Below, in pieces: positions 1 to 64,000 of a DNA stretch of 64,000 nucleotides. Below the pieces are notes generated by a model. The model saw nothing but the letters and a program-made list of their open reading frames with translations. It ran no database searches and was not told the origin of the DNA. The DNA comes from Hoeflea ulvae (GTDB lineage: Bacteria > Pseudomonadota > Alphaproteobacteria > Rhizobiales > Rhizobiaceae). The DNA lies in contig NZ_JAOVZQ010000001.1 of the NCBI RefSeq assembly GCF_026619435.1, forward strand, positions 1,123,501-1,187,500. Direction: 5' to 3'. A program made the position numbers and the translations under genes. Each line of letters begins with the position of its first letter. Within the stretch, counting starts at the first letter, position 1.

Positions 1-1
1 C

Positions 2-586
2 GGCATAGCAGCACCGACGGAAGCCGCAGCCATCGGCGTTGCCGGAGCATTGCTGGCGGTGATCGTCAACGGACGGTTCAAACTTCGCGATGTGCATGAC
101 ACCGTGTTGCAGACCGGGCGTGCCATCGGGCCGGTCCTATGGGTATTCCTGGGTGCGAATTCGCTGATCAGCATCTATTCCCTGTCCGGCGGTGTCGGCT
201 ATCTGGCGGGGCTGATCGGTTCGGTCGACCTGCCGCCGCTGGGCATCCTGCTGGTGATCGTCTTCATGCTGTTTCTGCTCGGCATGGTGATGGACTGGAT
301 CGGCATCGCCATCCTGACCATGCCGGTGTTTCTTCCCGTCGTGCAAACGCTTGGCTACGATCCGATCTGGTTCGGCGTTGTTTTCTGCATCAGCATGCAG
401 ATCGCCTATCTGACGCCCCCGATCGGTGCGTCGGCCTTCTATCTCAAGAGCGTGGCTCCGCCTGATGTGACCTTGTCGGAAATCTTCGCCTCGATCTGGC
501 CTTTCGTCGGCCTGCAGGTGCTGATCCTGGCTGTCGTGATTGCCTTTCCGGACCTGGCGCTGTGGTTGCCTGCGCAGATGCGATGA
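2..586 (+). CDS. TRAP transporter large permease (DctM family), C-terminal part only
   Basis: The reading frame is open from base 2 and carries the hallmark PTEAAAIG motif (codons at 14-37), found in the middle of DctM-type large permeases, followed by several hydrophobic segments. The family is about 425 aa, so roughly the last 194 residues are in the window. It is an inner-membrane subunit that moves an organic-acid substrate together with the DctQ and DctP partners, which must lie upstream of the window. A GTG, TTG or ATG start inside this frame (for example 50) would be an artefact. The gene is followed by 318 bp without a gene and then by a separately promoted GntR gene. Confidence 0.9.
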   Translation, partial: GIAAPTEAAAIGVAGALLAVIVNGRFKLRDVHDTVLQTGRAIGPVLWVFLGANSLISIYSLSGGVGYLAGLIGSVDLPPLGILLVIVFMLFLLGMVMDWIGIAILTMPVFLPVVQTLGYDPIWFGVVFCISMQIAYLTPPIGASAFYLKSVAPPDVTLSEIFASIWPFVGLQVLILAVVIAFPDLALWLPAQMR

Positions 587-837
587 CGGGCATGCGCACC
601 GCCTCGCAGCCCCCACATTCAGCGGGGCGTTCGCACGGCTATTGGCAAAAGGATTTCCTGCGCCCTGTGGCGCCGGGTGATTCTTGACGGTTTACTGCCC
701 AATCCTGTCGTCCCTCAATGCAGATCGTTCGCCGCTGGTTCAATGATGGACCGGTGGCTGCGGCATGGCTGTGCCCGGTCAAGGGCCGGCCCGGCCGCGG
801 CGCGATGCCGTTCACCCGCGCCATGGCTGGCCAGAAC

Positions 838-884
838 TATAATTTTTCTTTTCGTATATGAAAAAGACAATTTTCGTATATGAA
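838..884 (+). promoter_or_regulatory. GntR-gene promoter with tandem operator
   Basis: A consensus -10 hexamer TATAAT lies at 838-843; no good -35 is visible at the usual distance. Two identical 12-mers TTCGTATATGAA follow at 851-862 and 873-884, exactly 22 bp apart, so on the same DNA face. Each is a near-palindrome with one mismatch between half-sites. Their position over the expected start site and leader suggests autorepression by the GntR protein encoded just downstream. The rest of the 587-837 interval shows nothing I can name. Confidence 0.6.
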
Positions 885-904
885 TGGGTGAAGAGGAGTT
901 TTGC

Positions 905-1630
905 ATGGCTGCGCGTCAACCGCTTTCCGGAATGGTCGCCGATCAGATCCGCGACCAGATTTCCAATGGTCAGCTTCTGCCCGGGCAGAAGCTGAACGAA
1001 CGCGAGATCATGGACCGGCTGGGAATCACCCGCACGCCCTTGCGCGAGGCAATGTCGATCCTTTTAGGCGAGAAGCTGATCGAGACGTCGCCCAGTCGCG
1101 GCGCTATCGTCACCGTGCTCAGCGACGCCGACATCAGGGCGATGCTGGAGGTGCGCGGAATTTTCGAGCGGCGCGCCGGCGAACTGGCCGCCGCGCGCGC
1201 CAGCGATGACGAGATAGCCGCGCTTGCTGCGACCTGCGCGCGGATGGAGGAGCTGCGGCGCCAGGGCGATGCCACCGGCTGGTGGGAGATGAACCGCCTG
1301 TTTCACAGCGACATCGTGGCGCTCAGCGGCAATCCGGTGCTGGTCGATTACTACGCCAACACCTCGTTGCGCATGACAGTCTACAACTATTTCAACCGGC
1401 TTGGCGTGACCAGCAGCGAGCGCTGGGCCGCCTCGGCCGCCGAGCATGAGCAGATCCTTGACCGGCTCGGCCGGCGCGACGGGCCGGGGCTGGGGGCCCT
1501 GCTCGAGGAGCATTTGATGAGCTCCTGGCTGGTCGCCCGCCAGATCGTGCAGACACATGGGAGGGAGGCCGAGCTTTTCTCCTCCCGCTTCCGGGAACTT
1601 AAAACGGCGCAAGGCGCAGGAGAAAGCTGA
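905..1630 (+). CDS. GntR-family transcriptional regulator, FCD (FadR-like) subfamily
   Basis: The protein has an N-terminal winged helix-turn-helix (LNEREIMDRLGITRTPLREAM) and a C-terminal helical FCD domain with the metal or ligand-site motifs MNRLFHSDIV and AEHEQIL. Members repress or activate neighbouring catabolic genes in response to small organic acids. I place the start at the ATG at 905 because AAGAGGAG at 891-898 is well spaced from it; the ATG at 884 lies within the second operator repeat. The enolase-superfamily gene starts 2 bp after the stop, so the two are co-transcribed and this regulator probably controls that gene. Confidence 0.9.
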   Translation: MAARQPLSGMVADQIRDQISNGQLLPGQKLNEREIMDRLGITRTPLREAMSILLGEKLIETSPSRGAIVTVLSDADIRAMLEVRGIFERRAGELAAARASDDEIAALAATCARMEELRRQGDATGWWEMNRLFHSDIVALSGNPVLVDYYANTSLRMTVYNYFNRLGVTSSERWAASAAEHEQILDRLGRRDGPGLGALLEEHLMSSWLVARQIVQTHGREAELFSSRFRELKTAQGAGES

Positions 1631-1632
1631 GA

Positions 1633-2814
1633 ATGAAAATTGTAAAGGCCGAAATCTTTGACATCGACTGCCCCAGGCGCAAGTCGTGGCATCCGGTTCT
1701 GCTGCGGCTGACCACGGATGAGGGGCTGACCGGTGTCGGCGAAGCGGCCATGGCCTATGGGGTGGGGCGCAGCGGCGCTGCTCATCTGACGAAAAACCTG
1801 GTGGAATCCTTTGCCCTGGGCGCGGACCCGACGGACACCGAGCTGCTGTGGGAGCGGATGTACCGCGAATCCTTCTGGGGCCTGGGCGGCGGTGCGGTGG
1901 TGTTCGCTGCCATGAGCGCCATCGACATGGCTTGCTGGGACATCAGGGGCAAGGCTGCCGGCCTTCCCGTTTACAAGCTTCTGGGCGGCAAGACCAATCC
2001 GTCGCTGCGGTCCTATGCCAGCCAGTTGCAATTCGGCTGGGGCCAGGAGCAGGTCGAGAGCCTGACCGATCCGAAGGACTATGCAGAGGCCGCGCTGCGC
2101 GCAGTCGCCGAAGGCTATAGCTGCGTCAAGGTCGACCCGCTGATGTTCGATGCCGAAGGCAAGCGCCATTACGATCTCACGCGGATGTTCCAGCCCGCCC
2201 AGATCCGCATGTATGTCGACCGTATCGAGGCCATTCGTGATGCGATCGGCAGCGATGTCGACATCATTCTCGAAGTGCACGGGGCGACCAGCGTCACCTC
2301 GGCGCTTCAGATTGCACGTGCCTGCGAGCATCTCGACATCTTCTATTATGAGGAGCCGGTGAATTACCAGAACCCCAAGCTGCACGAAAAATTCGCCCAG
2401 GGCACCCGCATCCCGGTCGCCGGCGGCGAGCGCATTTACACCCGCTCCGGCCTGCGCCCCTATCTGGAAAGCCAGAGCCTTGATGTCCTGCAGCCCGATA
2501 TCGGACTGACGGGCGGGCTGACCGAGGCGAAAAAGGTCTGCGATTATGCTCACATGTATGATGTCGGCATTCAGGCCCATGTCTGCGGCAGCCCGATTTC
2601 AACCGCGGCCGCCCTCCATCTCGAAACCGTCATCCCCAATTTCACCATCCACGAACATCACACCTATGCGATGAAGTCCTGGAACATCGAACTGTGCGAT
2701 GTCGACCTGCAGCCGGTGCAAGGAACATTCACCGTTCCCGAAACGCCGGGACTTGGCATCGGCCTCAACGACGCCGTCGTCTGCAGGTCGCCGAACATGG
2801 TGATCACCGCCTGA
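1633..2814 (+). CDS. Mandelate racemase/muconate lactonizing enzyme family protein, probable sugar-acid dehydratase
   Basis: This 393-aa protein has the enolase-superfamily layout: an N-terminal capping domain, then a TIM barrel with the base motif CVKVDP, metal-ligand segments LEVHG, YEEPV and AGGERIY, and the distal histidine motif QAHVCGSP. The order and the H near the end match the mandelate racemase subgroup, whose sugar-acid members (galactonate- or gluconate-type) dehydrate an acid sugar to a 2-keto-3-deoxy acid. The exact substrate cannot be read from sequence. It forms an operon with the upstream GntR gene; a Shine-Dalgarno-like AGGAGA lies inside the end of that gene. A convergent hairpin follows at 2874. 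Confidence 0.85.
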   Translation: MKIVKAEIFDIDCPRRKSWHPVLLRLTTDEGLTGVGEAAMAYGVGRSGAAHLTKNLVESFALGADPTDTELLWERMYRESFWGLGGGAVVFAAMSAIDMACWDIRGKAAGLPVYKLLGGKTNPSLRSYASQLQFGWGQEQVESLTDPKDYAEAALRAVAEGYSCVKVDPLMFDAEGKRHYDLTRMFQPAQIRMYVDRIEAIRDAIGSDVDIILEVHGATSVTSALQIARACEHLDIFYYEEPVNYQNPKLHEKFAQGTRIPVAGGERIYTRSGLRPYLESQSLDVLQPDIGLTGGLTEAKKVCDYAHMYDVGIQAHVCGSPISTAAALHLETVIPNFTIHEHHTYAMKSWNIELCDVDLQPVQGTFTVPETPGLGIGLNDAVVCRSPNMVITA

Positions 2815-2873
2815 GGCAACGGGACCACACCGGCTCATCCGGACCGGATCCCGTGGGCATCCTCTGTAACTGC

Positions 2874-2912
2874 GACAGCGCCGCCGGTTTGGTCGGATCC
2901 GGCGACGCTGTC
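2874..2912. terminator. Hairpin between convergent genes
   Basis: The arms 2874-2887 and 2899-2912 pair over 14 bp with one mismatch around an 11-base loop. It lies between the stop codons of the enolase-superfamily gene and the convergent bisC-like gene, so it may end transcripts from both sides. The following bases are only weakly T-rich. Confidence 0.55.
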
Positions 2913-2976
2913 GATCTTACTTTGCGAAAAGAGGCGGCTCTGCGAAGCGCATCGGCCGCTGACACGGCGCGCGGCG

Positions 2977-5303
2977 CTAGGTCCGCGCCGGGCGTCCGGG
3001 CAGCAGATCCTCGTGCCGGATGGCGGCCGGTGCCTGGCCCTGGTATTTTCCGACGGAAACAAGCGAGAGCTGTCCCGAGCAGCCCTGGCTGAAGCGCGAG
3101 GTCGGGCGGTCCGCCGTCACCGCATTGGGGTTGCCGTTGACACAGGCAATGCCCACGCCTTCGATCCGGCGCGGTGCATACCACGCGCCTGTCGACAGCT
3201 GGATCACCCGCGGCATCACGTCCGGGCTGGGCTCGGCGGCGGCCAGTGTCGCGCCGCGCGCGTTCGAAATGGTGATGATGTCACCTTTGCAAATGCCGAG
3301 CGCGCGGGCGTCCTCCTCGTTCATCCGGGCCACTTCGCGACCGGCAATCTTGCCCGCCATGCTGGTTGCGCCGAAATCAAGCTGGCTGTGCAGCTTGCCC
3401 CTTGGCTGGTTTGCGACCAGCTGAAAGCCGTGCGTGTCTGAAAGCGAGGCGCCGAGCCATTCAGCGGGCGCGAGCCAGGCCGGATGGCCTGGCAGGCCGG
3501 TTGAGGCGACGAGCTCGGAGAAGATCTCGATGCGTCCGCTCTGCGTCATGAGCGGCGCGGCGTCGGGGTCGGCATGAAAGGCTTCCATCATGCTGGGCTC
3601 ATCCGACAACGGCAGCGCCAGCGGTGCGCCGGCCATGAAGCTGTCGAAATCCGGCACCGGGTCCCCCCGCGCTGTCTCATCGCGGTTTCGGTTCGTCCAT
3701 AGAGATGTTTGAGCCAGTCACGCGCGCTGCGACCTTCCGAATAGGAGTCGGCGCAGCCCAGCCGTTCCGCCAGATCGCAGAAGATGGCGTAGTCATCCCG
3801 TGCCTCGCCATAAGGCTCGGTCAGTTTCTGCATCGGCATGAGGAAGGGGTCGCCGGCGCTTGCGCCAATGTCTTCGCGCTCGACGGTCATTGTCGCCGGG
3901 AAGATGATGTCGGCATGGCAGGCCGTGGCCGTGCACATGCTTTCATGCACGATGATCGTGTCGGGCCGCGAAAAGGCCTGTTGAAGCCGGCTGAGATCCT
4001 GATGGTGGTGGAACGGATTGCCGCCCGCCCAATAGACGAGCTTGATGTCGCCATACCGGCGGGTTGTGCCGCGATAGCTGTATTGCGCCCCCGGATTGAG
4101 CAGCAGATCGGAAATTCGCGCCACCGGGATGAAATCTCCCGAGCCGTTGCGTCCCTGGGGAAGCGTCGGCAGCGGCACGGCCAGTTGCGGCTTTCCGTGA
4201 TTCCCCATCGAGCCCAATGCATAGCTGAAACCCGCGCCGGCCTGGGTGCCGCCAAGCATGGCCGACAACACCAGCGCCATCCATACCGGCTGCTCGCCGT
4301 TTTCGGCCCGCTGCAGGCTGTAGCTGACCGTCACCAGCGTCCGCTTGTGCGCCGCCTCTTCGGCCAGCGCTCGGATCTGTGCCGCCGGGACGCCGCAGAT
4401 CGTCTCGGCCCATTCGGCCGTCTTGGGCTGCCGGTCGGTGTGGCCCTGAAGATAGGCGTTGAGCGCCTCCCATCCGCGTGTGTATTTCGAAATGTAATCG
4501 TGATCGACAAGGCCCATGGCCTCGAGGTGATGGGCCATGCCCAGCATCATCGCGACATCGGTTCCCGGGCGTGGCGCGTAGCGCGTGACATTCGCGTCGG
4601 TGTTGAAATCATCCCGCAGCGGACTGACGGACGCGAAATGGCATCCGCGCGCAGCCGCCATCCGGATCGTGTCCCGGGCAATATGTTGTGAGGACCCGCC
4701 GGGGCTGACTGACAGGTTGCGCACCGGCATCCCGCCAAAGGCAATCACCAGCTCGGTGGTGTCGCGGATATGTTGCCACCAATTGCCCTCCCGCGAAATC
4801 CGGGTGGAATTGCCTGCCACCGTGTCGAGGATCACCGAGCCGGCTGCGCTGGAATAGGTATCGACGGCGGCGACATAGCCGCCAAAGGCCATGTTGAGAA
4901 AGCGGTGAACCTGGCTCTGCGCATGGTGGAATCGCCCGGCCGAAGACCAGCCATAGGAGCCTCCGAAGACGTGGCGTCCCAGGGTGGCGCCATCGTCGGG
5001 AATTCCGCCGCCCAGCCGCTTGAGTTCGGCCGCGGCGATGTCGAGCGCCTTGTCCCAATCCATCTCGATATAGTCGTCGCTGCCGCGCCGGCCATCCGGG
5101 CCGGGACCGTCGGTGAGCCAGCCGCGGCGAACCAGCGGCCGCGACAGCCGCGCCGGATGGTTCAGGGCCGAGATCATGTTTTGCAGGATCGGCGAGGGAT
5201 CGGGATCCTTGTCAAAGGGCTGGATGACGAGTTGGCCGTCCTCGCGGGTCGCGGAAAAAGCGCCCCAATGGCTGCTGTGATAGCGCGGAGAGTTTTCTGT
5301 CAC
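2977..5303 (-). pseudogene. bisC: BisC/TorA-type molybdopterin oxidoreductase, split by one frameshift
   Basis: Two minus-strand frames (3588-5303 and 2977-3657) together give about 770 aa, the usual size of biotin-sulfoxide or TMAO/DMSO reductases. The motif YGWSSAGR near residue 120 includes the position of the serine that coordinates molybdenum in this subgroup. The second part is the bis-MGD binding C-terminal domain. No Tat signal is seen, so a cytoplasmic BisC-like enzyme acting on S- or N-oxides (biotin or methionine sulfoxide are known substrates) is likeliest. The frame is lost at a run of six C (3663-3668, plus strand); one extra base there restores Gly-Asp-Pro-Val-Pro-Asp-Phe and a full protein. 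It starts at GTG (5301-5303). This is either a recent mutation or a base-calling error. Confidence 0.8.
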
Positions 5304-5569
5304 AGGGAGGGTCCTTCAGCAGTGTGTGGTGGCGGAACCGCTTTTGTGTCGCGGGCGCATGGTTTCATCGCAAGTTGTAAGGCGGAGCCAGCCATCTGAT
5401 GCGCGTGGGCGGAAGTGCATTGACGGACACACACAATATTTTCCGCCCCGGCACGACGCCCTGATGCATCACTTGAAAGCCAGGTTTTCTGGCCGTTTGC
5501 TGCCATGTCCGGTCCCTCCGCTCTGGCTCCCTCGGTGTCGCTCATCCTGTTCCGGCCTGAAAAAACAGA

Positions 5570-5625
5570 TTGACAGACGGAAGTCAATATTTATACAAGT
5601 TGGTAGGCAATAGTTGTAAATATTG
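5570..5625 (+). promoter_or_regulatory. Candidate promoter and operator dyad upstream of the catabolic operon
   Basis: In the 456-bp divergent gap between bisC and the dehydrogenase gene, an AT-rich patch carries a TTGACA hexamer (5570-5575) with a TTATAC-like -10 about 15 bp on. An inverted repeat follows: CAATATTTATACAA at 5585-5598 and TTGTAAATATTG at 5614-5625, complementary except for a 2-bp insertion. This looks like a repressor site, probably for a GntR-type protein. The remainder of 5304-5759 holds no gene that I can support. Confidence 0.5.
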
Positions 5626-5759
5626 GCAATTTATTTTACGCCGGACACATGATGGAGGCATGCTGACCGCGACCTTTCCCGGACCAATCTCCTAACAGGC
5701 AGGCCGGTCACATCCTCTGTGCGCGCACAGTGTGTGACTGCTCCAGGCAGACATAAGGC

Positions 5760-6821
5760 ATGAACAGCATGGCGTATAACGCTCCCTTGAAAGTAGGCAT
5801 CATCGGTGACGGGTTCATGAATCCGGGCTTCTTTCGCAAGGCCTTTGCGGAAAAGCTCGCGCATGGGGATGTCAGCTACAAGGAGCTCGAGCTGGGATGG
5901 CCGCTCACGGTCAAATCGACGAAAAAGGATCCAGTCCTCCCGATTGGCGAGTTTGTCGGCCGTCCCGAGGACTATTTCGAGTTTCTCTCCGATATCGATG
6001 TGCTGGTGACCCATCTCGCGCCGATCACGGCCGAGAGCCTTGAGCATGCTCCTGGCCTCAAGATCATTGCGGTTTCGCGGGGCGGTCCGATCAATATCGA
6101 TCGCGCAGCGGCAGCCGAACGCGGGGTTGCGGTGGTCAACACGCCAGGCCGCAATGCTTCCGCGGTCGCCGAGTTCACCATCGCCTCGCTGCTTGCCGAA
6201 ACCCGCAATATCGTGCGTGGCCACCTCAATGTGATGCAGGGCGAATTCAAGCGCGATTTCTACCATATCGACCATGTCGGGCCTGAACTGTGCGAATTGA
6301 CCGTCGGCATTGTCGGCTACGGCGACATCGGAATGCGCGTCGCCCGGCTGGCGGCTGCGTTTGGCTCGAAGGTCATCATTTCCGATCCGTTCAAGCAGCT
6401 TACCGATGCGGACCATGCGCTCGGCATCACCAAGGTGGAGCTCGGTGAGCTGATTTCCACCGCAGATGTTGTCACGCTTCATCCGCGTGTCACGCCCGAA
6501 ACTCGCGGCATGATTGGCCGTGCGCAGATCGAACGCATGAAGAAGGGCGCCTATATCGTCAACACCACCCGCGGCGAAGTGCTCGATTATGACGCCTTGT
6601 ATGATGCGCTCAAAAGCGGACATCTCTCCGGTGCCGCGCTCGACACATTCGATCCAGAGCCGCCGCCCGCCGACTGGCCTCTACTGAGATTGCCGAATGT
6701 CACGCTTTCCCCTCACATCGCCGGAGCCTCGCGCTACAGCGTTACCAAAGCAGCCGTCATGATTGCCGAGGATGTGTCGCGCATTCTCGACGGTCAACCT
6801 CCACTTCATCCTGCGAGATAA
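5760..6821 (+). CDS. D-isomer-specific 2-hydroxyacid dehydrogenase (SerA-like)
   Basis: This 353-aa protein has the catalytic arginine segment SRGGPINID (106-114), the NAD-binding loop GYGDIG, the NTTRGEV segment with nearby catalytic glutamate region, and the terminal catalytic histidine in SPHIAGA. The family interconverts D-2-hydroxyacids and 2-oxoacids with NAD(P). It heads a run with a class II aldolase and an FGGY kinase, so it probably oxidises a sugar acid or related hydroxyacid rather than making serine. The ATG at 5760 is very close to AAGG at 5755-5758; the in-frame ATG at 5769 is better spaced and may be the true start. Confidence 0.85.
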   Translation: MNSMAYNAPLKVGIIGDGFMNPGFFRKAFAEKLAHGDVSYKELELGWPLTVKSTKKDPVLPIGEFVGRPEDYFEFLSDIDVLVTHLAPITAESLEHAPGLKIIAVSRGGPINIDRAAAAERGVAVVNTPGRNASAVAEFTIASLLAETRNIVRGHLNVMQGEFKRDFYHIDHVGPELCELTVGIVGYGDIGMRVARLAAAFGSKVIISDPFKQLTDADHALGITKVELGELISTADVVTLHPRVTPETRGMIGRAQIERMKKGAYIVNTTRGEVLDYDALYDALKSGHLSGAALDTFDPEPPPADWPLLRLPNVTLSPHIAGASRYSVTKAAVMIAEDVSRILDGQPPLHPAR

Positions 6822-6826
6822 TATCC

Positions 6827-7501
6827 ATGGACACTCAAGAGCTAGCCCTGCGCACTGAATTGATCGAAGCCTGCCGGGCCATGAACGGGCTTGGTATCAA
6901 CAAGGGGACTGCCGGCAATATTTCCGTGCGCTTCCGCGACGGTTTCCTGATTTCACCGACCGGCATTGCCTATGACAAGCTCAAGCCCGAACACGTGGTC
7001 TACATGACCTGGGAAGCTGAATTCGAAGGTGACGTGCGTCCGTCAAGCGAATGGCGCTTTCACCGCGACATCCTGCGCTCGCGCGATGATCTCAATGCCG
7101 TGGTGCACACCCATTCGACAAATGCCACATCGGTGGCGATCCTCAACAAGGACATCCCGGCCGTGCATTACGCAATCGCCGCCGCGGGCGGTCCGACGAT
7201 CCGCTGTGCGCCCTATGAAACCTTCGGCTCGCAGGAACTCGCCGATCGCATTCTGGTGGCGCTGGAAGACCGTCGTGCCTGCCTGCTGGCGCATCACGGC
7301 GTCATCGCCGCTCATGTCTCGATCGGCCGGGCGCTGTCGCTGGCCGTCACCGTCGAAGAACTGGCGATCCACTATCTCAACTGCCTGCCCATGGGCGAGC
7401 CGCCGGTCCTGTCTGACGAGGAGATCGCCCGGGTCGTCGAGAAGTTCAAGACCTATGGCCAGCAATCCGCAGCGACCCAGAAGTCGCTGCAGGCATCGTG
7501 A
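6827..7501 (+). CDS. Class II aldolase/adducin family protein (FucA-like)
   Basis: At 224 aa it has the size of L-fuculose-phosphate aldolase. The motifs are GTAGNISVR near the N-terminus, the acid-base residue in PSSEWRFH, the zinc histidines in VVHTHS, and AHHG further on. Such enzymes cleave a phosphorylated ketose to dihydroxyacetone phosphate plus an aldehyde, or decarboxylate a related sugar acid. It starts 5 bp after the dehydrogenase gene and is followed 11 bp later by a sugar kinase, so kinase and aldolase probably act one after the other. The substrate is not identifiable. Confidence 0.85.
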   Translation: MDTQELALRTELIEACRAMNGLGINKGTAGNISVRFRDGFLISPTGIAYDKLKPEHVVYMTWEAEFEGDVRPSSEWRFHRDILRSRDDLNAVVHTHSTNATSVAILNKDIPAVHYAIAAAGGPTIRCAPYETFGSQELADRILVALEDRRACLLAHHGVIAAHVSIGRALSLAVTVEELAIHYLNCLPMGEPPVLSDEEIARVVEKFKTYGQQSAATQKSLQAS

Positions 7502-7512
7502 AGACCTAGGCG

Positions 7513-9024
7513 ATGGCGTCAGATCTTGTCCTCTGCCTCGATTCCGGCACCACCAGCGTAAAGGCCGCGGTCTATGACCGGAACGGCCATGCGGTGGCGC
7601 GCGCCGAAACTCCGAACGCGGCGCTGTTGCGCTCGGGAAACCGGGTCGAACAGGACATGGATCGCACACTTGCCGATGCGCGGCAGGTGATCGCGGCGTG
7701 CCTTGATCAGGTCGAAGGCACGGTTTCCGCGCTGGCGCTGACCGCGCAGGGCGACGGGCTGTGGCCGCTTTCGGGCGATCTTGCCCCGGCGGGCAAGGCG
7801 ATAACCTGGCTCGACGGGCGCGCTGCGGAACTGGTAGCCGGCATGGCTGACGCTCTGGATGTGGTCGAGACCATCACCTCCGCACGCCCGACCTCGGCAT
7901 CGCAAACGCTCCAGCTTCTCTGGCTGCAGCACAATGAACCCGAGAGATTTGCGGCGATTCGCTATGCGCTGCGGTTGAAGGAATGGCTGTTCTTCAGCTT
8001 TACCGGGGAGCTGCGCGCCGAATATGGCAGCCTGCTGCCGGCCTGGGGCGACTGGCGTACCGGCAAGCCGATCGGTGAAGTGTCAAAAGCGCTGGGGCTG
8101 GAAAAGGGAACAGAGTTGTTGCCCGAACCGGGCACGGTCACATCCGCTGGCCTTTCCAGCCAGGCAGCAAGGCAGTTGCGGCTGCCGGAAGGTCTGCCCG
8201 TGGTTCTTGGCCCCGGCGATGTGCAGTCGAGCTTCGTCGGCCTCGGTGTCGGCCCCGGCCTTGCGCTGACCCGCGGCTCGGTGTTCGGCACCAGCGCAGT
8301 CCATGGCGGCTACTATGCCGGCATCGGCGACATCCCGGACAAGCCGTCAGGCGCGATGATCCAGCGGTTCGCCACGGGGCAGGGCTTTATCTGTTTCCAT
8401 CCCTGTTTCAACGGCGGCAATCTGATGCGCCATGTCGCAGACCTCGTGGGTGGCGACTTGCCGCGCAATGACCGCCCGGCCTATTCCGGCGTGGTGTTGC
8501 ATCCCTTCTTCGAGCCGGGTGGCGAGCGCGCGCCTGTGACCAACCCGCTGGCCTCGGCCGCCGCATTCGGGCTTGGCGCCGACACAACGGCTGAGCAGCT
8601 TGGATGGGCGGCGCGTGAATCCCTCGCTTTCCTGGCCCGGATGAGCCACGCGGAACTCGGTGACGACGGCAAGAACCGGATCGTGGTGGGCGGCGGCGTG
8701 GCCCGGGATCCGGTCCTGATGCAACTGCTTGCGACGGTGCTGGGCCGCAGCGTGCTGCCGCATTCGGGTGGCGACACCGCCCTTCGCGGTCTCGCCGCCA
8801 TTGCCATGGGCGCGCTTGATGCCGGGCCTGACCGCGGCAAGCCCGATGAGACCTATCTCTCGCCATCGGGCACTGAAATCCAGCCGGAAACCGGCGCCGT
8901 GCCTGCTTTCCTGAGCCGCAAGATGGAGCTCTTCGAACAGCTTCTCGCCGATGTGTCCCGGCATTGGGAGGAACTGGCGAAGGTCAGGGAGGACGCGGCC
9001 GCACTGACCGGCGGGCAGATCTAA
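7513..9024 (+). CDS. FGGY-family carbohydrate kinase
   Basis: This 503-aa protein has the phosphate-1 motif LDSGTTSVKAAVYD at the start, GPGDVQSSFVGLG in the middle and the C-terminal VGGGVARDP adenosine motif. These are typical of xylulo-, ribulo-, glycerol- and related kinases. The reaction is ATP-dependent phosphorylation of a sugar or polyol in the cytoplasm. Its position directly behind the class II aldolase suggests that it makes the aldolase substrate. It is only distantly similar to the second FGGY kinase in the window (the LsrK at 25.0-26.6 kb). Confidence 0.88.
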   Translation: MASDLVLCLDSGTTSVKAAVYDRNGHAVARAETPNAALLRSGNRVEQDMDRTLADARQVIAACLDQVEGTVSALALTAQGDGLWPLSGDLAPAGKAITWLDGRAAELVAGMADALDVVETITSARPTSASQTLQLLWLQHNEPERFAAIRYALRLKEWLFFSFTGELRAEYGSLLPAWGDWRTGKPIGEVSKALGLEKGTELLPEPGTVTSAGLSSQAARQLRLPEGLPVVLGPGDVQSSFVGLGVGPGLALTRGSVFGTSAVHGGYYAGIGDIPDKPSGAMIQRFATGQGFICFHPCFNGGNLMRHVADLVGGDLPRNDRPAYSGVVLHPFFEPGGERAPVTNPLASAAAFGLGADTTAEQLGWAARESLAFLARMSHAELGDDGKNRIVVGGGVARDPVLMQLLATVLGRSVLPHSGGDTALRGLAAIAMGALDAGPDRGKPDETYLSPSGTEIQPETGAVPAFLSRKMELFEQLLADVSRHWEELAKVREDAAALTGGQI

Positions 9025-9065
9025 GCAGGGTATCAACAAGCATTGTCCAGGGAGGAAGAGTTGAA

Positions 9066-9227
9066 ATGATCAGGGCCAGACCAGCCGGCGCCGCCGCAGA
9101 TCTTTGCGAAGATCAGCCATGCCTGTCCTTCCGGATCGGCGGGTTGCGGTTCGCCGTTGCCCGGATGTCCTTGCATCAGGTTGACCGCGCTGCGCCGACC
9201 GGTTTCATCTCGGGAGCCCTGGCATGA
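9066..9227 (+). CDS. Small ORF of unknown function, overlapping the next gene by ATGA
   Basis: A 53-aa reading frame starts at an ATG 5 bases behind a strong ribosome-binding sequence, GGAGGAAGAG (9051-9060), and its TGA overlaps the ATG of the next gene in the arrangement ATGA at 9224-9227. It lies in the 199-bp gap between the kinase and the MdeB-like gene. The peptide has a CEDQPC pair and no clear membrane segment. I do not recognise it. It may be a real small protein, or a leader peptide that couples translation to the large gene downstream. Confidence 0.4.
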   Translation: MIRARPAGAAADLCEDQPCLSFRIGGLRFAVARMSLHQVDRAAPTGFISGALA

Positions 9228-11608
9228 GCGACACGACAGCACGGCAGCTCAAGATCGTTGAGCAGCGCATTCACTGGTTGTCGCACTGGATGATTCACAA
9301 TGCCAACCATCTGCGAGACAATCCCGAGGGGATCAAGGTCGGCGGTCATCAGGCCTCGTCGGCGTCGATGGTGTCGATCTTCACCGCGCTCTATTTCTCC
9401 GCCCTGCGTCCGCAGGACCGGGTCGCGGTCAAGCCGCATGCGTCGCCGCTGTTTCATGCGATGCATTACCTCATGGGCAATCTCGAGCGCGATGCCATGG
9501 AGCGATTCCGCGGCTATGGAGGCGTGCAGTCCTATCCCAGCCGGACCAAGGACAAGGATGACGTGGATTTCTCCACCGGCTCGGTCGGCTTCGGCGCCGC
9601 CATCACTGCCTTCAGCTCCATCATCCAGGATTTCATAGCGGCAAAACCCTGGGGCAAGGATCTCACCGAAGGGCGGATGATCTCGCTTATCGGTGATGCC
9701 GAGCTTGACGAAGGCAATGTTTATGAAGCGCTTCAGGAAGGCTGGAAGCACGGGCTTCGCAATTGCTGGTGGATCATCGACTACAACAGGCAGTCACTCG
9801 ACGGCATCGTCCATGAGGGCCTCTGGGAGCGGATCGCGAAGGTCTTCGAGGCCTTTGGCTGGCGCGTCATCAATATCAAATATGGCGTGCTGCAACGCGC
9901 CGCCTTTGATGAGCCGGGCGGTTCGCAACTGCGCGACTGGATCGACACCTGCCCGAACCAGGACTATTCGGCCCTGACCTATATGGGGGGCGCGACCTGG
10001 CGCAAGCGGCTGATGAACGATCTGGGCGACCAGGGCGACGTGACGCGCCTGATCGAAAGCCGCTCCGACGAGGAACTGGCGGCCCTGATGGAAGGGCTTG
10101 GCGGCAACTGCGTTCAGACCATGGCCGAAACCTTCGCGTCGATCGACGACGACCGGCCAACCTGCTTTCTCGCCTATACCGTCAAGGGCTGGGGCACGCC
10201 GATCGCGGGTCACAAGGACAACCATGGCGGCCTGATGACCAAGGCCCAGATGGAGATCTGGCAGCAGAATATGTGCGTTCCCGCGGGCAGGGAATGGGAC
10301 CGTTTTGCCGGAGTCGAGGATGAAGCCGGTTTGCGCGCCTTTCTTGACACCGTGCCGTTCTTCGCGGCCGGCAACCGCCGCCTTGATGATGCCGGGATCG
10401 ATGTGCCCGCCGTCACCGCGCCCGCTGACAAGGTGATTGCCAGCCAGCTTGCATTCGGCAAGATCATGGACGGTCTGGCGCGCAGCGACACGACGCTGGC
10501 CGACCGCATCATGACCGTCTCCCCGGATGTGACCGGGACCACCAGTCTCGGGCCCTGGGTGAACCGCCGCAAGCTGTTTGCCCGCAAGGGCAAGGCCGAC
10601 CTGTTCCGGTCAGAACGCATTCCCTCGACGGCGAAATGGGATTTCGTGCCCGAAGGCCAGCATCTCGAGCTCGGCATTGCCGAGAACAATCTTTTCACGG
10701 CCCTTGCGGCTGCCGGACTGGGGCATTCGCTGTTCGGCAAGCGCCTGTTCCCGATCGGCACGCTCTACGATCCATTTGTCTGCCGCGGGCTCGATGCGCT
10801 GATCTATGCCTGCTACCAGGATGCGCGCTTCATGGTGGTCGGCACCCCGTCCGGTGTGACGCTGGCGCCGGAGGGCGGCGCGCACCAGTCCATCGGCACG
10901 CCGCTGATCGGCATGAGCCAGGACGGGCTTGCAGCCTTTGAACCGGCCTTCGCCGATGAGCTTGCCGTCATCATGGAATGGGCCTTCGACTATCTGCAGC
11001 GACAGGGCAAGGGAGATCTCGACGAGAGAACCTGGCTGCGCGATGAAACCGGCGGCTCGGTCTATTTGCGGCTTTCCACCGCTCCCGTCGAACAGCCTGT
11101 GCGCGCCGTTGATGAAAGCTTCCGCCAGGGCGTGATCGATGGCGCCTACTGGTTGCGGGAGCCGGGCCCCAATTGCGAAGTCATCATTGCCTATCAGGGT
11201 GTTGTTGCACCCGAGGCGATCCGGGCCGCAGGCACGCTGGGTGAACTGCGCCGTGACGTGGGTGTTCTGGCGGTGACTTCGGCCGACCGCCTCAATGCCG
11301 GCTGGAGTGCCGCCCAGAGAAACCGCTCAAAGGGCGTGGAAGCGGCGCAGAGCCATATTGAACGGCTGCTGCAGGACGTTCCGTCCCACTGCCGGATTGT
11401 CACGGTGATTGATGGCCATCCGGCCACGTTAGCCTGGATCGGCGCCGTGCACGGACACCGGACAATTCCGCTCGGTGTCGAGCATTTCGGCCAGACAGGC
11501 ACGATTGCGGATCTTCGCCGCCATTTTGAAATCGATGCCAAGGCCATCATCGACCGGGTCACCGGTCTGACCGCCGGCCGGCGCCGTTTTGAACAGTCGG
11601 CACCATGA
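9224..11608 (+). CDS. AceE/MdeB-like thiamine-diphosphate 2-oxoacid dehydrogenase E1 (transketolase fold)
   Basis: This 794-aa protein has the homodimeric AceE architecture. Near the N-terminus is HQASSASM, followed by the thiamine-diphosphate motif beginning GDAELDEGN and ending at IIDYN. A pyrimidine-binding transketolase domain follows with LELGIAENN. AceE-type proteins decarboxylate pyruvate; the homologue MdeB of Pseudomonas putida, beside methionine gamma-lyase, acts on 2-oxobutyrate. The next gene here is a methionine gamma-lyase-like enzyme, so 2-oxobutyrate to propionyl-CoA is the favoured role. It is shorter than E. coli AceE (about 890 aa), and no E2 or E3 subunit is nearby. Confidence 0.82.
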   Translation: MSDTTARQLKIVEQRIHWLSHWMIHNANHLRDNPEGIKVGGHQASSASMVSIFTALYFSALRPQDRVAVKPHASPLFHAMHYLMGNLERDAMERFRGYGGVQSYPSRTKDKDDVDFSTGSVGFGAAITAFSSIIQDFIAAKPWGKDLTEGRMISLIGDAELDEGNVYEALQEGWKHGLRNCWWIIDYNRQSLDGIVHEGLWERIAKVFEAFGWRVINIKYGVLQRAAFDEPGGSQLRDWIDTCPNQDYSALTYMGGATWRKRLMNDLGDQGDVTRLIESRSDEELAALMEGLGGNCVQTMAETFASIDDDRPTCFLAYTVKGWGTPIAGHKDNHGGLMTKAQMEIWQQNMCVPAGREWDRFAGVEDEAGLRAFLDTVPFFAAGNRRLDDAGIDVPAVTAPADKVIASQLAFGKIMDGLARSDTTLADRIMTVSPDVTGTTSLGPWVNRRKLFARKGKADLFRSERIPSTAKWDFVPEGQHLELGIAENNLFTALAAAGLGHSLFGKRLFPIGTLYDPFVCRGLDALIYACYQDARFMVVGTPSGVTLAPEGGAHQSIGTPLIGMSQDGLAAFEPAFADELAVIMEWAFDYLQRQGKGDLDERTWLRDETGGSVYLRLSTAPVEQPVRAVDESFRQGVIDGAYWLREPGPNCEVIIAYQGVVAPEAIRAAGTLGELRRDVGVLAVTSADRLNAGWSAAQRNRSKGVEAAQSHIERLLQDVPSHCRIVTVIDGHPATLAWIGAVHGHRTIPLGVEHFGQTGTIADLRRHFEIDAKAIIDRVTGLTAGRRRFEQSAP

Positions 11609-11684
11609 TGGCGGATGACGGCGCCATGCCGACCCGGATCACTGCCGCGACACCGGACGCAGACAGGAAAAAGGACACGACCAG

Positions 11685-12917
11685 ATGACCAAAGACAATT
11701 TGCTTGGCGGAACAGGGCCTGCGACGCGCGCCATCCATCTGGGCTATGATCCGGCCACGGAGAACGGCGCGCTGACGCCGCCGATCTATCTCACCTCCAC
11801 CTATGCATTCGAAACGGCAGAGGATGGTGTGGCCACATTTGCCGGCGAGCGCACCGGCTATGTCTATGGCCGGGCCAAGAACCCGACACAGGCCCTGCTT
11901 GAAGCCCGCGTCGCCGATCTCGAGTCGGGCGAGGCCGGGCTGGCGCTCGCATCGGGGATCGCGGCGATCACGGCGACGGTGCTGACCCTTGTGAAGGCCG
12001 GCGACCGGGTGCTGGTCGATCAGGTCATCTACGGCTGCTCCTATTCCTTCTTCGCCAACCAGATCACCCGCTTCGGTGTCGAGGTGATCTTTGCCGATTT
12101 CACCGATCTCGACAGTCTCGAAGCCGAATTTGCCAAGAACCCGGCACTGGTGTTCTTCGAAACGCCATCCAACCCGAATGTGCGCATCATCGACATCGTC
12201 AAGGTTTCCGCCATGTCGAAGGCCGCCGGTGCGGTCTGCGTTGTCGACAACACCTTCTCCTCGCCGATCATTCAGCAGCCGCTGGCTTTCGGCGCCGATA
12301 TCGTGGTCCACTCCGCCACCAAGTTCCTCGGCGGGCATGGCGACCTGCTGGGCGGAATCGTGGTCGGCACGGCCGACATGATTTTCCGGATCCGCAATGC
12401 CGGGCTTCGCATGATCACCGGCGCCACCCTGTCGGCCTTCAACGCTTTTCTGATCCTCAGGGGGCTCAAGACACTGAGCCTGCGCATGAAGGCCCATTGT
12501 TCGTCGGCCCTGGCCATTGCCGAACACATGTCGGCCCATCCGATGGTGGCGAAGGTGCTGTATCCGATGCTGCCCGGGTTCGAGCAGCGGGAACTGGCGC
12601 AAAGCCAGATGTCCGGCGGCGGCGCCATCGTCTCGTTCCAGCTGGTTGGCGGCCGCGACATGGGGATGCGTTTCATCAATGCGCTCGAGCTGATCAAATG
12701 CGCAGTCAGCCTCGGCGATGCCGAGACCCTCGTGCAGCTTCCCGCAGGCATGACCCATGCGACCTATACGCCGGAAGAACGGCTCCGCTTCGGCATTCCT
12801 GAAGATCTGGTGCGGCTTTCGGTCGGGCTCGAGGATCTCGATGATCTGATCCTCGACATCAACCGGGCTTTCGAAACGATCGCCAGCCAGCCGGCCAGGG
12901 ACGGTCAGGGCAAATGA
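11685..12917 (+). CDS. Methionine gamma-lyase-like PLP-dependent enzyme (Cys/Met metabolism family)
   Basis: This 410-aa fold-type I PLP enzyme carries the Schiff-base lysine in SATKFLGGHGD (K213). It also has YGC at 116-118, matching the active-site Tyr-Cys pair of methionine gamma-lyases, which split methionine to methanethiol, ammonia and 2-oxobutyrate. The segment after GL (RMITGA) lacks the Lys-Asp pair that I recall from the P. putida enzyme, so the substrate could be a different S-substituted homocysteine or cysteine. It stands between an MdeB-like dehydrogenase and a FAD oxidase gene, and overlaps the latter by 4 bp. Confidence 0.85.
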   Translation: MTKDNLLGGTGPATRAIHLGYDPATENGALTPPIYLTSTYAFETAEDGVATFAGERTGYVYGRAKNPTQALLEARVADLESGEAGLALASGIAAITATVLTLVKAGDRVLVDQVIYGCSYSFFANQITRFGVEVIFADFTDLDSLEAEFAKNPALVFFETPSNPNVRIIDIVKVSAMSKAAGAVCVVDNTFSSPIIQQPLAFGADIVVHSATKFLGGHGDLLGGIVVGTADMIFRIRNAGLRMITGATLSAFNAFLILRGLKTLSLRMKAHCSSALAIAEHMSAHPMVAKVLYPMLPGFEQRELAQSQMSGGGAIVSFQLVGGRDMGMRFINALELIKCAVSLGDAETLVQLPAGMTHATYTPEERLRFGIPEDLVRLSVGLEDLDDLILDINRAFETIASQPARDGQGK

Positions 12918-14461
12918 TCCATCAGACCGGTCCACTTGACGGGCAGCCTGCAGGCAAAGCCGGGCAGGGCGAGTTTCTCGCCCGGCTGGCGGAGATTTGC
13001 GGGCCCGGCAATGTGCTGACCGGCGAGGATGCAACGGGCTACGGGCGCGACTGGCGCGGGCAGTATCCGTCGCAGCCGCTGGCGGTGGTTCGCCCCGCCA
13101 GCACGGATCAGGTGTCGGCTGTTCTGCAACTGGCCTCGGCCTCGAACATTCCGGTCATCCCGCAAGGCGGCAACACCGGCCTGGTCGGGGGCACGCAGGC
13201 GGAAGGCGGTCTTGTCGTCTCGCTGGCGCGAATGAACCGCATCCGGTCGGTCGACGCCAAGGGCCGCAGCGCTGCCGTGGATGCCGGGGTGATCGTCGAG
13301 AACCTGAATACGGCGCTGGCCGAGTATGAGCTGCGCTTCCCGCTGATGTTCGGGGCCCAGGCATCGGCCATGATCGGCGGCGCGCTGTCGACCAATGCCG
13401 GCGGCGCCAATGTTCTGGCGCACGGGATGAGCCGCGCGCTGTGCCTGGGGCTGGAAGTAGTCTTGCCCGACGGGCAGGTGCTCGACGACATGGTCGATCT
13501 GCGAAAGAACAACACGGGCTTTGATCTCAAACAGCTCTTTATCGGAGCCGAGGGAACCCTCGGCATCATCACCGGTGCGGTTCTCGCGCTGACCGAGCTT
13601 CCGGCGGCCCATGCGGTTGCATTGATCGCCACCGAGAACTTTGACGCCGGGCTGGTGGTCCTCAATCGCCTGCGGCGCGATTTCGGCAACCTGGTTGAAG
13701 CTTTCGAAGTGATGCCGCGCAGCTATTTCGACCAGATGCGCCGCTGCGATGGCCCGCATGCATCGCCGCTGTCGGGCGATCCGGAAGTGACCATCCTTGT
13801 CGAGCTTGCATCGTCCTCTCCGGCCAATTGCAGCCTGTCTGCCGATGGATCGGTGCCTCTGGTCGAGCGGCTGACTTACACACTGGGTGCATGCATCGAG
13901 GATGGTCTGATGTCCGATGCTGTCATCGCCCAGACCGATCAGCAGCGCAAGGACATGTGGCGTTTGCGGGAACTGGCACCCGAGCTGTCGCTTGACGTCA
14001 GGCCGGTTGTTGCCGCTGATGTCTCGGTCCCGCTCAACGCGATCGGCGCTTTTGTCTCGTCCCCGGAAACCATTCTGGCCGCGTTCGATCCGGACGCGCT
14101 GATCTGGATGGTCGGTCATCTGGGGGACGGCAACCTGCATGTCGTTGTCAGCCCGTCGCTCAAGACCGCGGAAAACATGGCGCATATCCGCGCATTGATC
14201 GATGCCGAAACGGTTCGCTGCAACGGCTCGTTCTCGGCCGAACACGGAATAGGCGTGCAGAAACTCGCGACGATGGCGGCGCACAGGAATCCGCTGGCGC
14301 TGGATCTGATGCGCCGGATCAAACAGGCTTTCGACCCGCTCGGGATCATGAATCCGGGAAAGGTCCTTCCAGCTTTGCAGGCGGACGGCAATCACGCCGT
14401 CCCCCGGCAAGACAAACCAACAGACATGACATCCAGCAAAGGAGACAAGCCGAAACCATGA
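12914..14461 (+). CDS. FAD-linked D-2-hydroxyacid dehydrogenase (GlcD / D-2-hydroxyglutarate dehydrogenase type)
   Basis: The protein has 515 aa. The N-terminal FAD-binding PCMH domain has IPVIPQGGNTGLVGG and the middle FIGAEGTLGIITG. The C-terminal FAD-oxidase domain has HLGDGNLHVVV and ends with the typical PLGIMNPGK. This layout is that of D-lactate, glycolate and D-2-hydroxyglutarate dehydrogenases, which pass electrons to quinone or a carrier. The ATG overlaps the stop of the lyase gene (ATGA at 12914-12917), so translation is coupled. In context it may oxidise a 2-hydroxyacid such as 2-hydroxybutyrate or hydroxy-methionine to the 2-oxoacid; that is inference. Confidence 0.85.
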   Translation: MIHQTGPLDGQPAGKAGQGEFLARLAEICGPGNVLTGEDATGYGRDWRGQYPSQPLAVVRPASTDQVSAVLQLASASNIPVIPQGGNTGLVGGTQAEGGLVVSLARMNRIRSVDAKGRSAAVDAGVIVENLNTALAEYELRFPLMFGAQASAMIGGALSTNAGGANVLAHGMSRALCLGLEVVLPDGQVLDDMVDLRKNNTGFDLKQLFIGAEGTLGIITGAVLALTELPAAHAVALIATENFDAGLVVLNRLRRDFGNLVEAFEVMPRSYFDQMRRCDGPHASPLSGDPEVTILVELASSSPANCSLSADGSVPLVERLTYTLGACIEDGLMSDAVIAQTDQQRKDMWRLRELAPELSLDVRPVVAADVSVPLNAIGAFVSSPETILAAFDPDALIWMVGHLGDGNLHVVVSPSLKTAENMAHIRALIDAETVRCNGSFSAEHGIGVQKLATMAAHRNPLALDLMRRIKQAFDPLGIMNPGKVLPALQADGNHAVPRQDKPTDMTSSKGDKPKP

Positions 14462-14494
14462 CGCCGTCCGGCAAAGACCGAGCACATCGCGCCG

Positions 14495-14632
14495 GCTGAC
14501 CCGGACACGGCGGCATGAAAGACCACATCGGGCTGGCGGCAGCTGAAGCGGGGACCGATCCCCGAGCCAGGCCGCTGGGAGGAGAACTCAGCTTCTGCAG
14601 TCCTGCGCCGCGACAACAACGTCCGGGTCAGC
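14495..14632 (+). repeat. Long-range perfect 12-bp inverted repeat in the dctP leader
   Basis: GCTGACCCGGAC at 14495-14506 is the exact reverse complement of the bases at 14621-14632. The 114 bases between include a small hairpin GGGG-ACCGAT-CCCC. The structure lies in the 221-bp gap between the FAD oxidase and dctP, just before the dctP ribosome-binding site, so in RNA it could set the stability or processing of the downstream TRAP message. Confidence 0.45.
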
Positions 14633-14682
14633 ACCTGCAGAAACAGCCCAGGACGATTTTGAAACGTGAGAGGAGAAGCACT

Positions 14683-15720
14683 GTGAAGTACCAAAACATC
14701 AAAGCACTCAAGGGAATTGCCATCGGCACGATCGCCCTTCTGGCCGCATCGACCGCCTTTGCCGCCGACTACACCATGAAATTCTCGATCAGCGACACCG
14801 AGATCATGGAAGAGCATTTCACCCACACGCCTCTGCGGGCCTTCAAGAAGGAAATCGAAGAGAAGAGCGACGGGCGCATTGCGGTCGACATCTTTTGGTC
14901 CGGACAGCTGGGCAAGACCGACAGTGTCGTCAACATGGTCGCCACCGGCCTGGTCGAAGCCATCATGGGCGCTGACGGTTTCGCGTCGCCTTATGACCAG
15001 AACGTCCAGGTCCTGGGGATCCCCTACCTGTTTGACAACCGGGCCGCAGCCTACGAGGTGCTCGATGGACCCTGCGGTCAGATGCTGTCTGACGGCCTGG
15101 TCGAGAAAAGCAACATGCGGGCGATGGTCTGGCATGAAAACGGCGGCTACCGCAATTATTCGGCCAACAAGCCGCTGACGTCGGTCGAAGACATCCAGGG
15201 CCTGAAGATCCGGACGATGAACAATCCCGTGCACATGGAAATCGTCAAGTCGCTCGGTGCTTCGCCGACCCCGATCCCGTGGCAGGATCTCTACACGGCG
15301 CTGCAGACCGGCGTGGTTGACGGGCAGGAGAACTCGCTCGCCATCTTCCGGATTCCGAAGCTGGAAGAGGTTCAGAAGAACATCATCATGGATGGCCACG
15401 TCTATTCGCCGGGATCGCTCTATTTCAGCCAGAAATGGCTGGACACATTGCCTGAGGACCTGCTGGCAATCGTCAAGACCGCTTCGGAGAACTTCCGGGA
15501 TCTCAATCGCGAGATTTCCACCAAGGCCGAGGTGGAGGACCGGGCATATCTCGAGAGCAAGGGTGTTTCGATCTACGACCCGACTCCCGAGCAGAAGCAG
15601 CAGTTTCGCGATCTGACCCAGGGCCCCGCGCTCGAGTACATCAAGGACAATGTCGATCCGGAGGTGCTGTCGTGCTTCCTGACCGCTGCCAAGGAAGCCA
15701 ATGCAAAGCATGGTGGATAA
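14683..15720 (+). CDS. TRAP transporter substrate-binding protein (DctP family)
   Basis: I use the GTG at 14683, 8 bases behind GAGAGGAG, because it begins a clean signal peptide (MKYQNIKALKG, a hydrophobic stretch, then AFA cleavage). A longer frame from 14515 has no such logic. The 345-aa product is typical for DctP. It has the conserved arginine segment GLKIRTMNNPVH that binds a carboxylate, followed by PIPWQDLYTALQTGVVDGQEN. It is a periplasmic receptor delivering an organic acid to DctQM, encoded next. The operon context suggests a hydroxy- or oxo-acid, possibly one made or used by the enzymes upstream. Confidence 0.92.
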   Translation: MKYQNIKALKGIAIGTIALLAASTAFAADYTMKFSISDTEIMEEHFTHTPLRAFKKEIEEKSDGRIAVDIFWSGQLGKTDSVVNMVATGLVEAIMGADGFASPYDQNVQVLGIPYLFDNRAAAYEVLDGPCGQMLSDGLVEKSNMRAMVWHENGGYRNYSANKPLTSVEDIQGLKIRTMNNPVHMEIVKSLGASPTPIPWQDLYTALQTGVVDGQENSLAIFRIPKLEEVQKNIIMDGHVYSPGSLYFSQKWLDTLPEDLLAIVKTASENFRDLNREISTKAEVEDRAYLESKGVSIYDPTPEQKQQFRDLTQGPALEYIKDNVDPEVLSCFLTAAKEANAKHGG

Positions 15721-15739
15721 GGCTTAGGCCACAAACATG

Positions 15740-15764
15740 TAGGCCGCTGCCAGCCGGCGGCCTA
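15740..15764 (+). terminator. Intra-operon hairpin after dctP
   Basis: TAGGCCGC (15740-15747) pairs perfectly with GCGGCCTA (15757-15764) around a 9-base loop, 20 bases past the dctP stop. No T run follows. Such hairpins behind binding-protein genes commonly protect the upstream message or partly end transcription, giving more receptor than membrane subunits. Confidence 0.5.
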
Positions 15765-15792
15765 CCCATCCGGACGAGCGGGGAGAGGCTCA

Positions 15793-16332
15793 ATGCAGAA
15801 GATGTTGCTTGCGATATGTCGCATGATCTCGTGGGTGCAGCTTGTGCTGTTGCTGACGATGCTTGGCGTCATGGCCAGCCTGGTTTTGACGCGCTATGTG
15901 TTTTCCTATTCGCCTCCCTGGTCAGAGGAACTCACCCGCTTTGCGATGATCTGGCTGGTGATGCTCGGCGGCGCCGTGCTGTCGCTGTTTGACGACCACA
16001 TCACGCTCACCGTCTTTTCGGACAATTTCAGTCCGCGTTTCAGGATACTGAGAAACTTCGCCGTGCGCATCATCATGATCGCCACCAGCGCCGTCATCGT
16101 CTTCAAGGGCATCAAATTCGCCGACGGGATGAGTGCGGTGTTCGCCTGGGGACTGCAGATCCACATGGGCATACCGGCCTATTCGGTCGTTGTCGGCTTC
16201 GGGTTGATCCTGCTGTTCAACCTGGTGCTGCTGCTCAGCGAAACCATGGCGCTGTTCGGCATCAAGACCGATTTGATACCGCGCCAGGACCAGGTCATGG
16301 ACGGGTCGTTTCGAACCCAAGACGACCTCTGA
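15793..16332 (+). CDS. TRAP transporter small permease (DctQ family)
   Basis: The 179-aa product has four hydrophobic segments and the family motif RYVFSYSPPWSEELTRFAMIW in its first third (residues about 36-56), typical of DctQ. It is an inner-membrane subunit that joins with the large permease encoded 18 bp downstream. The gene sits in the middle of a dctP-dctQ-dctM set behind GGGGAGAGG (15780-15788). Confidence 0.92.
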   Translation: MQKMLLAICRMISWVQLVLLLTMLGVMASLVLTRYVFSYSPPWSEELTRFAMIWLVMLGGAVLSLFDDHITLTVFSDNFSPRFRILRNFAVRIIMIATSAVIVFKGIKFADGMSAVFAWGLQIHMGIPAYSVVVGFGLILLFNLVLLLSETMALFGIKTDLIPRQDQVMDGSFRTQDDL

Positions 16333-16350
16333 TTTCTAGGAATTGAAAAG

Positions 16351-17637
16351 ATGAGTATTGCTATCGTTCTGGTCGTTCTGTTCGCGATGATCATAATCGG
16401 GGTGCCGATTTCCTTCGCCATGCTGGCGACAACCGGCCTCTATTTCTTGACCGGCCCGACCCCATTCCTGATCGAGCTTCTTCCGGCGAAGATCTTCGAA
16501 AGCCTCGACAACATCATCCTGATCGCGATCCCGTTTTTCCTGCTTGCCGGCGAGTTGATGAACCGCTCGGGCATGGCCGACAGGCTGTTGCATTTTTCCA
16601 ACTTGGTTATCGGGCGGGTCCGTGGCGGCTTTGCCTATGTCAATGTCATGGCGAGCCTGCTGTTTTCAGGCCTGACCGGCGTTGCGGTCGGCGACATTGC
16701 CGCGCTTGGCAAGATCGAGGTGCTGGCCATGGAAAAGGCCGGCTATCCGCGCCACTTCGCGGCGGCCGTCACGGTCGCATCGTCGCTGGTCGGACCGATC
16801 ATTCCGCCCAGCGGCATCATCATCCTGTATTGCGCAATCATGAATGTCTCCGTCGGCGGGATGTTTCTGGCAGCCCTCATCCCGGGCGTTCTCATGGCCG
16901 TGGCGGATATGCTGGTGATCCGCACCCAGGCCAAGAAACGCGACTTTCCGCTCTCCAATGTCGATCGCTCGCTTCCGGCCTTCGTTGAGGGCACCCGCGA
17001 CGCGGCCCTGGCGCTGCTGATGCCGATCTTCCTGATCGGCGGCATCGTCGGTGGCGTGACCACGCCCACGGAAGCGGCGGCCGCCTCGGTTGTCTATGCC
17101 CTGGTCGTGTCGATCCTGATCTATCGCGCGTTGAGCTTCAAGCAGGTCGGCAAGATCTTCATGAACACGACATTCGAATCCGCGCGGCTTCTCTTCATGA
17201 TCGCGGGCGCCCTGTCGATGACCTGGATTTTCGCGCTCGAGGATCTGGCCGGCAAGGTGGCTTTCATCTTTGATTTCGCCAAGGAATCTCCCTTTGTCCT
17301 GATCCTGATCATCAATATCCTCTTCATCATTTTGGGGATGTTCATGGATTCGGCGCTGGCTCTGATCCTGTTCGGCCCGATCGTCGCTCCCCTGGCCTAC
17401 AGTGCCGGGGTCGACCCGCTGCAGCTCGGCATCATGCTGATCATCAATGTCACCGTGGGGCTTGCCACGCCGCCCATCGGCTATGTTCTGTTTGCCATGT
17501 GCAGTGTGGTCAGGCTCAATTTCAGCGAACTCGTCAAGGAACTGCTGCCGTTCCTGGCGGTCAAGGCGGTGCTGTTGATCATCATCGGCCTGGTGCCGGG
17601 GCTGACAATGTGGGTTCCACGGTATTTCGGGTTCTGA
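16351..17637 (+). CDS. TRAP transporter large permease (DctM family)
   Basis: This 428-aa polytopic membrane protein has the DctM motifs GVPISFAM near the start, SSLVGPIIPPSG in the middle, TTPTEAAAASVVYAL, and a closing ATPPIGYVLF. It carries the sodium-driven transport pathway of the DctPQM system. TAGGAA before the ATG at 16351 serves as ribosome-binding site. The aminotransferase gene starts 2 bp after the stop, so transporter and enzyme belong to the same transcript. Confidence 0.93.
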   Translation: MSIAIVLVVLFAMIIIGVPISFAMLATTGLYFLTGPTPFLIELLPAKIFESLDNIILIAIPFFLLAGELMNRSGMADRLLHFSNLVIGRVRGGFAYVNVMASLLFSGLTGVAVGDIAALGKIEVLAMEKAGYPRHFAAAVTVASSLVGPIIPPSGIIILYCAIMNVSVGGMFLAALIPGVLMAVADMLVIRTQAKKRDFPLSNVDRSLPAFVEGTRDAALALLMPIFLIGGIVGGVTTPTEAAAASVVYALVVSILIYRALSFKQVGKIFMNTTFESARLLFMIAGALSMTWIFALEDLAGKVAFIFDFAKESPFVLILIINILFIILGMFMDSALALILFGPIVAPLAYSAGVDPLQLGIMLIINVTVGLATPPIGYVLFAMCSVVRLNFSELVKELLPFLAVKAVLLIIIGLVPGLTMWVPRYFGF

Positions 17638-17639
17638 CC

Positions 17640-18827
17640 ATGACCGGACACCTCTCTTCGCGGCAGGCAATGCCGATGCAATATTCTCAGATTGCACGGC
17701 GCACCAGGCCCTCGGGCATTCGCGCCGCACAGACCGAACGCCCTGACATGATCTCCTTCAGCAAGGGGCATCCGGATCCGTCATTGTTCCAGGTGCCGAG
17801 GCTGCAGGGCATTCTCGATGCTCTGCTTTCGGGGAATGGCGCTGCCGAAGCCAGCCTGCAATACTCCACCGGGGCGGGGATCGAGCCGCTGCGCCGCGAG
17901 ATCTGCAGGATCATGCAGGAGCGCGGTGTCGGCTGCGGCCCCGAAAACATCCTGATCACGAACGGGTCACAGCAGGGCCTGTTCATGTCCGCGATGGCTT
18001 TCGCCGATCCCGGGCAACATGTCATGGCGCGTCAGCCGGTCTACACCGGCGCCTTGCAGGTTTTCCAAACCCTGGGACTGAGCGTGGTCGAGCCAGATGC
18101 AGCGGATGCTTCGCCGGCATTGCTCTACGAGATTCCCAATTTTCACAATCCGACCGGCGCCTGTCTCGATCTTGCAGCACGCACGGCGCTTGTCGATCAG
18201 GTGCATCGGGCCGGGGCCATCCTGATTGAGGATGATCCCTATGGTTTGCTGCGCTACGAGGGAGAGGATCTTCCCGGTCTTCTGGCAATCGACGCCGGGC
18301 GGGATTCGATCGAGACCGCGCGGACGCTTTATCTCGGCTCACTGTCGAAAACGGTCGCGCCGGGCCTGCGCATCGGCTGGGTGGTCGGCCCCGCCGCGAT
18401 CATTTCACATCTCACCGATCTGAAATATGTCCAGGACATCCAGAGCGGAACGCTTGTCCAGCAATTGGCTGCAGGCTTCCTGAAGGATGATTTCAACGGG
18501 GCCACAGAGGCGGCACGCTCGGTCTATCGGGACCGAAGGGATGCGCTTCTGGCCGCCCTGGACACTCGCTTCGGAGCTCGCGGCGGCTGGATCCGGCCGG
18601 AAGGCGGCTTCTTCATCTGGGTGGAACTGGATGGCGGTATCGATGCAGCCGCGCTGTTGCGGCGGGCGATGGAAAAGGGTGTGAATTTTGTGCCGGGCAG
18701 CGCCTTCGGCACCGGCGGGCGCTTCGCCAGCCATATCCGGCTGGGTTTCTCGCACTCCGATCCGGCCGATTTCGACCGCGGCATTGCCCGTCTGGCCGAA
18801 GCCCATGACGACCTGATCGTCGGATAA
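17640..18827 (+). CDS. PLP-dependent aminotransferase, class I/II (MocR-type/LysN-like, no HTH)
   Basis: I choose the ATG at 17640, 2 bp after dctM; the open frame extends upstream only inside dctM. The 395-aa protein has NFHNPTGA, EDDPYGLLRY and the PLP lysine in LGSLSKTVAPGLRIGW. It resembles 2-aminoadipate and branched-chain or aromatic aminotransferases and the catalytic half of MocR regulators, but has no DNA-binding domain. It would swap an amino group between an amino acid and a 2-oxoacid. As last gene of the run it could make or remove the amino form of the transported compound; the substrate is unknown. Confidence 0.85.
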   Translation: MTGHLSSRQAMPMQYSQIARRTRPSGIRAAQTERPDMISFSKGHPDPSLFQVPRLQGILDALLSGNGAAEASLQYSTGAGIEPLRREICRIMQERGVGCGPENILITNGSQQGLFMSAMAFADPGQHVMARQPVYTGALQVFQTLGLSVVEPDAADASPALLYEIPNFHNPTGACLDLAARTALVDQVHRAGAILIEDDPYGLLRYEGEDLPGLLAIDAGRDSIETARTLYLGSLSKTVAPGLRIGWVVGPAAIISHLTDLKYVQDIQSGTLVQQLAAGFLKDDFNGATEAARSVYRDRRDALLAALDTRFGARGGWIRPEGGFFIWVELDGGIDAAALLRRAMEKGVNFVPGSAFGTGGRFASHIRLGFSHSDPADFDRGIARLAEAHDDLIVG

Positions 18828-18875
18828 TCCGCCGGCGCGTCTGCGCCGACACTCCCCATGATGTGACGACGTCTG

Positions 18876-18917
18876 CCTGACCGGCACCTGGCTTGCAAAA
18901 GCCGGGCGCCGGTCAGG
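18876..18917. terminator. Bidirectional hairpin between aminotransferase gene and prpE
   Basis: CCTGACCGGC at 18876-18885 pairs perfectly with 18908-18917, and an inner GGCTT/AAGCC stem closes the loop. It sits between two convergent stop codons, so it can end both transcripts. No long T run is present. Confidence 0.65.
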
Positions 18918-18926
18918 CGTTGTCAT

Positions 18927-20828
18927 TCACGCGCCGGGCTGGGCAAAGCCAAGCGCATGCAGCGCCAGCTTGATCTCCTCGAGCACGACCGGGTCCTCGA
19001 TGGTCGCGGGAATGCGCGGGGTTTGCCCGTCGGCAATATTGACCATGGTCCCGCGCAGGATCTTTCCAGAGCGGGTCTTCGGCAGGCGCTCCACCACGGT
19101 GGCATGCCGGAACGAGGCGACAGGACCGATCTTGTCGCGGACAAGCCGGACAAGTTCGGCGCTGATCTCTGCAGGATCGCGGGTGACGCCGGCATTGAGA
19201 CAGACCAGCCCGACCGGCACCTGGCCCTTGAGCGTATCGGCTGCGCCAATCACCGCGCATTCGGCGACGTCGGGGTGGCCGGCAACGACCTCCTCGATAC
19301 TTCCGGTCGACAGCCGGTGGCCGGCGACATTGATGATGTCGTCGGTCCGGGCCATGATGTAGACATAGCCGTCCGCATCGATCATGCCGGCGTCCCCGGT
19401 CTCGTAGTAGCCGGGAAACTGGCTCATATAGGACGAGATGAAGCGGTCATGCGCATTCCAGATCGTGGTGAAGCAGCTCGGCGGCAGCGGCAGCCGCACC
19501 ACGATTGCGCCAAGCGTTCCTGGAGCGACTGGCAGACCCGCTTCATCCAGAACCCGGATGTCGTAGCCCGGCATCGGCACCGTCGGGGAGCCCGGCTTGA
19601 CAGGCAGAAGCTCGACACCAGCCGGGTTTGCGGCAATGCTCCAGCTCGTTTCGGTCTGCCACCAGTGGTCGATGACCGGCTTGCCGGTTTTTTCCTCCGC
19701 CCATTGAATGGTATCGGGGTCGGCGCGTTCTCCGGCCAGGAATACATATTTGAGCACGCTCAGATCATAGTCCTTGAGCAATTCGCCTTTCGGGTCAGCG
19801 CGCTTGACCGCCCTGAATGCCGTGGGCGCGGTGAAGAAACTGCGCACCTTGTGTTGCGAGATCACCCGCCAGAAGGTGCCGGCGTCCGGCGTGCCCACCG
19901 GTTTGCCTTCAAAGAGCACCGTGGTGTTGCCATTGATGAGCGGGCCGTAGCAGATGTAGCTGTGGCCCACGACCCATCCCACGTCGGAAGCCGCCCAGAA
20001 GACATCGCCCGGATGCACATCATAGATATTGCGCATCGACCAGGACAGGGCCACGAGCTGCCCCGCGGTCGGCCGCACCACGCCCTTGGGCTGGCCGGTG
20101 GTTCCGGAGGTGTAGAGGATATAGGCCGGATGCGTGCCTTCCACCGGAACGCAATCTGCTGGCGTTGCCCCCTCCTGGGCCTCGTACCAGTCGAAATCCC
20201 GGTTGTCTTCAAGCGTCGCGCGTTCCTGCTCGCGCTGCAGGATGAGGCAAAAGTCGGGTTTGTGATTGGCCATCGAAATGGCGCCGTCAAGCAGCGGCTT
20301 GTAATGCACGATCCGTCCCGGCTCGATCCCGCAGGAGGCGGCGAGAATGGCTTTCGGCGTCGCATCGTCAATCCGCGTTGCCAGTTCCTGCGATGCGAAT
20401 CCGCCGAACACGACCGAATGGATCGCGCCGATCCGGGCGCAGGCCAGCATCGCGATCAGTGCTTCGGGAACCATCGGCATGTAGAGGATCACCCGGTCGC
20501 CCTTGGTGATGCCTTTTTGCTGTAGCGCGCCGGCAAGCAGCGCGACGCGTGTCTGCAATTCGGCGAATGTGATTTCGGCGATGGTGTCGGTTACCGGGCT
20601 GTCATAGATGATCGCGGTCTGCGCTCCGCGACCCGCCTCGACATGGCGGTCGACGGCATTCCAGCAGGTGTTGACCATCGCATCGGCAAACCATTCATGG
20701 CCGCCATCTGCGGTTTGCGACAGCGCCTTTTCAGGGGGCACAACCCAGTCGATGGCCCTGGCTGCATCCAGCCAGAAACCCTCCGGATCAGCCTGCCAGG
20801 ACTGATAGAGCTCCTTGTAAGTAGTCAT
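18927..20828 (-). CDS. prpE: Propionate-CoA ligase (PrpE, acetyl-CoA synthetase family)
   Basis: The 633-aa protein begins with TYKELYQSWQADPEGFW, typical of PrpE. It has the AMP-binding motifs YTSGTTGQPKGVVRP and GERADPDT, and the C-terminal lysine motif KTRSGKILRGTM, where acetylation regulates this family. It activates propionate (and less well acetate) to propionyl-CoA with ATP in the cytoplasm. This fits a locus whose lyase and MdeB-like enzyme also lead to propionyl-CoA. It lies 70 bp downstream of the GntR gene on the same strand, with CGGGAA ahead of the ATG. Confidence 0.9.
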   Translation of the reverse strand: MTTYKELYQSWQADPEGFWLDAARAIDWVVPPEKALSQTADGGHEWFADAMVNTCWNAVDRHVEAGRGAQTAIIYDSPVTDTIAEITFAELQTRVALLAGALQQKGITKGDRVILYMPMVPEALIAMLACARIGAIHSVVFGGFASQELATRIDDATPKAILAASCGIEPGRIVHYKPLLDGAISMANHKPDFCLILQREQERATLEDNRDFDWYEAQEGATPADCVPVEGTHPAYILYTSGTTGQPKGVVRPTAGQLVALSWSMRNIYDVHPGDVFWAASDVGWVVGHSYICYGPLINGNTTVLFEGKPVGTPDAGTFWRVISQHKVRSFFTAPTAFRAVKRADPKGELLKDYDLSVLKYVFLAGERADPDTIQWAEEKTGKPVIDHWWQTETSWSIAANPAGVELLPVKPGSPTVPMPGYDIRVLDEAGLPVAPGTLGAIVVRLPLPPSCFTTIWNAHDRFISSYMSQFPGYYETGDAGMIDADGYVYIMARTDDIINVAGHRLSTGSIEEVVAGHPDVAECAVIGAADTLKGQVPVGLVCLNAGVTRDPAEISAELVRLVRDKIGPVASFRHATVVERLPKTRSGKILRGTMVNIADGQTPRIPATIEDPVVLEEIKLALHALGFAQPGA

Positions 20829-20898
20829 GTCGCAATTCCCGTAATAGCCGCCGGGCGACGAGGGTCGCTCAGCGGAGGCTGCATCAATGTTTAAAGTG

Positions 20899-21639
20899 TC
20901 AGTTGCCCCGGTCCTGGGTGCTGTCGGTCAACCGCCGCCGCGATCGCGACAAATGCATCCGCATCGCCGCCGACGCCAGCACCGGGTCGCCCGCGGAAAT
21001 CGCTTCGTAGATCTCGGTATGTTCGTCGTTTACTCTGCGAATTCGCTCGGAGTTGGAACTCGTCGTCATGCCGAGCGACACGCGCAACAGCCGGACGGTC
21101 TGTTCCTGGATCATCCTCATGGTGTCGATGAAGAAGATATTGCCGGTGGCAGCGCAGATTGCCTGGTGAAAGGCAAGGTCGCTCTCAGGCGTGATGAAAT
21201 CCGACATGGCTTCGGTTCGAAGCCGGTCATGCGCGGCATCGATATTGGCAAGGTCCTGATCGTTGCGGCGCTGCGCCGCAAAAGCTGCCGCAGTCCCCTC
21301 GATTTCGATGCGGTATTCGATACATTGCAGCAAGACGTCGAAATCGCCCGGCTGCGCAAAGTCCACCAGTCGCTTTGACGGGCGGCGCTTGATAAAGGTG
21401 CCGCTGCCGCGTTTGCGCTCGACAATGCCACCGGCGCCCAGCCGGGCAAGCGCCACCCGGACAATCGGGCGCGACACCGAGAACATGCGGCAGTAATCGT
21501 TTTCCGATGGCAGTTTCATCCCGACTTCAAAGGATCCGCTGAGAATTTGCGACAGGATTTCGCCATACACGTGATCAGCAAGCGGGCTGTTGGTGCCTTC
21601 ATCGCTGCCGTCGGGTGTTGCGGTGGTTTCGTCCTGCAT
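20899..21639 (-). CDS. GntR-family transcriptional regulator, FCD (FadR-like) subfamily
   Basis: This 246-aa protein has the winged helix near residues 20-80 (KLPSENDYCRMFSVSRPIVR, then KRGSGTFI) and an FCD domain with FHQAICAATGN and DEHTEIYEAISAGD, where histidines and an aspartate would bind a metal. It is upstream of prpE on the same strand and divergent from the rhodanese gene. It probably controls prpE, and perhaps the large catabolic operon, by sensing an acid or acyl intermediate. A dyad at 21705-21715 in its upstream gap is a candidate binding site. Confidence 0.88.
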   Translation of the reverse strand: MQDETTATPDGSDEGTNSPLADHVYGEILSQILSGSFEVGMKLPSENDYCRMFSVSRPIVRVALARLGAGGIVERKRGSGTFIKRRPSKRLVDFAQPGDFDVLLQCIEYRIEIEGTAAAFAAQRRNDQDLANIDAAHDRLRTEAMSDFITPESDLAFHQAICAATGNIFFIDTMRMIQEQTVRLLRVSLGMTTSSNSERIRRVNDEHTEIYEAISAGDPVLASAAMRMHLSRSRRRLTDSTQDRGN

Positions 21640-21704
21640 GCCGTGCCCTTTAGCTCGTGCCGTCTCGAGTGCCTGATCGCATAGATATTACAGATTTTAT
21701 CAGG

Positions 21705-21715
21705 TGTAAATTACA
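21705..21715. promoter_or_regulatory. Candidate operator dyad TGTAA-A-TTACA
   Basis: An 11-bp perfect dyad TGTAAATTACA lies in an AT-rich patch in the 217-bp gap between the divergent GntR and rhodanese genes. FadR-type GntR proteins bind short dyads of this kind, so this is a reasonable autoregulatory site. Confidence 0.45.
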
Positions 21716-21856
21716 TACTTGTATTTATCTGGTTATTCTGTATCTCCTGAAGCACGGCAGGCCGGGACGGCAGGCGACATCCTGCTCCAGATCATGGTCA
21801 AGCGCACCCTGGGCGAGGTCCTGGTGCGGCCACGGACATCAAGGGAGGAAACGAGC

Positions 21857-22252
21857 ATGAAACGCGGATATCGGCAACTCATTGACGAGGCGGAAGCCCA
21901 GATTGAAACCTTGTCTCTGGAGGAGGCGGCCGCCTTGCACGGCAACGCCGATGTGACCTTCATCGACCTGCGCGACCGCCGGGAGCTGGAGCGCGAAGGC
22001 CGCGTGCCCGGCGCGTTCAATTGCCCGCGCGGCATGCTGGAATTCTGGATCGATCCGGACAGCCCCTATCACAAGCCGGTGTTTGCCGAGCCGAAGAAAT
22101 TTGTGTTCTATTGCGCCAGTGGATGGCGTTCGGCGCTGGCAACGCTTGCCGCGCAGGAGATGGGCCTTGATGCGGTGTCGCATATGTCCGGCGGCTTTTC
22201 GGCCTGGAAAAAAGCCGGCCACCCGACAGAGGCCGTGGAACGCAAAGGCTGA
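21857..22252 (+). CDS. Rhodanese-like sulfurtransferase domain protein
   Basis: I take the ATG at 21857, 7 bases behind AAGGGAGGA; the frame upstream is AT-rich promoter sequence. The 131-aa product is one rhodanese domain with the DLRD motif, and the active-site cysteine (C86) in the loop YCASGWRS. It would move sulfane sulfur or act in sulfide or thiol handling in the cytoplasm. A sulfur role fits the nearby methionine gamma-lyase-like gene, which would release methanethiol, but the two are in different transcripts. Confidence 0.88.
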   Translation: MKRGYRQLIDEAEAQIETLSLEEAAALHGNADVTFIDLRDRRELEREGRVPGAFNCPRGMLEFWIDPDSPYHKPVFAEPKKFVFYCASGWRSALATLAAQEMGLDAVSHMSGGFSAWKKAGHPTEAVERKG

Positions 22253-22291
22253 TTTCTGCGCTTGAGCCGGTCCTGTGCCCGCATACGGGCG

Positions 22292-22319
22292 CCGGAGGCA
22301 ACCAACTGTTTGCCTCCGG
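22292..22319. terminator. Rho-independent-type terminator between rhodanese and hydrolase genes
   Basis: CCGGAGGCAA (22292-22301) pairs perfectly with TTGCCTCCGG (22310-22319) around an 8-base loop. It is followed by TCTTTCATAT on the plus strand. It lies between convergent genes. Confidence 0.75.
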
Positions 22320-22348
22320 TCTTTCATATATGTAAGGTTTTGCTAACG

Positions 22349-22969
22349 TTAACGGCTTTGCGGCGCTGACAGGAAAGCTGCCAATGCCGCAAGTTCCGGC
22401 TGACGGATCTCGTGCCCGCCATCATGGAAGCTGGTCTCCACCTCGCTGCCCTGAGCGCCGAAATAGGCCACGAGCCGTTCGGTCAGCGGCAATGGACAGA
22501 TCGGATCGCGGCGGCCGCCGGTGATCAGCACCTGCTTGCCGGCGAGCCCGGCATTGGCCTCGGGCTGCCACGGAATCAGCGGATGCAGCAGCGCCATCCT
22601 GTCAAACAGGTCCGGGTGCTTGAAGGCGACGGCGGCCAGGATATTGGCGCCATTCGAATAGCCCATCCCGTAGACCGGACTGCCCGGATGAGCCGCCTTG
22701 TAACCAGCCACGAACGCCGCCATTCTTTCCGTCCGCTCGGCGAGGTCGGTCATGTCGTAGACCCCTTCGCCGGTGCGGCGAAAGAACCGCAACGCGCCGT
22801 GTTCCGACACATCGCCGCGCGGCGCCACAAGCCCGGCCTTGGGCAGGATCTGCTCCACCAGGTCGGAGAACTGGTGTTCGTCCCCGCCGGTGCCGTGGAA
22901 GGCGAAAACCAATGGGTCGCCGGCGGCGGCAGGCGTTCTCGTCAGGGCATGATAGAAAGTGCATGTCAT
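22349..22969 (-). CDS. Alpha/beta hydrolase, phospholipase/carboxylesterase type (MhqD-like)
   Basis: The 206-aa protein has an N-terminal FAFHGTGGDE oxyanion region, the nucleophile elbow GYSNGA, a late aspartate in GGRRDPICPL and the catalytic histidine in DGGHE. This matches small carboxylesterases, including MhqD, which is found with the ring-cleaving dioxygenase MhqO in quinone-stress systems. It follows the MhqO-like gene by 44 bp on the same strand, so the two are probably an operon. The true substrate is unknown. Confidence 0.85.
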   Translation of the reverse strand: MTCTFYHALTRTPAAAGDPLVFAFHGTGGDEHQFSDLVEQILPKAGLVAPRGDVSEHGALRFFRRTGEGVYDMTDLAERTERMAAFVAGYKAAHPGSPVYGMGYSNGANILAAVAFKHPDLFDRMALLHPLIPWQPEANAGLAGKQVLITGGRRDPICPLPLTERLVAYFGAQGSEVETSFHDGGHEIRQPELAALAAFLSAPQSR

Positions 22970-23013
22970 GCAGTCAGTCTCCGCTGGCGGGATCGCGGCC
23001 CCGCCTCGATAAG

Positions 23014-23946
23014 TCAGTCGGTGATCGGCTCGAGCAGTTGAGCTATCTCTTCACGATGCTGCTCATAGCGGCTCGGCAACTTCAGGCTCTCACCCAGATG
23101 GGCGACATCCTCGTCGCGGTCAAAGCCGGGCTCATTGGTGGCGACTTCGAACAGCACGCCGCCCGGGGTGCGGAAATAGATCGCCCAGAAATAGTCGCGA
23201 TCGATCACCGGCGTCACCTGGTAACCGGTGTCCAGCAGCGCCTTGCGGACCTCAAGCTGTGCCGCCCGGTCTTCCACCGCAAAGGCGATATGGTGCACCG
23301 AGCCTGCGCCCTGGCGTGCCGCATCGGCCTCCGGCACGGCCTCGAGGTCGATCACATCGGCGCCATTGCCGCCCGGGATTGCAAAGCGGGTGTGGTTGCC
23401 CTGCCGGTCAACCTGCTCATAGCCCATGAAGCGCAGCAATTCGCCGGTGGCGCCGCTGTCCTTGAGCCGCAGGCTGGCGCCGCGAAAGCCCTGAATGGCC
23501 TCCGATGCGGCGATATCGCCATGCTGCCAGCCGGCTCTGCCGTCATTGTCGATTTCGACCAGCGAGAAGGCGTCGCGGTCCGGGCCGTCGAAGCGGAGCC
23601 GCTTCTCGCCGAAGACTTCGCTCTCGCTCAGGCCGCTGACATTCTGCGCCACGAGCCGGTCCTTCCAGAACTCCAATGCGCCCCGGGGAACGGTGAAATA
23701 GGTCTCGCCGACCTCGCCTGCGCCCTGCTGCCCCTGGACAATATTGGGAAAGGGGAAATAGGTCATCACCGATCCGGGCGTGCCGAATTCGTCGCCGTAA
23801 TAGAGGTGATACACTTCCGGAGCATCGAAATTGACGGTCTTCTTGACCCGCCTCAGTCCAAGCTTCTTGGTGAAGAAATCGTTGTTCTGCTGTGCCTGGG
23901 CGGCCATCGACGTGACGTGATGAAGGCCCTTGATCTGTGTGATCAT
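23014..23946 (-). CDS. Ring-cleaving dioxygenase of the glyoxalase/extradiol family (MhqO-like)
   Basis: The 310-aa protein contains two vicinal-oxygen-chelate modules. It opens with IKGLHHVTSMA, whose HH pair provides a metal histidine, has SVHHIAFAVED in the second module, and ends with the acidic ligand segment TPGGVLFEVATNEPGF. MhqO and related proteins break hydroquinone or catechol rings in thiol-reactive quinone stress. The LysR gene is divergent, with a 122-bp shared promoter region, as in many inducible detoxification pairs. PcpA-like or glyoxalase-type functions are alternatives. Confidence 0.85.
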   Translation of the reverse strand: MITQIKGLHHVTSMAAQAQQNNDFFTKKLGLRRVKKTVNFDAPEVYHLYYGDEFGTPGSVMTYFPFPNIVQGQQGAGEVGETYFTVPRGALEFWKDRLVAQNVSGLSESEVFGEKRLRFDGPDRDAFSLVEIDNDGRAGWQHGDIAASEAIQGFRGASLRLKDSGATGELLRFMGYEQVDRQGNHTRFAIPGGNGADVIDLEAVPEADAARQGAGSVHHIAFAVEDRAAQLEVRKALLDTGYQVTPVIDRDYFWAIYFRTPGGVLFEVATNEPGFDRDEDVAHLGESLKLPSRYEQHREEIAQLLEPITD

Positions 23947-24023
23947 GATGGGGTTCCTTTCTGCTGCGCGGCCGTGGAGCGCGCCTGAGCAGAAGATGGT
24001 GCATAATCAGGTCAAACTGAATG

Positions 24024-24048
24024 GCAATAATATTGACAATACTATTGC
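24024..24048. promoter_or_regulatory. LysR-type operator and lysR promoter
   Basis: GCAATA at 24024-24029 and TATTGC at 24043-24048 form a dyad with a 13-base spacer, the size of LysR-type boxes, between the MhqO-like and lysR genes. On the plus strand a TTGACA (24033-24038) inside the dyad is followed 17 bases later by GTAATA (24056-24061). Transcription would then begin almost at the lysR ATG (24069), which has no visible ribosome-binding site, so the message may be leaderless. Confidence 0.55.
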
Positions 24049-24068
24049 GTTATCCGTAATAATCACTG

Positions 24069-24968
24069 ATGAACGAATTCAGCCAGATCAAGGCTTTCCT
24101 CGCCGTCGCCGAACTGCACAGCTTCGTGGCGGCGGCGCGCCAACTGGCGATGACGGCGCCCTCGGTGACACGCGCGGTCAGCGCCCTGGAGGAACGGCTC
24201 GGTGTGCAATTGCTGTTGCGCACCACCCGACAGGTGTCGCTGACCTCGGCCGGGGCGATCTATGCCGCGCGGGTCGGGCCATTGCTCGCCGAGTTCGAAA
24301 AGGCCGGTGAGGAGGTGCGCGAACAGCAGGGCGAGGCGGCCGGGCTGTTGCGGATCAATGCGCCGCTGTCGCTGGGCCTGCAGATTTTGCCCGAGGTCGC
24401 CTCCGGATTCCGCGCGCAACACCCCGAGACCGCCCTTTCCCTTCATCTGACCGATCGGTTCATCGACATTGTTTCCGACAATATCGATCTGGCGATCAGG
24501 ATATCGCAGGCGCCCGGGGACAAGTCGACGATCTGGCGCAAGGTCTGCCGGGTCCGCCGCGTGCTGGTTGCCGCCCCGGACTATCTGGCGGCGGCCGGGA
24601 GCATCACCAGGCCGGAAGATCTCCACACCCGTGCCTGCCTCGCCTATGACGAGGAGGCGTTGAGCGAAATCTGGGAGCTGTCCTATGCCGGCCGCAGCCA
24701 CAAGGTCCGGGCCGGGCAGACGCTTGCCGGCAACAATGGTGACCTGATCGGGAGATTGGCCGAAAACGGCGAAGGCGTGGCGCTGCTGCCCCTGTTCATC
24801 GTCGAGCCGTCGCTTTCCGCCGAGCGGCTGCAGCAGGTACTGCCCGACTGGGAGCCGACGCCGCTTTGGCTGACGCTCTATTATCCGCCCTACGAGAAAT
24901 TGCCGCTGCGGGTGAAGAAATTTTCCGACTTTTTCGAAAACTACGTCACCCGCATCCGCTCACTTTAG
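24069..24968 (+). CDS. LysR-family transcriptional regulator
   Basis: This 299-aa protein has the N-terminal helix-turn-helix (FLAVAELHSFVAAARQLAMT, then SVTRAVSALEERLGVQLLLRTTR). A long C-terminal ligand domain ends in the family form LPLRVKKFSDFF. The divergent arrangement with the MhqO-like and MhqD-like genes, plus a dyad between them, indicates that it regulates that pair, most likely activating it in the presence of a quinone or aromatic inducer. The start at 24069 has no Shine-Dalgarno sequence. Confidence 0.9.
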   Translation: MNEFSQIKAFLAVAELHSFVAAARQLAMTAPSVTRAVSALEERLGVQLLLRTTRQVSLTSAGAIYAARVGPLLAEFEKAGEEVREQQGEAAGLLRINAPLSLGLQILPEVASGFRAQHPETALSLHLTDRFIDIVSDNIDLAIRISQAPGDKSTIWRKVCRVRRVLVAAPDYLAAAGSITRPEDLHTRACLAYDEEALSEIWELSYAGRSHKVRAGQTLAGNNGDLIGRLAENGEGVALLPLFIVEPSLSAERLQQVLPDWEPTPLWLTLYYPPYEKLPLRVKKFSDFFENYVTRIRSL

Positions 24969-25013
24969 CGGGCACGCCTTGTCACCGGACGATGCTGCGG
25001 CGCCTGCGCATGT

Positions 25014-25039
25014 CCAGCGGCTGGGAAGGCTCCCGCTGG
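25014..25039. terminator. Weak hairpin between lysR and lsrK
   Basis: CCAGCGG (25014-25020) pairs with CCGCTGG (25033-25039) around a 12-base loop, between convergent stop codons. Only seven base pairs and no T run, so the call is tentative. Confidence 0.3.
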
Positions 25040-25045
25040 CAGGCA

Positions 25046-26611
25046 TCAGATGCCGGGTGCCCGCCACATCGAGGTGGTGACCTTGCGGTCGGCCAGTTGC
25101 TTTTGCGCGGGATAGGCCGCTTCCCAGCGGGCGCGCGTGTCGCGATACACGCCCGCAAGCGCCGGGTCTGGTGTCAGGATCTTGTCGATCCCGGACATCG
25201 CATCACCTGCCTCCACCAGGGTGGAATAGGCGCCGATGCCGCAGGCCGCAACGGCGGCACAGCCAAGCGCCGTGGCTTCCCGCACCTTGGGCAAGGCGAC
25301 TTCGCGCCCCAGCACATCGGCGAGAATCTGCCCCCACAAGGCCCCTTTCGAGGCGCCGCCGGCAAAGACGACCGGCTTGTCGATGCTGACACCGGAAAAC
25401 TCGATGACCCGTTCCAGGTTGATGCTCGACACGATGGCCGCGTTTTCCTCCAGCGCGCGAAACAGGCTTGCCCGCGTCGTGTGCCCCGGTTCGATCGACA
25501 TGTTCAGAAACGAGGGTGCTGCGTGATACCATTGCCCGAAATCCATGGCATCGGAAAACACCGGAATGATGCCGTTGCTGCCGGGCGGCACCTTGGCGGC
25601 CAGTTCTTCCAGATAGGCATAGACGTCGATGCCGCGCGCCTTGGCCACGGCCTGTTCGGCATCGCAGAATGTGTCGCGGAACCAGCGCATGGTCAGGCCG
25701 ACGAAGAACGAAATGCATTCGGCCTGGTTGAGGCCGCCGATCACATGCGGATTGATCCGGACCCGCATGGTGTCGTCGGAGCGTCCGGCCGGAATGTTGA
25801 TGATCTGCTGCCAGAAGGTGCCGCCCAGGATCGCCGCATCACCATCGCTGGTCACGCCCAGCCCGAGCGAGCCCATCTGCACGTCCCCGCCGCCGCAGAT
25901 GACCGGTGTGCCCTGCCGCAAGCCGCTTTCCTGCGCGGCCTTTGCTGTCACGCGGCCGATCACCGAGCCGGGTTCGATGACATCGGGAAACAGCCCGCGC
26001 GGCAGCCCGGCCTTTTCGATCAGCTCGTCCGACCATTGCCTGGTCGTCGGATCCATCAGTCCGGTGGTGCCGGCATTGGACGGTTCGACCACGATTTCAC
26101 CGCTCAGCCGTGCTGCGATCCAGTCATTGATCATCGACAGCCGCGCCGCCCGGTCAAAGATGTCCGGCCGGTTGTGGCGCAGCCATTCAAGCCGCGGCCA
26201 GGCCCCCAGCGCAAAGGTCTGACCACTGGTGCGGTAGAATTCCCGCTCCAGGCTGGCATCGCGCGTCTTCAGCGCAGCAACTTCGGCCGTCGACCTGCCG
26301 TCAACATTGGCGCAGGCCCAGATCTCGGTCCCCGATGCGTCATAGAGCACGATGCCCTCGCGCATCGAGGTGGTGCTGATCGCGCTGATCTGGTCGGCGC
26401 GAACATCCGCCTCCGTCAGTGCCTGCCGCACGCAGCGGCACAGCAGCGGCCAGTTTGCGCCGGTGTCGAACGCCATCGACCCCGGCACATTGGGCTCCTC
26501 CACATGGGTCCATTCCTGCTGACCCAATCCGCACTGCCGCCCGGTCTGGTCGAACACCACGGCGCGGCCGCTTCCGGTGCCGGCATCAATGGCAAGATAA
26601 TATTGAGGCAT
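25046..26611 (-). CDS. lsrK: Autoinducer-2 kinase
   Basis: I place the start at the ATG at 26611 because GGGAG lies just upstream; the frame continues to 26674. The 521-aa FGGY kinase matches LsrK along its length: LAIDAGTGSGRAVVFD at the start, then SMREGIVLYD, ACANVD, PSNAGTTGL, GGGDVQMG, GGTFWQQ, FFVGLTMRWFRD, WYHAAPSF, and an ending close to TSMWRAPG. LsrK phosphorylates the open form of AI-2 (DPD) in the cytoplasm, trapping it and making the inducer of LsrR. The other genes of the locus (lsrR, lsrG, importer) lie to the right on the opposite strand. Confidence 0.93.
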   Translation of the reverse strand: MPQYYLAIDAGTGSGRAVVFDQTGRQCGLGQQEWTHVEEPNVPGSMAFDTGANWPLLCRCVRQALTEADVRADQISAISTTSMREGIVLYDASGTEIWACANVDGRSTAEVAALKTRDASLEREFYRTSGQTFALGAWPRLEWLRHNRPDIFDRAARLSMINDWIAARLSGEIVVEPSNAGTTGLMDPTTRQWSDELIEKAGLPRGLFPDVIEPGSVIGRVTAKAAQESGLRQGTPVICGGGDVQMGSLGLGVTSDGDAAILGGTFWQQIINIPAGRSDDTMRVRINPHVIGGLNQAECISFFVGLTMRWFRDTFCDAEQAVAKARGIDVYAYLEELAAKVPPGSNGIIPVFSDAMDFGQWYHAAPSFLNMSIEPGHTTRASLFRALEENAAIVSSINLERVIEFSGVSIDKPVVFAGGASKGALWGQILADVLGREVALPKVREATALGCAAVAACGIGAYSTLVEAGDAMSGIDKILTPDPALAGVYRDTRARWEAAYPAQKQLADRKVTTSMWRAPGI

Positions 26612-26639
26612 CTGGTTCTCCCGAAGCGTTGCGGACAGT

Positions 26640-27898
26640 TCAGCCGTCGAATTCGGCGATATGCAATCCGCCACCGCTGAAATCAGTGAAATAGATCAGT
26701 CCGGACTTGTCCACGAACACATCCGTGGTGTTTATGACCAGCGGTCGGTCCGGACGGTGATCGACATGTTTGTAGGGCGCCTGCGGCACCACCGCGCCGA
26801 CTTCCTTGGGGGCGTAGGGATCCGATATGTCGTGAATCCGCAAGCCGCCATTTTGCCACGTCGAAAAGATCAGCGAGGAGCTGACAAAGCTGCCGGGGCG
26901 GTTTTCATGAATATTGTGCGGCCCGAAATGCCCGCCGACGTTTTTGTAATCCCGGTCTGACGGTTTCGGAAAGGTCGAGATCGACACCGGATTGGTCTTG
27001 TCGCGGATGTCGAACACCCAGATCGGCTTGTCGCCATCCTCTCCATTGTCGAGCACGGCCTCATCGGCAACGATGAGCAGATCCCGGTCGGGCAGGGGCA
27101 GGCAATTGTGGGTGCCGCCGCCAAAGGGGGCGCCCAGTTGCGGTGTGCCAGCATTTTCGGCGCCGCCCGGTCGGCCACATCGACCACCACGAGACAGCCG
27201 TCGCGCCAGCCGCAATAGGCGGTGTCGCCGTGTACGATCGGATGGTGCAGGCTGTAGCGGCCCTGGCTCAGCGGCCAGTCCGGGGTCTCGCCGGCGGCAA
27301 TGTTCATGCCGGGCAGCCAGAACTTGCCGACAATCTCGGGTCGGGTCGGGTCCGACATGTCGATGGTGACGAGGATGAAATCGGAAAATCCCTCGAGCTG
27401 CGCCGAGGCATAGGCCCAGCGCCCGCCGACATACCAGATCCGGTGCAGACCGACGCCATTGACCGGCATGAAGCCGATCTGCCGTGGATTGACGGGATCG
27501 CTCAGGTCGAACACCGCCATGCCGGCAGAGTAATCGCGCGCGCCGTGGCCGATTGCCTTGGAGATGTCGTGGGTGTCGGCCTTGTAGTAGTTCTTCTCGT
27601 CATCGCTCGCCGGTGTGGCGAAATGGTCCTCGCCATGGACCGCCAGCAGCAGATTGTCGTGAACCTGGAGATGCAGTGACCAGGTGTTGGGCGGTGCAGG
27701 GATGAAATTTACGGTGCAAGGGTTTGCCGGATCGCGCACGTCGATCACGCTGAACCCCTTGGAGAAGATATGGGCGACATAGGCATATCCGTCGCGGACC
27801 ATGATCTGGGTGCCGTCGGACCGGCCGCCCTGATCGGAGTGTCCGACGAGCCGCATGTTAAGCGCATGGGCTGGCGCGCGCAGGTCGTTGTTGGTCAT
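26640..27898 (-). pseudogene. LVIVD-repeat (beta-propeller-like) protein, split by one frameshift
   Basis: Two minus-strand frames (26870-27928 and 26640-27215) form one protein of about 419 aa when one base is added at a run of five G (27126-27130, plus strand). This restores NWAPPFGGGTHNCLPLPDRD. The start is best at the ATG at 27898, with AGGAAGAAGAG upstream. Repeats such as GFSVIDVRDPANP, GMAVFDLSDPVNP and GLRIHDISDPYAP mark LVIVD propeller blades. No signal peptide is obvious. It is encoded between lsrK and the divergent lsrR gene and would share their control; its function in AI-2 handling is unknown. Confidence 0.75.
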
Positions 27899-27955
27899 TG
27901 CTCTTCTTCCTGTAGAGTGTGGCACCATCTGGAACGCGATGGCCGGAGTGTTCGC

Positions 27956-27998
27956 TTTACACTTAGATCATTTGCTGTGACAATATACATATGAACAC
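27956..27998 (+). promoter_or_regulatory. Candidate lsrR promoter and LsrR operator
   Basis: TTTACA (27956-27961), 17 bases and GACAAT (27979-27984) make a plausible promoter for the lsrR-like gene. The 12-mer ACATATGAACAC (27987-27998) overlaps the expected start site. The same 12-mer occurs in reverse orientation in the promoter of the transporter operon (29236-29247), which argues for a shared regulator. Confidence 0.55.
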
Positions 27999-28175
27999 CT
28001 CGCGCTTCACTCGTCAAGCATTCCGCGCAGCCGCGCCAAATCCTGCGGGACCGTGCCTTCGGGCGCATGCGGCTGCTTCGGCGATTGAAATTTTACCTTT
28101 GCGAAGCGGTTGGGGTACTCATGGGCAGGAATCACAGGCACCAATGTCGCCGCCCGGCGCAAAAGAGGGGCATCA

Positions 28176-29108
28176 ATGAAAGAACGCGAAATCGCCACCT
28201 TGTCCGATGAGGACGCGCTTCTGGCGCGGGTTGCCTGGTATTATTATCATGACGGACTGACGCAGCAGGTGATCGGCGAAAAGCTTGGCCTGCCCCGGAT
28301 CAAGGTGTCGCGCCTGCTCGAAAATGGCCGGCGCACCGGCATGCTGGAGGTGCGGATCAACTCTGCCCTGCAGGGGTGCCTCGAGATCGAAAAGCGCATC
28401 CAGGACCGGTTCGGATTGAAGGAAGTACGGGTGATCCCGCATCTGGAGACCGAAGCCCTCAGCGACCGGCTCGGCCAGGCGGCGGCGCAGGTCCTGATGC
28501 ACAAGCTGCACGAGGGCGGGCTTCTCGCGGTCGGGTGGGGCGAAACCGTCGGCGCGGCGATAAACCGGCTGGGTCACCTGTTTCAGGACCGCAGCATCGA
28601 CCTTGTCGCTATGACCGGCGGGGTTCAGGCCTATGTCGACGGTCTCCGGCTGGCCGGAAACGACCGCAAGATGTTTCTCGTACCCGCGCCTCTGGTCGTC
28701 GAGGATCCGCAGGTGGCGCAAGCCATGCTGCGCGACACCGGCGTCCGCAGCACGCTCGACATGGCGCTGCGCGCCGACTACGCCCTGGTCGGCATCGGCG
28801 CGGTGGATGAAAAGGCCAGCGTTATCCGCCACGGCTATGTTCACCCTGCGGAAGTTCGTGCCATGCGGCGCGGTGGCGCGGTGGGCGACGTCCTGTGCCG
28901 CTTCATCGACAAGGACGGCCACGAGCTGGACTTTCCCCTGCATGACAGGGTTATCGGCCTGCCCCTGGAAAGCTATCGCGGCAATCCGCAGATGATCGCG
29001 GTTGCCGGCGGGCAGGACAAGATCCCGGCGATCCGGGCGGCCCTGCAGGGCGATTTCATCGACATTTTCGTCACCGATGAAGAAACCGCCAACACCCTGA
29101 TGCAATAG
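28176..29108 (+). CDS. lsrR: SorC-family transcriptional regulator, LsrR-like
   Basis: I use the ATG at 28176, 5 bases behind AGAGGGG, which gives 310 aa (E. coli LsrR is about 317 aa). The N-terminal helix-turn-helix is YYHDGLTQQVIGEKLGL followed by KVSRLLENGRRTG. The rest is the sugar-binding domain of the SorC family (VGWGETVGAAINRL, ALVGIGAVDE, GDVLCRFIDKDG). LsrR represses the AI-2 uptake genes and releases DNA when it binds phospho-AI-2 made by LsrK. It lies between lsrK/LVIVD and the transporter operon, with candidate operators on both sides. Confidence 0.85.
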   Translation: MKEREIATLSDEDALLARVAWYYYHDGLTQQVIGEKLGLPRIKVSRLLENGRRTGMLEVRINSALQGCLEIEKRIQDRFGLKEVRVIPHLETEALSDRLGQAAAQVLMHKLHEGGLLAVGWGETVGAAINRLGHLFQDRSIDLVAMTGGVQAYVDGLRLAGNDRKMFLVPAPLVVEDPQVAQAMLRDTGVRSTLDMALRADYALVGIGAVDEKASVIRHGYVHPAEVRAMRRGGAVGDVLCRFIDKDGHELDFPLHDRVIGLPLESYRGNPQMIAVAGGQDKIPAIRAALQGDFIDIFVTDEETANTLMQ

Positions 29109-29214
29109 ACGTTCCTCGCTCTATCAGTCGATTCCGGCCTCGCTGGCGCCGCGGCGGCTCTCGCTGCGGTGGCGAAGCCTGCGCAAAAACGAGCCTGCCC
29201 GGTGAAAGAATGCC

Positions 29215-29249
29215 TTGACAGATTCACGGAACAATGTGTTCATATGTTC
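29215..29249 (+). promoter_or_regulatory. Promoter and LsrR-type operator of the AI-2 transporter operon
   Basis: A consensus -35 TTGACA is at 29215-29220. In the spacer is a perfect dyad GAACA-ATG-TGTTC (29229-29241), followed by ATATGTTC, a second half-site (29242-29249). The stretch 29236-29247 is the exact reverse complement of the 12-mer at 27987-27998. No strong -10 is seen. A repressor bound here would block RNA polymerase. Confidence 0.55.
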
Positions 29250-29290
29250 GGACGAGGAATAAATGATCTTACTGACTGCGGGAGAATGTT

Positions 29291-30322
29291 TTGAGTTTGG
29301 TACAGGAAAATCGGGAGGACCCCGCCAAACGGCTTCGTGCCGAGCTTGAGGTCGCGGACTGGCGCAACAGCCTGCCGCCGCTCTTCGGACCGACCAAGGT
29401 GCCGCTGTCCGCACCTGCGGTCATGCTGCTGATCATCGCCATCGTCATGGGGTTTGCCGCACCGTCGTTCTTTTCGCTCGGCAATCTGCGCGCCATCTCG
29501 ATCGATGCCTCGCTGATCATGCTGCTTGCCGTCGGGATGACGGCAGTAATCACCGCGCGGGGGATCGACCTGTCGATCGGGGCGATCCTGACATTGTCCA
29601 GTGTCGCCTTTGCCGCCGCGCTCAAGGATTTCGGCCTGCCTTTGTGGCTGTCGGTCCTCATCGGTTTCGCCACCGGCGGGCTGTGCGGTCTGGTCAACGG
29701 CATCCTGATCACCAAGCTCAAGATGCCCGACTTCATCGTCACGCTTTCCACCGAGCTGATTTTCCGCGGCCTGGCGCTGGTCTATGCCGGTGGCGGCGTG
29801 TTCTTCGCCTTTCCCGAGGCGATCACGTGGCTCGGCCGCGGGCGTCTTCTGGGCATTCCGGTGCCGCTGGTGATCGGCCTGACCGTTGTCATCATCGCCC
29901 ATTTCATCTTTGCCTATCACAAGGTCGGCGCCCGGCTTCATGCCGTCGGCGGCAATCCGACCGCGGCCAAGCGGCTGGGGATCAGCGTCCTGCACTACCG
30001 CATCGGCGTCTATGTCTTCATGGGCCTGATCGCGGCACTGGGCGGCATCATGTTGACCGGCCGTCTCGACGCCGTCGTGGCATCGGGCGCAGTCACCATC
30101 CTGCTCAACACCATTGCGGCGGTCATCGTCGGCGGCACCAACCTGTTTGGCGGCCGTGGCTCGATCGTCGGCACCCTGCTGGGAGCATGGCTGCTGGCGA
30201 CCATCGTCAACGCCGTCGTGATCCTCGGCTTCGAGGCTTTCTGGCAGCACGTCGCTGCCGGCGCCGTGATCCTGATCACCATCGGCCTTTATTCGCGCCG
30301 CAATACGAGGACCGAAGAATAG
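29291..30322 (+). CDS. ABC transporter permease, RbsC/LsrC-like
   Basis: This 343-aa membrane protein starts at TTG (29291) behind GGGAGA; the nearby ATG at 29286 runs into a stop at once. It has about nine hydrophobic segments and the RbsC-type motif GRLDAVVASGAVTILLNTIAAV in its second half. LsrC and LsrD of E. coli are two such permeases; here there is only one, so a homodimer is implied. It is the first gene of the AI-2 transporter operon and passes substrate from the LuxP-like receptor into the cytoplasm. Confidence 0.88.
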   Translation: MSLVQENREDPAKRLRAELEVADWRNSLPPLFGPTKVPLSAPAVMLLIIAIVMGFAAPSFFSLGNLRAISIDASLIMLLAVGMTAVITARGIDLSIGAILTLSSVAFAAALKDFGLPLWLSVLIGFATGGLCGLVNGILITKLKMPDFIVTLSTELIFRGLALVYAGGGVFFAFPEAITWLGRGRLLGIPVPLVIGLTVVIIAHFIFAYHKVGARLHAVGGNPTAAKRLGISVLHYRIGVYVFMGLIAALGGIMLTGRLDAVVASGAVTILLNTIAAVIVGGTNLFGGRGSIVGTLLGAWLLATIVNAVVILGFEAFWQHVAAGAVILITIGLYSRRNTRTEE

Positions 30323-30354
30323 TCGAACGCATAACCAAAGGGAGGAAGACCAAG

Positions 30355-31491
30355 ATGAAGACCATATCCATGAGGACCGCATTGATGACGGGCGCCGCGC
30401 TGCTTGCGATGTCGCTGCCGCTGGCCGCACAGGAGGTGCCGGCCGGTGCACAGGAGCGGGGATATCTGCTGCTGCCCGAACTGCACGAGATGATGCCTGA
30501 AGAACGCACCAAGATGGAAGCCTTCATGCAGCGGGTGCAGGCCGATACAGTCAAGAGCACCAAGACCTATGACGAGCCGCTGAAGATCGCGATGATGTTC
30601 CCGAGCCTCGAGACATCGGACGCCTGGGCGCGCCTGAACATCTCGACCCGGGCGCGGCTGGAGGAAATGGGAATTCCGTTTGAAGTGACGGAATTCATGA
30701 TCCGTCCTGACGAGCATGACCGCCAGGGCGTGCAGGTCGAGCAGGTTCTGGGTGGCGATTTCGATTATGTCGTCATCGGACCGTCGGAATACCAGGTGCA
30801 GAAATCCAACATCACGCGTCTTGCCGAGGCCATGCCGACGCTGGTGATGAATGTGGTGAACCCCTTTGTCGACACGCTCGGCACCGACAAGCAGCCGCTC
30901 ACCCATGTCGGCTTCGACCACACCATCGGCGCAGAGGCTTTGTGCCGCTGGGTAATTGGTGAAACCGGCGGTGAAGGCACCTTCGCGCTGGTGCGCTATA
31001 TTCCCGGCCTGATCGACAGCCAGCGCTCCGACCACTTCGCCGAATGCGTCACCGCCAATTCCAACATGACGCTGGTCGACGAATTCGAGGCCAATGGCGA
31101 CCGCGAACTCGCCTTCAGCGGTGGTCAGGCGCTGCTCAGCCGCCACCCCGACATCACCATGCTGCATGCTGGCAACACGGCGGTGGCGCTCGGCGTTCTC
31201 TCGGCCGCGGCCGAACGCGGCAAGCTTGACGATGTCATCATCAATGGCTGGGGCGGCGGTGCCGACGAGTTGAAGTCGATCAAGGAAGGTGGCCTGAAGG
31301 TCACGGCCTTCCGCGTCAATGACGACTGGGGCGTTTCGGTGGCGGAAGCCATTCGCGCTCATGCCGAGGGCGACGACGTGCCCGTGGTGCTGGCCGCGAC
31401 TATCAAGCCGATCGACTACTCCATGACCGCCGAGCAGATCGACGCCGAGACGGATTACGCCTTCCGTTATTCGGGACAGCTCGACCGCTAG
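30355..31491 (+). CDS. LuxP-like autoinducer-2 binding protein of an ABC importer
   Basis: The start is the ATG at 30355 behind GGGAGGAAGA, giving 378 aa with a signal peptide that would be cut near residue 25. The fold is the periplasmic sugar-binding type, but the residues point to Vibrio LuxP rather than LsrB. S88, W91, N166, R224, T275, W299 and R320 stand where LuxP (numbering from memory) has S79, W82, N159, R215, T266, W289 and R310, which hold the borate form of AI-2. E86 replaces Q77. The segments VIINGWGGGADEL and FRVNDDWGVSVAEAI are also LuxP-like. It would capture AI-2 in the periplasm and hand it to the adjacent permease. A ribose-type ligand is the alternative. Confidence 0.8.
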   Translation: MKTISMRTALMTGAALLAMSLPLAAQEVPAGAQERGYLLLPELHEMMPEERTKMEAFMQRVQADTVKSTKTYDEPLKIAMMFPSLETSDAWARLNISTRARLEEMGIPFEVTEFMIRPDEHDRQGVQVEQVLGGDFDYVVIGPSEYQVQKSNITRLAEAMPTLVMNVVNPFVDTLGTDKQPLTHVGFDHTIGAEALCRWVIGETGGEGTFALVRYIPGLIDSQRSDHFAECVTANSNMTLVDEFEANGDRELAFSGGQALLSRHPDITMLHAGNTAVALGVLSAAAERGKLDDVIINGWGGGADELKSIKEGGLKVTAFRVNDDWGVSVAEAIRAHAEGDDVPVVLAATIKPIDYSMTAEQIDAETDYAFRYSGQLDR

Positions 31492-31575
31492 GTCCCGCAC
31501 TCACCGACACGACGCAGGGGCCGGAGCCGGTCCCTGCGTTCCAAGACATACAAGTTGCAATCTGGAAGACATGAC

Positions 31576-32301
31576 ATGAGCGTAGTCCTTCGCGGAATTT
31601 CCAAACACTACGGCGCGGTCACGGCAATCGAGGGCATCGACCTGACCGTGGAAGCGGGCGAGGTGGTCGGTTTGCTCGGTGACAACGGTGCCGGAAAGTC
31701 GACGCTGATGAAGGTGCTCGCCGGTGCGGTGACACCCGACGCCGGCACCATCGAGGTGGACGGCCAGGTCCATCAGTTCCGCAATTCCTCGGAAGCCAGC
31801 GATGCAGGCATCGCCATGCTCTACCAGGATCTGGCGCTGTTTGACGAGATGCCGGTGGTGCACAACATCTTTCTCGGGCGCGAAATGACCAACGCCCTCG
31901 GCTTTCTCAGATATGGCGCCATGCGCAAGCGTGCGCAGGAGATCGTCAACGGATTTTCGGTACGGCCCTTCGATGTGCGCACGCCTTCGGGACATCTCTC
32001 CGGCGGGCAGCGGCAGGTGTCCGCGCTGGCCCGCACCACGGCCTTCGGCAGCCGCTACATCATTCTCGATGAGCCCACATCCGCACTCAGCCCCAGTGCC
32101 CGCGACGAGGTCCTGACCATCGTGCGCGAACTGGCCGACAGCGGCATCGGCATCATCATGGTCAGTCACGATCTCGGCCATGTCCGCAAGGTCTGCGACC
32201 GGGTGGCGATCCTGCATCTGGGCACCATGGCCGGCGTGCGCGACATGGCCACCACCACCCAGGACGAAATCATCACGCTCATTGTTCAGGGACACGCCTG
32301 A
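31576..32301 (+). CDS. ABC transporter ATP-binding protein, single-cassette (FrcA-like)
   Basis: I use the ATG at 31576 (241 aa). Walker A is GDNGAGKST, the Q-loop region is AMLYQDLALFD, the signature is LSGGQRQ and Walker B is YIILDEPTSAL. Sugar ATPases such as RbsA and LsrA have two cassettes in about 500 aa; this one has a single cassette, so it must work as a homodimer as in the FrcA type. It powers the import of AI-2 bound by the LuxP-like protein encoded 84 bp upstream. Confidence 0.88.
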   Translation: MSVVLRGISKHYGAVTAIEGIDLTVEAGEVVGLLGDNGAGKSTLMKVLAGAVTPDAGTIEVDGQVHQFRNSSEASDAGIAMLYQDLALFDEMPVVHNIFLGREMTNALGFLRYGAMRKRAQEIVNGFSVRPFDVRTPSGHLSGGQRQVSALARTTAFGSRYIILDEPTSALSPSARDEVLTIVRELADSGIGIIMVSHDLGHVRKVCDRVAILHLGTMAGVRDMATTTQDEIITLIVQGHA

Positions 32302-32333
32302 ACCAACTCCCGAAAATCTCAAAAGGAAATGAC

Positions 32334-32825
32334 ATGCGACGCAAGGGTGTACTCAACGTAAAGCTTGGCAAGGCGATATCCGAAATGGGCCATGACGACA
32401 TCATGATGGTCGTCGATGCCGGCTATCCCATGGCCTATGAGGACCGGGTGATCGACCTGGCGCTGTGCCCGGGCATTCCGGATCTTCTGACGGTGCTGCG
32501 CGCCATCCGTCAGGATATGTGGGTCGAGGCCTATCACATGATTGACGATGCCAAGGCCAACAATCCCAACGCCTGGAACGGCGTCGCCGAAGTCTTCCCC
32601 GACGCCAAGGGCGGCGTCAAGCCGAACGAATGGTTCCACGAAGACGGCTACCGCAATGCCAAGTTCATCGTCCGCACCGGTGCCTGGATGCCCTGGGGCA
32701 ATGTCGCGCTGGTCTCCGGCATTCCGGTCCGCGAATGGTTCGACAACACCGGCGCCGACGTTCCAGACAGCTGGACCGAACGCCACGCACTCAATGTCAA
32801 GCACGGCCAGACCGGGGTGGAGTGA
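32334..32825 (+). CDS. RbsD/FucU-family mutarotase-like protein
   Basis: The 163-aa product matches RbsD/FucU proteins: RKGVLNVKLGKAISEMGHDD with the catalytic histidine position, then VVDAGYPM, and a C-terminal RTGAWMPWGNVALVSGIPV. The family interconverts ring forms of sugars such as ribose and fucose. E. coli lsr operons have no such gene. Open and cyclic forms of DPD or its phosphate interconvert, so a mutarotase would be sensible here, but that is inference. It stands between the ATPase and lsrG genes and is 7 bp from lsrG. Confidence 0.85.
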   Translation: MRRKGVLNVKLGKAISEMGHDDIMMVVDAGYPMAYEDRVIDLALCPGIPDLLTVLRAIRQDMWVEAYHMIDDAKANNPNAWNGVAEVFPDAKGGVKPNEWFHEDGYRNAKFIVRTGAWMPWGNVALVSGIPVREWFDNTGADVPDSWTERHALNVKHGQTGVE

Positions 32826-32832
32826 CGCAGAC

Positions 32833-33150
32833 ATGCTGGTTCAACTTGTTCATATTCAGGTAAAGCCGGACCGCATCGGGGATTTCCTCGATGCCTTCCG
32901 GATCAATTACGAAGGCACGACGAAGGAGCCGGGAAACCTGCGCTTCGACGTGTTGCAGGATCCCGATGATGCGACGCGTTTCTCGATCTACGAGGTCTTC
33001 GTCGATGAAGCCGCAGTCGATGCGCACCGCAACACCGAGCATTATGCAAAAACCGTGGCCCTGCTCGACGACATCATGACCGGGCCGCGCTCGAAGGATT
33101 TCTACAAGATGATGATGTCGGATCTGACCGATGCAAGGGTGAACCCGTGA
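32833..33150 (+). CDS. lsrG: Phospho-AI-2 isomerase/degradation protein LsrG (ABM domain)
   Basis: The ATG at 32833 gives 105 aa. The protein matches LsrG closely: VHIQVKPDRIGDFLDAFR, GNLRFDVLQDPDD, FSIYEVFVDEAAV, and the ending MTGPR. It is one antibiotic-biosynthesis monooxygenase (ABM) domain. LsrG converts phospho-DPD to 3-hydroxy-2,4-pentanedione 5-phosphate, which removes the LsrR inducer. It overlaps the next gene (aldolase) by 4 bp, GTGA at 33147-33150, so the two are translationally coupled, which suggests consecutive steps. Confidence 0.92.
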   Translation: MLVQLVHIQVKPDRIGDFLDAFRINYEGTTKEPGNLRFDVLQDPDDATRFSIYEVFVDEAAVDAHRNTEHYAKTVALLDDIMTGPRSKDFYKMMMSDLTDARVNP

Positions 33151-34400
33151 CCGTCAGCCTGACACAAAACCGCTGGAGCGACGCCGAGGCCGCCCGTTGG
33201 CAGCAGGATGCCGGCGAAGATCCGGCTGACCGCGATCTTGCGCTGCGCATCTATACGTCGCGGCTGATCGGCGGTGATCCTGACCTGGTGCTGCACGGGG
33301 GTGGCAACACCTCGGTCAAGACCGTGCGCGGCGCCGATGACGAGGTGATGCACGTCAAGGGCAGCGGCTGGGATCTGGAGACGATCGAGGCGCCGGGGCT
33401 TCCGGCGCTTCACCTGGAGGCAATCCGCACCGGGGGCAGGGCACAGGTGCTCAGCGACCCGCAGATGGTCGCGCTGCTGCGTGAAAACCTGCTGGATCCG
33501 AAGGCGCCCAATCCATCGCTGGAAACCCTGCTGCACGCATTCCTTCCGGCAAAATTCGTCGACCATTCCCATGCCACGGCGGTTCTGGTTCTGGTCAATC
33601 AACCTGATGCCGATGCGATCTGCCGTACCATCTATGGCGATCGGCTGGCCGTGGTGCCCTATGTGATGCCGGGTTACGACCTGTCGATTGCGGCAGCCGA
33701 AATCGCCGAGGTCAATCCCGGTTGCGAGGGGCTGTGGCTGGTCAATCACGGGATCTTCACCTTCGGCGAGACCGCGCGGCAGTCCTATGACCGGATGATC
33801 GAATTCGTCAATATGGCCGAACGTCATCTCGCCAGCCGCGGCGTCACCATCCTGCCGACGGACGAGCATCCGCAGCAGGCGCCGTTCATCGAGCTTCTGA
33901 AACAGCGGCTGCAGGCAGCCGGTCCGGTCTTTGCCGATAAAATCGCCCTGGACGCCCGCGCCGGGCCGTCAATCAGTGCCTTCCTGGCTCACCCTGATCT
34001 CGCCGACCTCGCCACGCGCGGCACCGTCACGCCGGATCATGTCATCCGCGTCAAACCCTTTCCGCTCTTGCTGAAAGGCACCGAGAGCGCCACGCAAATC
34101 GACCAGGCCCTGACGGATTACGGCACGCGCTACGAGGCCTATTTTCATGCAGGTGCTGCAGAGGCAAAGGAGCCCAAGGTCATGCTTGATTGCCTGCCGC
34201 GGGTCGCCCAGATAGAAAACACCGGCATGGTCGGAATTGGCAAGACTGCCGCAGAGGCTAAGATCGTCGCCGATCTGACATCGCAGTCAATGCGCGTCAT
34301 GCTCGCAGCCGAAGCCTATGGCCGCTTTACGCCCTTGAAGCCGGGGCAATTGTTCGAGATGGAATACTGGTCGCTGGAACAGGCCAAACTGGCGAAATAG
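33147..34400 (+). CDS. Class II aldolase, stand-alone RhaD-like domain
   Basis: This 417-aa protein resembles the aldolase half of the bifunctional rhamnulose-1-phosphate aldolase/short-chain dehydrogenase proteins. It has HGGGNTSVK (50-58), SLETLLHAF with E126 and H130, zinc histidines H140 and H142 in DHSHAT, and VNHG with H201. It ends at FEMEYWSLEQAKL, the usual hinge, without the dehydrogenase domain. The start GTG overlaps the end of lsrG. No lsrF thiolase is seen, so this enzyme may break down the LsrG product, perhaps releasing dihydroxyacetone phosphate. That role is a hypothesis. Confidence 0.82.
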   Translation: MTVSLTQNRWSDAEAARWQQDAGEDPADRDLALRIYTSRLIGGDPDLVLHGGGNTSVKTVRGADDEVMHVKGSGWDLETIEAPGLPALHLEAIRTGGRAQVLSDPQMVALLRENLLDPKAPNPSLETLLHAFLPAKFVDHSHATAVLVLVNQPDADAICRTIYGDRLAVVPYVMPGYDLSIAAAEIAEVNPGCEGLWLVNHGIFTFGETARQSYDRMIEFVNMAERHLASRGVTILPTDEHPQQAPFIELLKQRLQAAGPVFADKIALDARAGPSISAFLAHPDLADLATRGTVTPDHVIRVKPFPLLLKGTESATQIDQALTDYGTRYEAYFHAGAAEAKEPKVMLDCLPRVAQIENTGMVGIGKTAAEAKIVADLTSQSMRVMLAAEAYGRFTPLKPGQLFEMEYWSLEQAKLAK

Positions 34401-34403
34401 GAA

Positions 34404-34424
34404 AGGCCGGTCAATGACCGGCCT
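34404..34424 (+). terminator. Hairpin directly after the aldolase gene
   Basis: AGGCCGGT (34404-34411) pairs with ACCGGCCT (34417-34424) around a 5-base loop, 3 bases after the stop codon at 34398-34400. It probably ends the AI-2 operon; no T run follows. It can also serve the convergent gene. Confidence 0.6.
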
Positions 34425-34583
34425 CGATGCCTCACCCTGCGCGTACATCCGGCGTCAGGGGAAGCGTTGTTCCTGATATGGGGGCTGGCCCGGACAATAC
34501 AAGGCCGCAGCGGGGAATTTCAGCCGGCTGGCTGCCAGCTTGCATGGTCAGTGGCCCATATGATGCACACATCCGAACCGGTA

Positions 34584-35309
34584 CTAACGGCCGGTCCGCG
34601 CCCGCCAGGCCTCGAACGCCTTTTGGTGTTCCTCTCTGGTGCAGGGATAGAGCCCGATGATTGCGGCTCCGGCCTCGACCTGCTCCAGCACGAAATCTTC
34701 AAAGCTTTCCATGCCGGTGCATTCATCGGCGAGCTCGTCGGCCAGATGCGCCGGGATCACCATGACGCCGTCATTGTCTCCGAGCATGACATCGCCGGGA
34801 AACACGGCGACATCGCCGCAGGAAATCGGCACATTGATGTCGAGCGCTTCGTGCAGGGTCAGGTTTGTCGGTGCCGACGGTCCGGCGTAATAGGCAGGCA
34901 TGTCGAGCGCGCCAATGCCCTTGGCATCGCGAAATCCCGCGTCGGAAACGACGCCCGCGGCACCGCGCAGCGCCAGCCGCGTGATCAGGATCGAGCCGGC
35001 GGTGGCGGCACGGGCATCCTTGCGCCCGTCCATCACCAGAACCCAGCCTGCCGGGCAGGTCTCGATCGCCACCCGCTGCGGATGGTCGGGGTTGCGGAAC
35101 ACCGTGATCGGGTTTCGGTCCTCGCGCGCCGGGATGTAGCGCAGGGTATATGCCTGGCCGACCATGGTCTCGGGCTTGGGTGACACCGGGACAACGCCCT
35201 GGATGAACTGGTTGCGCAGCCCGCGTTTGAACAAGGCCGTCGCCACCGAGGCGGTCGAGACCTTCTTCAGCTTGGCGCGGGTTTCGTCGGACAGGATGTA
35301 ATCGGTCAT
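34584..35309 (-). CDS. RraA-like protein (4-hydroxy-4-methyl-2-oxoglutarate aldolase / oxaloacetate decarboxylase type)
   Basis: The ATG at 35309 with GAGGG upstream gives 241 aa; the frame open to 35510 has no support. Motifs are VSTASVATALFKRGLR, VLVMDGRKDARAATAGSIL, GVVSDAGFRDAKGI and GDVMLGDNDGVMVIPAHLA. These are typical of the HMG/CHA aldolase family, which splits pyruvate from 4-carboxy-4-hydroxy-2-oxoacids or decarboxylates oxaloacetate. RraA itself, an RNase E inhibitor, is a shorter relative (about 160 aa), so a catalytic function is more likely. It stands alone between the AI-2 operon and phaC. Confidence 0.8.
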   Translation of the reverse strand: MTDYILSDETRAKLKKVSTASVATALFKRGLRNQFIQGVVPVSPKPETMVGQAYTLRYIPAREDRNPITVFRNPDHPQRVAIETCPAGWVLVMDGRKDARAATAGSILITRLALRGAAGVVSDAGFRDAKGIGALDMPAYYAGPSAPTNLTLHEALDINVPISCGDVAVFPGDVMLGDNDGVMVIPAHLADELADECTGMESFEDFVLEQVEAGAAIIGLYPCTREEHQKAFEAWRARTGR

Positions 35310-35514
35310 GAAACCCTCGGCAGATGTCTGGTTCGGCGGACACGCGGCCGGAACCGGTTTGCAGGATGTCGAACCCATACCTAGCTGCATTGTCGGGTCG
35401 CGATCAAGGTGGCTTGGCATGTCAGCCTTGACCGGCCTGCACCAGCTCTCATCGACATCGGGCCCCGCCAGCCTCACGAATGCCATCTGTCTGATGTCCG
35501 CAAAGCGCAAAAAT

Positions 35515-37338
35515 CTAGCTTTGGTGGATATAGGTTCCCGGCGCAGGACCGAGCGGCGGATAGCCGTTGTCCGGCGCGCCGATATCGGGTGGTGACGTCA
35601 TCCTGGTGCTTTTGGCGGCGAGCCAACCGGTCCATTCCGGCCACCACGAACCGAGCGTCGGTTCGGTGTCCCCAAACCAGCTGTCGGGATCGACATAGAG
35701 CGCGCCTGCCGGCCGGTGCCCGACACGGTAGTGACGGCGCGGATGCCCAGGCTCGGACAGGATGCCGCCATTGTGCCCGGATTTGGTCAGCACGAAGGTC
35801 AGGTCCGCATCGGTGAAAAGCCGGGTCTTGTAGACCGATTTCCACGGCGCGATGTGGTCGGTTTCGGTGCCGATCACGAACATCGGCGCGGCGATGTCCT
35901 TGAGCGCAATGACGCGCCCCTCGACGGCAAAGCGACCGGCGGAAAGCCGGTTCTCCAGAAACAGGCTTCTGAGGTATTCCGAATGCATCCGCGCCGGCAT
36001 CCGCGTGGTGTCGGCGTTCCACACGGTGATATCGCTCGGCAGGTCATCCTTGCCGAGGAAATAGCGCTGCACCGCACGGGTGTAGATCAGGTCTTCGGCC
36101 CGGATCGAGGCAAATGCGCGGGCCATTTGCGGGCGGTCGAGATAGCCTTGCGCCCACATCATGTCCTCCAGAAACGCCACCTGGCTCTCGTCGAGGAACA
36201 GCAGCAGCTCGCCGGCCTCGGTGAAATCCACTTGCGCCGCCATCAGGGTGATGCTGGCGAGCCGGTCATCGCCGTCACGGGCCATGGTTGCAGCCGCAAT
36301 CGCCAGCATGGTGCCGCCGAGACAATAGCCGTTGGCGTGGATTTTCTCGCCCGGCACGATGGCGCTGATCGCGTCGAGCGCCGCCATGACCCCGCGCTTG
36401 CGGTAGTCTTCCAGCGACAGGTTGCGCTGGTCGGCGGTCGGATTGCACCAGGAGATCGCAAAGACGGTAAATCCCTGTCCGACCAGGTAATTGATCAGCG
36501 AATTGTGCGGCGAGAGATCAAGAATGTAATATTTCATGATCCATGCGGGCACGATCAGCACCGGTTCGGCCCGCACCTTGCCGGTCTGTGGTGCATATTG
36601 CAGCAGCTCGAAAATGTCGTTGCGGTAGACCACTTCGCCCGTTGTGCAGGCAAGATCCTTGCCCAGTTGATAGCCTTCCGGCGGCGGCCGGTGGGCCTGG
36701 CTCAGCGTGTGCAGCATGTCGTCGGCGGCATGCACCGCCCCCTCGGCGAGGTTGCGTCCGCCGGTCTTTGCCGTCTCCCTGAGGATTTCGGGATTCAGTC
36801 CGGGAAAATTCGAGGGCGAGACGGTGTCGAGCAACTGCCGCACCAGAAACCGGGTCCGGTCGCAATCCTGCTTGCGCAGACCGCGCACCTCTTCCGTCGC
36901 ATGGTCCCACCAGTCCTGCGTCGCCAGAAAGCTCTGTTGCCAGAGGCTGAAGGGCATGTTTTGCCAGTCCGGATCGGTGAAGCGGTGATCATAGAATTTT
37001 GGTTCAAAGGGAGGCTTTGGCGGTGAACCGGGGACGGATCTGGCGGTGAAATCCATCAGTTTGAGCACATTGTCTCTGGCGTGTTCGGCCAGTTCCAGTT
37101 GCCGTCCCGGTGCGCGGGCAAGATGCAATGCCCAGTCGGTCCAGGTCTCGACCAGCGCAAAGGGCGAGACTCCGCCGGTGGCCTGCGCCACAGCACCGCG
37201 GATCGCCCGGTCGATGCCGGCATAGGGATGCTCGTCGGCCTGTGTGCCCGCCACCGGAAACCGCTGCGGGTGGGAGACCGGCATCGGTACCGGTCCGGCG
37301 GGTTTCTTCAGTGCTGTCGAATGGGTGGTTTTGCGCAT
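35515..37338 (-). CDS. phaC: Class I poly(3-hydroxyalkanoate) synthase
   Basis: I use the ATG at 37338 (607 aa); upstream residues look like read-through. The N-terminal domain has VSPSNFPGLNPEIL, a PhaC hallmark. The alpha/beta hydrolase core has VPAWIMKYYILDLSPHNSL, the lipase-box cysteine in GYCLGGT, a catalytic aspartate in GTETDHIAPW and the histidine in SGHNGG. It polymerises (R)-3-hydroxyacyl-CoA into PHA granules in the cytoplasm. A propionyl-CoA-forming pathway is also in this window, so valerate-type monomers are conceivable, but nothing here links them directly. Confidence 0.92.
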   Translation of the reverse strand: MRKTTHSTALKKPAGPVPMPVSHPQRFPVAGTQADEHPYAGIDRAIRGAVAQATGGVSPFALVETWTDWALHLARAPGRQLELAEHARDNVLKLMDFTARSVPGSPPKPPFEPKFYDHRFTDPDWQNMPFSLWQQSFLATQDWWDHATEEVRGLRKQDCDRTRFLVRQLLDTVSPSNFPGLNPEILRETAKTGGRNLAEGAVHAADDMLHTLSQAHRPPPEGYQLGKDLACTTGEVVYRNDIFELLQYAPQTGKVRAEPVLIVPAWIMKYYILDLSPHNSLINYLVGQGFTVFAISWCNPTADQRNLSLEDYRKRGVMAALDAISAIVPGEKIHANGYCLGGTMLAIAAATMARDGDDRLASITLMAAQVDFTEAGELLLFLDESQVAFLEDMMWAQGYLDRPQMARAFASIRAEDLIYTRAVQRYFLGKDDLPSDITVWNADTTRMPARMHSEYLRSLFLENRLSAGRFAVEGRVIALKDIAAPMFVIGTETDHIAPWKSVYKTRLFTDADLTFVLTKSGHNGGILSEPGHPRRHYRVGHRPAGALYVDPDSWFGDTEPTLGSWWPEWTGWLAAKSTRMTSPPDIGAPDNGYPPLGPAPGTYIHQS

Positions 37339-37471
37339 GAGTTTGGTCCATCCTGTGACCCGCAGAATAGCAGTGTCCGGCGCGGCCACCTTGACCGATG
37401 TCAACCGGGCGTCTCGCAAGGCGGCCATTATTGCGGCCGATGCTGCAGGCACATAAATACGAGGACAAAGA

Positions 37472-38143
37472 TTGACCGGCCTTCACACACCCTCTCCGGC
37501 TTTGCCGGCCGACGTGGCAGATCCGTCCAGCCCGATACTCTATTCGTTCCGGCGCTGTCCCTATGCCATGCGGGCACGTCTGGCGGTGGCGTCTGCCGGC
37601 GTCGAGGTGAGCCTGCGTGAAGTCGTGCTGCGCGACAAGCCGGCGGCCTTTCTCGAGGCCTCGCCAAGCGGCACGGTGCCATGTCTGGTCACGTCTGATG
37701 CGGTGATTGATGAAAGCCTGGATGTGATGCTCTGGGCGCTGCAAATCCATGATCCGGATGGCTGGCTGGACATGCCTGAGGCGGGATATGACTGGATCGC
37801 CCGTGGCGACGGCTCGTTCAAGCAGGCGTTGGACCGGACCAAATATGCGCAACGCTACCCCGAGCTCGATCCCGTCGAACAGCGCGCAAAGGCATCCGCC
37901 TTCCTGTCCGATCTCGACAGCCAGATTGATCGCTGGATGTTCGGCCGCCCGACCCTTGCCGATTTCGCCATCCTGCCATTTGTCCGCCAGTTCGCCTTCA
38001 TCGACAAGGACTGGTTCGACGTCCAGCCCTGGCCGCGCCTGCAGGACTGGCTGGAGGCGTTCCTAGCCTCCGAACGATTCGGGCAGATCATGGAAAAATA
38101 CCCGCAATGGGTCGAGGGCGATGCGCCCGTCCGGTTCCCGTAA
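37472..38143 (+). CDS. Glutathione S-transferase-like protein
   Basis: The start is TTG at 37472, behind GAGGA. The 223-aa protein has an N-terminal thioredoxin-like domain (YSFRRCPYAMRARLA) with a cysteine at the catalytic spot, the cis-proline TVPCLV, and DESLDVMLWAL, then a helical C-terminal domain with RPTLADFAILPFVRQF. The single cysteine suggests an Omega- or Beta-like GST or a glutathionyl reductase. It is divergent from phaC with a short gap and convergent with the Liv-type operon; there is no clear functional partner. Confidence 0.8.
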   Translation: MTGLHTPSPALPADVADPSSPILYSFRRCPYAMRARLAVASAGVEVSLREVVLRDKPAAFLEASPSGTVPCLVTSDAVIDESLDVMLWALQIHDPDGWLDMPEAGYDWIARGDGSFKQALDRTKYAQRYPELDPVEQRAKASAFLSDLDSQIDRWMFGRPTLADFAILPFVRQFAFIDKDWFDVQPWPRLQDWLEAFLASERFGQIMEKYPQWVEGDAPVRFP

Positions 38144-38177
38144 CCCGGCTCATGCAGGTCCGGCGCCGACGCTTCAG

Positions 38178-38209
38178 GGGAGCGGAAACCGGCTGCGGCT
38201 TCCGCTCCC
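38178..38209. terminator. Bidirectional terminator hairpin
   Basis: GGGAGCGGAA (38178-38187) pairs perfectly with TTCCGCTCCC (38200-38209) around a 12-base loop, between the convergent stops of the GST-like gene and livF. Confidence 0.65.
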
Positions 38210-38215
38210 GATGCT

Positions 38216-39004
38216 CTATATAGCCAGATAGTCGTGGCGCAATTGCTCGTTGTTGAGCACTTCTTCCGCCGTGCCGTCGAAAACGACCTCGCCGGATTCG
38301 AGGATCACCGCACGGTCGGCAAGCTTCAGGGCCCGCACCGCATTCTGCTCGACCAGGATCGTGGTGATGCCCTGCTGCTTGATGATGTTGAGCGTCTTCT
38401 CGATCTCGTCGACGATCACCGGTGCAAGTCCTTCATAGGGCTCGTCGAGAAGCAGCACCTTGATGTCGCGGGCGAGAGCCCGTCCGATCGCCAGCATCTG
38501 CTGCTCGCCACCCGAAAGCGTGATGCCTTCCTGCTTGCGGCGTTCGCCCAGTCGCGGAAACAATTCGTAGATCCGCTGGATCGACCAGCCGATCGGCGGC
38601 GCGATCTGCGCCAGTTCGATGTTTTCCTCCACCGTCAGCCCGGCGATGATGCGCCGGTCTTCGGGCACCAGCGACAGGCCGGCGCGCGAGGCTTCATGCG
38701 AGCTCATCCTGTGCAGAGGCTGGTGGTCGAGCCAGACTTCGCCGCTGGTCATCGCCGGTGAGCCGATCTGGGCGATGGCGCGCAGCGTCGAGGTCTTGCC
38801 GGCGCCGTTGCGGCCCAGCAGCGCCAGAATCTCGCCTTCATGCACATTGAAGCTGACGCCCTGGACGATGTAGCTCTCGCCGTAATAGGCGTGAATGTCG
38901 TGCACGGACAGGAACGCCGGCGCGGTTGCCGCCTGATTGGCGTTCTTGGAAAAATCCGGGCGTTCGTAGGGTTGATTGCCCTTGAGGGGTTCGGTCTGGC
39001 TCAT
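38216..39004 (-). CDS. Branched-chain-amino-acid-type ABC transporter ATPase (LivF family)
   Basis: The 262-aa protein has an N-terminal extension of about 30 residues, then Walker A GRNGAGKTS, signature LSGGEQQ, Walker B VLLLDEPYEGLAP and the LivF-typical LVPEDRRI. It is the last gene of a five-gene Liv-type operon and its ATG overlaps the LivG stop by 4 bp (39001-39004). It energises uptake of an amino acid, amide or similar polar molecule; the substrate cannot be told from the ATPase. Confidence 0.9.
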   Translation of the reverse strand: MSQTEPLKGNQPYERPDFSKNANQAATAPAFLSVHDIHAYYGESYIVQGVSFNVHEGEILALLGRNGAGKTSTLRAIAQIGSPAMTSGEVWLDHQPLHRMSSHEASRAGLSLVPEDRRIIAGLTVEENIELAQIAPPIGWSIQRIYELFPRLGERRKQEGITLSGGEQQMLAIGRALARDIKVLLLDEPYEGLAPVIVDEIEKTLNIIKQQGITTILVEQNAVRALKLADRAVILESGEVVFDGTAEEVLNNEQLRHDYLAI

Positions 39005-39759
39005 GCTGCGGCCTCTCCCAGATAAGCTTCTTTGACTTTCGGATGGCCCTTGATGTTTTCAGGGGTATCCTCGACGAGTGGCGAGCCCTGCGCCAACACG
39101 GTGATCCGCTTGGCCAACGAGAACACCACATGCATGTCATGCTCGATGATCACCATGGTGATGTCCCGGCTTTCATGGATCTGGTTGAGCAGGTCGATGG
39201 TGTTGTTGGTGTCGGCGCGCGCCATGCCCGCCGTCGGTTCGTCAAGCAGCAGCAGCTTCGGCTCCTGCACCAGGCACATCGCCATCTCCAGCCGCCGCTT
39301 GTCGCCGCGCGACAGGGAGCTGGCGATCATGTGCCGCTTGTCCGCCATGTTGACCTCGGAAAGCATGTGTTCGGCCTTCTCGATCAGTTCCTTTTCGGCG
39401 GCGATCGATTCCAGCGCATGCAGGCGGAACGCCCCGTCGCGCTTGGCAAAACACGGGATCAGCATGTTTTCATACACGCTCAGATCGCTGAAGATTTCCG
39501 GTGTCTGGAACACCCGCGAAATCCCCATCTGGTTGATCTCGTAGGGTTTGCGTCCAAGCACCGACTGGCCGTCGAACAACACTGTCCCTGTGTCGGGGAT
39601 CAGCTTGCCGACCAGCACGTTGAGCAGCGTCGACTTGCCGGCGCCGTTCGGCCCGATGATGGCGTGGACGGTGCCCTTGGCGATGTCGAGATTGACATTG
39701 CCCAGCGCCTGCAGTCCACCGAACCGCTTGTTGACGTTAGAGACTTCAAGAATTCCCAT
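39001..39759 (-). CDS. Branched-chain-amino-acid-type ABC transporter ATPase (LivG family)
   Basis: This 252-aa ATPase has Walker A GPNGAGKST, Walker B LLLLDEPTAGMAR and a C-terminal histidine switch IIEHDMHVV. Its signature motif reads LSRGDKRR rather than LSGGQ, a departure in the helix that contacts ATP across the dimer; the partner LivF keeps LSGGE. It forms the second half of the ATPase pair of the Liv operon and overlaps livF by 4 bp. Confidence 0.9.
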   Translation of the reverse strand: MGILEVSNVNKRFGGLQALGNVNLDIAKGTVHAIIGPNGAGKSTLLNVLVGKLIPDTGTVLFDGQSVLGRKPYEINQMGISRVFQTPEIFSDLSVYENMLIPCFAKRDGAFRLHALESIAAEKELIEKAEHMLSEVNMADKRHMIASSLSRGDKRRLEMAMCLVQEPKLLLLDEPTAGMARADTNNTIDLLNQIHESRDITMVIIEHDMHVVFSLAKRITVLAQGSPLVEDTPENIKGHPKVKEAYLGEAAA

Positions 39760-39777
39760 ATCCGATATCTCCGCGGT

Positions 39778-40986
39778 TCAGTTGACGTTGGTCGTCGAGG
39801 TCGGGTGAGTGTCGGACCCGGCATCGGGCTTCTTTTTCCGGTTCTTGCCGGTAACCCAGTTTCCGATCCGGCTTCCGCCTTCGATAAGGCCGCCCGGCAG
39901 GAAGATGACGACCAGCATGAACAACAGGCCCAGTGTCAGGTGCCAGCCCTTGCCGATAAAGGGATGCAGCAGGAAGACGATCGCGTCTTCCAGTCCGTCG
40001 GGCAGAGCCGAGAACCAGGCATGCAGAATGTTGTCGTTGATCTTCGAGAAGATGTTCTCGAAATATTTGATGAAGCCTGCACCGAGCACCGGTCCCATCA
40101 GCGTGCCGGCGCCGCCGAGAATGGTCATCAGAACCACTTCGCCCGAGGCCGTCCACTGCATGCGTTCCGCCCCCGCAAGCGGATCCATCGAGGCCAGCAA
40201 TCCGCCGGCAAGACCCGCATACATCCCGGAGATGACGAAGGCAGCAAGCGTGTAGGGGCGCGGGTTGAGGCCGGTGTAGTTCATCCGCGTCTGGTTGGTC
40301 TTGATCGCCCGCAGCATGATGCCGAAGGGTGAGCGGAAGATCCGCATCGAGATGTAGAACACCACGATGGCGATGATGGCGCAGAAATAATAGCCGTTGG
40401 AGAAGGTGAACTGCCAGCCGCCGAGCTCGAGCTTGGTGCTCTCGTTCATGACGATGCCGAAGAAATGCGGGCTGTTCGGGCTGCCGGCGCTCATCAGCAC
40501 CTGCGGATCATCGGTATAGACCTGCAGTCCGGTCTCACCATTGGTCAGCGGTGTCAGCACCGAATAGGCCAGGTTGAACGACATCTGCGCAAATGCCAGC
40601 GTCAGGATCGAGAAGTAGATGCCCGAACGGCGCAGCGAGATATAGCCGATCAGCAGCGCGAACAGCGCCGACAGGATCACCGCAAGGATCAGCCCCGGCA
40701 GCACATTGTAGCTCAGCAGCTTGTACATCCAGACGACGGAGTAGGAACCGACACCCAGAAAGGCCGCGTGGCCAAAGGAGAGATAGCCGGTCAGGCCGAA
40801 CAGGATGTTGAAGCCGATGGCAAAGATCCCGTAGATCGCGAACCGCTGCATCAGGTCGGGATAGCCCGCATTGAACTGCGCCAGAGCCGATCCTTCCGGG
40901 AACGGTTGAAGCAGGATCGGTGTCGCCAGCGTCAGAAAAATGACGGCGACGAGAAAGCTTGTGTCTTTCTTACTCAGTCCCAGCAT
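39778..40986 (-). CDS. Branched-chain-amino-acid-type ABC transporter permease (LivM family)
   Basis: The 402-aa polytopic membrane protein has eight to ten hydrophobic segments and the LivM features [16 protein letters not shown] and [25 protein letters not shown]. It pairs with the LivH-type permease encoded 3 bp upstream. A charged, Gly- and Lys-rich tail follows the last membrane span. It provides half of the pathway for the Liv-type importer. Confidence 0.9.
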
Positions 40987-40989
40987 GGA

Positions 40990-42021
40990 TTATTCCTCCA
41001 TCACGCCTCTACGACCCATAAGACCGCGTGGGCGGGTCAAAAGGATGATGATTGCAACTAGATAAATGATGATTTGGTCGATCCCCGGGATCAGCGACTT
41101 GACTTCATTCATCGAGGCGAAGCTCTCGAGAATGCCAAGCAGGAAACCGGCAAGGACGGCGCCGGGCAACGAGCCCATGCCGCCAACAACGACCACCACG
41201 AAGGACAGCACAAGGAAGTCCATGCCCATGTGGTAATTGGGCGAATTGATCGGCGCATACATCACGCCGGCCAGGCCTGCCACCGCGGCGGCTATGCCGA
41301 ACATGATGGTGAAGCGCTTGTCGATATTGATGCCGAGCAGCCCGACGGTCTCGCGGTCAGCCATGCCGGCGCGGACCACCATTCCGAAGGTGGTGAAGCG
41401 CAGGAAGGCGAAGACGGCGCTGATGATCACGGCCGAAAACAGGAAGTAGATCAGCCGCCAATAGGGGTAGATGATCGAGTTCTCGGCAAAGCCGACCAGC
41501 ACGCCGAAATCCAGCGAGCCCTTGAACATGTCCGGCGCCGGGGTGGGAATCGGATTGGCGCCGTAGAAATATTTGATGATTTCCTGAAGCACGATGGCGA
41601 GGCCGAAGGTGACCAGGATCTGATCGGCATGCGGACGCTTGTAGAAATGCTTGATCAGCCCGCGTTCCATGATGTAGCCGACCAGCAGCATCACAGGGAT
41701 GGCAAACAGGATCGCCAGCGGCACCGACCATTCGATGATGGCGTTGCCTGTCGACTCGCCGAACCAGCTGACGATATAGGGCATATCCACTTGCAGAGGG
41801 TTCCCGAGGAAGTCCTTCTGGGTCGGATCTTCGACCGTGTAGGACAGAGAGAGAATTCGCTGCAGCGTGACGGCACAGAACGACCCGAGCATGAACAAGG
41901 CGCCATGCGCGAAGTTGACCACGCCGAGCGTGCCGAAAATGAGTGTCAGTCCGAGTGCGATCAGGGCATAGGCGCTGCCTTTGTCCAGACCGTTCAGAAC
42001 TTGAAGAATGATTGCGTCCAT
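40990..42021 (-). CDS. Branched-chain-amino-acid-type ABC transporter permease (LivH family)
   Basis: This 343-aa membrane protein opens with QVLNGLDKGSAYALIALGLTLIFGTLGVVNFAHG, the LivH signature, in its first 40 residues, and contains MADRETVGLLGINIDKR in the cytoplasmic loop. It follows the binding-protein gene on the same strand after a 110-bp gap that holds a terminator-like hairpin, so its expression is probably lower than that of the binding protein. Confidence 0.9.
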   Translation of the reverse strand: MDAIILQVLNGLDKGSAYALIALGLTLIFGTLGVVNFAHGALFMLGSFCAVTLQRILSLSYTVEDPTQKDFLGNPLQVDMPYIVSWFGESTGNAIIEWSVPLAILFAIPVMLLVGYIMERGLIKHFYKRPHADQILVTFGLAIVLQEIIKYFYGANPIPTPAPDMFKGSLDFGVLVGFAENSIIYPYWRLIYFLFSAVIISAVFAFLRFTTFGMVVRAGMADRETVGLLGINIDKRFTIMFGIAAAVAGLAGVMYAPINSPNYHMGMDFLVLSFVVVVVGGMGSLPGAVLAGFLLGILESFASMNEVKSLIPGIDQIIIYLVAIIILLTRPRGLMGRRGVMEE

Positions 42022-42088
42022 CGTGAAGCCCGCATCAGTAAAACCGTGCGCAAGGGGCGCTGCGGTCGTGTCCCAATTCTAAGAGAAA

Positions 42089-42115
42089 ACCGCGCCGCCT
42101 GAGCGGCGGCGCGGT
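42089..42115 (-). terminator. Attenuator-type terminator between binding-protein and permease genes
   Basis: Arms 42089-42099 and 42105-42115 pair perfectly over 11 GC-rich bases around a 5-base loop. Read on the minus strand it is followed directly by TTTTCTCTT, as in an intrinsic terminator. It is 16 bases past the stop of the binding-protein gene and would allow only part of the transcripts to reach livHMGF. Confidence 0.8.
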
Positions 42116-42131
42116 AAACTTTTGGCGTTTC

Positions 42132-43475
42132 TTATGCGCCCGGATTGCACTTGCCGAGGTCGCCACCGGCAAACATCGGATGATCCGGCGCGTATTCGAC
42201 CTGTGCACGCGGCGTCACTTCGACGATTTCCAGCGTGTCATATTCGTTGGTCGGGTTTTCCTTGCCCTTCATGACCAGCACGTCCTTGAAGCACTGGTGA
42301 TCGTCGGCGCGGTAATGGGTCGGACCATTGCCCAGGCCGTCGAAGTCGAAGCCTTCGAGAGCTTCGCCGACGCCGCAAGGATTGAAGGTGCCCGCACGTT
42401 CGCAGGCATCCGCATAAAGCAGCGTCTGCACGTAGCAGGTGTGTGCCGAGTTCGAAGGCGGACGGCCGTATTTTTCGCCGAAGGACTTCACGAAGGCCTT
42501 GGAGCCTTCGTCCTGCAGCTGCCAGTTCCAGTTCATCGAACCGAACACGCCGCGCACGTTCTCGCCGGCACCAGCCGCCATCAGCTCGGAATAGAGCGGA
42601 ACGACGATTTCGAACTGCTTGCCATTGACCATCTTGTCGCGCAGGCCGAACTGCACCGCATTGGTCAGCGAATTGACCATGTTGCCGCCGTAGTGGTTCA
42701 GCACCAGCACGTCTGCGCCGGAGTTGAGGACCGGGGCGATGTAGGACGAGAAGTCTGTCGATGCCAGCGGGGTCAGCACGTTGTTGACTGTTTCCCAGCC
42801 CACGCCTTCCGTAGCCTGCTGGATCGACTCCTGCTGGGTCCAGCCCCAGGTGTAGTCGGCGGTCAGGTGATAGGCCCGGCGATCGGCGCCATAGGCTTCC
42901 TTGAGCACCGGTGCGAGTGCTGCACCCGACATGTAGGCGTTGAAGAAGTGACGGAAACCGTTTGCCTTCTTGTCCTTGCCGGTGGTGTCGTTGGAGTGGG
43001 TCAGACCGGCCATGAAGATCACGCCGGCTTCCTGGCAGAGGCCCTGCACAGCCACGGCCACGCCCGAGGACGAACCGCCATTGATCATGATGGCGCCGTC
43101 TTTTTCGATCATCGACTTGGCCGATGCGCGCGCCGCGTCGGACTTGGTCTGGGTGTCGCCGGTGACGAACACGACCTTCTTGCCGAGGATGCCGTTGCCC
43201 TTGAGAGCCTTCGAGCTAAAGGTGTTGAGCATGCCGCCATCACCTTCGCCGTTGAGGTGCTGGACGGCCAGTTCCTGCGCGCGAAGCTCATCGAGACCTT
43301 CGTCAGCATAAGGGCCGGTCTGCGGCACGTTGAAGCCGAGCGTGACGGTGCCGCCCTTTGGTTCATTGGTGTAGGCGAATGCCGAACTGGTAAAGATCGT
43401 GGGCATTGCCAAACCGGCGCCGATGGCGGCGCCCGATTTGATCAACCCACGACGATTGATTTGAAACTTTGACAT
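42132..43475 (-). CDS. Tat-exported substrate-binding protein of the Liv-type ABC transporter
   Basis: The ATG at 43475, behind AGGGAGGA, gives 447 aa with a twin-arginine signal (NRRGLIKSGAA, then a hydrophobic stretch to about residue 33). This is unusual for a Liv-type receptor, most of which use the Sec signal. The fold is the type I periplasmic ligand-binding kind (VTLGFNVPQTGPYADEG and INGGSSSGVAVA). It has several cysteines late in the chain. The larger size than LivJ or LivK (about 345 aa) points to a substrate other than leucine, perhaps an amide, urea-like or aromatic compound. A TATACAAT patch lies upstream on the minus strand (43585-43592). Confidence 0.88.
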   Translation of the reverse strand: MSKFQINRRGLIKSGAAIGAGLAMPTIFTSSAFAYTNEPKGGTVTLGFNVPQTGPYADEGLDELRAQELAVQHLNGEGDGGMLNTFSSKALKGNGILGKKVVFVTGDTQTKSDAARASAKSMIEKDGAIMINGGSSSGVAVAVQGLCQEAGVIFMAGLTHSNDTTGKDKKANGFRHFFNAYMSGAALAPVLKEAYGADRRAYHLTADYTWGWTQQESIQQATEGVGWETVNNVLTPLASTDFSSYIAPVLNSGADVLVLNHYGGNMVNSLTNAVQFGLRDKMVNGKQFEIVVPLYSELMAAGAGENVRGVFGSMNWNWQLQDEGSKAFVKSFGEKYGRPPSNSAHTCYVQTLLYADACERAGTFNPCGVGEALEGFDFDGLGNGPTHYRADDHQCFKDVLVMKGKENPTNEYDTLEIVEVTPRAQVEYAPDHPMFAGGDLGKCNPGA

Positions 43476-43747
43476 TATGTCCTCCCTGAAGTGGAATGGG
43501 CGAAGCCTCCCAGCTTCTGCCCGCACAGCTACGTGAGTAGCAGCCTTAAGACAAACATGGCCGCCGTCTCGTTACCATTCGACTATTGTATATTCAGGTG
43601 ATTATTCGGGAGGAAAGTCTTGGCCGTATCAGCCGTCATTCCTTGGCCACGCGCAGGACACAGCTTTGCTGCGAAGCGGCCCGCCGGGGTCCGTTCATGC
43701 AGGCAGGGCCGGTTCCCGACCGTCGCGCGCGGCTGATCGAAAGGCAG

Positions 43748-43906
43748 TCAGAGCCGGACGTTGCCGGCCCGGTCGCGGCTGCCGGGACCATCGGGGCCCG
43801 GGTCGTCGATGGTGCGGCGGTCTTCCTGCAGCTCGAGCCACATGGCGTTGACGACGGCGAACATTGCAGCCAGGGGAAGTCCGAGTAACCAGGCGAAATA
43901 CCACAT
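43748..43906 (-). CDS. cydX: Cytochrome bd oxidase small subunit CydX
   Basis: A 52-aa protein begins MWYFAWLLGLPLAAMFAVVNAMWLE, one membrane helix with the CydX pattern (residues 1-25), followed by a soluble tail rich in D, P and G. The ATG at 43906 has AGGAGA upstream and follows cydB by 16 bp. CydX is needed for the assembly and stability of the bd oxidase. The family is usually under 40 aa, so the tail is longer than normal. Confidence 0.85.
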   Translation of the reverse strand: MWYFAWLLGLPLAAMFAVVNAMWLELQEDRRTIDDPGPDGPGSRDRAGNVRL

Positions 43907-43922
43907 GTCTTGCTTCTCCTGA

Positions 43923-45089
43923 TCAGTAAACGGAGTGGGAATTGTCATCGCTGACATCGGCGTCGGTGACCTTGCCCCACAACACCTTGTAGACCCATGT
44001 GGTGTAGACCAGGATGATCGGCATGAAGATCACGGTCGCCACCAGCATGATGAACAGGGTCAGGTGCGACGAGGAGCTGTTCCACACGGTCAGCGACGAC
44101 CGCGGATCGGACGACGACGGCATGATGAAGGGAAACATCGTCAGCCCGACCGAGGAAATCACGCCGAGGATCGCCATCTTGGAAAACAGCAGCGTCGAGA
44201 TTTCACGTCCCGCCCGCAGGCCGACAAAGGTCAGCAGACCGCCGACGATGCCCATGACCGGCGCAATCGCAATCCACGGCCGCTCGGCATAGGACGACAA
44301 CCAGCTTGCGGTCTTTTCCACGTCGAAATGCAGCGGATTGGACGGGCCGGTGGTCACATAGTCGCCGACGATGCGATATCCCTCGATGCCTACAGCCATC
44401 CAGACGCCGCCGAGCGCATAGGCCGCCACCGCGATCAGGGCCGCGATCGAGCCGAAGCGGCGGGCGCGGTCGCGCACCTTGCCTTCGGCCTTCAGCGTCA
44501 GCCAGGCGCCGCCATGCATGACCAGCATCGACAGCGAGACGACGCCCGCCAGCAACGAGAACGGATCCAGCAGACCGAAGAACTTGGTGTAGAACGCGCC
44601 TTCATAGATCGAGTGCAGATCATCGGTGAAATGGAACGGCACGCCCTGGATCACATTGCCGACGGCGACGCCGAACAGAAGCGCTGGGGTCGCGCCGGTC
44701 ACAAACAGCGCCCAGTCCCAGCGTGTGCGCCACTCCACTTCGTCACGTTTGGAGCGGAACTTGATCGCCACCGGCCGCACGATCAGCGCCGCCAATACGG
44801 CAAACATTGCCAGGTAGAACCCCGAAAACGATACCGCATATAGCGGCGGCCAGGCGGCGAAAATGGCACCGCCGCCCAGGATGAACCAGACCTGGTTGCC
44901 TTCCCACACCGGGCCGATGGTGTTGATCGCCACACGGCGCTCGACATCGGTCTTGGCGACGAAGGGCAACAATGCACCGACGCCCATGTCGAACCCGTCT
45001 GTCAGGGCGAATCCGATCAGCAGAAAGCCGAGCAGGCCCCACCAGATCAGCCGCAGAACGTCGTAGTCGATAAGGGTATTGAGGATCAT
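43923..45089 (-). CDS. cydB: Cytochrome bd ubiquinol oxidase subunit II
   Basis: The 388-aa membrane protein begins DVLRLIWWGLLGFLLIGFALTDGFDMGVGALLPF, with the family motif GFALTDGFDMG, and contains FVTGATPALLFGVAVGNV. It forms a heterodimer with CydA and carries no haem in the known structures. It starts 5 bp after cydA and is followed by cydX, giving the standard cydABX order. The complex reduces O2 to water at low oxygen tension. Confidence 0.95.
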   Translation of the reverse strand: MILNTLIDYDVLRLIWWGLLGFLLIGFALTDGFDMGVGALLPFVAKTDVERRVAINTIGPVWEGNQVWFILGGGAIFAAWPPLYAVSFSGFYLAMFAVLAALIVRPVAIKFRSKRDEVEWRTRWDWALFVTGATPALLFGVAVGNVIQGVPFHFTDDLHSIYEGAFYTKFFGLLDPFSLLAGVVSLSMLVMHGGAWLTLKAEGKVRDRARRFGSIAALIAVAAYALGGVWMAVGIEGYRIVGDYVTTGPSNPLHFDVEKTASWLSSYAERPWIAIAPVMGIVGGLLTFVGLRAGREISTLLFSKMAILGVISSVGLTMFPFIMPSSSDPRSSLTVWNSSSSHLTLFIMLVATVIFMPIILVYTTWVYKVLWGKVTDADVSDDNSHSVY

Positions 45090-45094
45090 GGCCG

Positions 45095-46699
45095 TTACTC
45101 CGCAGGCAGGGCGTCGGCAATGTGCCGCCCGGCCAGCCGTTCATGATGTCTGGTCATCCAGGCATCGGTTTCCTCGACATCCTGGAACGGGCCCTTGCGG
45201 ATATATTTCAGCATCAGCCCCATCTCGATGACGAACAGGACGGAATAGAACACCACGAAGCCGGCCAGGGTCATCGCCACCTCGGTCATCGACAGCGCCG
45301 AGACCGACATCGCTGTCGGCAGCACACCGTCCACGGTCCAGGGTTGCCTTCCATATTCGGCCACGAACCATCCCAGTTCCGCGGCAATCCAGGGCGTCGG
45401 GATCATCCAGACCGCAAGGTGCAGCGCCGGGCGTGGGAAGTTCATGCCCTTGAACGAGGCGCGGTAGAAGAAATAGAGCATCGTCGCGATGAAACCGAAG
45501 CCCAGCGCCACCATGATCCGGAACGCCCAGAACAGCGGCCAGACGGTGGGAATGGTGTCATAGGCCGCCTGAACGATCTGCTCGGGCGTCGCCTCGCGCG
45601 GATCATCGACATATTTGCGCAGCAGGAATGCAAAGCCCAGATCCGCCGAATGCGCCTCGAACCGCAATTTCTCCACCGGCTCGGCCTCGTCCCGCGCCTC
45701 GCGGATATGCATCAGCGCGTCATAGGCGATCAGGCCTGAGCGGATGCGCTCTTCCGCCTGTTCTTCGAGTTCCTGGATGCCGGGAATCTCGGTGGTCAGC
45801 GAGCGGGTGCCGATCAGGCCCATGACATAGGGAATATGGATGGCGTAGTGGGTTTCGCGGTCTTCCTGGCTGGGAAATCCGAAGGCGGTGAAGGCTGCAG
45901 GCGCTGGTTCGGTTTCCCACATGCCTTCGATGGCCGCGAGCTTCATCTTCTGGCTGTGGGTGGCGCTGTAGCCGGATTCATCGCCCAGCAGCACCACCGA
46001 AAACGCCGAAGCGAGGCCGAAGGCGGCCGCCACGGTGATGGATCGGCGGGCGAGCTCGACGTGACGCTCGCGCAGCAGGTACCAGGCCGAGACGCCGAGC
46101 ACGAAGACCGCGGCCGTGACATAGCCCGCCGACACCGTGTGGACGAACTTCGCCTGCGCCACCTCGTTGAACATCACCGCGTAGAAATCGGTCAGTTCCA
46201 TGCGCATGGTCATAGGGTTGAACTGGGCGCCGACCGGGTTCTGCATCCAGCCATTGGCGATCAGGATCCACAGTGCCGAGAAATTCGAGCCGATGGCCAC
46301 CAGCCAGGCAACGGCGAGATGCGCCACCTTGCTCAGCTTGTCCCAGCCGAAAAAGAACAGGCCGACAAAGGTTGCCTCCAGAAAGAAGGCCATCAGCCCT
46401 TCAATCGCCAGCGGCGCACCAAAAATGTCGCCGACATAATGGCTGAAATAGCTCCAGTTCATTCCGAACTGGAATTCCATGGTGATGCCGGTGGCGACCC
46501 CGAGCGCGAAATTGATGCCGAAAAGCAGCCCCCAGAACTTGGTCATCTGCCGCCAGATCGGGCGGTCGGTCATCACATAGACCGTTTCCATGATCGCCAC
46601 GATGACGGAAAGGCCAAGCGTCAGCGGGACGAACAGGAAATGATACATAACCGTTGCCGCAAACTGCAGTCGTGACAGCTCGACGATTCCGAATTCCAT
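45095..46699 (-). CDS. cydA: Cytochrome bd ubiquinol oxidase subunit I
   Basis: I use the ATG at 46699 with AAGGAG upstream (534 aa). The haem-ligand histidines are in MYHFLFVPLT (near residue 20) and KFVHTVSAGYVT. The quinol-oxidation region has QKMKLAAIEGMWETE (the Lys and Glu of E. coli CydA) followed by a Q loop of moderate length. It binds two b and one d haem and oxidises quinol in the membrane. The 147-bp gap to cydC contains an AT-rich stretch (about 46796-46830) that may serve as an extra promoter. Confidence 0.95.
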   Translation of the reverse strand: MEFGIVELSRLQFAATVMYHFLFVPLTLGLSVIVAIMETVYVMTDRPIWRQMTKFWGLLFGINFALGVATGITMEFQFGMNWSYFSHYVGDIFGAPLAIEGLMAFFLEATFVGLFFFGWDKLSKVAHLAVAWLVAIGSNFSALWILIANGWMQNPVGAQFNPMTMRMELTDFYAVMFNEVAQAKFVHTVSAGYVTAAVFVLGVSAWYLLRERHVELARRSITVAAAFGLASAFSVVLLGDESGYSATHSQKMKLAAIEGMWETEPAPAAFTAFGFPSQEDRETHYAIHIPYVMGLIGTRSLTTEIPGIQELEEQAEERIRSGLIAYDALMHIREARDEAEPVEKLRFEAHSADLGFAFLLRKYVDDPREATPEQIVQAAYDTIPTVWPLFWAFRIMVALGFGFIATMLYFFYRASFKGMNFPRPALHLAVWMIPTPWIAAELGWFVAEYGRQPWTVDGVLPTAMSVSALSMTEVAMTLAGFVVFYSVLFVIEMGLMLKYIRKGPFQDVEETDAWMTRHHERLAGRHIADALPAE

Positions 46700-46846
46700 G
46701 AGATACGCTCCTTGGCACAGGGGCACGGAGTCCGCCCCGAAACAGGCCTGTATGTGCTGATCAAGGATCTCGCGAATGCGGTCTTCCGGATCGGCTTAAT
46801 ATATATGATATCCCTAATGCATTATTTTGCACTGCGGCAGAAAGGC

Positions 46847-48520
46847 TCACCCGCAATCTATCACCGCAGGGCGAGGCAGGTCCAGCGCCACCACCCGGTC
46901 CGCCCAGGCGGTTTCCACCTCGCGGTGCGAAGCCGTCAGGATCGCCGCTTGGGGCAGATAGGCGCGGACGCCCTTGAGCACTTCGAGAGCCGTGGCGTCA
47001 TCCAGTCCTTCGGTCGGCTCGTCGAGCAGCAGCAAGCCCGGATGCCGCAGCAATCCGCGCGCCAGCACCAACCGCCGCGCTTCGCCGCCCGACAGCCCTG
47101 ACCCCATCGGCCCCAGACAAAAACCCAACCCGCCCTTGGCGCGAATGACCGAAGCCAGTTTGACTGCTTCCAGCACTTCCCACAGCGCGGGATCGGAGGC
47201 GTCGGGCGCGCCCAGCCGCAAGGCTTCGGCAATGCTTCCGGCCATCAGCGCGCTGCGTTGCGGAACCAGCGTCAACCTGGCGCGCAACCGGCTTTCGTCC
47301 CAGCTTTCAAGCGGCAATGAGCCGACGTGAATCCGCCCGCCGCCGGGTTGCAGCAACCGGGCCGCCAGCAAGAGCAGCGTGCTCTTGCCCGAGCCGCTCG
47401 GACCGGTCAGCGCCACGCTTTCCCCGGCCGCAACCGACAATCCGGCGTTGCGCAGAACCGGAAGTGCGGCGCGGGGCCGGCTGAAGCACAGCCCCTCGAT
47501 GCGCAGGTCTGCGGAGGCGGTATCTGCCGTGCCGCCTCTTTGAGCGGGCGTTTCTGCCAGGGTCTCGCCAACCCGGCGCGCGGCAACGCTCATGCGGCCA
47601 AGCTCCGCCATGGCCCGGCGAAGCGGCGCGATGGTCTCCATCAGCGCCAGCGAGGCGAAAAACCCGATCGCCGCCAGCGCCGGGGTGATGGTTCCGGACC
47701 GGGCTAGGACCATGCCCAGCGCCAGAGCGCCGGCCGCCACCACTGTTCCGGTGAGCGAGAGCGCAAGGCCGGCGCGCCGTTCGATGCGGTCGACCCGGGC
47801 GCGGTCCATCTGCCGTCTGCCGTCGGTCTTCAGTATCCTGTCACCCTGCCGGGCCAGTTGCCCATAGACCGCAAGGTCCTCGCGGGCGCGGATCAGGTCG
47901 ATGAAGCGTGAGCGGAAGGCCTGGGCGGCGGCTTCTTCGCGGCGCGATGCAGCGGCCGCGGATCGCGATGTCAGGTACAGTGTCACGGCGGATGCGGCCA
48001 CAAACCCGCTGACGATCCAGGCCGCGACGCTGAAATCCACCAACCACCACAGCATGGCAAAGGTCAGCAATTGCGCCAGCAACCCGGCTGCAATCGGCAG
48101 GATCAGCCGCAGGGAAATGCCGTCGAGCGCATCGACATCGGCCATCAGCCGGTTCAGCGCCTGCGGGCCGCGCAGCCGGGTGAGCCGGTCATGCGGTGCG
48201 GACGCGGTGACGCTGAGCAACCGCACGCGGATCGAGGTCAGGGCTCTAAGCGTGGCCTCATGGGTCAGCACGCGTTCGCCATAGCGGGCCGCCGTCCGCC
48301 CCAGCGCCAGAAAGCGCACCATCGCCGAGGGACGAAACACATCGAAGACCGCCCCCATGCCCGCAAGCCCCGCTGCGGCCGCGGCGGTGATGAACCATCC
48401 CGACAGGCCGAGAAGCGCTATTCCGGCGGCAAGCACCACGAGGCTGAGCGCCGCGCCCCGCATCAGGGCGGTCTTCTGGTCCCGCAAAATGATGCGGAAA
48501 ATGCCCCACAACGCCTTCAT
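46847..48520 (-). CDS. cydC: Heterodimeric ABC exporter subunit CydC
   Basis: This 557-aa half-transporter has six membrane helices (starting LLGLSGWFITAAAAAG) and an ATPase domain with Walker A GPSGSGKST, signature LSGGEAR and Walker B LLLLDEPTEGLDD. CydDC exports reduced thiols (cysteine or glutathione), or handles haem, and is required to assemble cytochrome bd. Its ATG overlaps the cydD stop by 4 bp (48517-48520). It is upstream of cydABX on the same strand, as in rhizobia. Confidence 0.93.
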   Translation of the reverse strand: MKALWGIFRIILRDQKTALMRGAALSLVVLAAGIALLGLSGWFITAAAAAGLAGMGAVFDVFRPSAMVRFLALGRTAARYGERVLTHEATLRALTSIRVRLLSVTASAPHDRLTRLRGPQALNRLMADVDALDGISLRLILPIAAGLLAQLLTFAMLWWLVDFSVAAWIVSGFVAASAVTLYLTSRSAAAASRREEAAAQAFRSRFIDLIRAREDLAVYGQLARQGDRILKTDGRRQMDRARVDRIERRAGLALSLTGTVVAAGALALGMVLARSGTITPALAAIGFFASLALMETIAPLRRAMAELGRMSVAARRVGETLAETPAQRGGTADTASADLRIEGLCFSRPRAALPVLRNAGLSVAAGESVALTGPSGSGKSTLLLLAARLLQPGGGRIHVGSLPLESWDESRLRARLTLVPQRSALMAGSIAEALRLGAPDASDPALWEVLEAVKLASVIRAKGGLGFCLGPMGSGLSGGEARRLVLARGLLRHPGLLLLDEPTEGLDDATALEVLKGVRAYLPQAAILTASHREVETAWADRVVALDLPRPAVIDCG

Positions 48521-50220
48521 GTGCGGCTGCCGATCATGATTGTCCGGTCCATTCGGGCGGCAAGCACCGGATCATGGGTGGCGATGATCATGCTGCTTCC
48601 GCGCTTTGCCAGCGTGTCGAGCCCGGCCATCACCGCCTGTGCGGTGGCGGCGTCGAGATCGGCCGTCGGTTCGTCGGCCAGCAGCAGATCCGGCCGCGCG
48701 AAGATGGCACGCGCCAGGGTGACGCGCCGCGCCTCGCCGCCCGACAGCCCGCCGCCGGTCTCGCCCAGCCGTGCCGATCTCCCGCCCGGCAAAGCAGCGA
48801 CCACGGTGTCGATTGACGCCGCGCGCAGCGCCGCGTCCAGGTCGCCCGCCTGGCCCAGGCTGATATTTTGCGCCAGGCTGGTGTTGAGGAAATGCGGCGT
48901 CTGCGGCATCCAGCCCAGCCGGGCCCGCCAGGCATCGGCAGTTTCGGCGTCGAGATTTTGACCGCAGACGATGATCGAGCCCTCATCGGGCGTCGACAAA
49001 CCGGCCAAGAGCTTGAGCAGCGTGGTCTTGCCCGCGCCGGAAGCTCCCATCAGGGCAACGCTTTCGCCTGCCCGGATGGTCATGTCCGGGAAGCGGATCA
49101 GGCGGTCTCCGGTTCGGGCGGCAACGCCGTGCAAGACGATTTCCAGCGGCCCGGCGAGTGGGGGAACCTTTGCGCCCTGGCCGGTGAGCGTCGCGGGCGC
49201 TTGTGATCGCCATGTCGAATATTCACCGGCCACGGCCAGGGCCGCCGCCTTGTCGTGCCAGGCGGCAGAGACATCGCGCAAGGGCTGATAGAAATCGGGC
49301 GCTAGCAGCAACAGGAAGATTCCGGCCGCGGGGCTCAGCGGCGCAGCATAAGAGCCAAACGAGAGCGAGCCGAGCAGGGAAAAGCCGACAAAGACGGCGA
49401 CCATCGCCACACCGATGGCTGCGAAAAGCTCGAGAACGGTCGAGGACAGGAAGGCGATGCGCAACACCGCCATGGTCCGGGCCCTGAGCTCCTCTGCGGC
49501 ATTGGAAAAATCCGTAACCACCTTGGCGCCGGCGTCGAGCAGCCTGATGTCGGCCAGCGCCGACAGCCGTTCGATCAGCAGATCGTTGAGCGAGCCGATA
49601 TCGGCCATCTGCCGCTGGCTGGCCTCTTTTGCGGCGAGCCCGACAAGCACCATGAACACCGGGATCAGCGGCCCGGTGATGATCAGCACAAGCCCCACGG
49701 CCCAGGAAAACCAGAAACTCAGGCCCAGGATCACCAGCGGCACCGCCATCACCCGCGCCCGCGCCGGTGCATAGCGCACAATATAGGGGGGCAGCATATC
49801 GAGCTTTTCGCTTGCCAATGCGGCGATGGAGCCGGCGCCAGCCGAGGCGATTGTCCGCATCTCGCGCCGCACGATCTCCGCGCGCGCCTCGGTCACGATT
49901 TTCGTTCCGGCGGCAAACAAAAGCGCCTCGGCATGGTAGTTCAGCAGCGCCCGCAGCACGCCCAGCCCGGCAAAGCCGGCTGCGGCTGCAAAAGGGCCGG
50001 GGCCCTGTCCCGGCTGCAGCAGTCCTGCAATCGCCAGGGCCACGATCCCGGCCTGCAGCGGCCAGATCAGCGCCGAGACGACCGTGAGCGCCGAGGCAAA
50101 GCGCACCCCGGTCGCCGCAATGCCCGTCAATTGACCCAGCATGCGCTGGTCGGGCAGGGGCTGCGGGTCCGGGATCTGGGTCGTGTCTGCCGGCAAGTGT
50201 ATCTCCAGGATGCGGATCAT
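48517..50220 (-). CDS. cydD: Heterodimeric ABC exporter subunit CydD
   Basis: The frame is open to 50277; I place the start at the ATG at 50220, although 50241 is possible, and neither has a strong ribosome-binding site. The roughly 567-aa protein has six membrane helices and Walker A GASGAGKTT, signature LSGGEARR and Walker B LLLADEPTADLD. It pairs with CydC. The gene is divergent from the iron operon, and the 265-bp gap (50221-50485) contains an Irr-like box. Confidence 0.92.
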   Translation of the reverse strand: MIRILEIHLPADTTQIPDPQPLPDQRMLGQLTGIAATGVRFASALTVVSALIWPLQAGIVALAIAGLLQPGQGPGPFAAAAGFAGLGVLRALLNYHAEALLFAAGTKIVTEARAEIVRREMRTIASAGAGSIAALASEKLDMLPPYIVRYAPARARVMAVPLVILGLSFWFSWAVGLVLIITGPLIPVFMVLVGLAAKEASQRQMADIGSLNDLLIERLSALADIRLLDAGAKVVTDFSNAAEELRARTMAVLRIAFLSSTVLELFAAIGVAMVAVFVGFSLLGSLSFGSYAAPLSPAAGIFLLLLAPDFYQPLRDVSAAWHDKAAALAVAGEYSTWRSQAPATLTGQGAKVPPLAGPLEIVLHGVAARTGDRLIRFPDMTIRAGESVALMGASGAGKTTLLKLLAGLSTPDEGSIIVCGQNLDAETADAWRARLGWMPQTPHFLNTSLAQNISLGQAGDLDAALRAASIDTVVAALPGGRSARLGETGGGLSGGEARRVTLARAIFARPDLLLADEPTADLDAATAQAVMAGLDTLAKRGSSMIIATHDPVLAARMDRTIMIGSRT

Positions 50221-50400
50221 CCGCCCGCGTCGATGTATCATCCCTGCGCGGCAAGTTGGCCATCGAGAACGCGACATGGTGACGCTGGATCATTATGAAG
50301 AAGTATCTGCGGCGTGAATCAATCCATATTTGCCCCTCGGCTCGTCCCTTGAATGGTGCCGTAAAACCGACTGTCACGCGCGGTGATAAACAGGGGCGTT

Positions 50401-50419
50401 GTTTGGATTCATTCTAAAC
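50401..50419. promoter_or_regulatory. Irr-like iron control element (ICE box)
   Basis: GTTTGGATT-C-ATTCTAAAC is a dyad with two mismatches over 9-bp arms. It closely resembles the iron control element bound by Irr in Hyphomicrobiales and Rhodobacterales (arms like TTTAGAA and TTCTAAA, from memory). A TATACT overlaps its right edge (50420-50425) and may be a -10. It is 67 bp before the first gene of the iron operon and also faces cydD. Confidence 0.6.
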
Positions 50420-50485
50420 TATACTGTTTGACTCCACTTTAAAAATACATTACCGAAAACCTCATATTTGAAGTGTGGAGTCGAA

Positions 50486-51016
50486 ATGGCGCGGATGCAA
50501 CAAGACATGTGTGGCGACTGTCCGGCAGCGGCGTATTTGCGCCAGAAGCCGGAAAATCTGGTTGTCAACGGATACCGCAACTGGGTTGCCGGCCTGGCCC
50601 ATTCCGATTCGCGCTATTGGGATGCAGCCTGGAGCGCGCACGCCAAGGCGCTTGGCGCCATCGACGGCGGTCATGCGCTGGACGTGATGGCGGCGCTGGT
50701 GCGCCAGCTCGGCGCCTGCGCCACCTGCCCGCTGCGCTTCTACAAACCCGGTGCGGGTCATTTGTGCCGCGATGAATGTCTTGTGCTTGGCATGGTTGCC
50801 GGCGCGCAAAACGGCGACGAAGAGGCGCTGGTGCAATCGGCCAGGATGCTGACCTGCACCGATGCCTGCGCCGACGTGGTCGACCGCGCCAGCGCCTATG
50901 CGGCGATCCTGCTCGGTCACAGCCACAAACTCACCCCCATTCCGCTGAGCGCCATTGTCGACATCAATGTCCGCTCAACCCTGACCGCAGCTCACGCGAG
51001 CTCGTCGGTTCACTGA
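50486..51016 (+). CDS. Cysteine-rich protein of unknown function at the head of the iron operon
   Basis: The ATG at 50486, behind GGAG, gives 176 aa; an ATG at 50495 is a possible internal start. Eight cysteines occur in four close pairs: C9/C12, C78/C81, C94/C98 and C124/C128. They could bind an iron-sulfur cluster or zinc. No signal peptide or membrane span is visible, so it is likely cytoplasmic, and I do not recognise the family. It is the first gene behind an Irr-like box and lies 32 bp from an imelysin gene, so iron- or redox-related work is likely. Confidence 0.7.
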   Translation: MARMQQDMCGDCPAAAYLRQKPENLVVNGYRNWVAGLAHSDSRYWDAAWSAHAKALGAIDGGHALDVMAALVRQLGACATCPLRFYKPGAGHLCRDECLVLGMVAGAQNGDEEALVQSARMLTCTDACADVVDRASAYAAILLGHSHKLTPIPLSAIVDINVRSTLTAAHASSSVH

Positions 51017-51048
51017 CTGAAATTGTAAGCTCAGGAGTATCCCTACCC

Positions 51049-52323
51049 ATGAAACATCTCGCACAGCTGCTCGGACTTGGCCTTTTGGCTTCCACGGCCC
51101 TGACCACGATGGCGGTTGCCGAGGTGACGCCTGAGGCCGTGGTCGCGCATTATGCCGATATCGCCGAAGCCAAGTTCGACGATGCGCTGATGACCGCCAA
51201 GCAGCTCGATGCAGCCATCGAGAATTTTCTCGCCAGTCCCGATGATGCGACGCTTGCAGCCGCCAAGGAAGCCTGGCTGGCTTCGCGGGTGCCCTATCAG
51301 CAGACCGAGGTCTACCGTTTTGGTAACGCCATCGTCGATGACTGGGAAGGGCGGGTTAACGCCTGGCCGCTTGACGAAGGCCTGATCGACTATGTCGACG
51401 AAAGCTATGGCGCCGAAAGCGATCAGAACTCGCTCTATTCGGCCAATGTCATCGCCAACCCCTCCATCGAGATCAACGGCAAGACGGTTGACGCCAGCAA
51501 GATCACCCCGGAACTGATTTCCGAAACCCTGCAGGAAGCCGGCGGCATTGAAGCCAATGTCGCGTCGGGCTATCACGCCATCGAATTCCTGCTCTGGGGC
51601 CAGGACCTCAACGGCAATGGTCCGGGCGCCGGCAGCCGTCCTGCCACCGATTACAGCCTTGAAGACTGCACCAATGGCCATTGCGACCGCCGCCGTGACT
51701 ACCTCAGCTCGGCCAGCGACCTGCTGGTTGCCGATCTCGAGGAGATGGCGGCCAACTGGAAGGCCGGCGGAGCCGCACGCGCTGCCCTTGAAGAAAGCGG
51801 CGCTGCCGGCGGACTGTCGACCATCCTCACCGGCATGGGCTCGCTGTCCTACGGCGAACTGGCCGGTGAACGCATGAAGCTTGGCCTGCTGCTGGGTGAT
51901 CCGGAAGAGGAGCATGATTGCTTCTCCGACAACACTCACAATTCTCACCGCTATGATGCGGTTGGCATCAAGACCGCTTACACCGGCGTTTACACCCGGG
52001 TTGACGGCTCGCAGCTCACCGGCCCTTCGCTGGCCGAACTGGTTGCCGCCAAGGACCCGGCCATCGCCGATGAGCTTTCCGCCGATCTCGACGCCACCGT
52101 CGCGGCGATGGAAGCCATGGTCGATCGCGCGGAAAACGTCGAAGCCTATGACCAGATGATCGCCAACGGCAATGACGAAGGCAACGCCACGGTTCAGGCG
52201 GCAATTGACGGCCTGATCAAGCAGACCCGCTCGATCGAGCGCGCCATCACCGCACTGGATCTGGGCACCATCGAGCTCGAAGGGTCTGACAGCCTCGACA
52301 GCCCGGACGCAGTGTTCCAGTAG
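51049..52323 (+). CDS. Imelysin-family periplasmic protein (peptidase M75 / iron-regulated protein A type)
   Basis: The ATG at 51049 gives 424 aa with a signal peptide cut near residue 25. The family motif GxHxxE is present as GYHAIE (174-179) in SGYHAIEFLLWG. The pattern of long helices (for example YADIAEAKFDDALMTAK) is that of the imelysin fold. Related proteins bind iron in EfeO-like systems and ICMP-type proteins. It is exported to the periplasm. A second, divergent imelysin is encoded at 54.9 kb in the same operon. Confidence 0.9.
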   Translation: MKHLAQLLGLGLLASTALTTMAVAEVTPEAVVAHYADIAEAKFDDALMTAKQLDAAIENFLASPDDATLAAAKEAWLASRVPYQQTEVYRFGNAIVDDWEGRVNAWPLDEGLIDYVDESYGAESDQNSLYSANVIANPSIEINGKTVDASKITPELISETLQEAGGIEANVASGYHAIEFLLWGQDLNGNGPGAGSRPATDYSLEDCTNGHCDRRRDYLSSASDLLVADLEEMAANWKAGGAARAALEESGAAGGLSTILTGMGSLSYGELAGERMKLGLLLGDPEEEHDCFSDNTHNSHRYDAVGIKTAYTGVYTRVDGSQLTGPSLAELVAAKDPAIADELSADLDATVAAMEAMVDRAENVEAYDQMIANGNDEGNATVQAAIDGLIKQTRSIERAITALDLGTIELEGSDSLDSPDAVFQ

Positions 52324-52350
52324 TCGCCGGCTTTTTGGAAAGTTAAGGCC

Positions 52351-52668
52351 ATGATCGTTTGCAGTTGCAACATCGTTTCCAGAAAAGACATTGAGGAGGT
52401 CATTGTCGACTTCCTCAATGTCGATGCATGGCAGCTGATCACCCCTGGAAAGGTGTTTCAGGCGGTCAGCGCCCGTGGCAAATGCTGCGGCTGTTTTCCG
52501 GGCGTCATCGACATAATCGTCGAAACCACGGAGCGCTATCACGCCGTCATGGAAAGCCCGGCGCCGCGTGTGGTCGATCTGCTCAAGCGGATTGCCGACC
52601 AGCGCCGGCGTGTTGAAACCGCAAGAAAGAGGACCGCTGAAAAAAGAAGGTCGCAAATCGCAGCCTAG
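52351..52668 (+). CDS. bfd: Bacterioferritin-associated ferredoxin
   Basis: This 105-aa protein has the BFD [2Fe-2S] ligand arrangement: CSC at 4-6 and CCGC at 45-48. The spacing between the pairs is a few residues longer than usual, and a Lys/Arg-rich tail is added after residue 85. Bfd reduces ferric iron in bacterioferritin so that it can be released. It is 27 bp from the imelysin gene and directly upstream of bfr. Confidence 0.9.
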
Positions 52669-52715
52669 TCGTGCAAAATGGGGTGACCTTTTCACCATCA
52701 GGAAGCTGCACGACC

Positions 52716-53198
52716 ATGAAACGAAGTCAGAAAGTTATCGATTGCCTCAATGAAGCGCTTTTCATGGAGTTGGGTGCCGTCAATCAGTACTGGTTGCACT
52801 ACCGGCTTCTGGATGACTGGGGCTACACCAAGCTGGCCGCCAAGGAACGCGCCGAGAGCATCGAGGAAATGCAGCATGCCGACAAGATCATCGAGCGGAT
52901 CATTTTCCTCGATGGCTTTCCCAATCTGCAAAACGTCGCGCCGCTCAGAATCGGCCAGAACATCAAGGAAGTGCTCGAGAGCGATCTCGCCGGCGAGCAG
53001 GAAGCCTGGACCGCCTATACCAAGTCGCGCGATGTCTGCGAGAAGGAAGGCGACTATGTCAGCAAGAACCTGTTTGAAGCCCTGATCGCCGATGAGGAAG
53101 GTCACATCGACTTCCTCGAAACACAGCTCAAGCTTCTCGGCGACCTCGGGGAGCAGAAGTATGGTCAGCTCAACGCCGCATCGGCCGACGCGACCTGA
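52716..53198 (+). CDS. bfr: Bacterioferritin
   Basis: I choose the ATG at 52716 (160 aa), which gives the normal Bfr N-terminus [14 protein letters not shown]; the frame is open to 52671. Ferroxidase ligands appear in [18 protein letters not shown] (E18), EEMQHAD (E51 and H54) and the later DEEGHID. The methionine preceding His in EEMQH fits the haem-ligand position. It stores iron as a 24-mer with intersubunit haem in the cytoplasm. The bfd-bfr pair lies within the iron operon. Confidence 0.94.
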
Positions 53199-53214
53199 AC
53201 ACGAAGAGACTGAA

Positions 53215-54819
53215 ATGACCGTTGACAGACAGGTGCCGGGATTGAGCGTGATTCCGGCACGGCAATTTGGCGCGTCGGCGACGCAAAAGCTGCCGTCTGC
53301 GGTCTGTCGCATTCTGGCCCTTGGGCTGGTCATGAACCTGATAGGCCCGGCGAATGCCGATGATCTTGCCGGCCTGCCGCATATCCGCGACGATCTCTCC
53401 GCCAAGGACCGCAAGCGGGTGGAGCGGGTGGTCGCGCCGACCACGTCATTTGGGGCCGCGGAAAAATTCGAGGCCAGACAGGGCGGCGCCGGCACCTCGA
53501 CCAAAATGGTCAACCGGGATTCGCTGTCGCATTTCAACGCCAATCTGACCTTCAGGGAAGAAGAGACCTTCAAGCTCGGCAATGCGCTGTTTCGCAAGCT
53601 GTGGGTGTCCTCGCCGTCTTCGACGCTGGCGTCCGACGGCCTGGGGCCCTTGTTCAATGCGCGCGCCTGCCAGAGCTGTCACATCAAGGACGGCCGTGGC
53701 CATCCTCCCGAAGGCACGGCAGACGCCACCTCGATGTTCCTGCGGCTCGCCCGGCCGGCAAGGACCGATGAAGAGCGCCAGGCTCTGGAGAGCTATGTCG
53801 CCGCATCACTGCCTGATCCCGTCTATGGCGGGCAGATGCAGGATCTTGCCGTTCCCGGACTGAAATCCGAGGGCCGCATGGTCATAGACTATGAGGAACA
53901 GCCGGTCAGTCTCGATGATGGCACGGTCGTCTCGCTGCGCAAGCCGACCTACAGCGTTGCCGATCTGGGCTATGGCCCGCTTGATCCCGAAACCACCCTG
54001 TCGCCGCGGATGACCCCGCCGATGACCGGCATGGGGTTGATCGAGGCCATTCATCCCGCCGATATCCTGGCCCACGCGGATCCCGATGACCGCGACGGCG
54101 ATGGCGTGTCGGGCCGCGTCGCCCTGGCCCGGGATCCCGCCACCGGCGACATCGCCATCGGGCGCTTCGGCTGGAAGGCGCAGAATGCCACCGTGCGGCA
54201 GCAGTCTGCCACCGCATTTGCCGGAGATATCGGCATTTCCACCCCAGATGTGCCCGCAGGCCATGGCGATTGCATGCCGTCGCAGACCGAATGCATGGAG
54301 TTGCCGGTGGGCATCCAGCTCGATCTCGGCGACACCGAGGCGCCGGATCCGGTGCTGGAACTGGTGACATTCTATTCGCAGAATTTGGCCGTGCCTGCAC
54401 GCCGCGGGGTTGACGATCCCGAGGTGCTGGCCGGCAAGGACGTGTTCTATTCGCTCGGCTGCACCACCTGCCACGTCCCCAAATATGTGACCTCGCGCAA
54501 GGCCGACAATCCGGCGCACCGGTTCCAGCTGATCTGGCCCTATTCCGATTTCCTGCTCCACGACATGGGCGAAGGCCTGGCGGATGGCCAGCAGGTCGGC
54601 GTCGCCGATGGCACCGAATGGCGCACGCCGCCGCTCTGGGGCACCGGACTGACCGAGATCGTCAACGACCACACCTTCTTCCTGCATGACGGGCGGGCCC
54701 GCAATCTCACCGAAGCCATCCTCTGGCACGGCGGCGAGGCCCAGACCGCGCGGGATGGCTTTGCCGGACTTGAAAAGGCGGACCGGGATGCGCTCATCGC
54801 ATTCCTCAACTCCTTGTAG
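53215..54819 (+). CDS. Di-haem oxidoreductase / thiol oxidoreductase-like protein (DUF1111)
   Basis: The ATG at 53215 gives 534 aa with a signal-type hydrophobic stretch at about 33-48 (ILALGLVMNLIG then ANA). Two c-type haem sites are visible: CQSCH (152-156) and CTTCH (416-420). The order matches the cytochrome-c-peroxidase-like DUF1111 proteins that accompany imelysins in iron operons. It would be periplasmic and may oxidise or reduce iron or thiols during uptake. The long N-terminal region before the hydrophobic part is unusual. Confidence 0.88.
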   Translation: MTVDRQVPGLSVIPARQFGASATQKLPSAVCRILALGLVMNLIGPANADDLAGLPHIRDDLSAKDRKRVERVVAPTTSFGAAEKFEARQGGAGTSTKMVNRDSLSHFNANLTFREEETFKLGNALFRKLWVSSPSSTLASDGLGPLFNARACQSCHIKDGRGHPPEGTADATSMFLRLARPARTDEERQALESYVAASLPDPVYGGQMQDLAVPGLKSEGRMVIDYEEQPVSLDDGTVVSLRKPTYSVADLGYGPLDPETTLSPRMTPPMTGMGLIEAIHPADILAHADPDDRDGDGVSGRVALARDPATGDIAIGRFGWKAQNATVRQQSATAFAGDIGISTPDVPAGHGDCMPSQTECMELPVGIQLDLGDTEAPDPVLELVTFYSQNLAVPARRGVDDPEVLAGKDVFYSLGCTTCHVPKYVTSRKADNPAHRFQLIWPYSDFLLHDMGEGLADGQQVGVADGTEWRTPPLWGTGLTEIVNDHTFFLHDGRARNLTEAILWHGGEAQTARDGFAGLEKADRDALIAFLNSL

Positions 54820-54911
54820 AGTGCCTTGGTTGCCGTCCAGTCCTCGAAAAGGGGGCGGGCGGGAAACGCTTGCAGACACCGGCTGCCAAGGCCGCTGAGA
54901 ATGGACCCGTG

Positions 54912-56024
54912 ATGACACCGAGACTCTTGTCGATCCGATGCGCAATGCTGGCAGCTCTTTGCCTGGCGCCGCTCATGGCTGGCCACGCCCGTGCGGAGAC
55001 GGATGCGCAATTGCAGCAGGCACGCACGATCATGTTCAGCACGGTCACGTCCTTTGTCCGGCCCGGCTATGCCGCCTTCCACGCTTCGGGCGACCGGCTG
55101 GTCGAGGCGGCCAGCGAGCTCTGCCGGTCTCCCGGGCCTGAGGCGCTCGAGGCGGCGCGGGCTGCCTTTGCCGACACGGTGCTGGCCTGGTCGGCGATCG
55201 AGATCGTCCGCTTCGGCCCGGTGAGTGCGGAAAACCGCTTCGAGCGGGTGCTGTTTTACCCCGACCGCAAGGGCACCGGCCTGCGCCAGGTGCGCACGGT
55301 TCTGGCCGGGGACGAAGCGCTCGGCTGGACGCTTGAGGATCTGCAGGGCAAGAGCGTCGCCATCCAGGGGTTGGGCGGGCTCGAATTTGCCCTGTTCGGC
55401 GAGGGCGCGACCGCGCTCGCTGAGGCACAGAAGGGAAAATCGCGCTGCCGCTATGTCGAACTGGCGTCGAAAAATCTTCAGGACATCGGCGCCGAGCTTG
55501 ATGCCGTCTGGAATGACGACAGTGGCATCGCTTCGATCTGGATGAACCCGGGTCCGGACAATCCGGTTCTGCGAGATTCCCGCGAGGCCCTGTCGCAATT
55601 GCTCGGAACCATGATCCACGGTCTTGAACATATCCGAGATGTGCGGGTCGGAAACTTTCTCGGAACCGCAAAAAAGAACGGCCTGCCAAAGACCGCGATC
55701 TACCGGCGCGCCGGCCTGACCATGGCGTCGGTTGCTGCAAATCTGGATTCCATCGAGCGCCTGTTCAACCAAAGCGGCATCGAGCACGCTCTTACCTATG
55801 ACGCCATCAAGCTTGCCAAGGAAGTGCGGTTCGAGATCGGCCAGACAATCAAAACCGCCAACAGTTTCGAAGCCGGCGTGGAAGCCCTGCTGGCCGATGA
55901 TGTCACCCGCGCGCGCCTCGAATATCTGCAGGTCGCCATTCGCAGCGTCATTCAGCGGCTTGATGGTGAAGTCTCCGCCGCGGCCGGCCTGAGCGCAGGG
56001 TTCTCCTTTGGCGATGGCGACTGA
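54912..56024 (+). CDS. Imelysin-family periplasmic protein, second copy
   Basis: With the ATG at 54912 the 370-aa protein has a signal peptide (RLLSIRCAMLAALCLAPLMA, residues 4-23, then GHARA). TTG at 54870 is the other start option. The fold pattern is imelysin-like, but the usual GxHxxE motif appears as GLGGLE (153-158), with Gly in place of His. A segment HGLEH is found later. It probably binds iron or partner proteins differently from the first copy. It lies between the di-haem protein and a DUF1513 protein, the typical set. Confidence 0.85.
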   Translation: MTPRLLSIRCAMLAALCLAPLMAGHARAETDAQLQQARTIMFSTVTSFVRPGYAAFHASGDRLVEAASELCRSPGPEALEAARAAFADTVLAWSAIEIVRFGPVSAENRFERVLFYPDRKGTGLRQVRTVLAGDEALGWTLEDLQGKSVAIQGLGGLEFALFGEGATALAEAQKGKSRCRYVELASKNLQDIGAELDAVWNDDSGIASIWMNPGPDNPVLRDSREALSQLLGTMIHGLEHIRDVRVGNFLGTAKKNGLPKTAIYRRAGLTMASVAANLDSIERLFNQSGIEHALTYDAIKLAKEVRFEIGQTIKTANSFEAGVEALLADDVTRARLEYLQVAIRSVIQRLDGEVSAAAGLSAGFSFGDGD

Positions 56025-56026
56025 CC

Positions 56027-57103
56027 ATGCTGCTCATCGAACGCAGGTCCTTTCTGATCGGCGCTGGTGCGGCCTGGGCCTCTGCCCTGACACCGGCCTC
56101 GGCGGCGCGCCTTGCCGGTTCCGATCTTCTCTATGCGGCAGCTTACAAAGATGCGGATGGCTACGGAGTCGCGATCCTCGACAGGGATGGCGCGCTGGTC
56201 TCGCAAAATCCGCTGCCGGGGAGGGGCCACGGCTTTGCCACTGCCGGCACATCGCAATGGCTCGTTGCCTTCGCCCGCCGCCCCGGCAATTTTGCCATCG
56301 CGTTCCGCAAGGACAGCCGATCCGGACCGGTGCCGTTTCACACGCCCGCTGACCGGCATTTTTATGGCCATGGAGCATTTTCCGGCGATGGCCGTCTGCT
56401 CTATGCCGCCGAAAACGACTTTGAATCCGGTGACGGCATCATCGGTATTTATGACGCCACCAATTCATTCGCGCGGCGGGGTGAATTTGCCTCCTTCGGT
56501 GTCGGTCCGCACGAAATCCTGATGATGCCGGACAAGAAGACCCTGTGCATCGCCAATGGCGGCATCAGGACCCATCCGGACTTCGGCCGCGAAAAGCTCA
56601 ATCTGGCGACCATGAAGCCGTCCATCGTGTTCGTGGATTCCGAGGACGGCGCATTGCTGTCACAACATCATTTGCCGCCGGCCCTGCACCGCCTGTCGCT
56701 GCGCCACATGGCCGTCGACGCGCGGCAGCAGGTCTGGATCGGTGGCCAATTTGAGGGCGACGTCAGCCAGGATGTACCGGTTCTGGCGAGACTGGGTTCG
56801 GACACGGGGCTGGTGCCGGTCGATCTGCCCGATGAGGTCGGCGCCAGGCTGGGCAAATATGTCGGCTCGGTCGCCATCGGCAATGATGGCCGGACCCTGG
56901 CCTTCACATCACCCAAAAGCGGCGTGACGATCACGCTGGACACCCGGTCCGGAAAGCCGCTTGAGGTCGAGCCGGGGCAAGGCGTATGCGGCATTCAGGC
57001 CTGCGCCGATGGCTTTGTCAGCTCCAGCGAAAGCGGGCGTTTTGCCGGCCGCAATTATGCCTGTGCGTGGGACAACCATATCACGCTGGTGTCGGGCGCC
57101 TGA
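56027..57103 (+). CDS. DUF1513 protein, Tat-exported beta-propeller-like
   Basis: This 358-aa protein starts 2 bp after the second imelysin gene and begins with a twin-arginine signal (ERRSFLIGAGAAW). The rest has repeated blade-like units (such as YGHGAFSGDGRLLYAAEND and GVGPHEILMMPDKKTLCIANGG), as in DUF1513 proteins. It is the last gene of the iron operon. DUF1513 proteins commonly appear with imelysin and DUF1111 proteins; their activity is unknown. No further gene is visible for 660 bp downstream apart from a doubtful small ORF. Confidence 0.9.
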   Translation: MLLIERRSFLIGAGAAWASALTPASAARLAGSDLLYAAAYKDADGYGVAILDRDGALVSQNPLPGRGHGFATAGTSQWLVAFARRPGNFAIAFRKDSRSGPVPFHTPADRHFYGHGAFSGDGRLLYAAENDFESGDGIIGIYDATNSFARRGEFASFGVGPHEILMMPDKKTLCIANGGIRTHPDFGREKLNLATMKPSIVFVDSEDGALLSQHHLPPALHRLSLRHMAVDARQQVWIGGQFEGDVSQDVPVLARLGSDTGLVPVDLPDEVGARLGKYVGSVAIGNDGRTLAFTSPKSGVTITLDTRSGKPLEVEPGQGVCGIQACADGFVSSSESGRFAGRNYACAWDNHITLVSGA

Positions 57104-57254
57104 ACGCCGGCCACGCCGCATGACAAGCGCAAAGCGGTCCGCCCGCGCGAAACGTCATTGGATAAACTTCAAGCCGAATTCACACAGCCGACATGCCAAG
57201 GCATCGTCGGGCTCATTGCGTGGCGCCATGATGCGCCGCATCGGTGGTCTGCAG

Positions 57255-57365
57255 TTAAAAAACCGGATTGGGACGAACCCGTGTTTCGCCGGAGCGCAAC
57301 AGTACAGAGAAGCATGCGAGAGTGGCGGTTGCGATAGCGATCGCGCCAAATCCTAGAACAATCAT
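57255..57365 (-). CDS. Possible small membrane protein
   Basis: A 36-aa minus-strand frame begins at an ATG at 57365 with AGGAAA 7 bases upstream. Residues 1-24 (MIVLGFGAIAIATATLACFSVLL) form one hydrophobic helix, followed by RSGETRVRPNPVF. It lies in the 660-bp gap (57104-57763) between the iron and chemotaxis operons. I see nothing else in that gap that I can support; the part from 57350 to 57560 is visibly poorer in GC than its surroundings. Confidence 0.3.
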   Translation of the reverse strand: MIVLGFGAIAIATATLACFSVLLRSGETRVRPNPVF

Positions 57366-57763
57366 TGCTCGTTTCCTGGTGACATCATTGTCATCGACGA
57401 AGCGAGGAATGGCACTTGCAACTTGCGTGAAGCTTACGGCGGAATATGCTGAACGGAAAGTAAAATTCCCCTGCTTTCGTGGCTCAAAATTAACCTTCAA
57501 GCAAGGATTTGACCGTAAAAATCGGTCTATTCGGCGGATTGTGCGTGCATGCGTAACACGGCTCCCACAAAGGCATGAAGCTGTTCCGCTGTCCCGGGCC
57601 CGATCCGGATTTCAAATTTCATCGGCCAGACGCCACCGCGGTACTGATGCGCTGTCCGTGCTCTTCAACCTGAAAGACGCGCCAGGCATTATACAGACAC
57701 TTCGCTGCCACAGTCTGGCTCAACTGCAACGCACGGCCTCTGGCCGTCAACCGGGGTGATCGC

Positions 57764-59341
57764 GTGGGCCGAGTTCAAGCCAGGGTAAGGGATGCAGCCG
57801 CGGCCGAAGGGCTGCGTGCGCGGCTTGATCTGACGGCGCTCGACAGCGACAGCAGCGAACGTCTGCGCGCCATGCGTCCCATGGTCGAGGCCGAAGCCCG
57901 GATCGCGCTGTCCGGTTTCTTCGAGCGCTTGCAGAATACTCCCGAAATTGCCTCCCTGTTTACCTCGGCTCGCCAGATCGACCGGCTCGAGGAGCTCGAG
58001 GTCGCCCACTGGTCGATCCTGTCCGATGGCCGCTTCGACAATCTCTATGTCGACCGCTCTGTCATTCTCGGCGATGTGCGCCAGCGCATCGGGCTGGATG
58101 CGGGCTGGTCGATCGGTGGGCATGCACTGGTGCTCGACCGGGTGATTCGCCGCCTCGTCAGGGAAAGTCGGACCGGCCTGTTTGGCCGCTTTTCGGGGCA
58201 GGCCAGGAGCGATAAGCTTGCGGACAATCTGGTCGACATTGTCCGGGCAGCGCTGATCGACATCGATATGCAGGTCTCTCACCGGCTCAGGGATCAGGCC
58301 AGGACGCTGGACAGGCAGCACCAGGACGCGATGGCCCAGGAACGCGCGCAGGTCCAGTCCACCCTTGGCGCGGCGCTGGCGCGACTGGCCGGAGGGGATC
58401 TGTCGGCCCGCGTCGAGCCGGGCAGCCTCGACCAGCATCAGGACATGGCCGATCATTTCAACGGTGCGGTCAGCCAGCTTGAGATTCTGATCTCGGGAAC
58501 TGCCGCGCGGCTTTCCGATGCCGAACAGCTTGTCATCCGCCTCGGCGATGACATCGAGACGGTGCGCGCCCAGGTCGAGCGCCACGGCGCCACGCTTGAC
58601 GGTGAGCACGAAAATCTGGCCGGTGTATCGGAGCGCATGCGGGCGACGGCACAAACCGCCAGAACTGCGGAGACCTTGATTGCCGATGCACGCCAGAGTG
58701 CGGAAGACGGCGACCGGGTCGTCGACGACGCCATTGGCGCCATGGCCAGCGTCCAGCATTCCGCCGAGCAGATCGGCAAGATCATTTCGGTGATCGACGA
58801 GATCGCCTTCCAGACCAATCTGCTGGCGCTCAACGCGGGCATCGAGGCCGCGCGCGCAGGCGATGCCGGCCGCGGCTTTGCCGTTGTTGCCACCGAGGTT
58901 CGCGCCCTGGCGCAGAGATCCGCCGGCGCCGCCAATGAAATCAAGGATCTTGTCTCCGACGCAAAATCCCATATCGGGCGTGGCGTCGAACTGGTGGATC
59001 AGACCCGCTCGGCCATTTCCGGCGTCGTCACCCGGGTCGGCAAGGTGTCCGAGTCGGTCGCAGGCGTCGGCACGCTGGCGCAGGACGATGCCGATCATCT
59101 CGATGGGTCGGCCAGGACCCTTCGACAGACCGCCGAACTGATCGCCTCGGGCGGTGTCCGCATCGCCGGGATTGCCGAAAGCGGAGCCGACCTGCAACTG
59201 GTCATCACGGAGCTTTCCGAGCAGATCAGGCTGCACCGCGAACAGCGCGCAACCGGATTTGAAAGCGTCGAAATCTCAGAACGGGCACTCAAGCCCGGCC
59301 ACCGGCCAGATCCCCTGCCACAGCAGCGACATGCCCGGTGA
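57764..59341 (+). CDS. Cytoplasmic globin-coupled-type chemoreceptor (IcpA-like)
   Basis: The GTG at 57764, with GGGGTGA upstream, begins a 525-aa soluble receptor without membrane spans. Residues about 20-180 form a protoglobin-type sensor domain ([28 protein letters not shown]), then a HAMP-like region and a methyl-accepting signalling domain with [31 protein letters not shown] in its core. Arg106 stands where I expect the proximal haem histidine of globin sensors (RQRIGL in place of HxRIGL), so haem binding is doubtful. It heads the chemotaxis operon as in Sinorhizobium (icpA). Confidence 0.88.
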
Positions 59342-59380
59342 CCGCGCTGCCGGATCGCGCCAGGAACGAGGAAATTCGAA

Positions 59381-59677
59381 ATGTCTGACACTGCACCCCG
59401 GACAATCCTGAAACTGCCCAAGGTCCTGGACCTCAATGCCGCCGGCCGGCTGCATGAACAGGTGCTTGCCCACAGAGGGGGCGATATCGAGATCGATGCC
59501 TCCGACGTCGGCCGCGTCGGCGCGCAGTGCATCCAGGTGTTGTTGTCCGCGGTTGTGAGCTGGCGCGCCGAGGGCTTGCGCTTCAGCGTTGTCGATGCGT
59601 CGGAATCATTTGTGAAAACATTGAAACTGCTGGGAATATCGGACGAAGCCCTGCTTCCCAAGGAGATGCTGAAATGA
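59381..59677 (+). CDS. cheS: STAS-domain protein CheS
   Basis: This 98-aa protein has the STAS (anti-sigma-factor antagonist) pattern with LNAAGRLHEQVLAHRG and IEIDASDVGRVGAQCIQVL. In Sinorhizobium the second che gene encodes CheS, about the same size, which binds CheA and speeds removal of phosphate from CheY1. Place and length match here. The stop overlaps the start of cheY1 (ATGA at 59674-59677), so the two are coupled. Confidence 0.85.
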   Translation: MSDTAPRTILKLPKVLDLNAAGRLHEQVLAHRGGDIEIDASDVGRVGAQCIQVLLSAVVSWRAEGLRFSVVDASESFVKTLKLLGISDEALLPKEMLK

Positions 59678-60039
59678 AGAAGAAAATCCTCACGGTCGAT
59701 GACTCGCGGACCATCCGCAACATGTTGCTCGTGACCCTGACCAATGCCGGCTATGACACGGTTCAGGCCGAGGACGGCATTGAAGGCCTCGAGATGCTGG
59801 AGGAGTCCGATCCCGACGTCATCGTCACCGACATCAACATGCCCCGGCTTGACGGCCTCGGCTTCATCGCCGGCGTGCGCAAGAACGAGCGTTACCGCGC
59901 CATCCCGATCCTGGTCCTGACCACCGAAAGCGACCCGGACAAGAAGAACCAGGCCCGCGAAGCCGGTGCGACCGGCTGGATCGTCAAGCCTTTCGATCCC
60001 GCAAAGCTCATCGCGGCAATCGAGCGCGTCACCGCCTGA
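59674..60039 (+). CDS. cheY1: Chemotaxis response regulator CheY1
   Basis: The ATG at 59674 gives 121 aa, a lone receiver domain. The acidic pocket is VDD (8-10), the phospho-accepting aspartate is D53 in VTDINMP, then LTTES and the lysine in VKPF. It is encoded between cheS and cheA. In alphaproteobacteria with two CheY proteins, CheY1 acts as a phosphate sink for CheY2; cheY2 would lie past the end of the window. Confidence 0.92.
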   Translation: MKKKILTVDDSRTIRNMLLVTLTNAGYDTVQAEDGIEGLEMLEESDPDVIVTDINMPRLDGLGFIAGVRKNERYRAIPILVLTTESDPDKKNQAREAGATGWIVKPFDPAKLIAAIERVTA

Positions 60040-60052
60040 CAGGACCTGTCCC

Positions 60053-62347
60053 ATGGATATGAATGAAATCAGAGAGATCTTTTTCCAGGAGTGCGAGGAG
60101 CAGCTCGCCGAACTGGAATCCGGTCTGCTGCGGCTCAGGGACGGCGACACCGATCCCGAAACCGTCAACGCGGTCTTTCGCGCCGTGCATTCGATCAAGG
60201 GCGGTGCCGGCGCTTTCGGGCTTGATGATCTGGTTGCCTTCGCCCACATCTTCGAAACAGCCCTTGATTGCGTTCGCTCCAGCAAGTTTGCCGCATCCGC
60301 AGACTTGCTCAATGTGTTGCTCAAATCGGCCGACGCGCTGGCCGATCTCACCTCGGCCGCCCGGGACGGCGGCAGTGTCGACCCGTCGCGCACCTCGGAA
60401 CTGGAGGAGGCGCTCAAGGCCTTTGCCAGTGGCCAGCCCCGCCTGGTGACCGGTTCGCAGGACATGGTTCATGGGACTGCTCCGGTGACGCCCGAACCCG
60501 CTGACGAGCCCGAATTCGAGCCGGTCCCGTTCAGTTTCGATGATTTTGAGGAGGCGGAATCGAACGCCTCCGCTGCCAAGCCGAGCGGGCGCAACCTGTT
60601 CACGGTATGCTTCAAGCCGCGGTCCGATCTCTATGCCAAGGGAAATGAAGCGGTGCTGCTGCTGCGCGATCTGGCCAAGCTCGGCGATCTCGAAGTGCAT
60701 TGCGAGACCGACACTCTTCCCGGCATCGAGCAGCTCGACGCCGAAGCCGCCTATTTCTCATGGCGGATCCGGGTCGAGACGGAGCACGACGAAGACGCCA
60801 TTCGCCAGGTGTTCGAGTTTGCCGAATGGGACTGCACGCTCGACGTTACCCCCGGTTACACGGATGCTGCCTCCGCGGAAGAGATTGCCGTGGCCGGGAA
60901 GGCGGGGCCTTCGACGCCGTTCGACCTCTCGCTCCTGGACGAGAACCCCGCTGACGCCCCCGTGATGGCCCGGCAAGACCCGGCGGACAGCCCGCCTGCC
61001 GTCGCTGATGAGCAACCCGAAGCCATTGGCCAGGAGGCGCCGAAAGCGGCCGCCGAACCGGCACATCTGTCAACGGTTGCAAAGGCGCTTGCCGCGGAGC
61101 TTGCGAAAAAGGAAATGACGGTCGCCGCCGTGCCCGCCGCTCCGCAGACGATCCGGGTCGACCTCGAGCGTGTTGACCGGCTGATCAATCTGGTTGGCGA
61201 GCTCGTGATCAACCAGTCGATGCTGGCGCAAAGCGTGTCTGACAGCCACACCGGCGGCACCTCGGCGCTCAATGTCGGGCTCGACGAGTTGCAGCAACTG
61301 ACCCGGGAGATCCAGGACAGCGTCATGGCCATTCGCGCTCAGCCGGTCAAACCGGTGTTCCAGCGGATGGGCCGGATTGTCCGTGAAACCGCCGACATGA
61401 CCGGCAAGTCTGTCCGCCTGATCACCGAGGGCGAAAACACCGAAATCGACAAGACGGTCATCGACAAGCTGGCCGAACCCCTGACCCATCTGATCCGCAA
61501 CGCCATCGATCACGGGCTGGAAAAGCCGGAGACGCGCCAGGCCGCGGGCAAGAACCCGGAAGGCAGGCTGAGCCTGACCGCCAAGCACCGTTCCGGCCGG
61601 ATCGTCATCGAAATTGCCGATGACGGCGCCGGCATCAACCGTGACCGGGTCCGTGACAAGGCCGTGGAGAAGGGCCTTATCGCAGCGGATGCGAAACTCA
61701 GCGACGAAGAAATCTACAATCTTATCTTCCATCCCGGTTTTTCCACCGCCGAACACCTGACCGACATTTCCGGGCGCGGCGTCGGTATGGATGTGGTCAA
61801 GCGATCGATCCAGTCGCTCGGCGGCCGGCTGTCGATCAATTCGACACCGGGCGCGGGCTCGGTCTTCACCATGAGCCTGCCGCTCACCCTGGCGGTGCTC
61901 GACGGCATGGTTGTCACCGTCGCCGGCCAGACCCTGGTGGTTCCGCTGACCGCCATCATCGAGACATTGCAGCCCTGTCAGAAGGACATTCATGCCTTCG
62001 GGACGAGCCACCGGCTTGTCGCCATCCGCGATACATTCTGCCCGCTGGTCGATGTCGGCCACATTCTCGATTTCCGCTCCGACCTGACCGATCCGGTTGA
62101 CGGCGTGGTCCTGCTCGTCGAATCCGAGGGCGGCGGACAGCGGGCGCTGATGGTCGATGCCATCCAGGGGCAGCGGCAGGTGGTCATCAAGAGCCTTGAA
62201 ACCAACTACCGGCACGTACCCGGAATTGCCGCCGCGACGATCCTCGGCGATGGCCGCGTCGCGCTCATCCTTGATGTCGACGCCATTGTCATGGCCTCGC
62301 GCGGTCATTCGCTCGGCGCCGAAATGACCCTCGCGGCGACAGGCTAG
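60053..62347 (+). CDS. cheA: Chemotaxis histidine kinase CheA
   Basis: The ATG at 60053 gives 764 aa. The HPt domain is N-terminal, with the phospho-histidine H46 in AVHSIKGGAGAFG. A CheY-binding region and a Pro/Ala-rich linker follow. Then come the dimerisation helices (VDRLINLVGELVINQSML), the ATPase with NAIDHGLE (N box) and DDGAGI and GRGVGMDVV (G boxes), and a CheW-like C-terminal domain. It passes phosphate to CheY1, CheY2 and CheB. It lies between cheY1 and a cheR whose usual cheW neighbour is missing. Confidence 0.95.
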   Translation: MDMNEIREIFFQECEEQLAELESGLLRLRDGDTDPETVNAVFRAVHSIKGGAGAFGLDDLVAFAHIFETALDCVRSSKFAASADLLNVLLKSADALADLTSAARDGGSVDPSRTSELEEALKAFASGQPRLVTGSQDMVHGTAPVTPEPADEPEFEPVPFSFDDFEEAESNASAAKPSGRNLFTVCFKPRSDLYAKGNEAVLLLRDLAKLGDLEVHCETDTLPGIEQLDAEAAYFSWRIRVETEHDEDAIRQVFEFAEWDCTLDVTPGYTDAASAEEIAVAGKAGPSTPFDLSLLDENPADAPVMARQDPADSPPAVADEQPEAIGQEAPKAAAEPAHLSTVAKALAAELAKKEMTVAAVPAAPQTIRVDLERVDRLINLVGELVINQSMLAQSVSDSHTGGTSALNVGLDELQQLTREIQDSVMAIRAQPVKPVFQRMGRIVRETADMTGKSVRLITEGENTEIDKTVIDKLAEPLTHLIRNAIDHGLEKPETRQAAGKNPEGRLSLTAKHRSGRIVIEIADDGAGINRDRVRDKAVEKGLIAADAKLSDEEIYNLIFHPGFSTAEHLTDISGRGVGMDVVKRSIQSLGGRLSINSTPGAGSVFTMSLPLTLAVLDGMVVTVAGQTLVVPLTAIIETLQPCQKDIHAFGTSHRLVAIRDTFCPLVDVGHILDFRSDLTDPVDGVVLLVESEGGGQRALMVDAIQGQRQVVIKSLETNYRHVPGIAAATILGDGRVALILDVDAIVMASRGHSLGAEMTLAATG

Positions 62348-62363
62348 GGGAGCAGCAACACCC

Positions 62364-62591
62364 ATGCGATATCCGGCACACGACATCTGTGACCAGGCGG
62401 CGCGCACGTCCCGCAGCCTGTCGTGCTGCGTTCTCCGCATGGTCCCGCATAACGTCTGCGCCCTGATGACTGCAAGGGCCAGGCCGCATGCGCCGGTTTG
62501 CGCTGCCGTCACCGCCTCCGCCCCTGTCGCGAAGCTTTACCGCGTCGGGCCCGGCGCGGTTCAGGCTGCGGCTGAAAGCGAGGCCGCGTGA
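62364..62591 (+). CDS. Doubtful 75-aa ORF in the cheW position
   Basis: A frame of 75 aa lies between cheA and cheR, where many che operons have cheW. Its ATG (62364) is 10 bases behind AGGGGAGCAG and its stop overlaps the cheR GTG by 4 bp (GTGA at 62588-62591), as in coupled genes. The sequence (five cysteines, many Ala and Arg) has no resemblance to CheW (about 155 aa) and I see no motif. It may be chance; spacing is the only support. Confidence 0.3.
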
Positions 62592-63472
62592 GCACCACCG
62601 CAATTTTGCCGACGGGCCGGCCGGGTGAACACCTTGTCAATGCGGAATTCCTGCTGACGCGCAAGGACCTGTCCGACATCTCCGCCATGATCTATTCCGA
62701 TGCCGGGATCGCGCTCAACGAGACCAAGGCATCGCTGGTCTATTCGCGTCTGTCCAAACGGCTGCGCCAGTTGGGCTTGACCAGTTTCGAGCAATATTGC
62801 GCCCTGGTCAGCTCTCATGACGGCATCGACGAGCGCCGCGAGATGCTCAGCTTCCTGACCACGAATTTCACCCGCTTCTTTCGCGAGAACCACCATTTCG
62901 ACTATCTCCGCACCAAAATCCTGCCGGAATTGCTGCTGCGCGCCAATGCCGGCGGCCGTGTGCGCATCTGGTCGGCGGGATGTTCCGACGGGCAGGAGCC
63001 CTATTCGATCGCGCTGACATTGCTCGGCATGGCGCCCGATGTCGCAAGTCTGGATATACGCATCCTCGCCACCGACATCGATCCGAAGATGATCGTCAAG
63101 GCAAAGGCGGGGATCTATGACGGCCAGGCGCTCGAAACTGTGGATGCCCGCATGCAGCAGCAATGGTTCACCCCTGCCGCCGGCAATTGCTGGCAGATCA
63201 GCGACCAGGCGCGGAACCTGGTCACCTTCCGGGAGCTCAACCTGCTGGCGCCGTGGCCCTTCCGCGGGCTCTTCGATGTGATCTTCTGCCGGAACGTGGT
63301 AATCTATTTCGATGAGGCCACGCAGGACAGGGTCTGGGCGCGCTATGCCGATCTGCTGCCACCGGGCGGGCATCTCTGCATCGGTCACTCGGAGCGTTTG
63401 TCCGGCGAGGCCGGGGACCGCTTCGACAACGTCGCTGTGACGACCTATCGCTGCAAGGGAGGGCCTGAGGTC
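62588..63472 (+). CDS. cheR: Chemotaxis protein methyltransferase CheR
   Basis: The start is GTG at 62588 behind GCGAGG. The 295-residue CheR has the N-terminal helical domain, [16 protein letters not shown], the SAM-binding [25 protein letters not shown] and [13 protein letters not shown], and ends near TTYRCKGG. It methylates glutamates on chemoreceptors. No stop codon separates it from cheB in this reading: the frame runs on into the CheB receiver domain. A normal stop (TGA at 63474-63476, overlapping the cheB ATG) lies in another frame, so a single extra base near GGGAGGG (63458-63463) may have removed it. Confidence 0.88.
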
Positions 63473-64000
63473 ATGATCGCACCCGTGCGCGTCCTCGTTG
63501 TTGACGACTCCCCCACCATGCGCGGCCTGATCCGGGCCGTGCTGAGCAGTGATGCCGGGATCAGCGTGATCGGCGAGGCCGGCGACGCCATCCAGGCCCG
63601 CAGCGCCATCAAGGAGCTCAATCCGGACGTCGTCACCCTTGATATCGAAATGCCGAACATGAACGGCATCGCGTTTCTCGAAAAGATCATGAAGCTCCGG
63701 CCGATGCCGGTCATCATGGTGTCGACGCTCACCCAAAGGGGCGCGGAAGCCACCCTGGCGGCTTTGGAAATCGGCGCGTTCGACTGCGTCGGCAAACCGC
63801 TGCCGGGCGATGCCGTGCCGTTTCCCCGCCTTGCCGAGATCGTCAAGGCCGCGGCCCGCTCGCAGCGTCACCGGCACGCTGCGTCCCAGTGCCGGACCAG
63901 CGGTTCCGGACCTGCCCGAAAAACCTGCAGCCCGCGAATATCAGCCGGCGTCCAAGATCATCGCCATCGGTTCGTCTACCGGCGGTGTTGAGGCGCTGAT
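63473..64000 (+). CDS. cheB: Chemotaxis protein-glutamate methylesterase CheB (N-terminal part, frameshifted, cut by window end)
   Basis: From the ATG at 63473 the receiver domain is clear: [12 protein letters not shown] (9-20), D57 in [11 protein letters not shown], and KPLP. After about residue 130 (KAAARSQ) the frame turns to nonsense, while the methylesterase start [16 protein letters not shown] is found in the next frame near 63950-63998. One base too many in a CCC run (63855-63857) would explain this. CheB removes methyl groups from receptors when phosphorylated by CheA. Confidence 0.85.

Follow-up and report, generated by a model that had tools for sequence, protein, structure and literature searches.

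Two classes of AI-2 receptor with fixed roles are distinguished in the available text of two papers: LuxP binds borated AI-2 and serves kinase signalling, and LsrB binds unborated AI-2 and serves uptake (PMC12503165, PMC12834153). As far as the accessible parts of the sources go, LuxP was described from Vibrio alone in 2004 (PMC524169) and from Vibrionales in 2008, with homologues beside PAS-domain regulators in Oceanospirillales and Desulfuromonas and a Desulfovibrio homologue without importer genes (PMC2561040), and it was still stated to be exclusive to Vibrio in 2025 (PMC12503165, PMC11796354). A survey of the same year lists 267 LuxP proteins, AI-2 binding being reported for three of them, and finds the homologues mainly in marine, freshwater, algal and annelid samples; in the portion available, LsrB and LuxP are both credited with binding AI-2 for its import, and no locus is given (PMC12268683). 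Twenty-eight LuxP candidates, two of them alphaproteobacterial, were reported in 2024 (PMC11069264), and an LsrB-type lsr set is described for Ruegeria mobilis (PMC6333666). In the literature searched, which was mostly titles and abstracts with subscription papers mostly outside, we found no locus described in which a receptor of the LuxP type accompanies LsrK, LsrG or LsrR. Automatic annotation already calls some relatives of the receptor presented here "autoinducer 2-binding protein LuxP", and the record of Roseicitreum annotates the neighbouring kinase as lsrK.

The receptor gene lies in a 64-kb stretch of DNA (the window) from a genome of 5.1 Mb in two contigs. We infer, with a probability of roughly 80%, that it belongs to an Lsr-type locus for the uptake and degradation of AI-2 whose transporter is a LuxP-superfamily ABC importer and not LsrACDB, and that would work like the LsrACDB system though the importer differs. 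The evidence is the class of the protein, the gene set, the common control site, the lack of a LuxS match in the genome, and the exchange of the transporter type relative to related loci. The features of the locus are as follows:
25046..26674, minus strand: lsrK, AI-2 kinase of the FGGY family (NCBIfam LsrK equivalog 806 bits, cut-off 528)
26640..27928, minus strand: gene of an LVIVD-repeat protein, split by a frameshift into ORFs 26870-27928 and 26640-27215
27987..27997, minus strand: 11-bp TGTTCATATGT, candidate LsrR operator in the control region between the lsrK/LVIVD genes and lsrR
28110..29108, plus strand: lsrR-like regulator of the SorC family (NCBIfam LsrR 307 bits, below the equivalog cut-off of 486; start codon approximate)
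29237..29247, plus strand: second copy of the 11-bp TGTTCATATGT, candidate LsrR operator upstream of the importer genes
29291..30322, plus strand: ABC permease, the sole one of the locus (BPD_transp_2)
30355..31491, plus strand: LuxP-superfamily periplasmic binding protein, the receptor (profile, alignment, tree and structure model)
31555..32301, plus strand: ABC ATPase of 248 aa with a single nucleotide-binding domain (ABC_tran, one stretch)
32334..32825, plus strand: RbsD/FucU-family protein, of the sugar-ring mutarotase family (PF05025, 93 bits)
32833..33150, plus strand: lsrG-like phospho-AI-2 isomerase with ABM fold (NCBIfam LsrG 118 bits, cut-off 135)
33147..34400, plus strand: class II aldolase in the place of lsrF (PF00596)

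The minus strand thus carries lsrK and the LVIVD-repeat gene, and on the plus strand the order is LsrR-like regulator, permease, receptor, ATPase, RbsD-family protein, LsrG-like protein and class II aldolase. A sequence-only reading had placed the binding protein with a permease, an ATPase, LsrK and LsrG, and all of these are indeed present; the LsrR-like regulator, the RbsD-family protein, the aldolase and the LVIVD-repeat gene came in addition. The kinase exceeded the LsrK equivalog cut-off by 278 bits and reached only 177 bits with the xylulokinase model. It is 56% identical to LsrK of S. meliloti and 54% identical to that of E. coli K-12, and it conserves the E. coli tryptophans W43, W277, W320 and W435, which the available text of PMC10056567 places at the LsrK pocket. 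The LsrR-like regulator is 54% identical to LsrR of S. meliloti and 41% to that of E. coli, the LsrG-like protein 58% and 49%, respectively, and the aldolase shares 51% identity with its class II counterpart in the lsr locus of S. meliloti. That LsrR and LsrG score below their NCBIfam cut-offs counts against an AI-2 importer. The LVIVD-repeat gene is a single 1254-base CDS in Roseicitreum antarcticum, and its frameshift in the window could be a sequencing error or the mark of a pseudogene.

The transporter is of another kind. The permease is 36% identical to E. coli RbsC and 28 to 31% identical to LsrC and LsrD, and permease and ATPase together share only 28 to 36% identity with Lsr and Rbs parts, whereas permeases beside LuxP-superfamily receptors in four other loci compared are 42 to 49% identical to that of the window. 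E. coli LsrA and RbsA are about twice as long as the ATPase of the locus. Hence, unlike the kinase, the receptor, permease and ATPase are not of the LsrB, LsrA, LsrC or LsrD type, and an LsrB-type receptor is missing from the locus, as had been claimed. E. coli K-12 has the LsrACDB importer, the LsrF thiolase and LuxS, which the window does not have; LsrF gave no match at E 1e-8 in the 64 kb. The LuxS family gave no match in the genome, in a search that did detect LuxS in 5 of 14 control genomes, E. coli among them. Therefore, AI-2 would come from other bacteria, which is in line with the source supposed before.

The receptor ORF (30355-31491, plus strand) encodes 378 aa with a plausible signal peptide, and residues 1 to 24 are mostly of low confidence in the predicted structure. 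Proteins from two Hoeflea records, 96% and 93% identical to it, are its nearest named relatives; among solved structures, the nearest by sequence and by fold is LuxP of the Vibrio LuxPQ system (PDB 1jx6, 1zhh, 2hj9). LuxP and the receptor are 29% identical and align from residue 29 to 375, that is, over about the whole length including the N-terminal extension. The assignment to the LuxP class made from the letters alone was borne out, since the 1jx6 alignment, the trees and the structure comparison agree. In a careful tree of 49 rows (44 of the LuxP superfamily and five of an RbsB-like outgroup), a 100/100 branch split the superfamily, with the receptor, from RbsB. The receptor fell into a clade of 14 rows (100/99), outside the clade of kinase-linked LuxP proteins (11 rows, 100/100), which is anchored by a protein scoring 538 bits to 1zhh and also contains a copy from Vibrio campbellii. 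The two are sister clades with a joint node of 96/90, which is good but not beyond doubt, as there are long branches inside the LuxP clade; clades B1 (100/99) and B2 (87/88) are separate from both. The same main groups, less strongly supported, came out of a quick tree of 79 rows, with P0070 and L041 as additional branches near the two sister clades and L100 in the LuxP group on a very long branch.

Membership of the receptor in RbsB, the placement that would have refuted the sequence-only reading, was ruled out by both trees, and membership in LsrB by the trees and by a LuxP-family profile search that missed E. coli LsrB at E 0.001. Blastp of the receptor against LsrB also gave no match at E 0.001; LsrB was not in the structure match lists of the receptor either, but no weight is placed on this absence. 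As judged from sequence, the receptor is not LuxP proper: it lies outside the LuxP clade, has a Glu at position 77 and comes without LuxQ, and it is encoded instead beside an ABC importer and AI-2 degradation genes.

To follow the transporter among relatives, the kinase was used as a protein query (E 1e-100) against 346 genomes of the same family (taken as Rhizobiaceae), of which 23 had a match, the own genome included. Within the stretches of 8 to 19 kb read around the 22 other kinases, and in the window, three loci were of the LuxP type, all from the same genus and including our own, and 17 were of the LsrB type; one further kinase was at a contig end, and two loci had a distant kinase (41% identity) and neither receptor. 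Both receptor types together were found in none of the 23 stretches. The class II aldolase was present in 3/3 LuxP-type and 13/17 LsrB-type loci, the RbsD homologue in 3/3 and 0/17, and LsrF in none of the 22 other loci. On pSymB of S. meliloti, one strand of the lsr locus carries a class II aldolase gene, lsrB, lsrD, a permease gene and lsrA, and the opposite strand carries lsrR, lsrK and the gene of an ABM protein. Thus, S. meliloti and the same-family loci share with the window LsrK, LsrR, LsrG and the aldolase (51 to 58% identity) and the candidate operator, but differ in the LsrB receptor, the two permeases, the double-length ATPase and the lack of an RbsD homologue (17/17). In S. meliloti, the aldolase (L135:2944-4194) is found and LsrF is not within the 21.6-kb stretch; bacteria of this family may process phospho-AI-2 differently from E. 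coli.

Nine distinct LuxP-type lsr loci were collected: the window, two from Hoeflea, two from Stappia, two from Pseudotabrizicola, one from Roseicitreum antarcticum and one from a Rhodospirillales bin. Because they are related to one another, the nine do not count as independent events. LsrK, LsrR, permease, receptor, ATPase, RbsD and LsrG were present in all nine, with the permease and ATPase genes flanking the receptor gene each time; a region homologous to the LVIVD-repeat gene adjoins lsrK in eight. Eight have the class II aldolase, and the ninth (L010) has an LsrF 62% identical to that of E. coli. In the LsrK tree, the LuxP-type group has a support of 54/22 with L010 included, which is compatible with either transporter type having come first and with one exchange or two.

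A candidate control site common to the two importer types is the 11-bp TGTTCATATGT. It occurs twice in the 64-kb window, both times exactly and once per control region, and 20 mononucleotide shuffles gave a mean of 0.3 matches with at most one mismatch. The motif was derived from the window and R. antarcticum before counting, and the loci counted are related; with at most one mismatch, all nine LuxP-type loci had it (L010 as a single, mismatched site), as did 14 of 18 LsrB-type loci, among them S. meliloti, in their lsrA-lsrR gap, 10 of these exactly. The gaps of L178, L179, L187 and L192 did not have it. Elsewhere in the 343,597 bases of the LsrB-type comparison there was one further match, and 60 permuted motifs hit a mean of 0.23 and a maximum of 3 of the 18 gaps. 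The S. meliloti site overlaps what may be an upstream start codon of lsrA, and part of its conservation in that species could therefore reflect coding sequence. The lsrR-lsrA gap of E. coli (248 bases) does not contain the full motif; of the 11 TGAACA/TGTTCA words in 15 kb, 5 sit in this gap. The simplest reading of the site would be an LsrR operator common to both importer types, which would imply a common inducer, phospho-AI-2; for the LsrR site itself, the literature search yielded nothing usable. Words spaced 27 bp apart occur twice in the E. coli gap (L113:4259-4459) and once in the gap of R. antarcticum (L134:8167-8199), a spacing that is perhaps that of an LsrR multimer.

By homology to the Lsr system and from the gene order, the pathway might run as follows. 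The LuxP-type protein would bind AI-2, released by other species given that no LuxS was found, in the periplasm and hand it to an importer with one kind of permease and a single-domain ATPase, each assumed to be present in two copies. Inside the cell, LsrK would phosphorylate open-chain AI-2, and phospho-AI-2 would free the LsrR-like repressor from the TGTTCATATGT sites before both gene groups. Phospho-AI-2 would next be isomerised by LsrG, and the product would be cleaved by the class II aldolase standing in for LsrF. The RbsD-family mutarotase, which in the loci compared goes with this importer and not with LsrB, could open the AI-2 ring for LsrK, or it may simply have accompanied an Rbs-like importer.

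The binding site was compared with that of LuxP at eight residues, the AI-2 contacts of LuxP. They were mapped by a HMMER alignment to 1jx6 and a MAFFT alignment with authentic LuxP proteins. S88, W91, N166, R224, T275, W299 and R320 of the receptor correspond to LuxP S79, W82, N159, R215, T266, W289 and R310, and E86 aligns with Q77, so the seven matches and the single change that had been read from the letters hold in both. N159, R215 and R310 are named as contacts in the available text of PMC6452917, and R215 and R310 in that of PMC3794749. Seven identities of eight at 29% overall identity have a binomial chance of about 0.001, yet these residues are largely family-wide and therefore mark the LuxP superfamily, not the ligand. 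Their patterns were counted over rows that include repeats of one locus, rows in no tree being assigned by pattern only. QSWNRTWR was found in 22 rows, among them every one of the 11 that the careful tree puts in the LuxP clade; ESWNRTWR (76 rows) and ESFNRTWR (11 rows) together include all 14 rows of the receptor clade. DSWARTWR, the commonest B1 pattern, with Ala at position 159, had 61 rows, every tree-placed one being B1, and DSWNRTWR had 25: 17 in B2, L041 outside it, and 7 in no tree. E. coli RbsB has NNFDRDFQ and L100 VSNDRQWF, and there were a few further odd or partial patterns.

The use of the contact residues as proof of AI-2 binding was therefore given up: the 61 DSWARTWR and 25 DSWNRTWR rows, which repeat loci and some of which are Vibrio-genus paralogues without importer genes or proteins of unseen context, come mostly from importer loci without LsrK nearby. 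Residues mostly kept in such importers do not alone identify AI-2, and the two arginines, which characterise the superfamily as a whole, are not enough to distinguish AI-2 from a sugar. It is the gene context, not the contact residues, that indicates AI-2 as the ligand.

Position 77 separates the clades, with Gln in all fully read LuxP-clade rows except the long-branched L100, Glu in every receptor-clade row readable there, and Asp in B1 and B2. The replacement of Gln77 by Glu may be the most important change, and it is a point against AI-2 import as such. A carboxylate near the ligand should disfavour a borate anion. Glu at 77, by adding negative charge beside an anionic ligand, speaks weakly against the preference for the borated form that the sequence-only reading had considered. 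At somewhat less than even odds, the importer takes only unborated AI-2 (THMF or a DHMF isomer) and would be a functional copy of LsrB made from a LuxP-family protein, in which Glu86, in the position of the Gln77 of LuxP, would contact a hydroxyl of an uncharged furanose. The receptors of S. meliloti and Salmonella bind R-THMF according to the available text of PMC2728841, which fits this view. Against it, the receptor keeps N159, T266 and R310, which distinguish LuxP from E. coli RbsB (D, D and Q there), and R215 as well, and the survey, in the part available, ties receptor types to boron, with most LuxP homologues in the oceans (PMC12268683). The opposite scheme is doubtful when taken as a whole: S-THMF-borate would be captured in borate-rich water, RbsD would open the furanose ring and free the borate, LsrK would phosphorylate the C5 hydroxyl, a metal-dependent class II aldolase would replace the LsrF thiolase in splitting the LsrG product, and LuxP of Vibrio would have been recruited from such importers to kinase signalling.

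The wider superfamily bears on whether the ligand is AI-2 at all. A genome scan confirmed 131 loci, of which the best 80 were used. In 78 of these, a related importer gene (permease or ATPase) lay within 4 kb; only L011 and L071 had none, and L071 is just 516 bases from the end of its locus. LsrK was found within 8 kb in seven of the 80, and the same seven have an RbsD homologue within 4 kb; none of the 72 loci L012 to L083 (34 to 42% identity, some of them short) had LsrK within 8 kb. The B1 and B2 importers, for example SPO_RS21100 of Ruegeria pomeroyi, are thus like the window in having one permease and a single-domain ATPase beside a receptor with most of the contacts, but differ in the missing LsrK and in Asp at 77. 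In Pseudotabrizicola sediminis (L026:4478-19955), a B2 receptor and its importer lie in a cluster with a methylthioribose kinase (455 bits, cut-off 275), methylthioribose-1-phosphate isomerase, a dihydroxyacetone kinase and FGGY kinases. This importer is a candidate for methylthioribose or a related sugar, and ligands of the sugar type are therefore probable within the superfamily.

That such importers, one of them in a methylthioribose-kinase cluster, share most contacts weighs against AI-2 import by our locus and lends something to a pentose or deoxy-pentose (ribose, methylthioribose, 5-deoxyribose, apiose or similar) as the ligand, on which the kinase and the ABM protein would act. The L026 receptor has seven of the eight LuxP contacts, the RbsD homologue and the class II aldolase fit pentose uptake too, and RbsC is the nearest to the permease among the E. 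coli and S. meliloti references. We nevertheless regard a pentose as improbable, in view of the LsrK score far above the equivalog cut-off and of the weak xylulokinase score, the LsrG and LsrR-like proteins with their shared candidate operator, the LsrF of the related locus L010, and the same aldolase in the S. meliloti lsr locus.

Kinase-linked LuxP has other neighbours. None of the 13 loci with LuxP-clade proteins (L127 by pattern only) had importer genes within 4 kb, and in the five loci scanned all neighbours were histidine kinases, of which three had the Pfam periplasmic domain of LuxQ above the cut-off, one just below, and one was without it. In L011 (6662-15014), from Anaerolineales (Chloroflexota), a receptor 61% identical to that of the window lies between two hybrid histidine kinases with no importer gene within 4 kb, which raises a possible signalling use within the receptor's own clade and is a point against the importer reading. 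That the receptor is itself a signalling protein like LuxP with LuxQ and the importer genes are incidental, as the sister clade and L011 might suggest, is very hard to reconcile with the flanking permease and ATPase genes in 9/9 LuxP-type lsr loci, the importer genes in 78 of the best 80 loci, and the lack of a sensor kinase among the ten locus ORFs scanned.

An AI-2 importer of the LuxP superfamily would have several consequences. A LuxP-family protein in an Lsr uptake circuit would break the pairing of LuxP with signalling and LsrB with uptake, and the locus would let bacteria without LuxS remove the signal of others. The loci would also amount to a natural exchange experiment: related kinases, regulators, isomerases and aldolases and a common candidate operator are combined with two importers within a single bacterial family, which should allow a direct test of how the receptor class affects the form of AI-2 consumed. 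Moreover, the tree offers a candidate origin of LuxP from ABC importers. With the outgroup as root, the kinase-linked LuxP proteins arise within a set of importer-linked ones, and uptake may accordingly be the older role and kinase signalling the younger.

Proteins with the B1 pattern also occur in the genus that has authentic LuxP (taken as Vibrio), in L119, L121, L123 and L137, one of which is Vibrio sp. THAF190c. The protein of L119, the only one of these with scanned neighbours, adjoins a Peripla_BP_4 protein and a HAMP-GGDEF-EAL protein, not LuxQ. In two Trueperaceae bins (L027:5577-18800 and L064:3694-17424), a B2-type importer lies within about 10 kb of homologues of LsrR (about 50% identical) and LsrF (about 50%), and because of these neighbours AI-2 may also be the ligand there.
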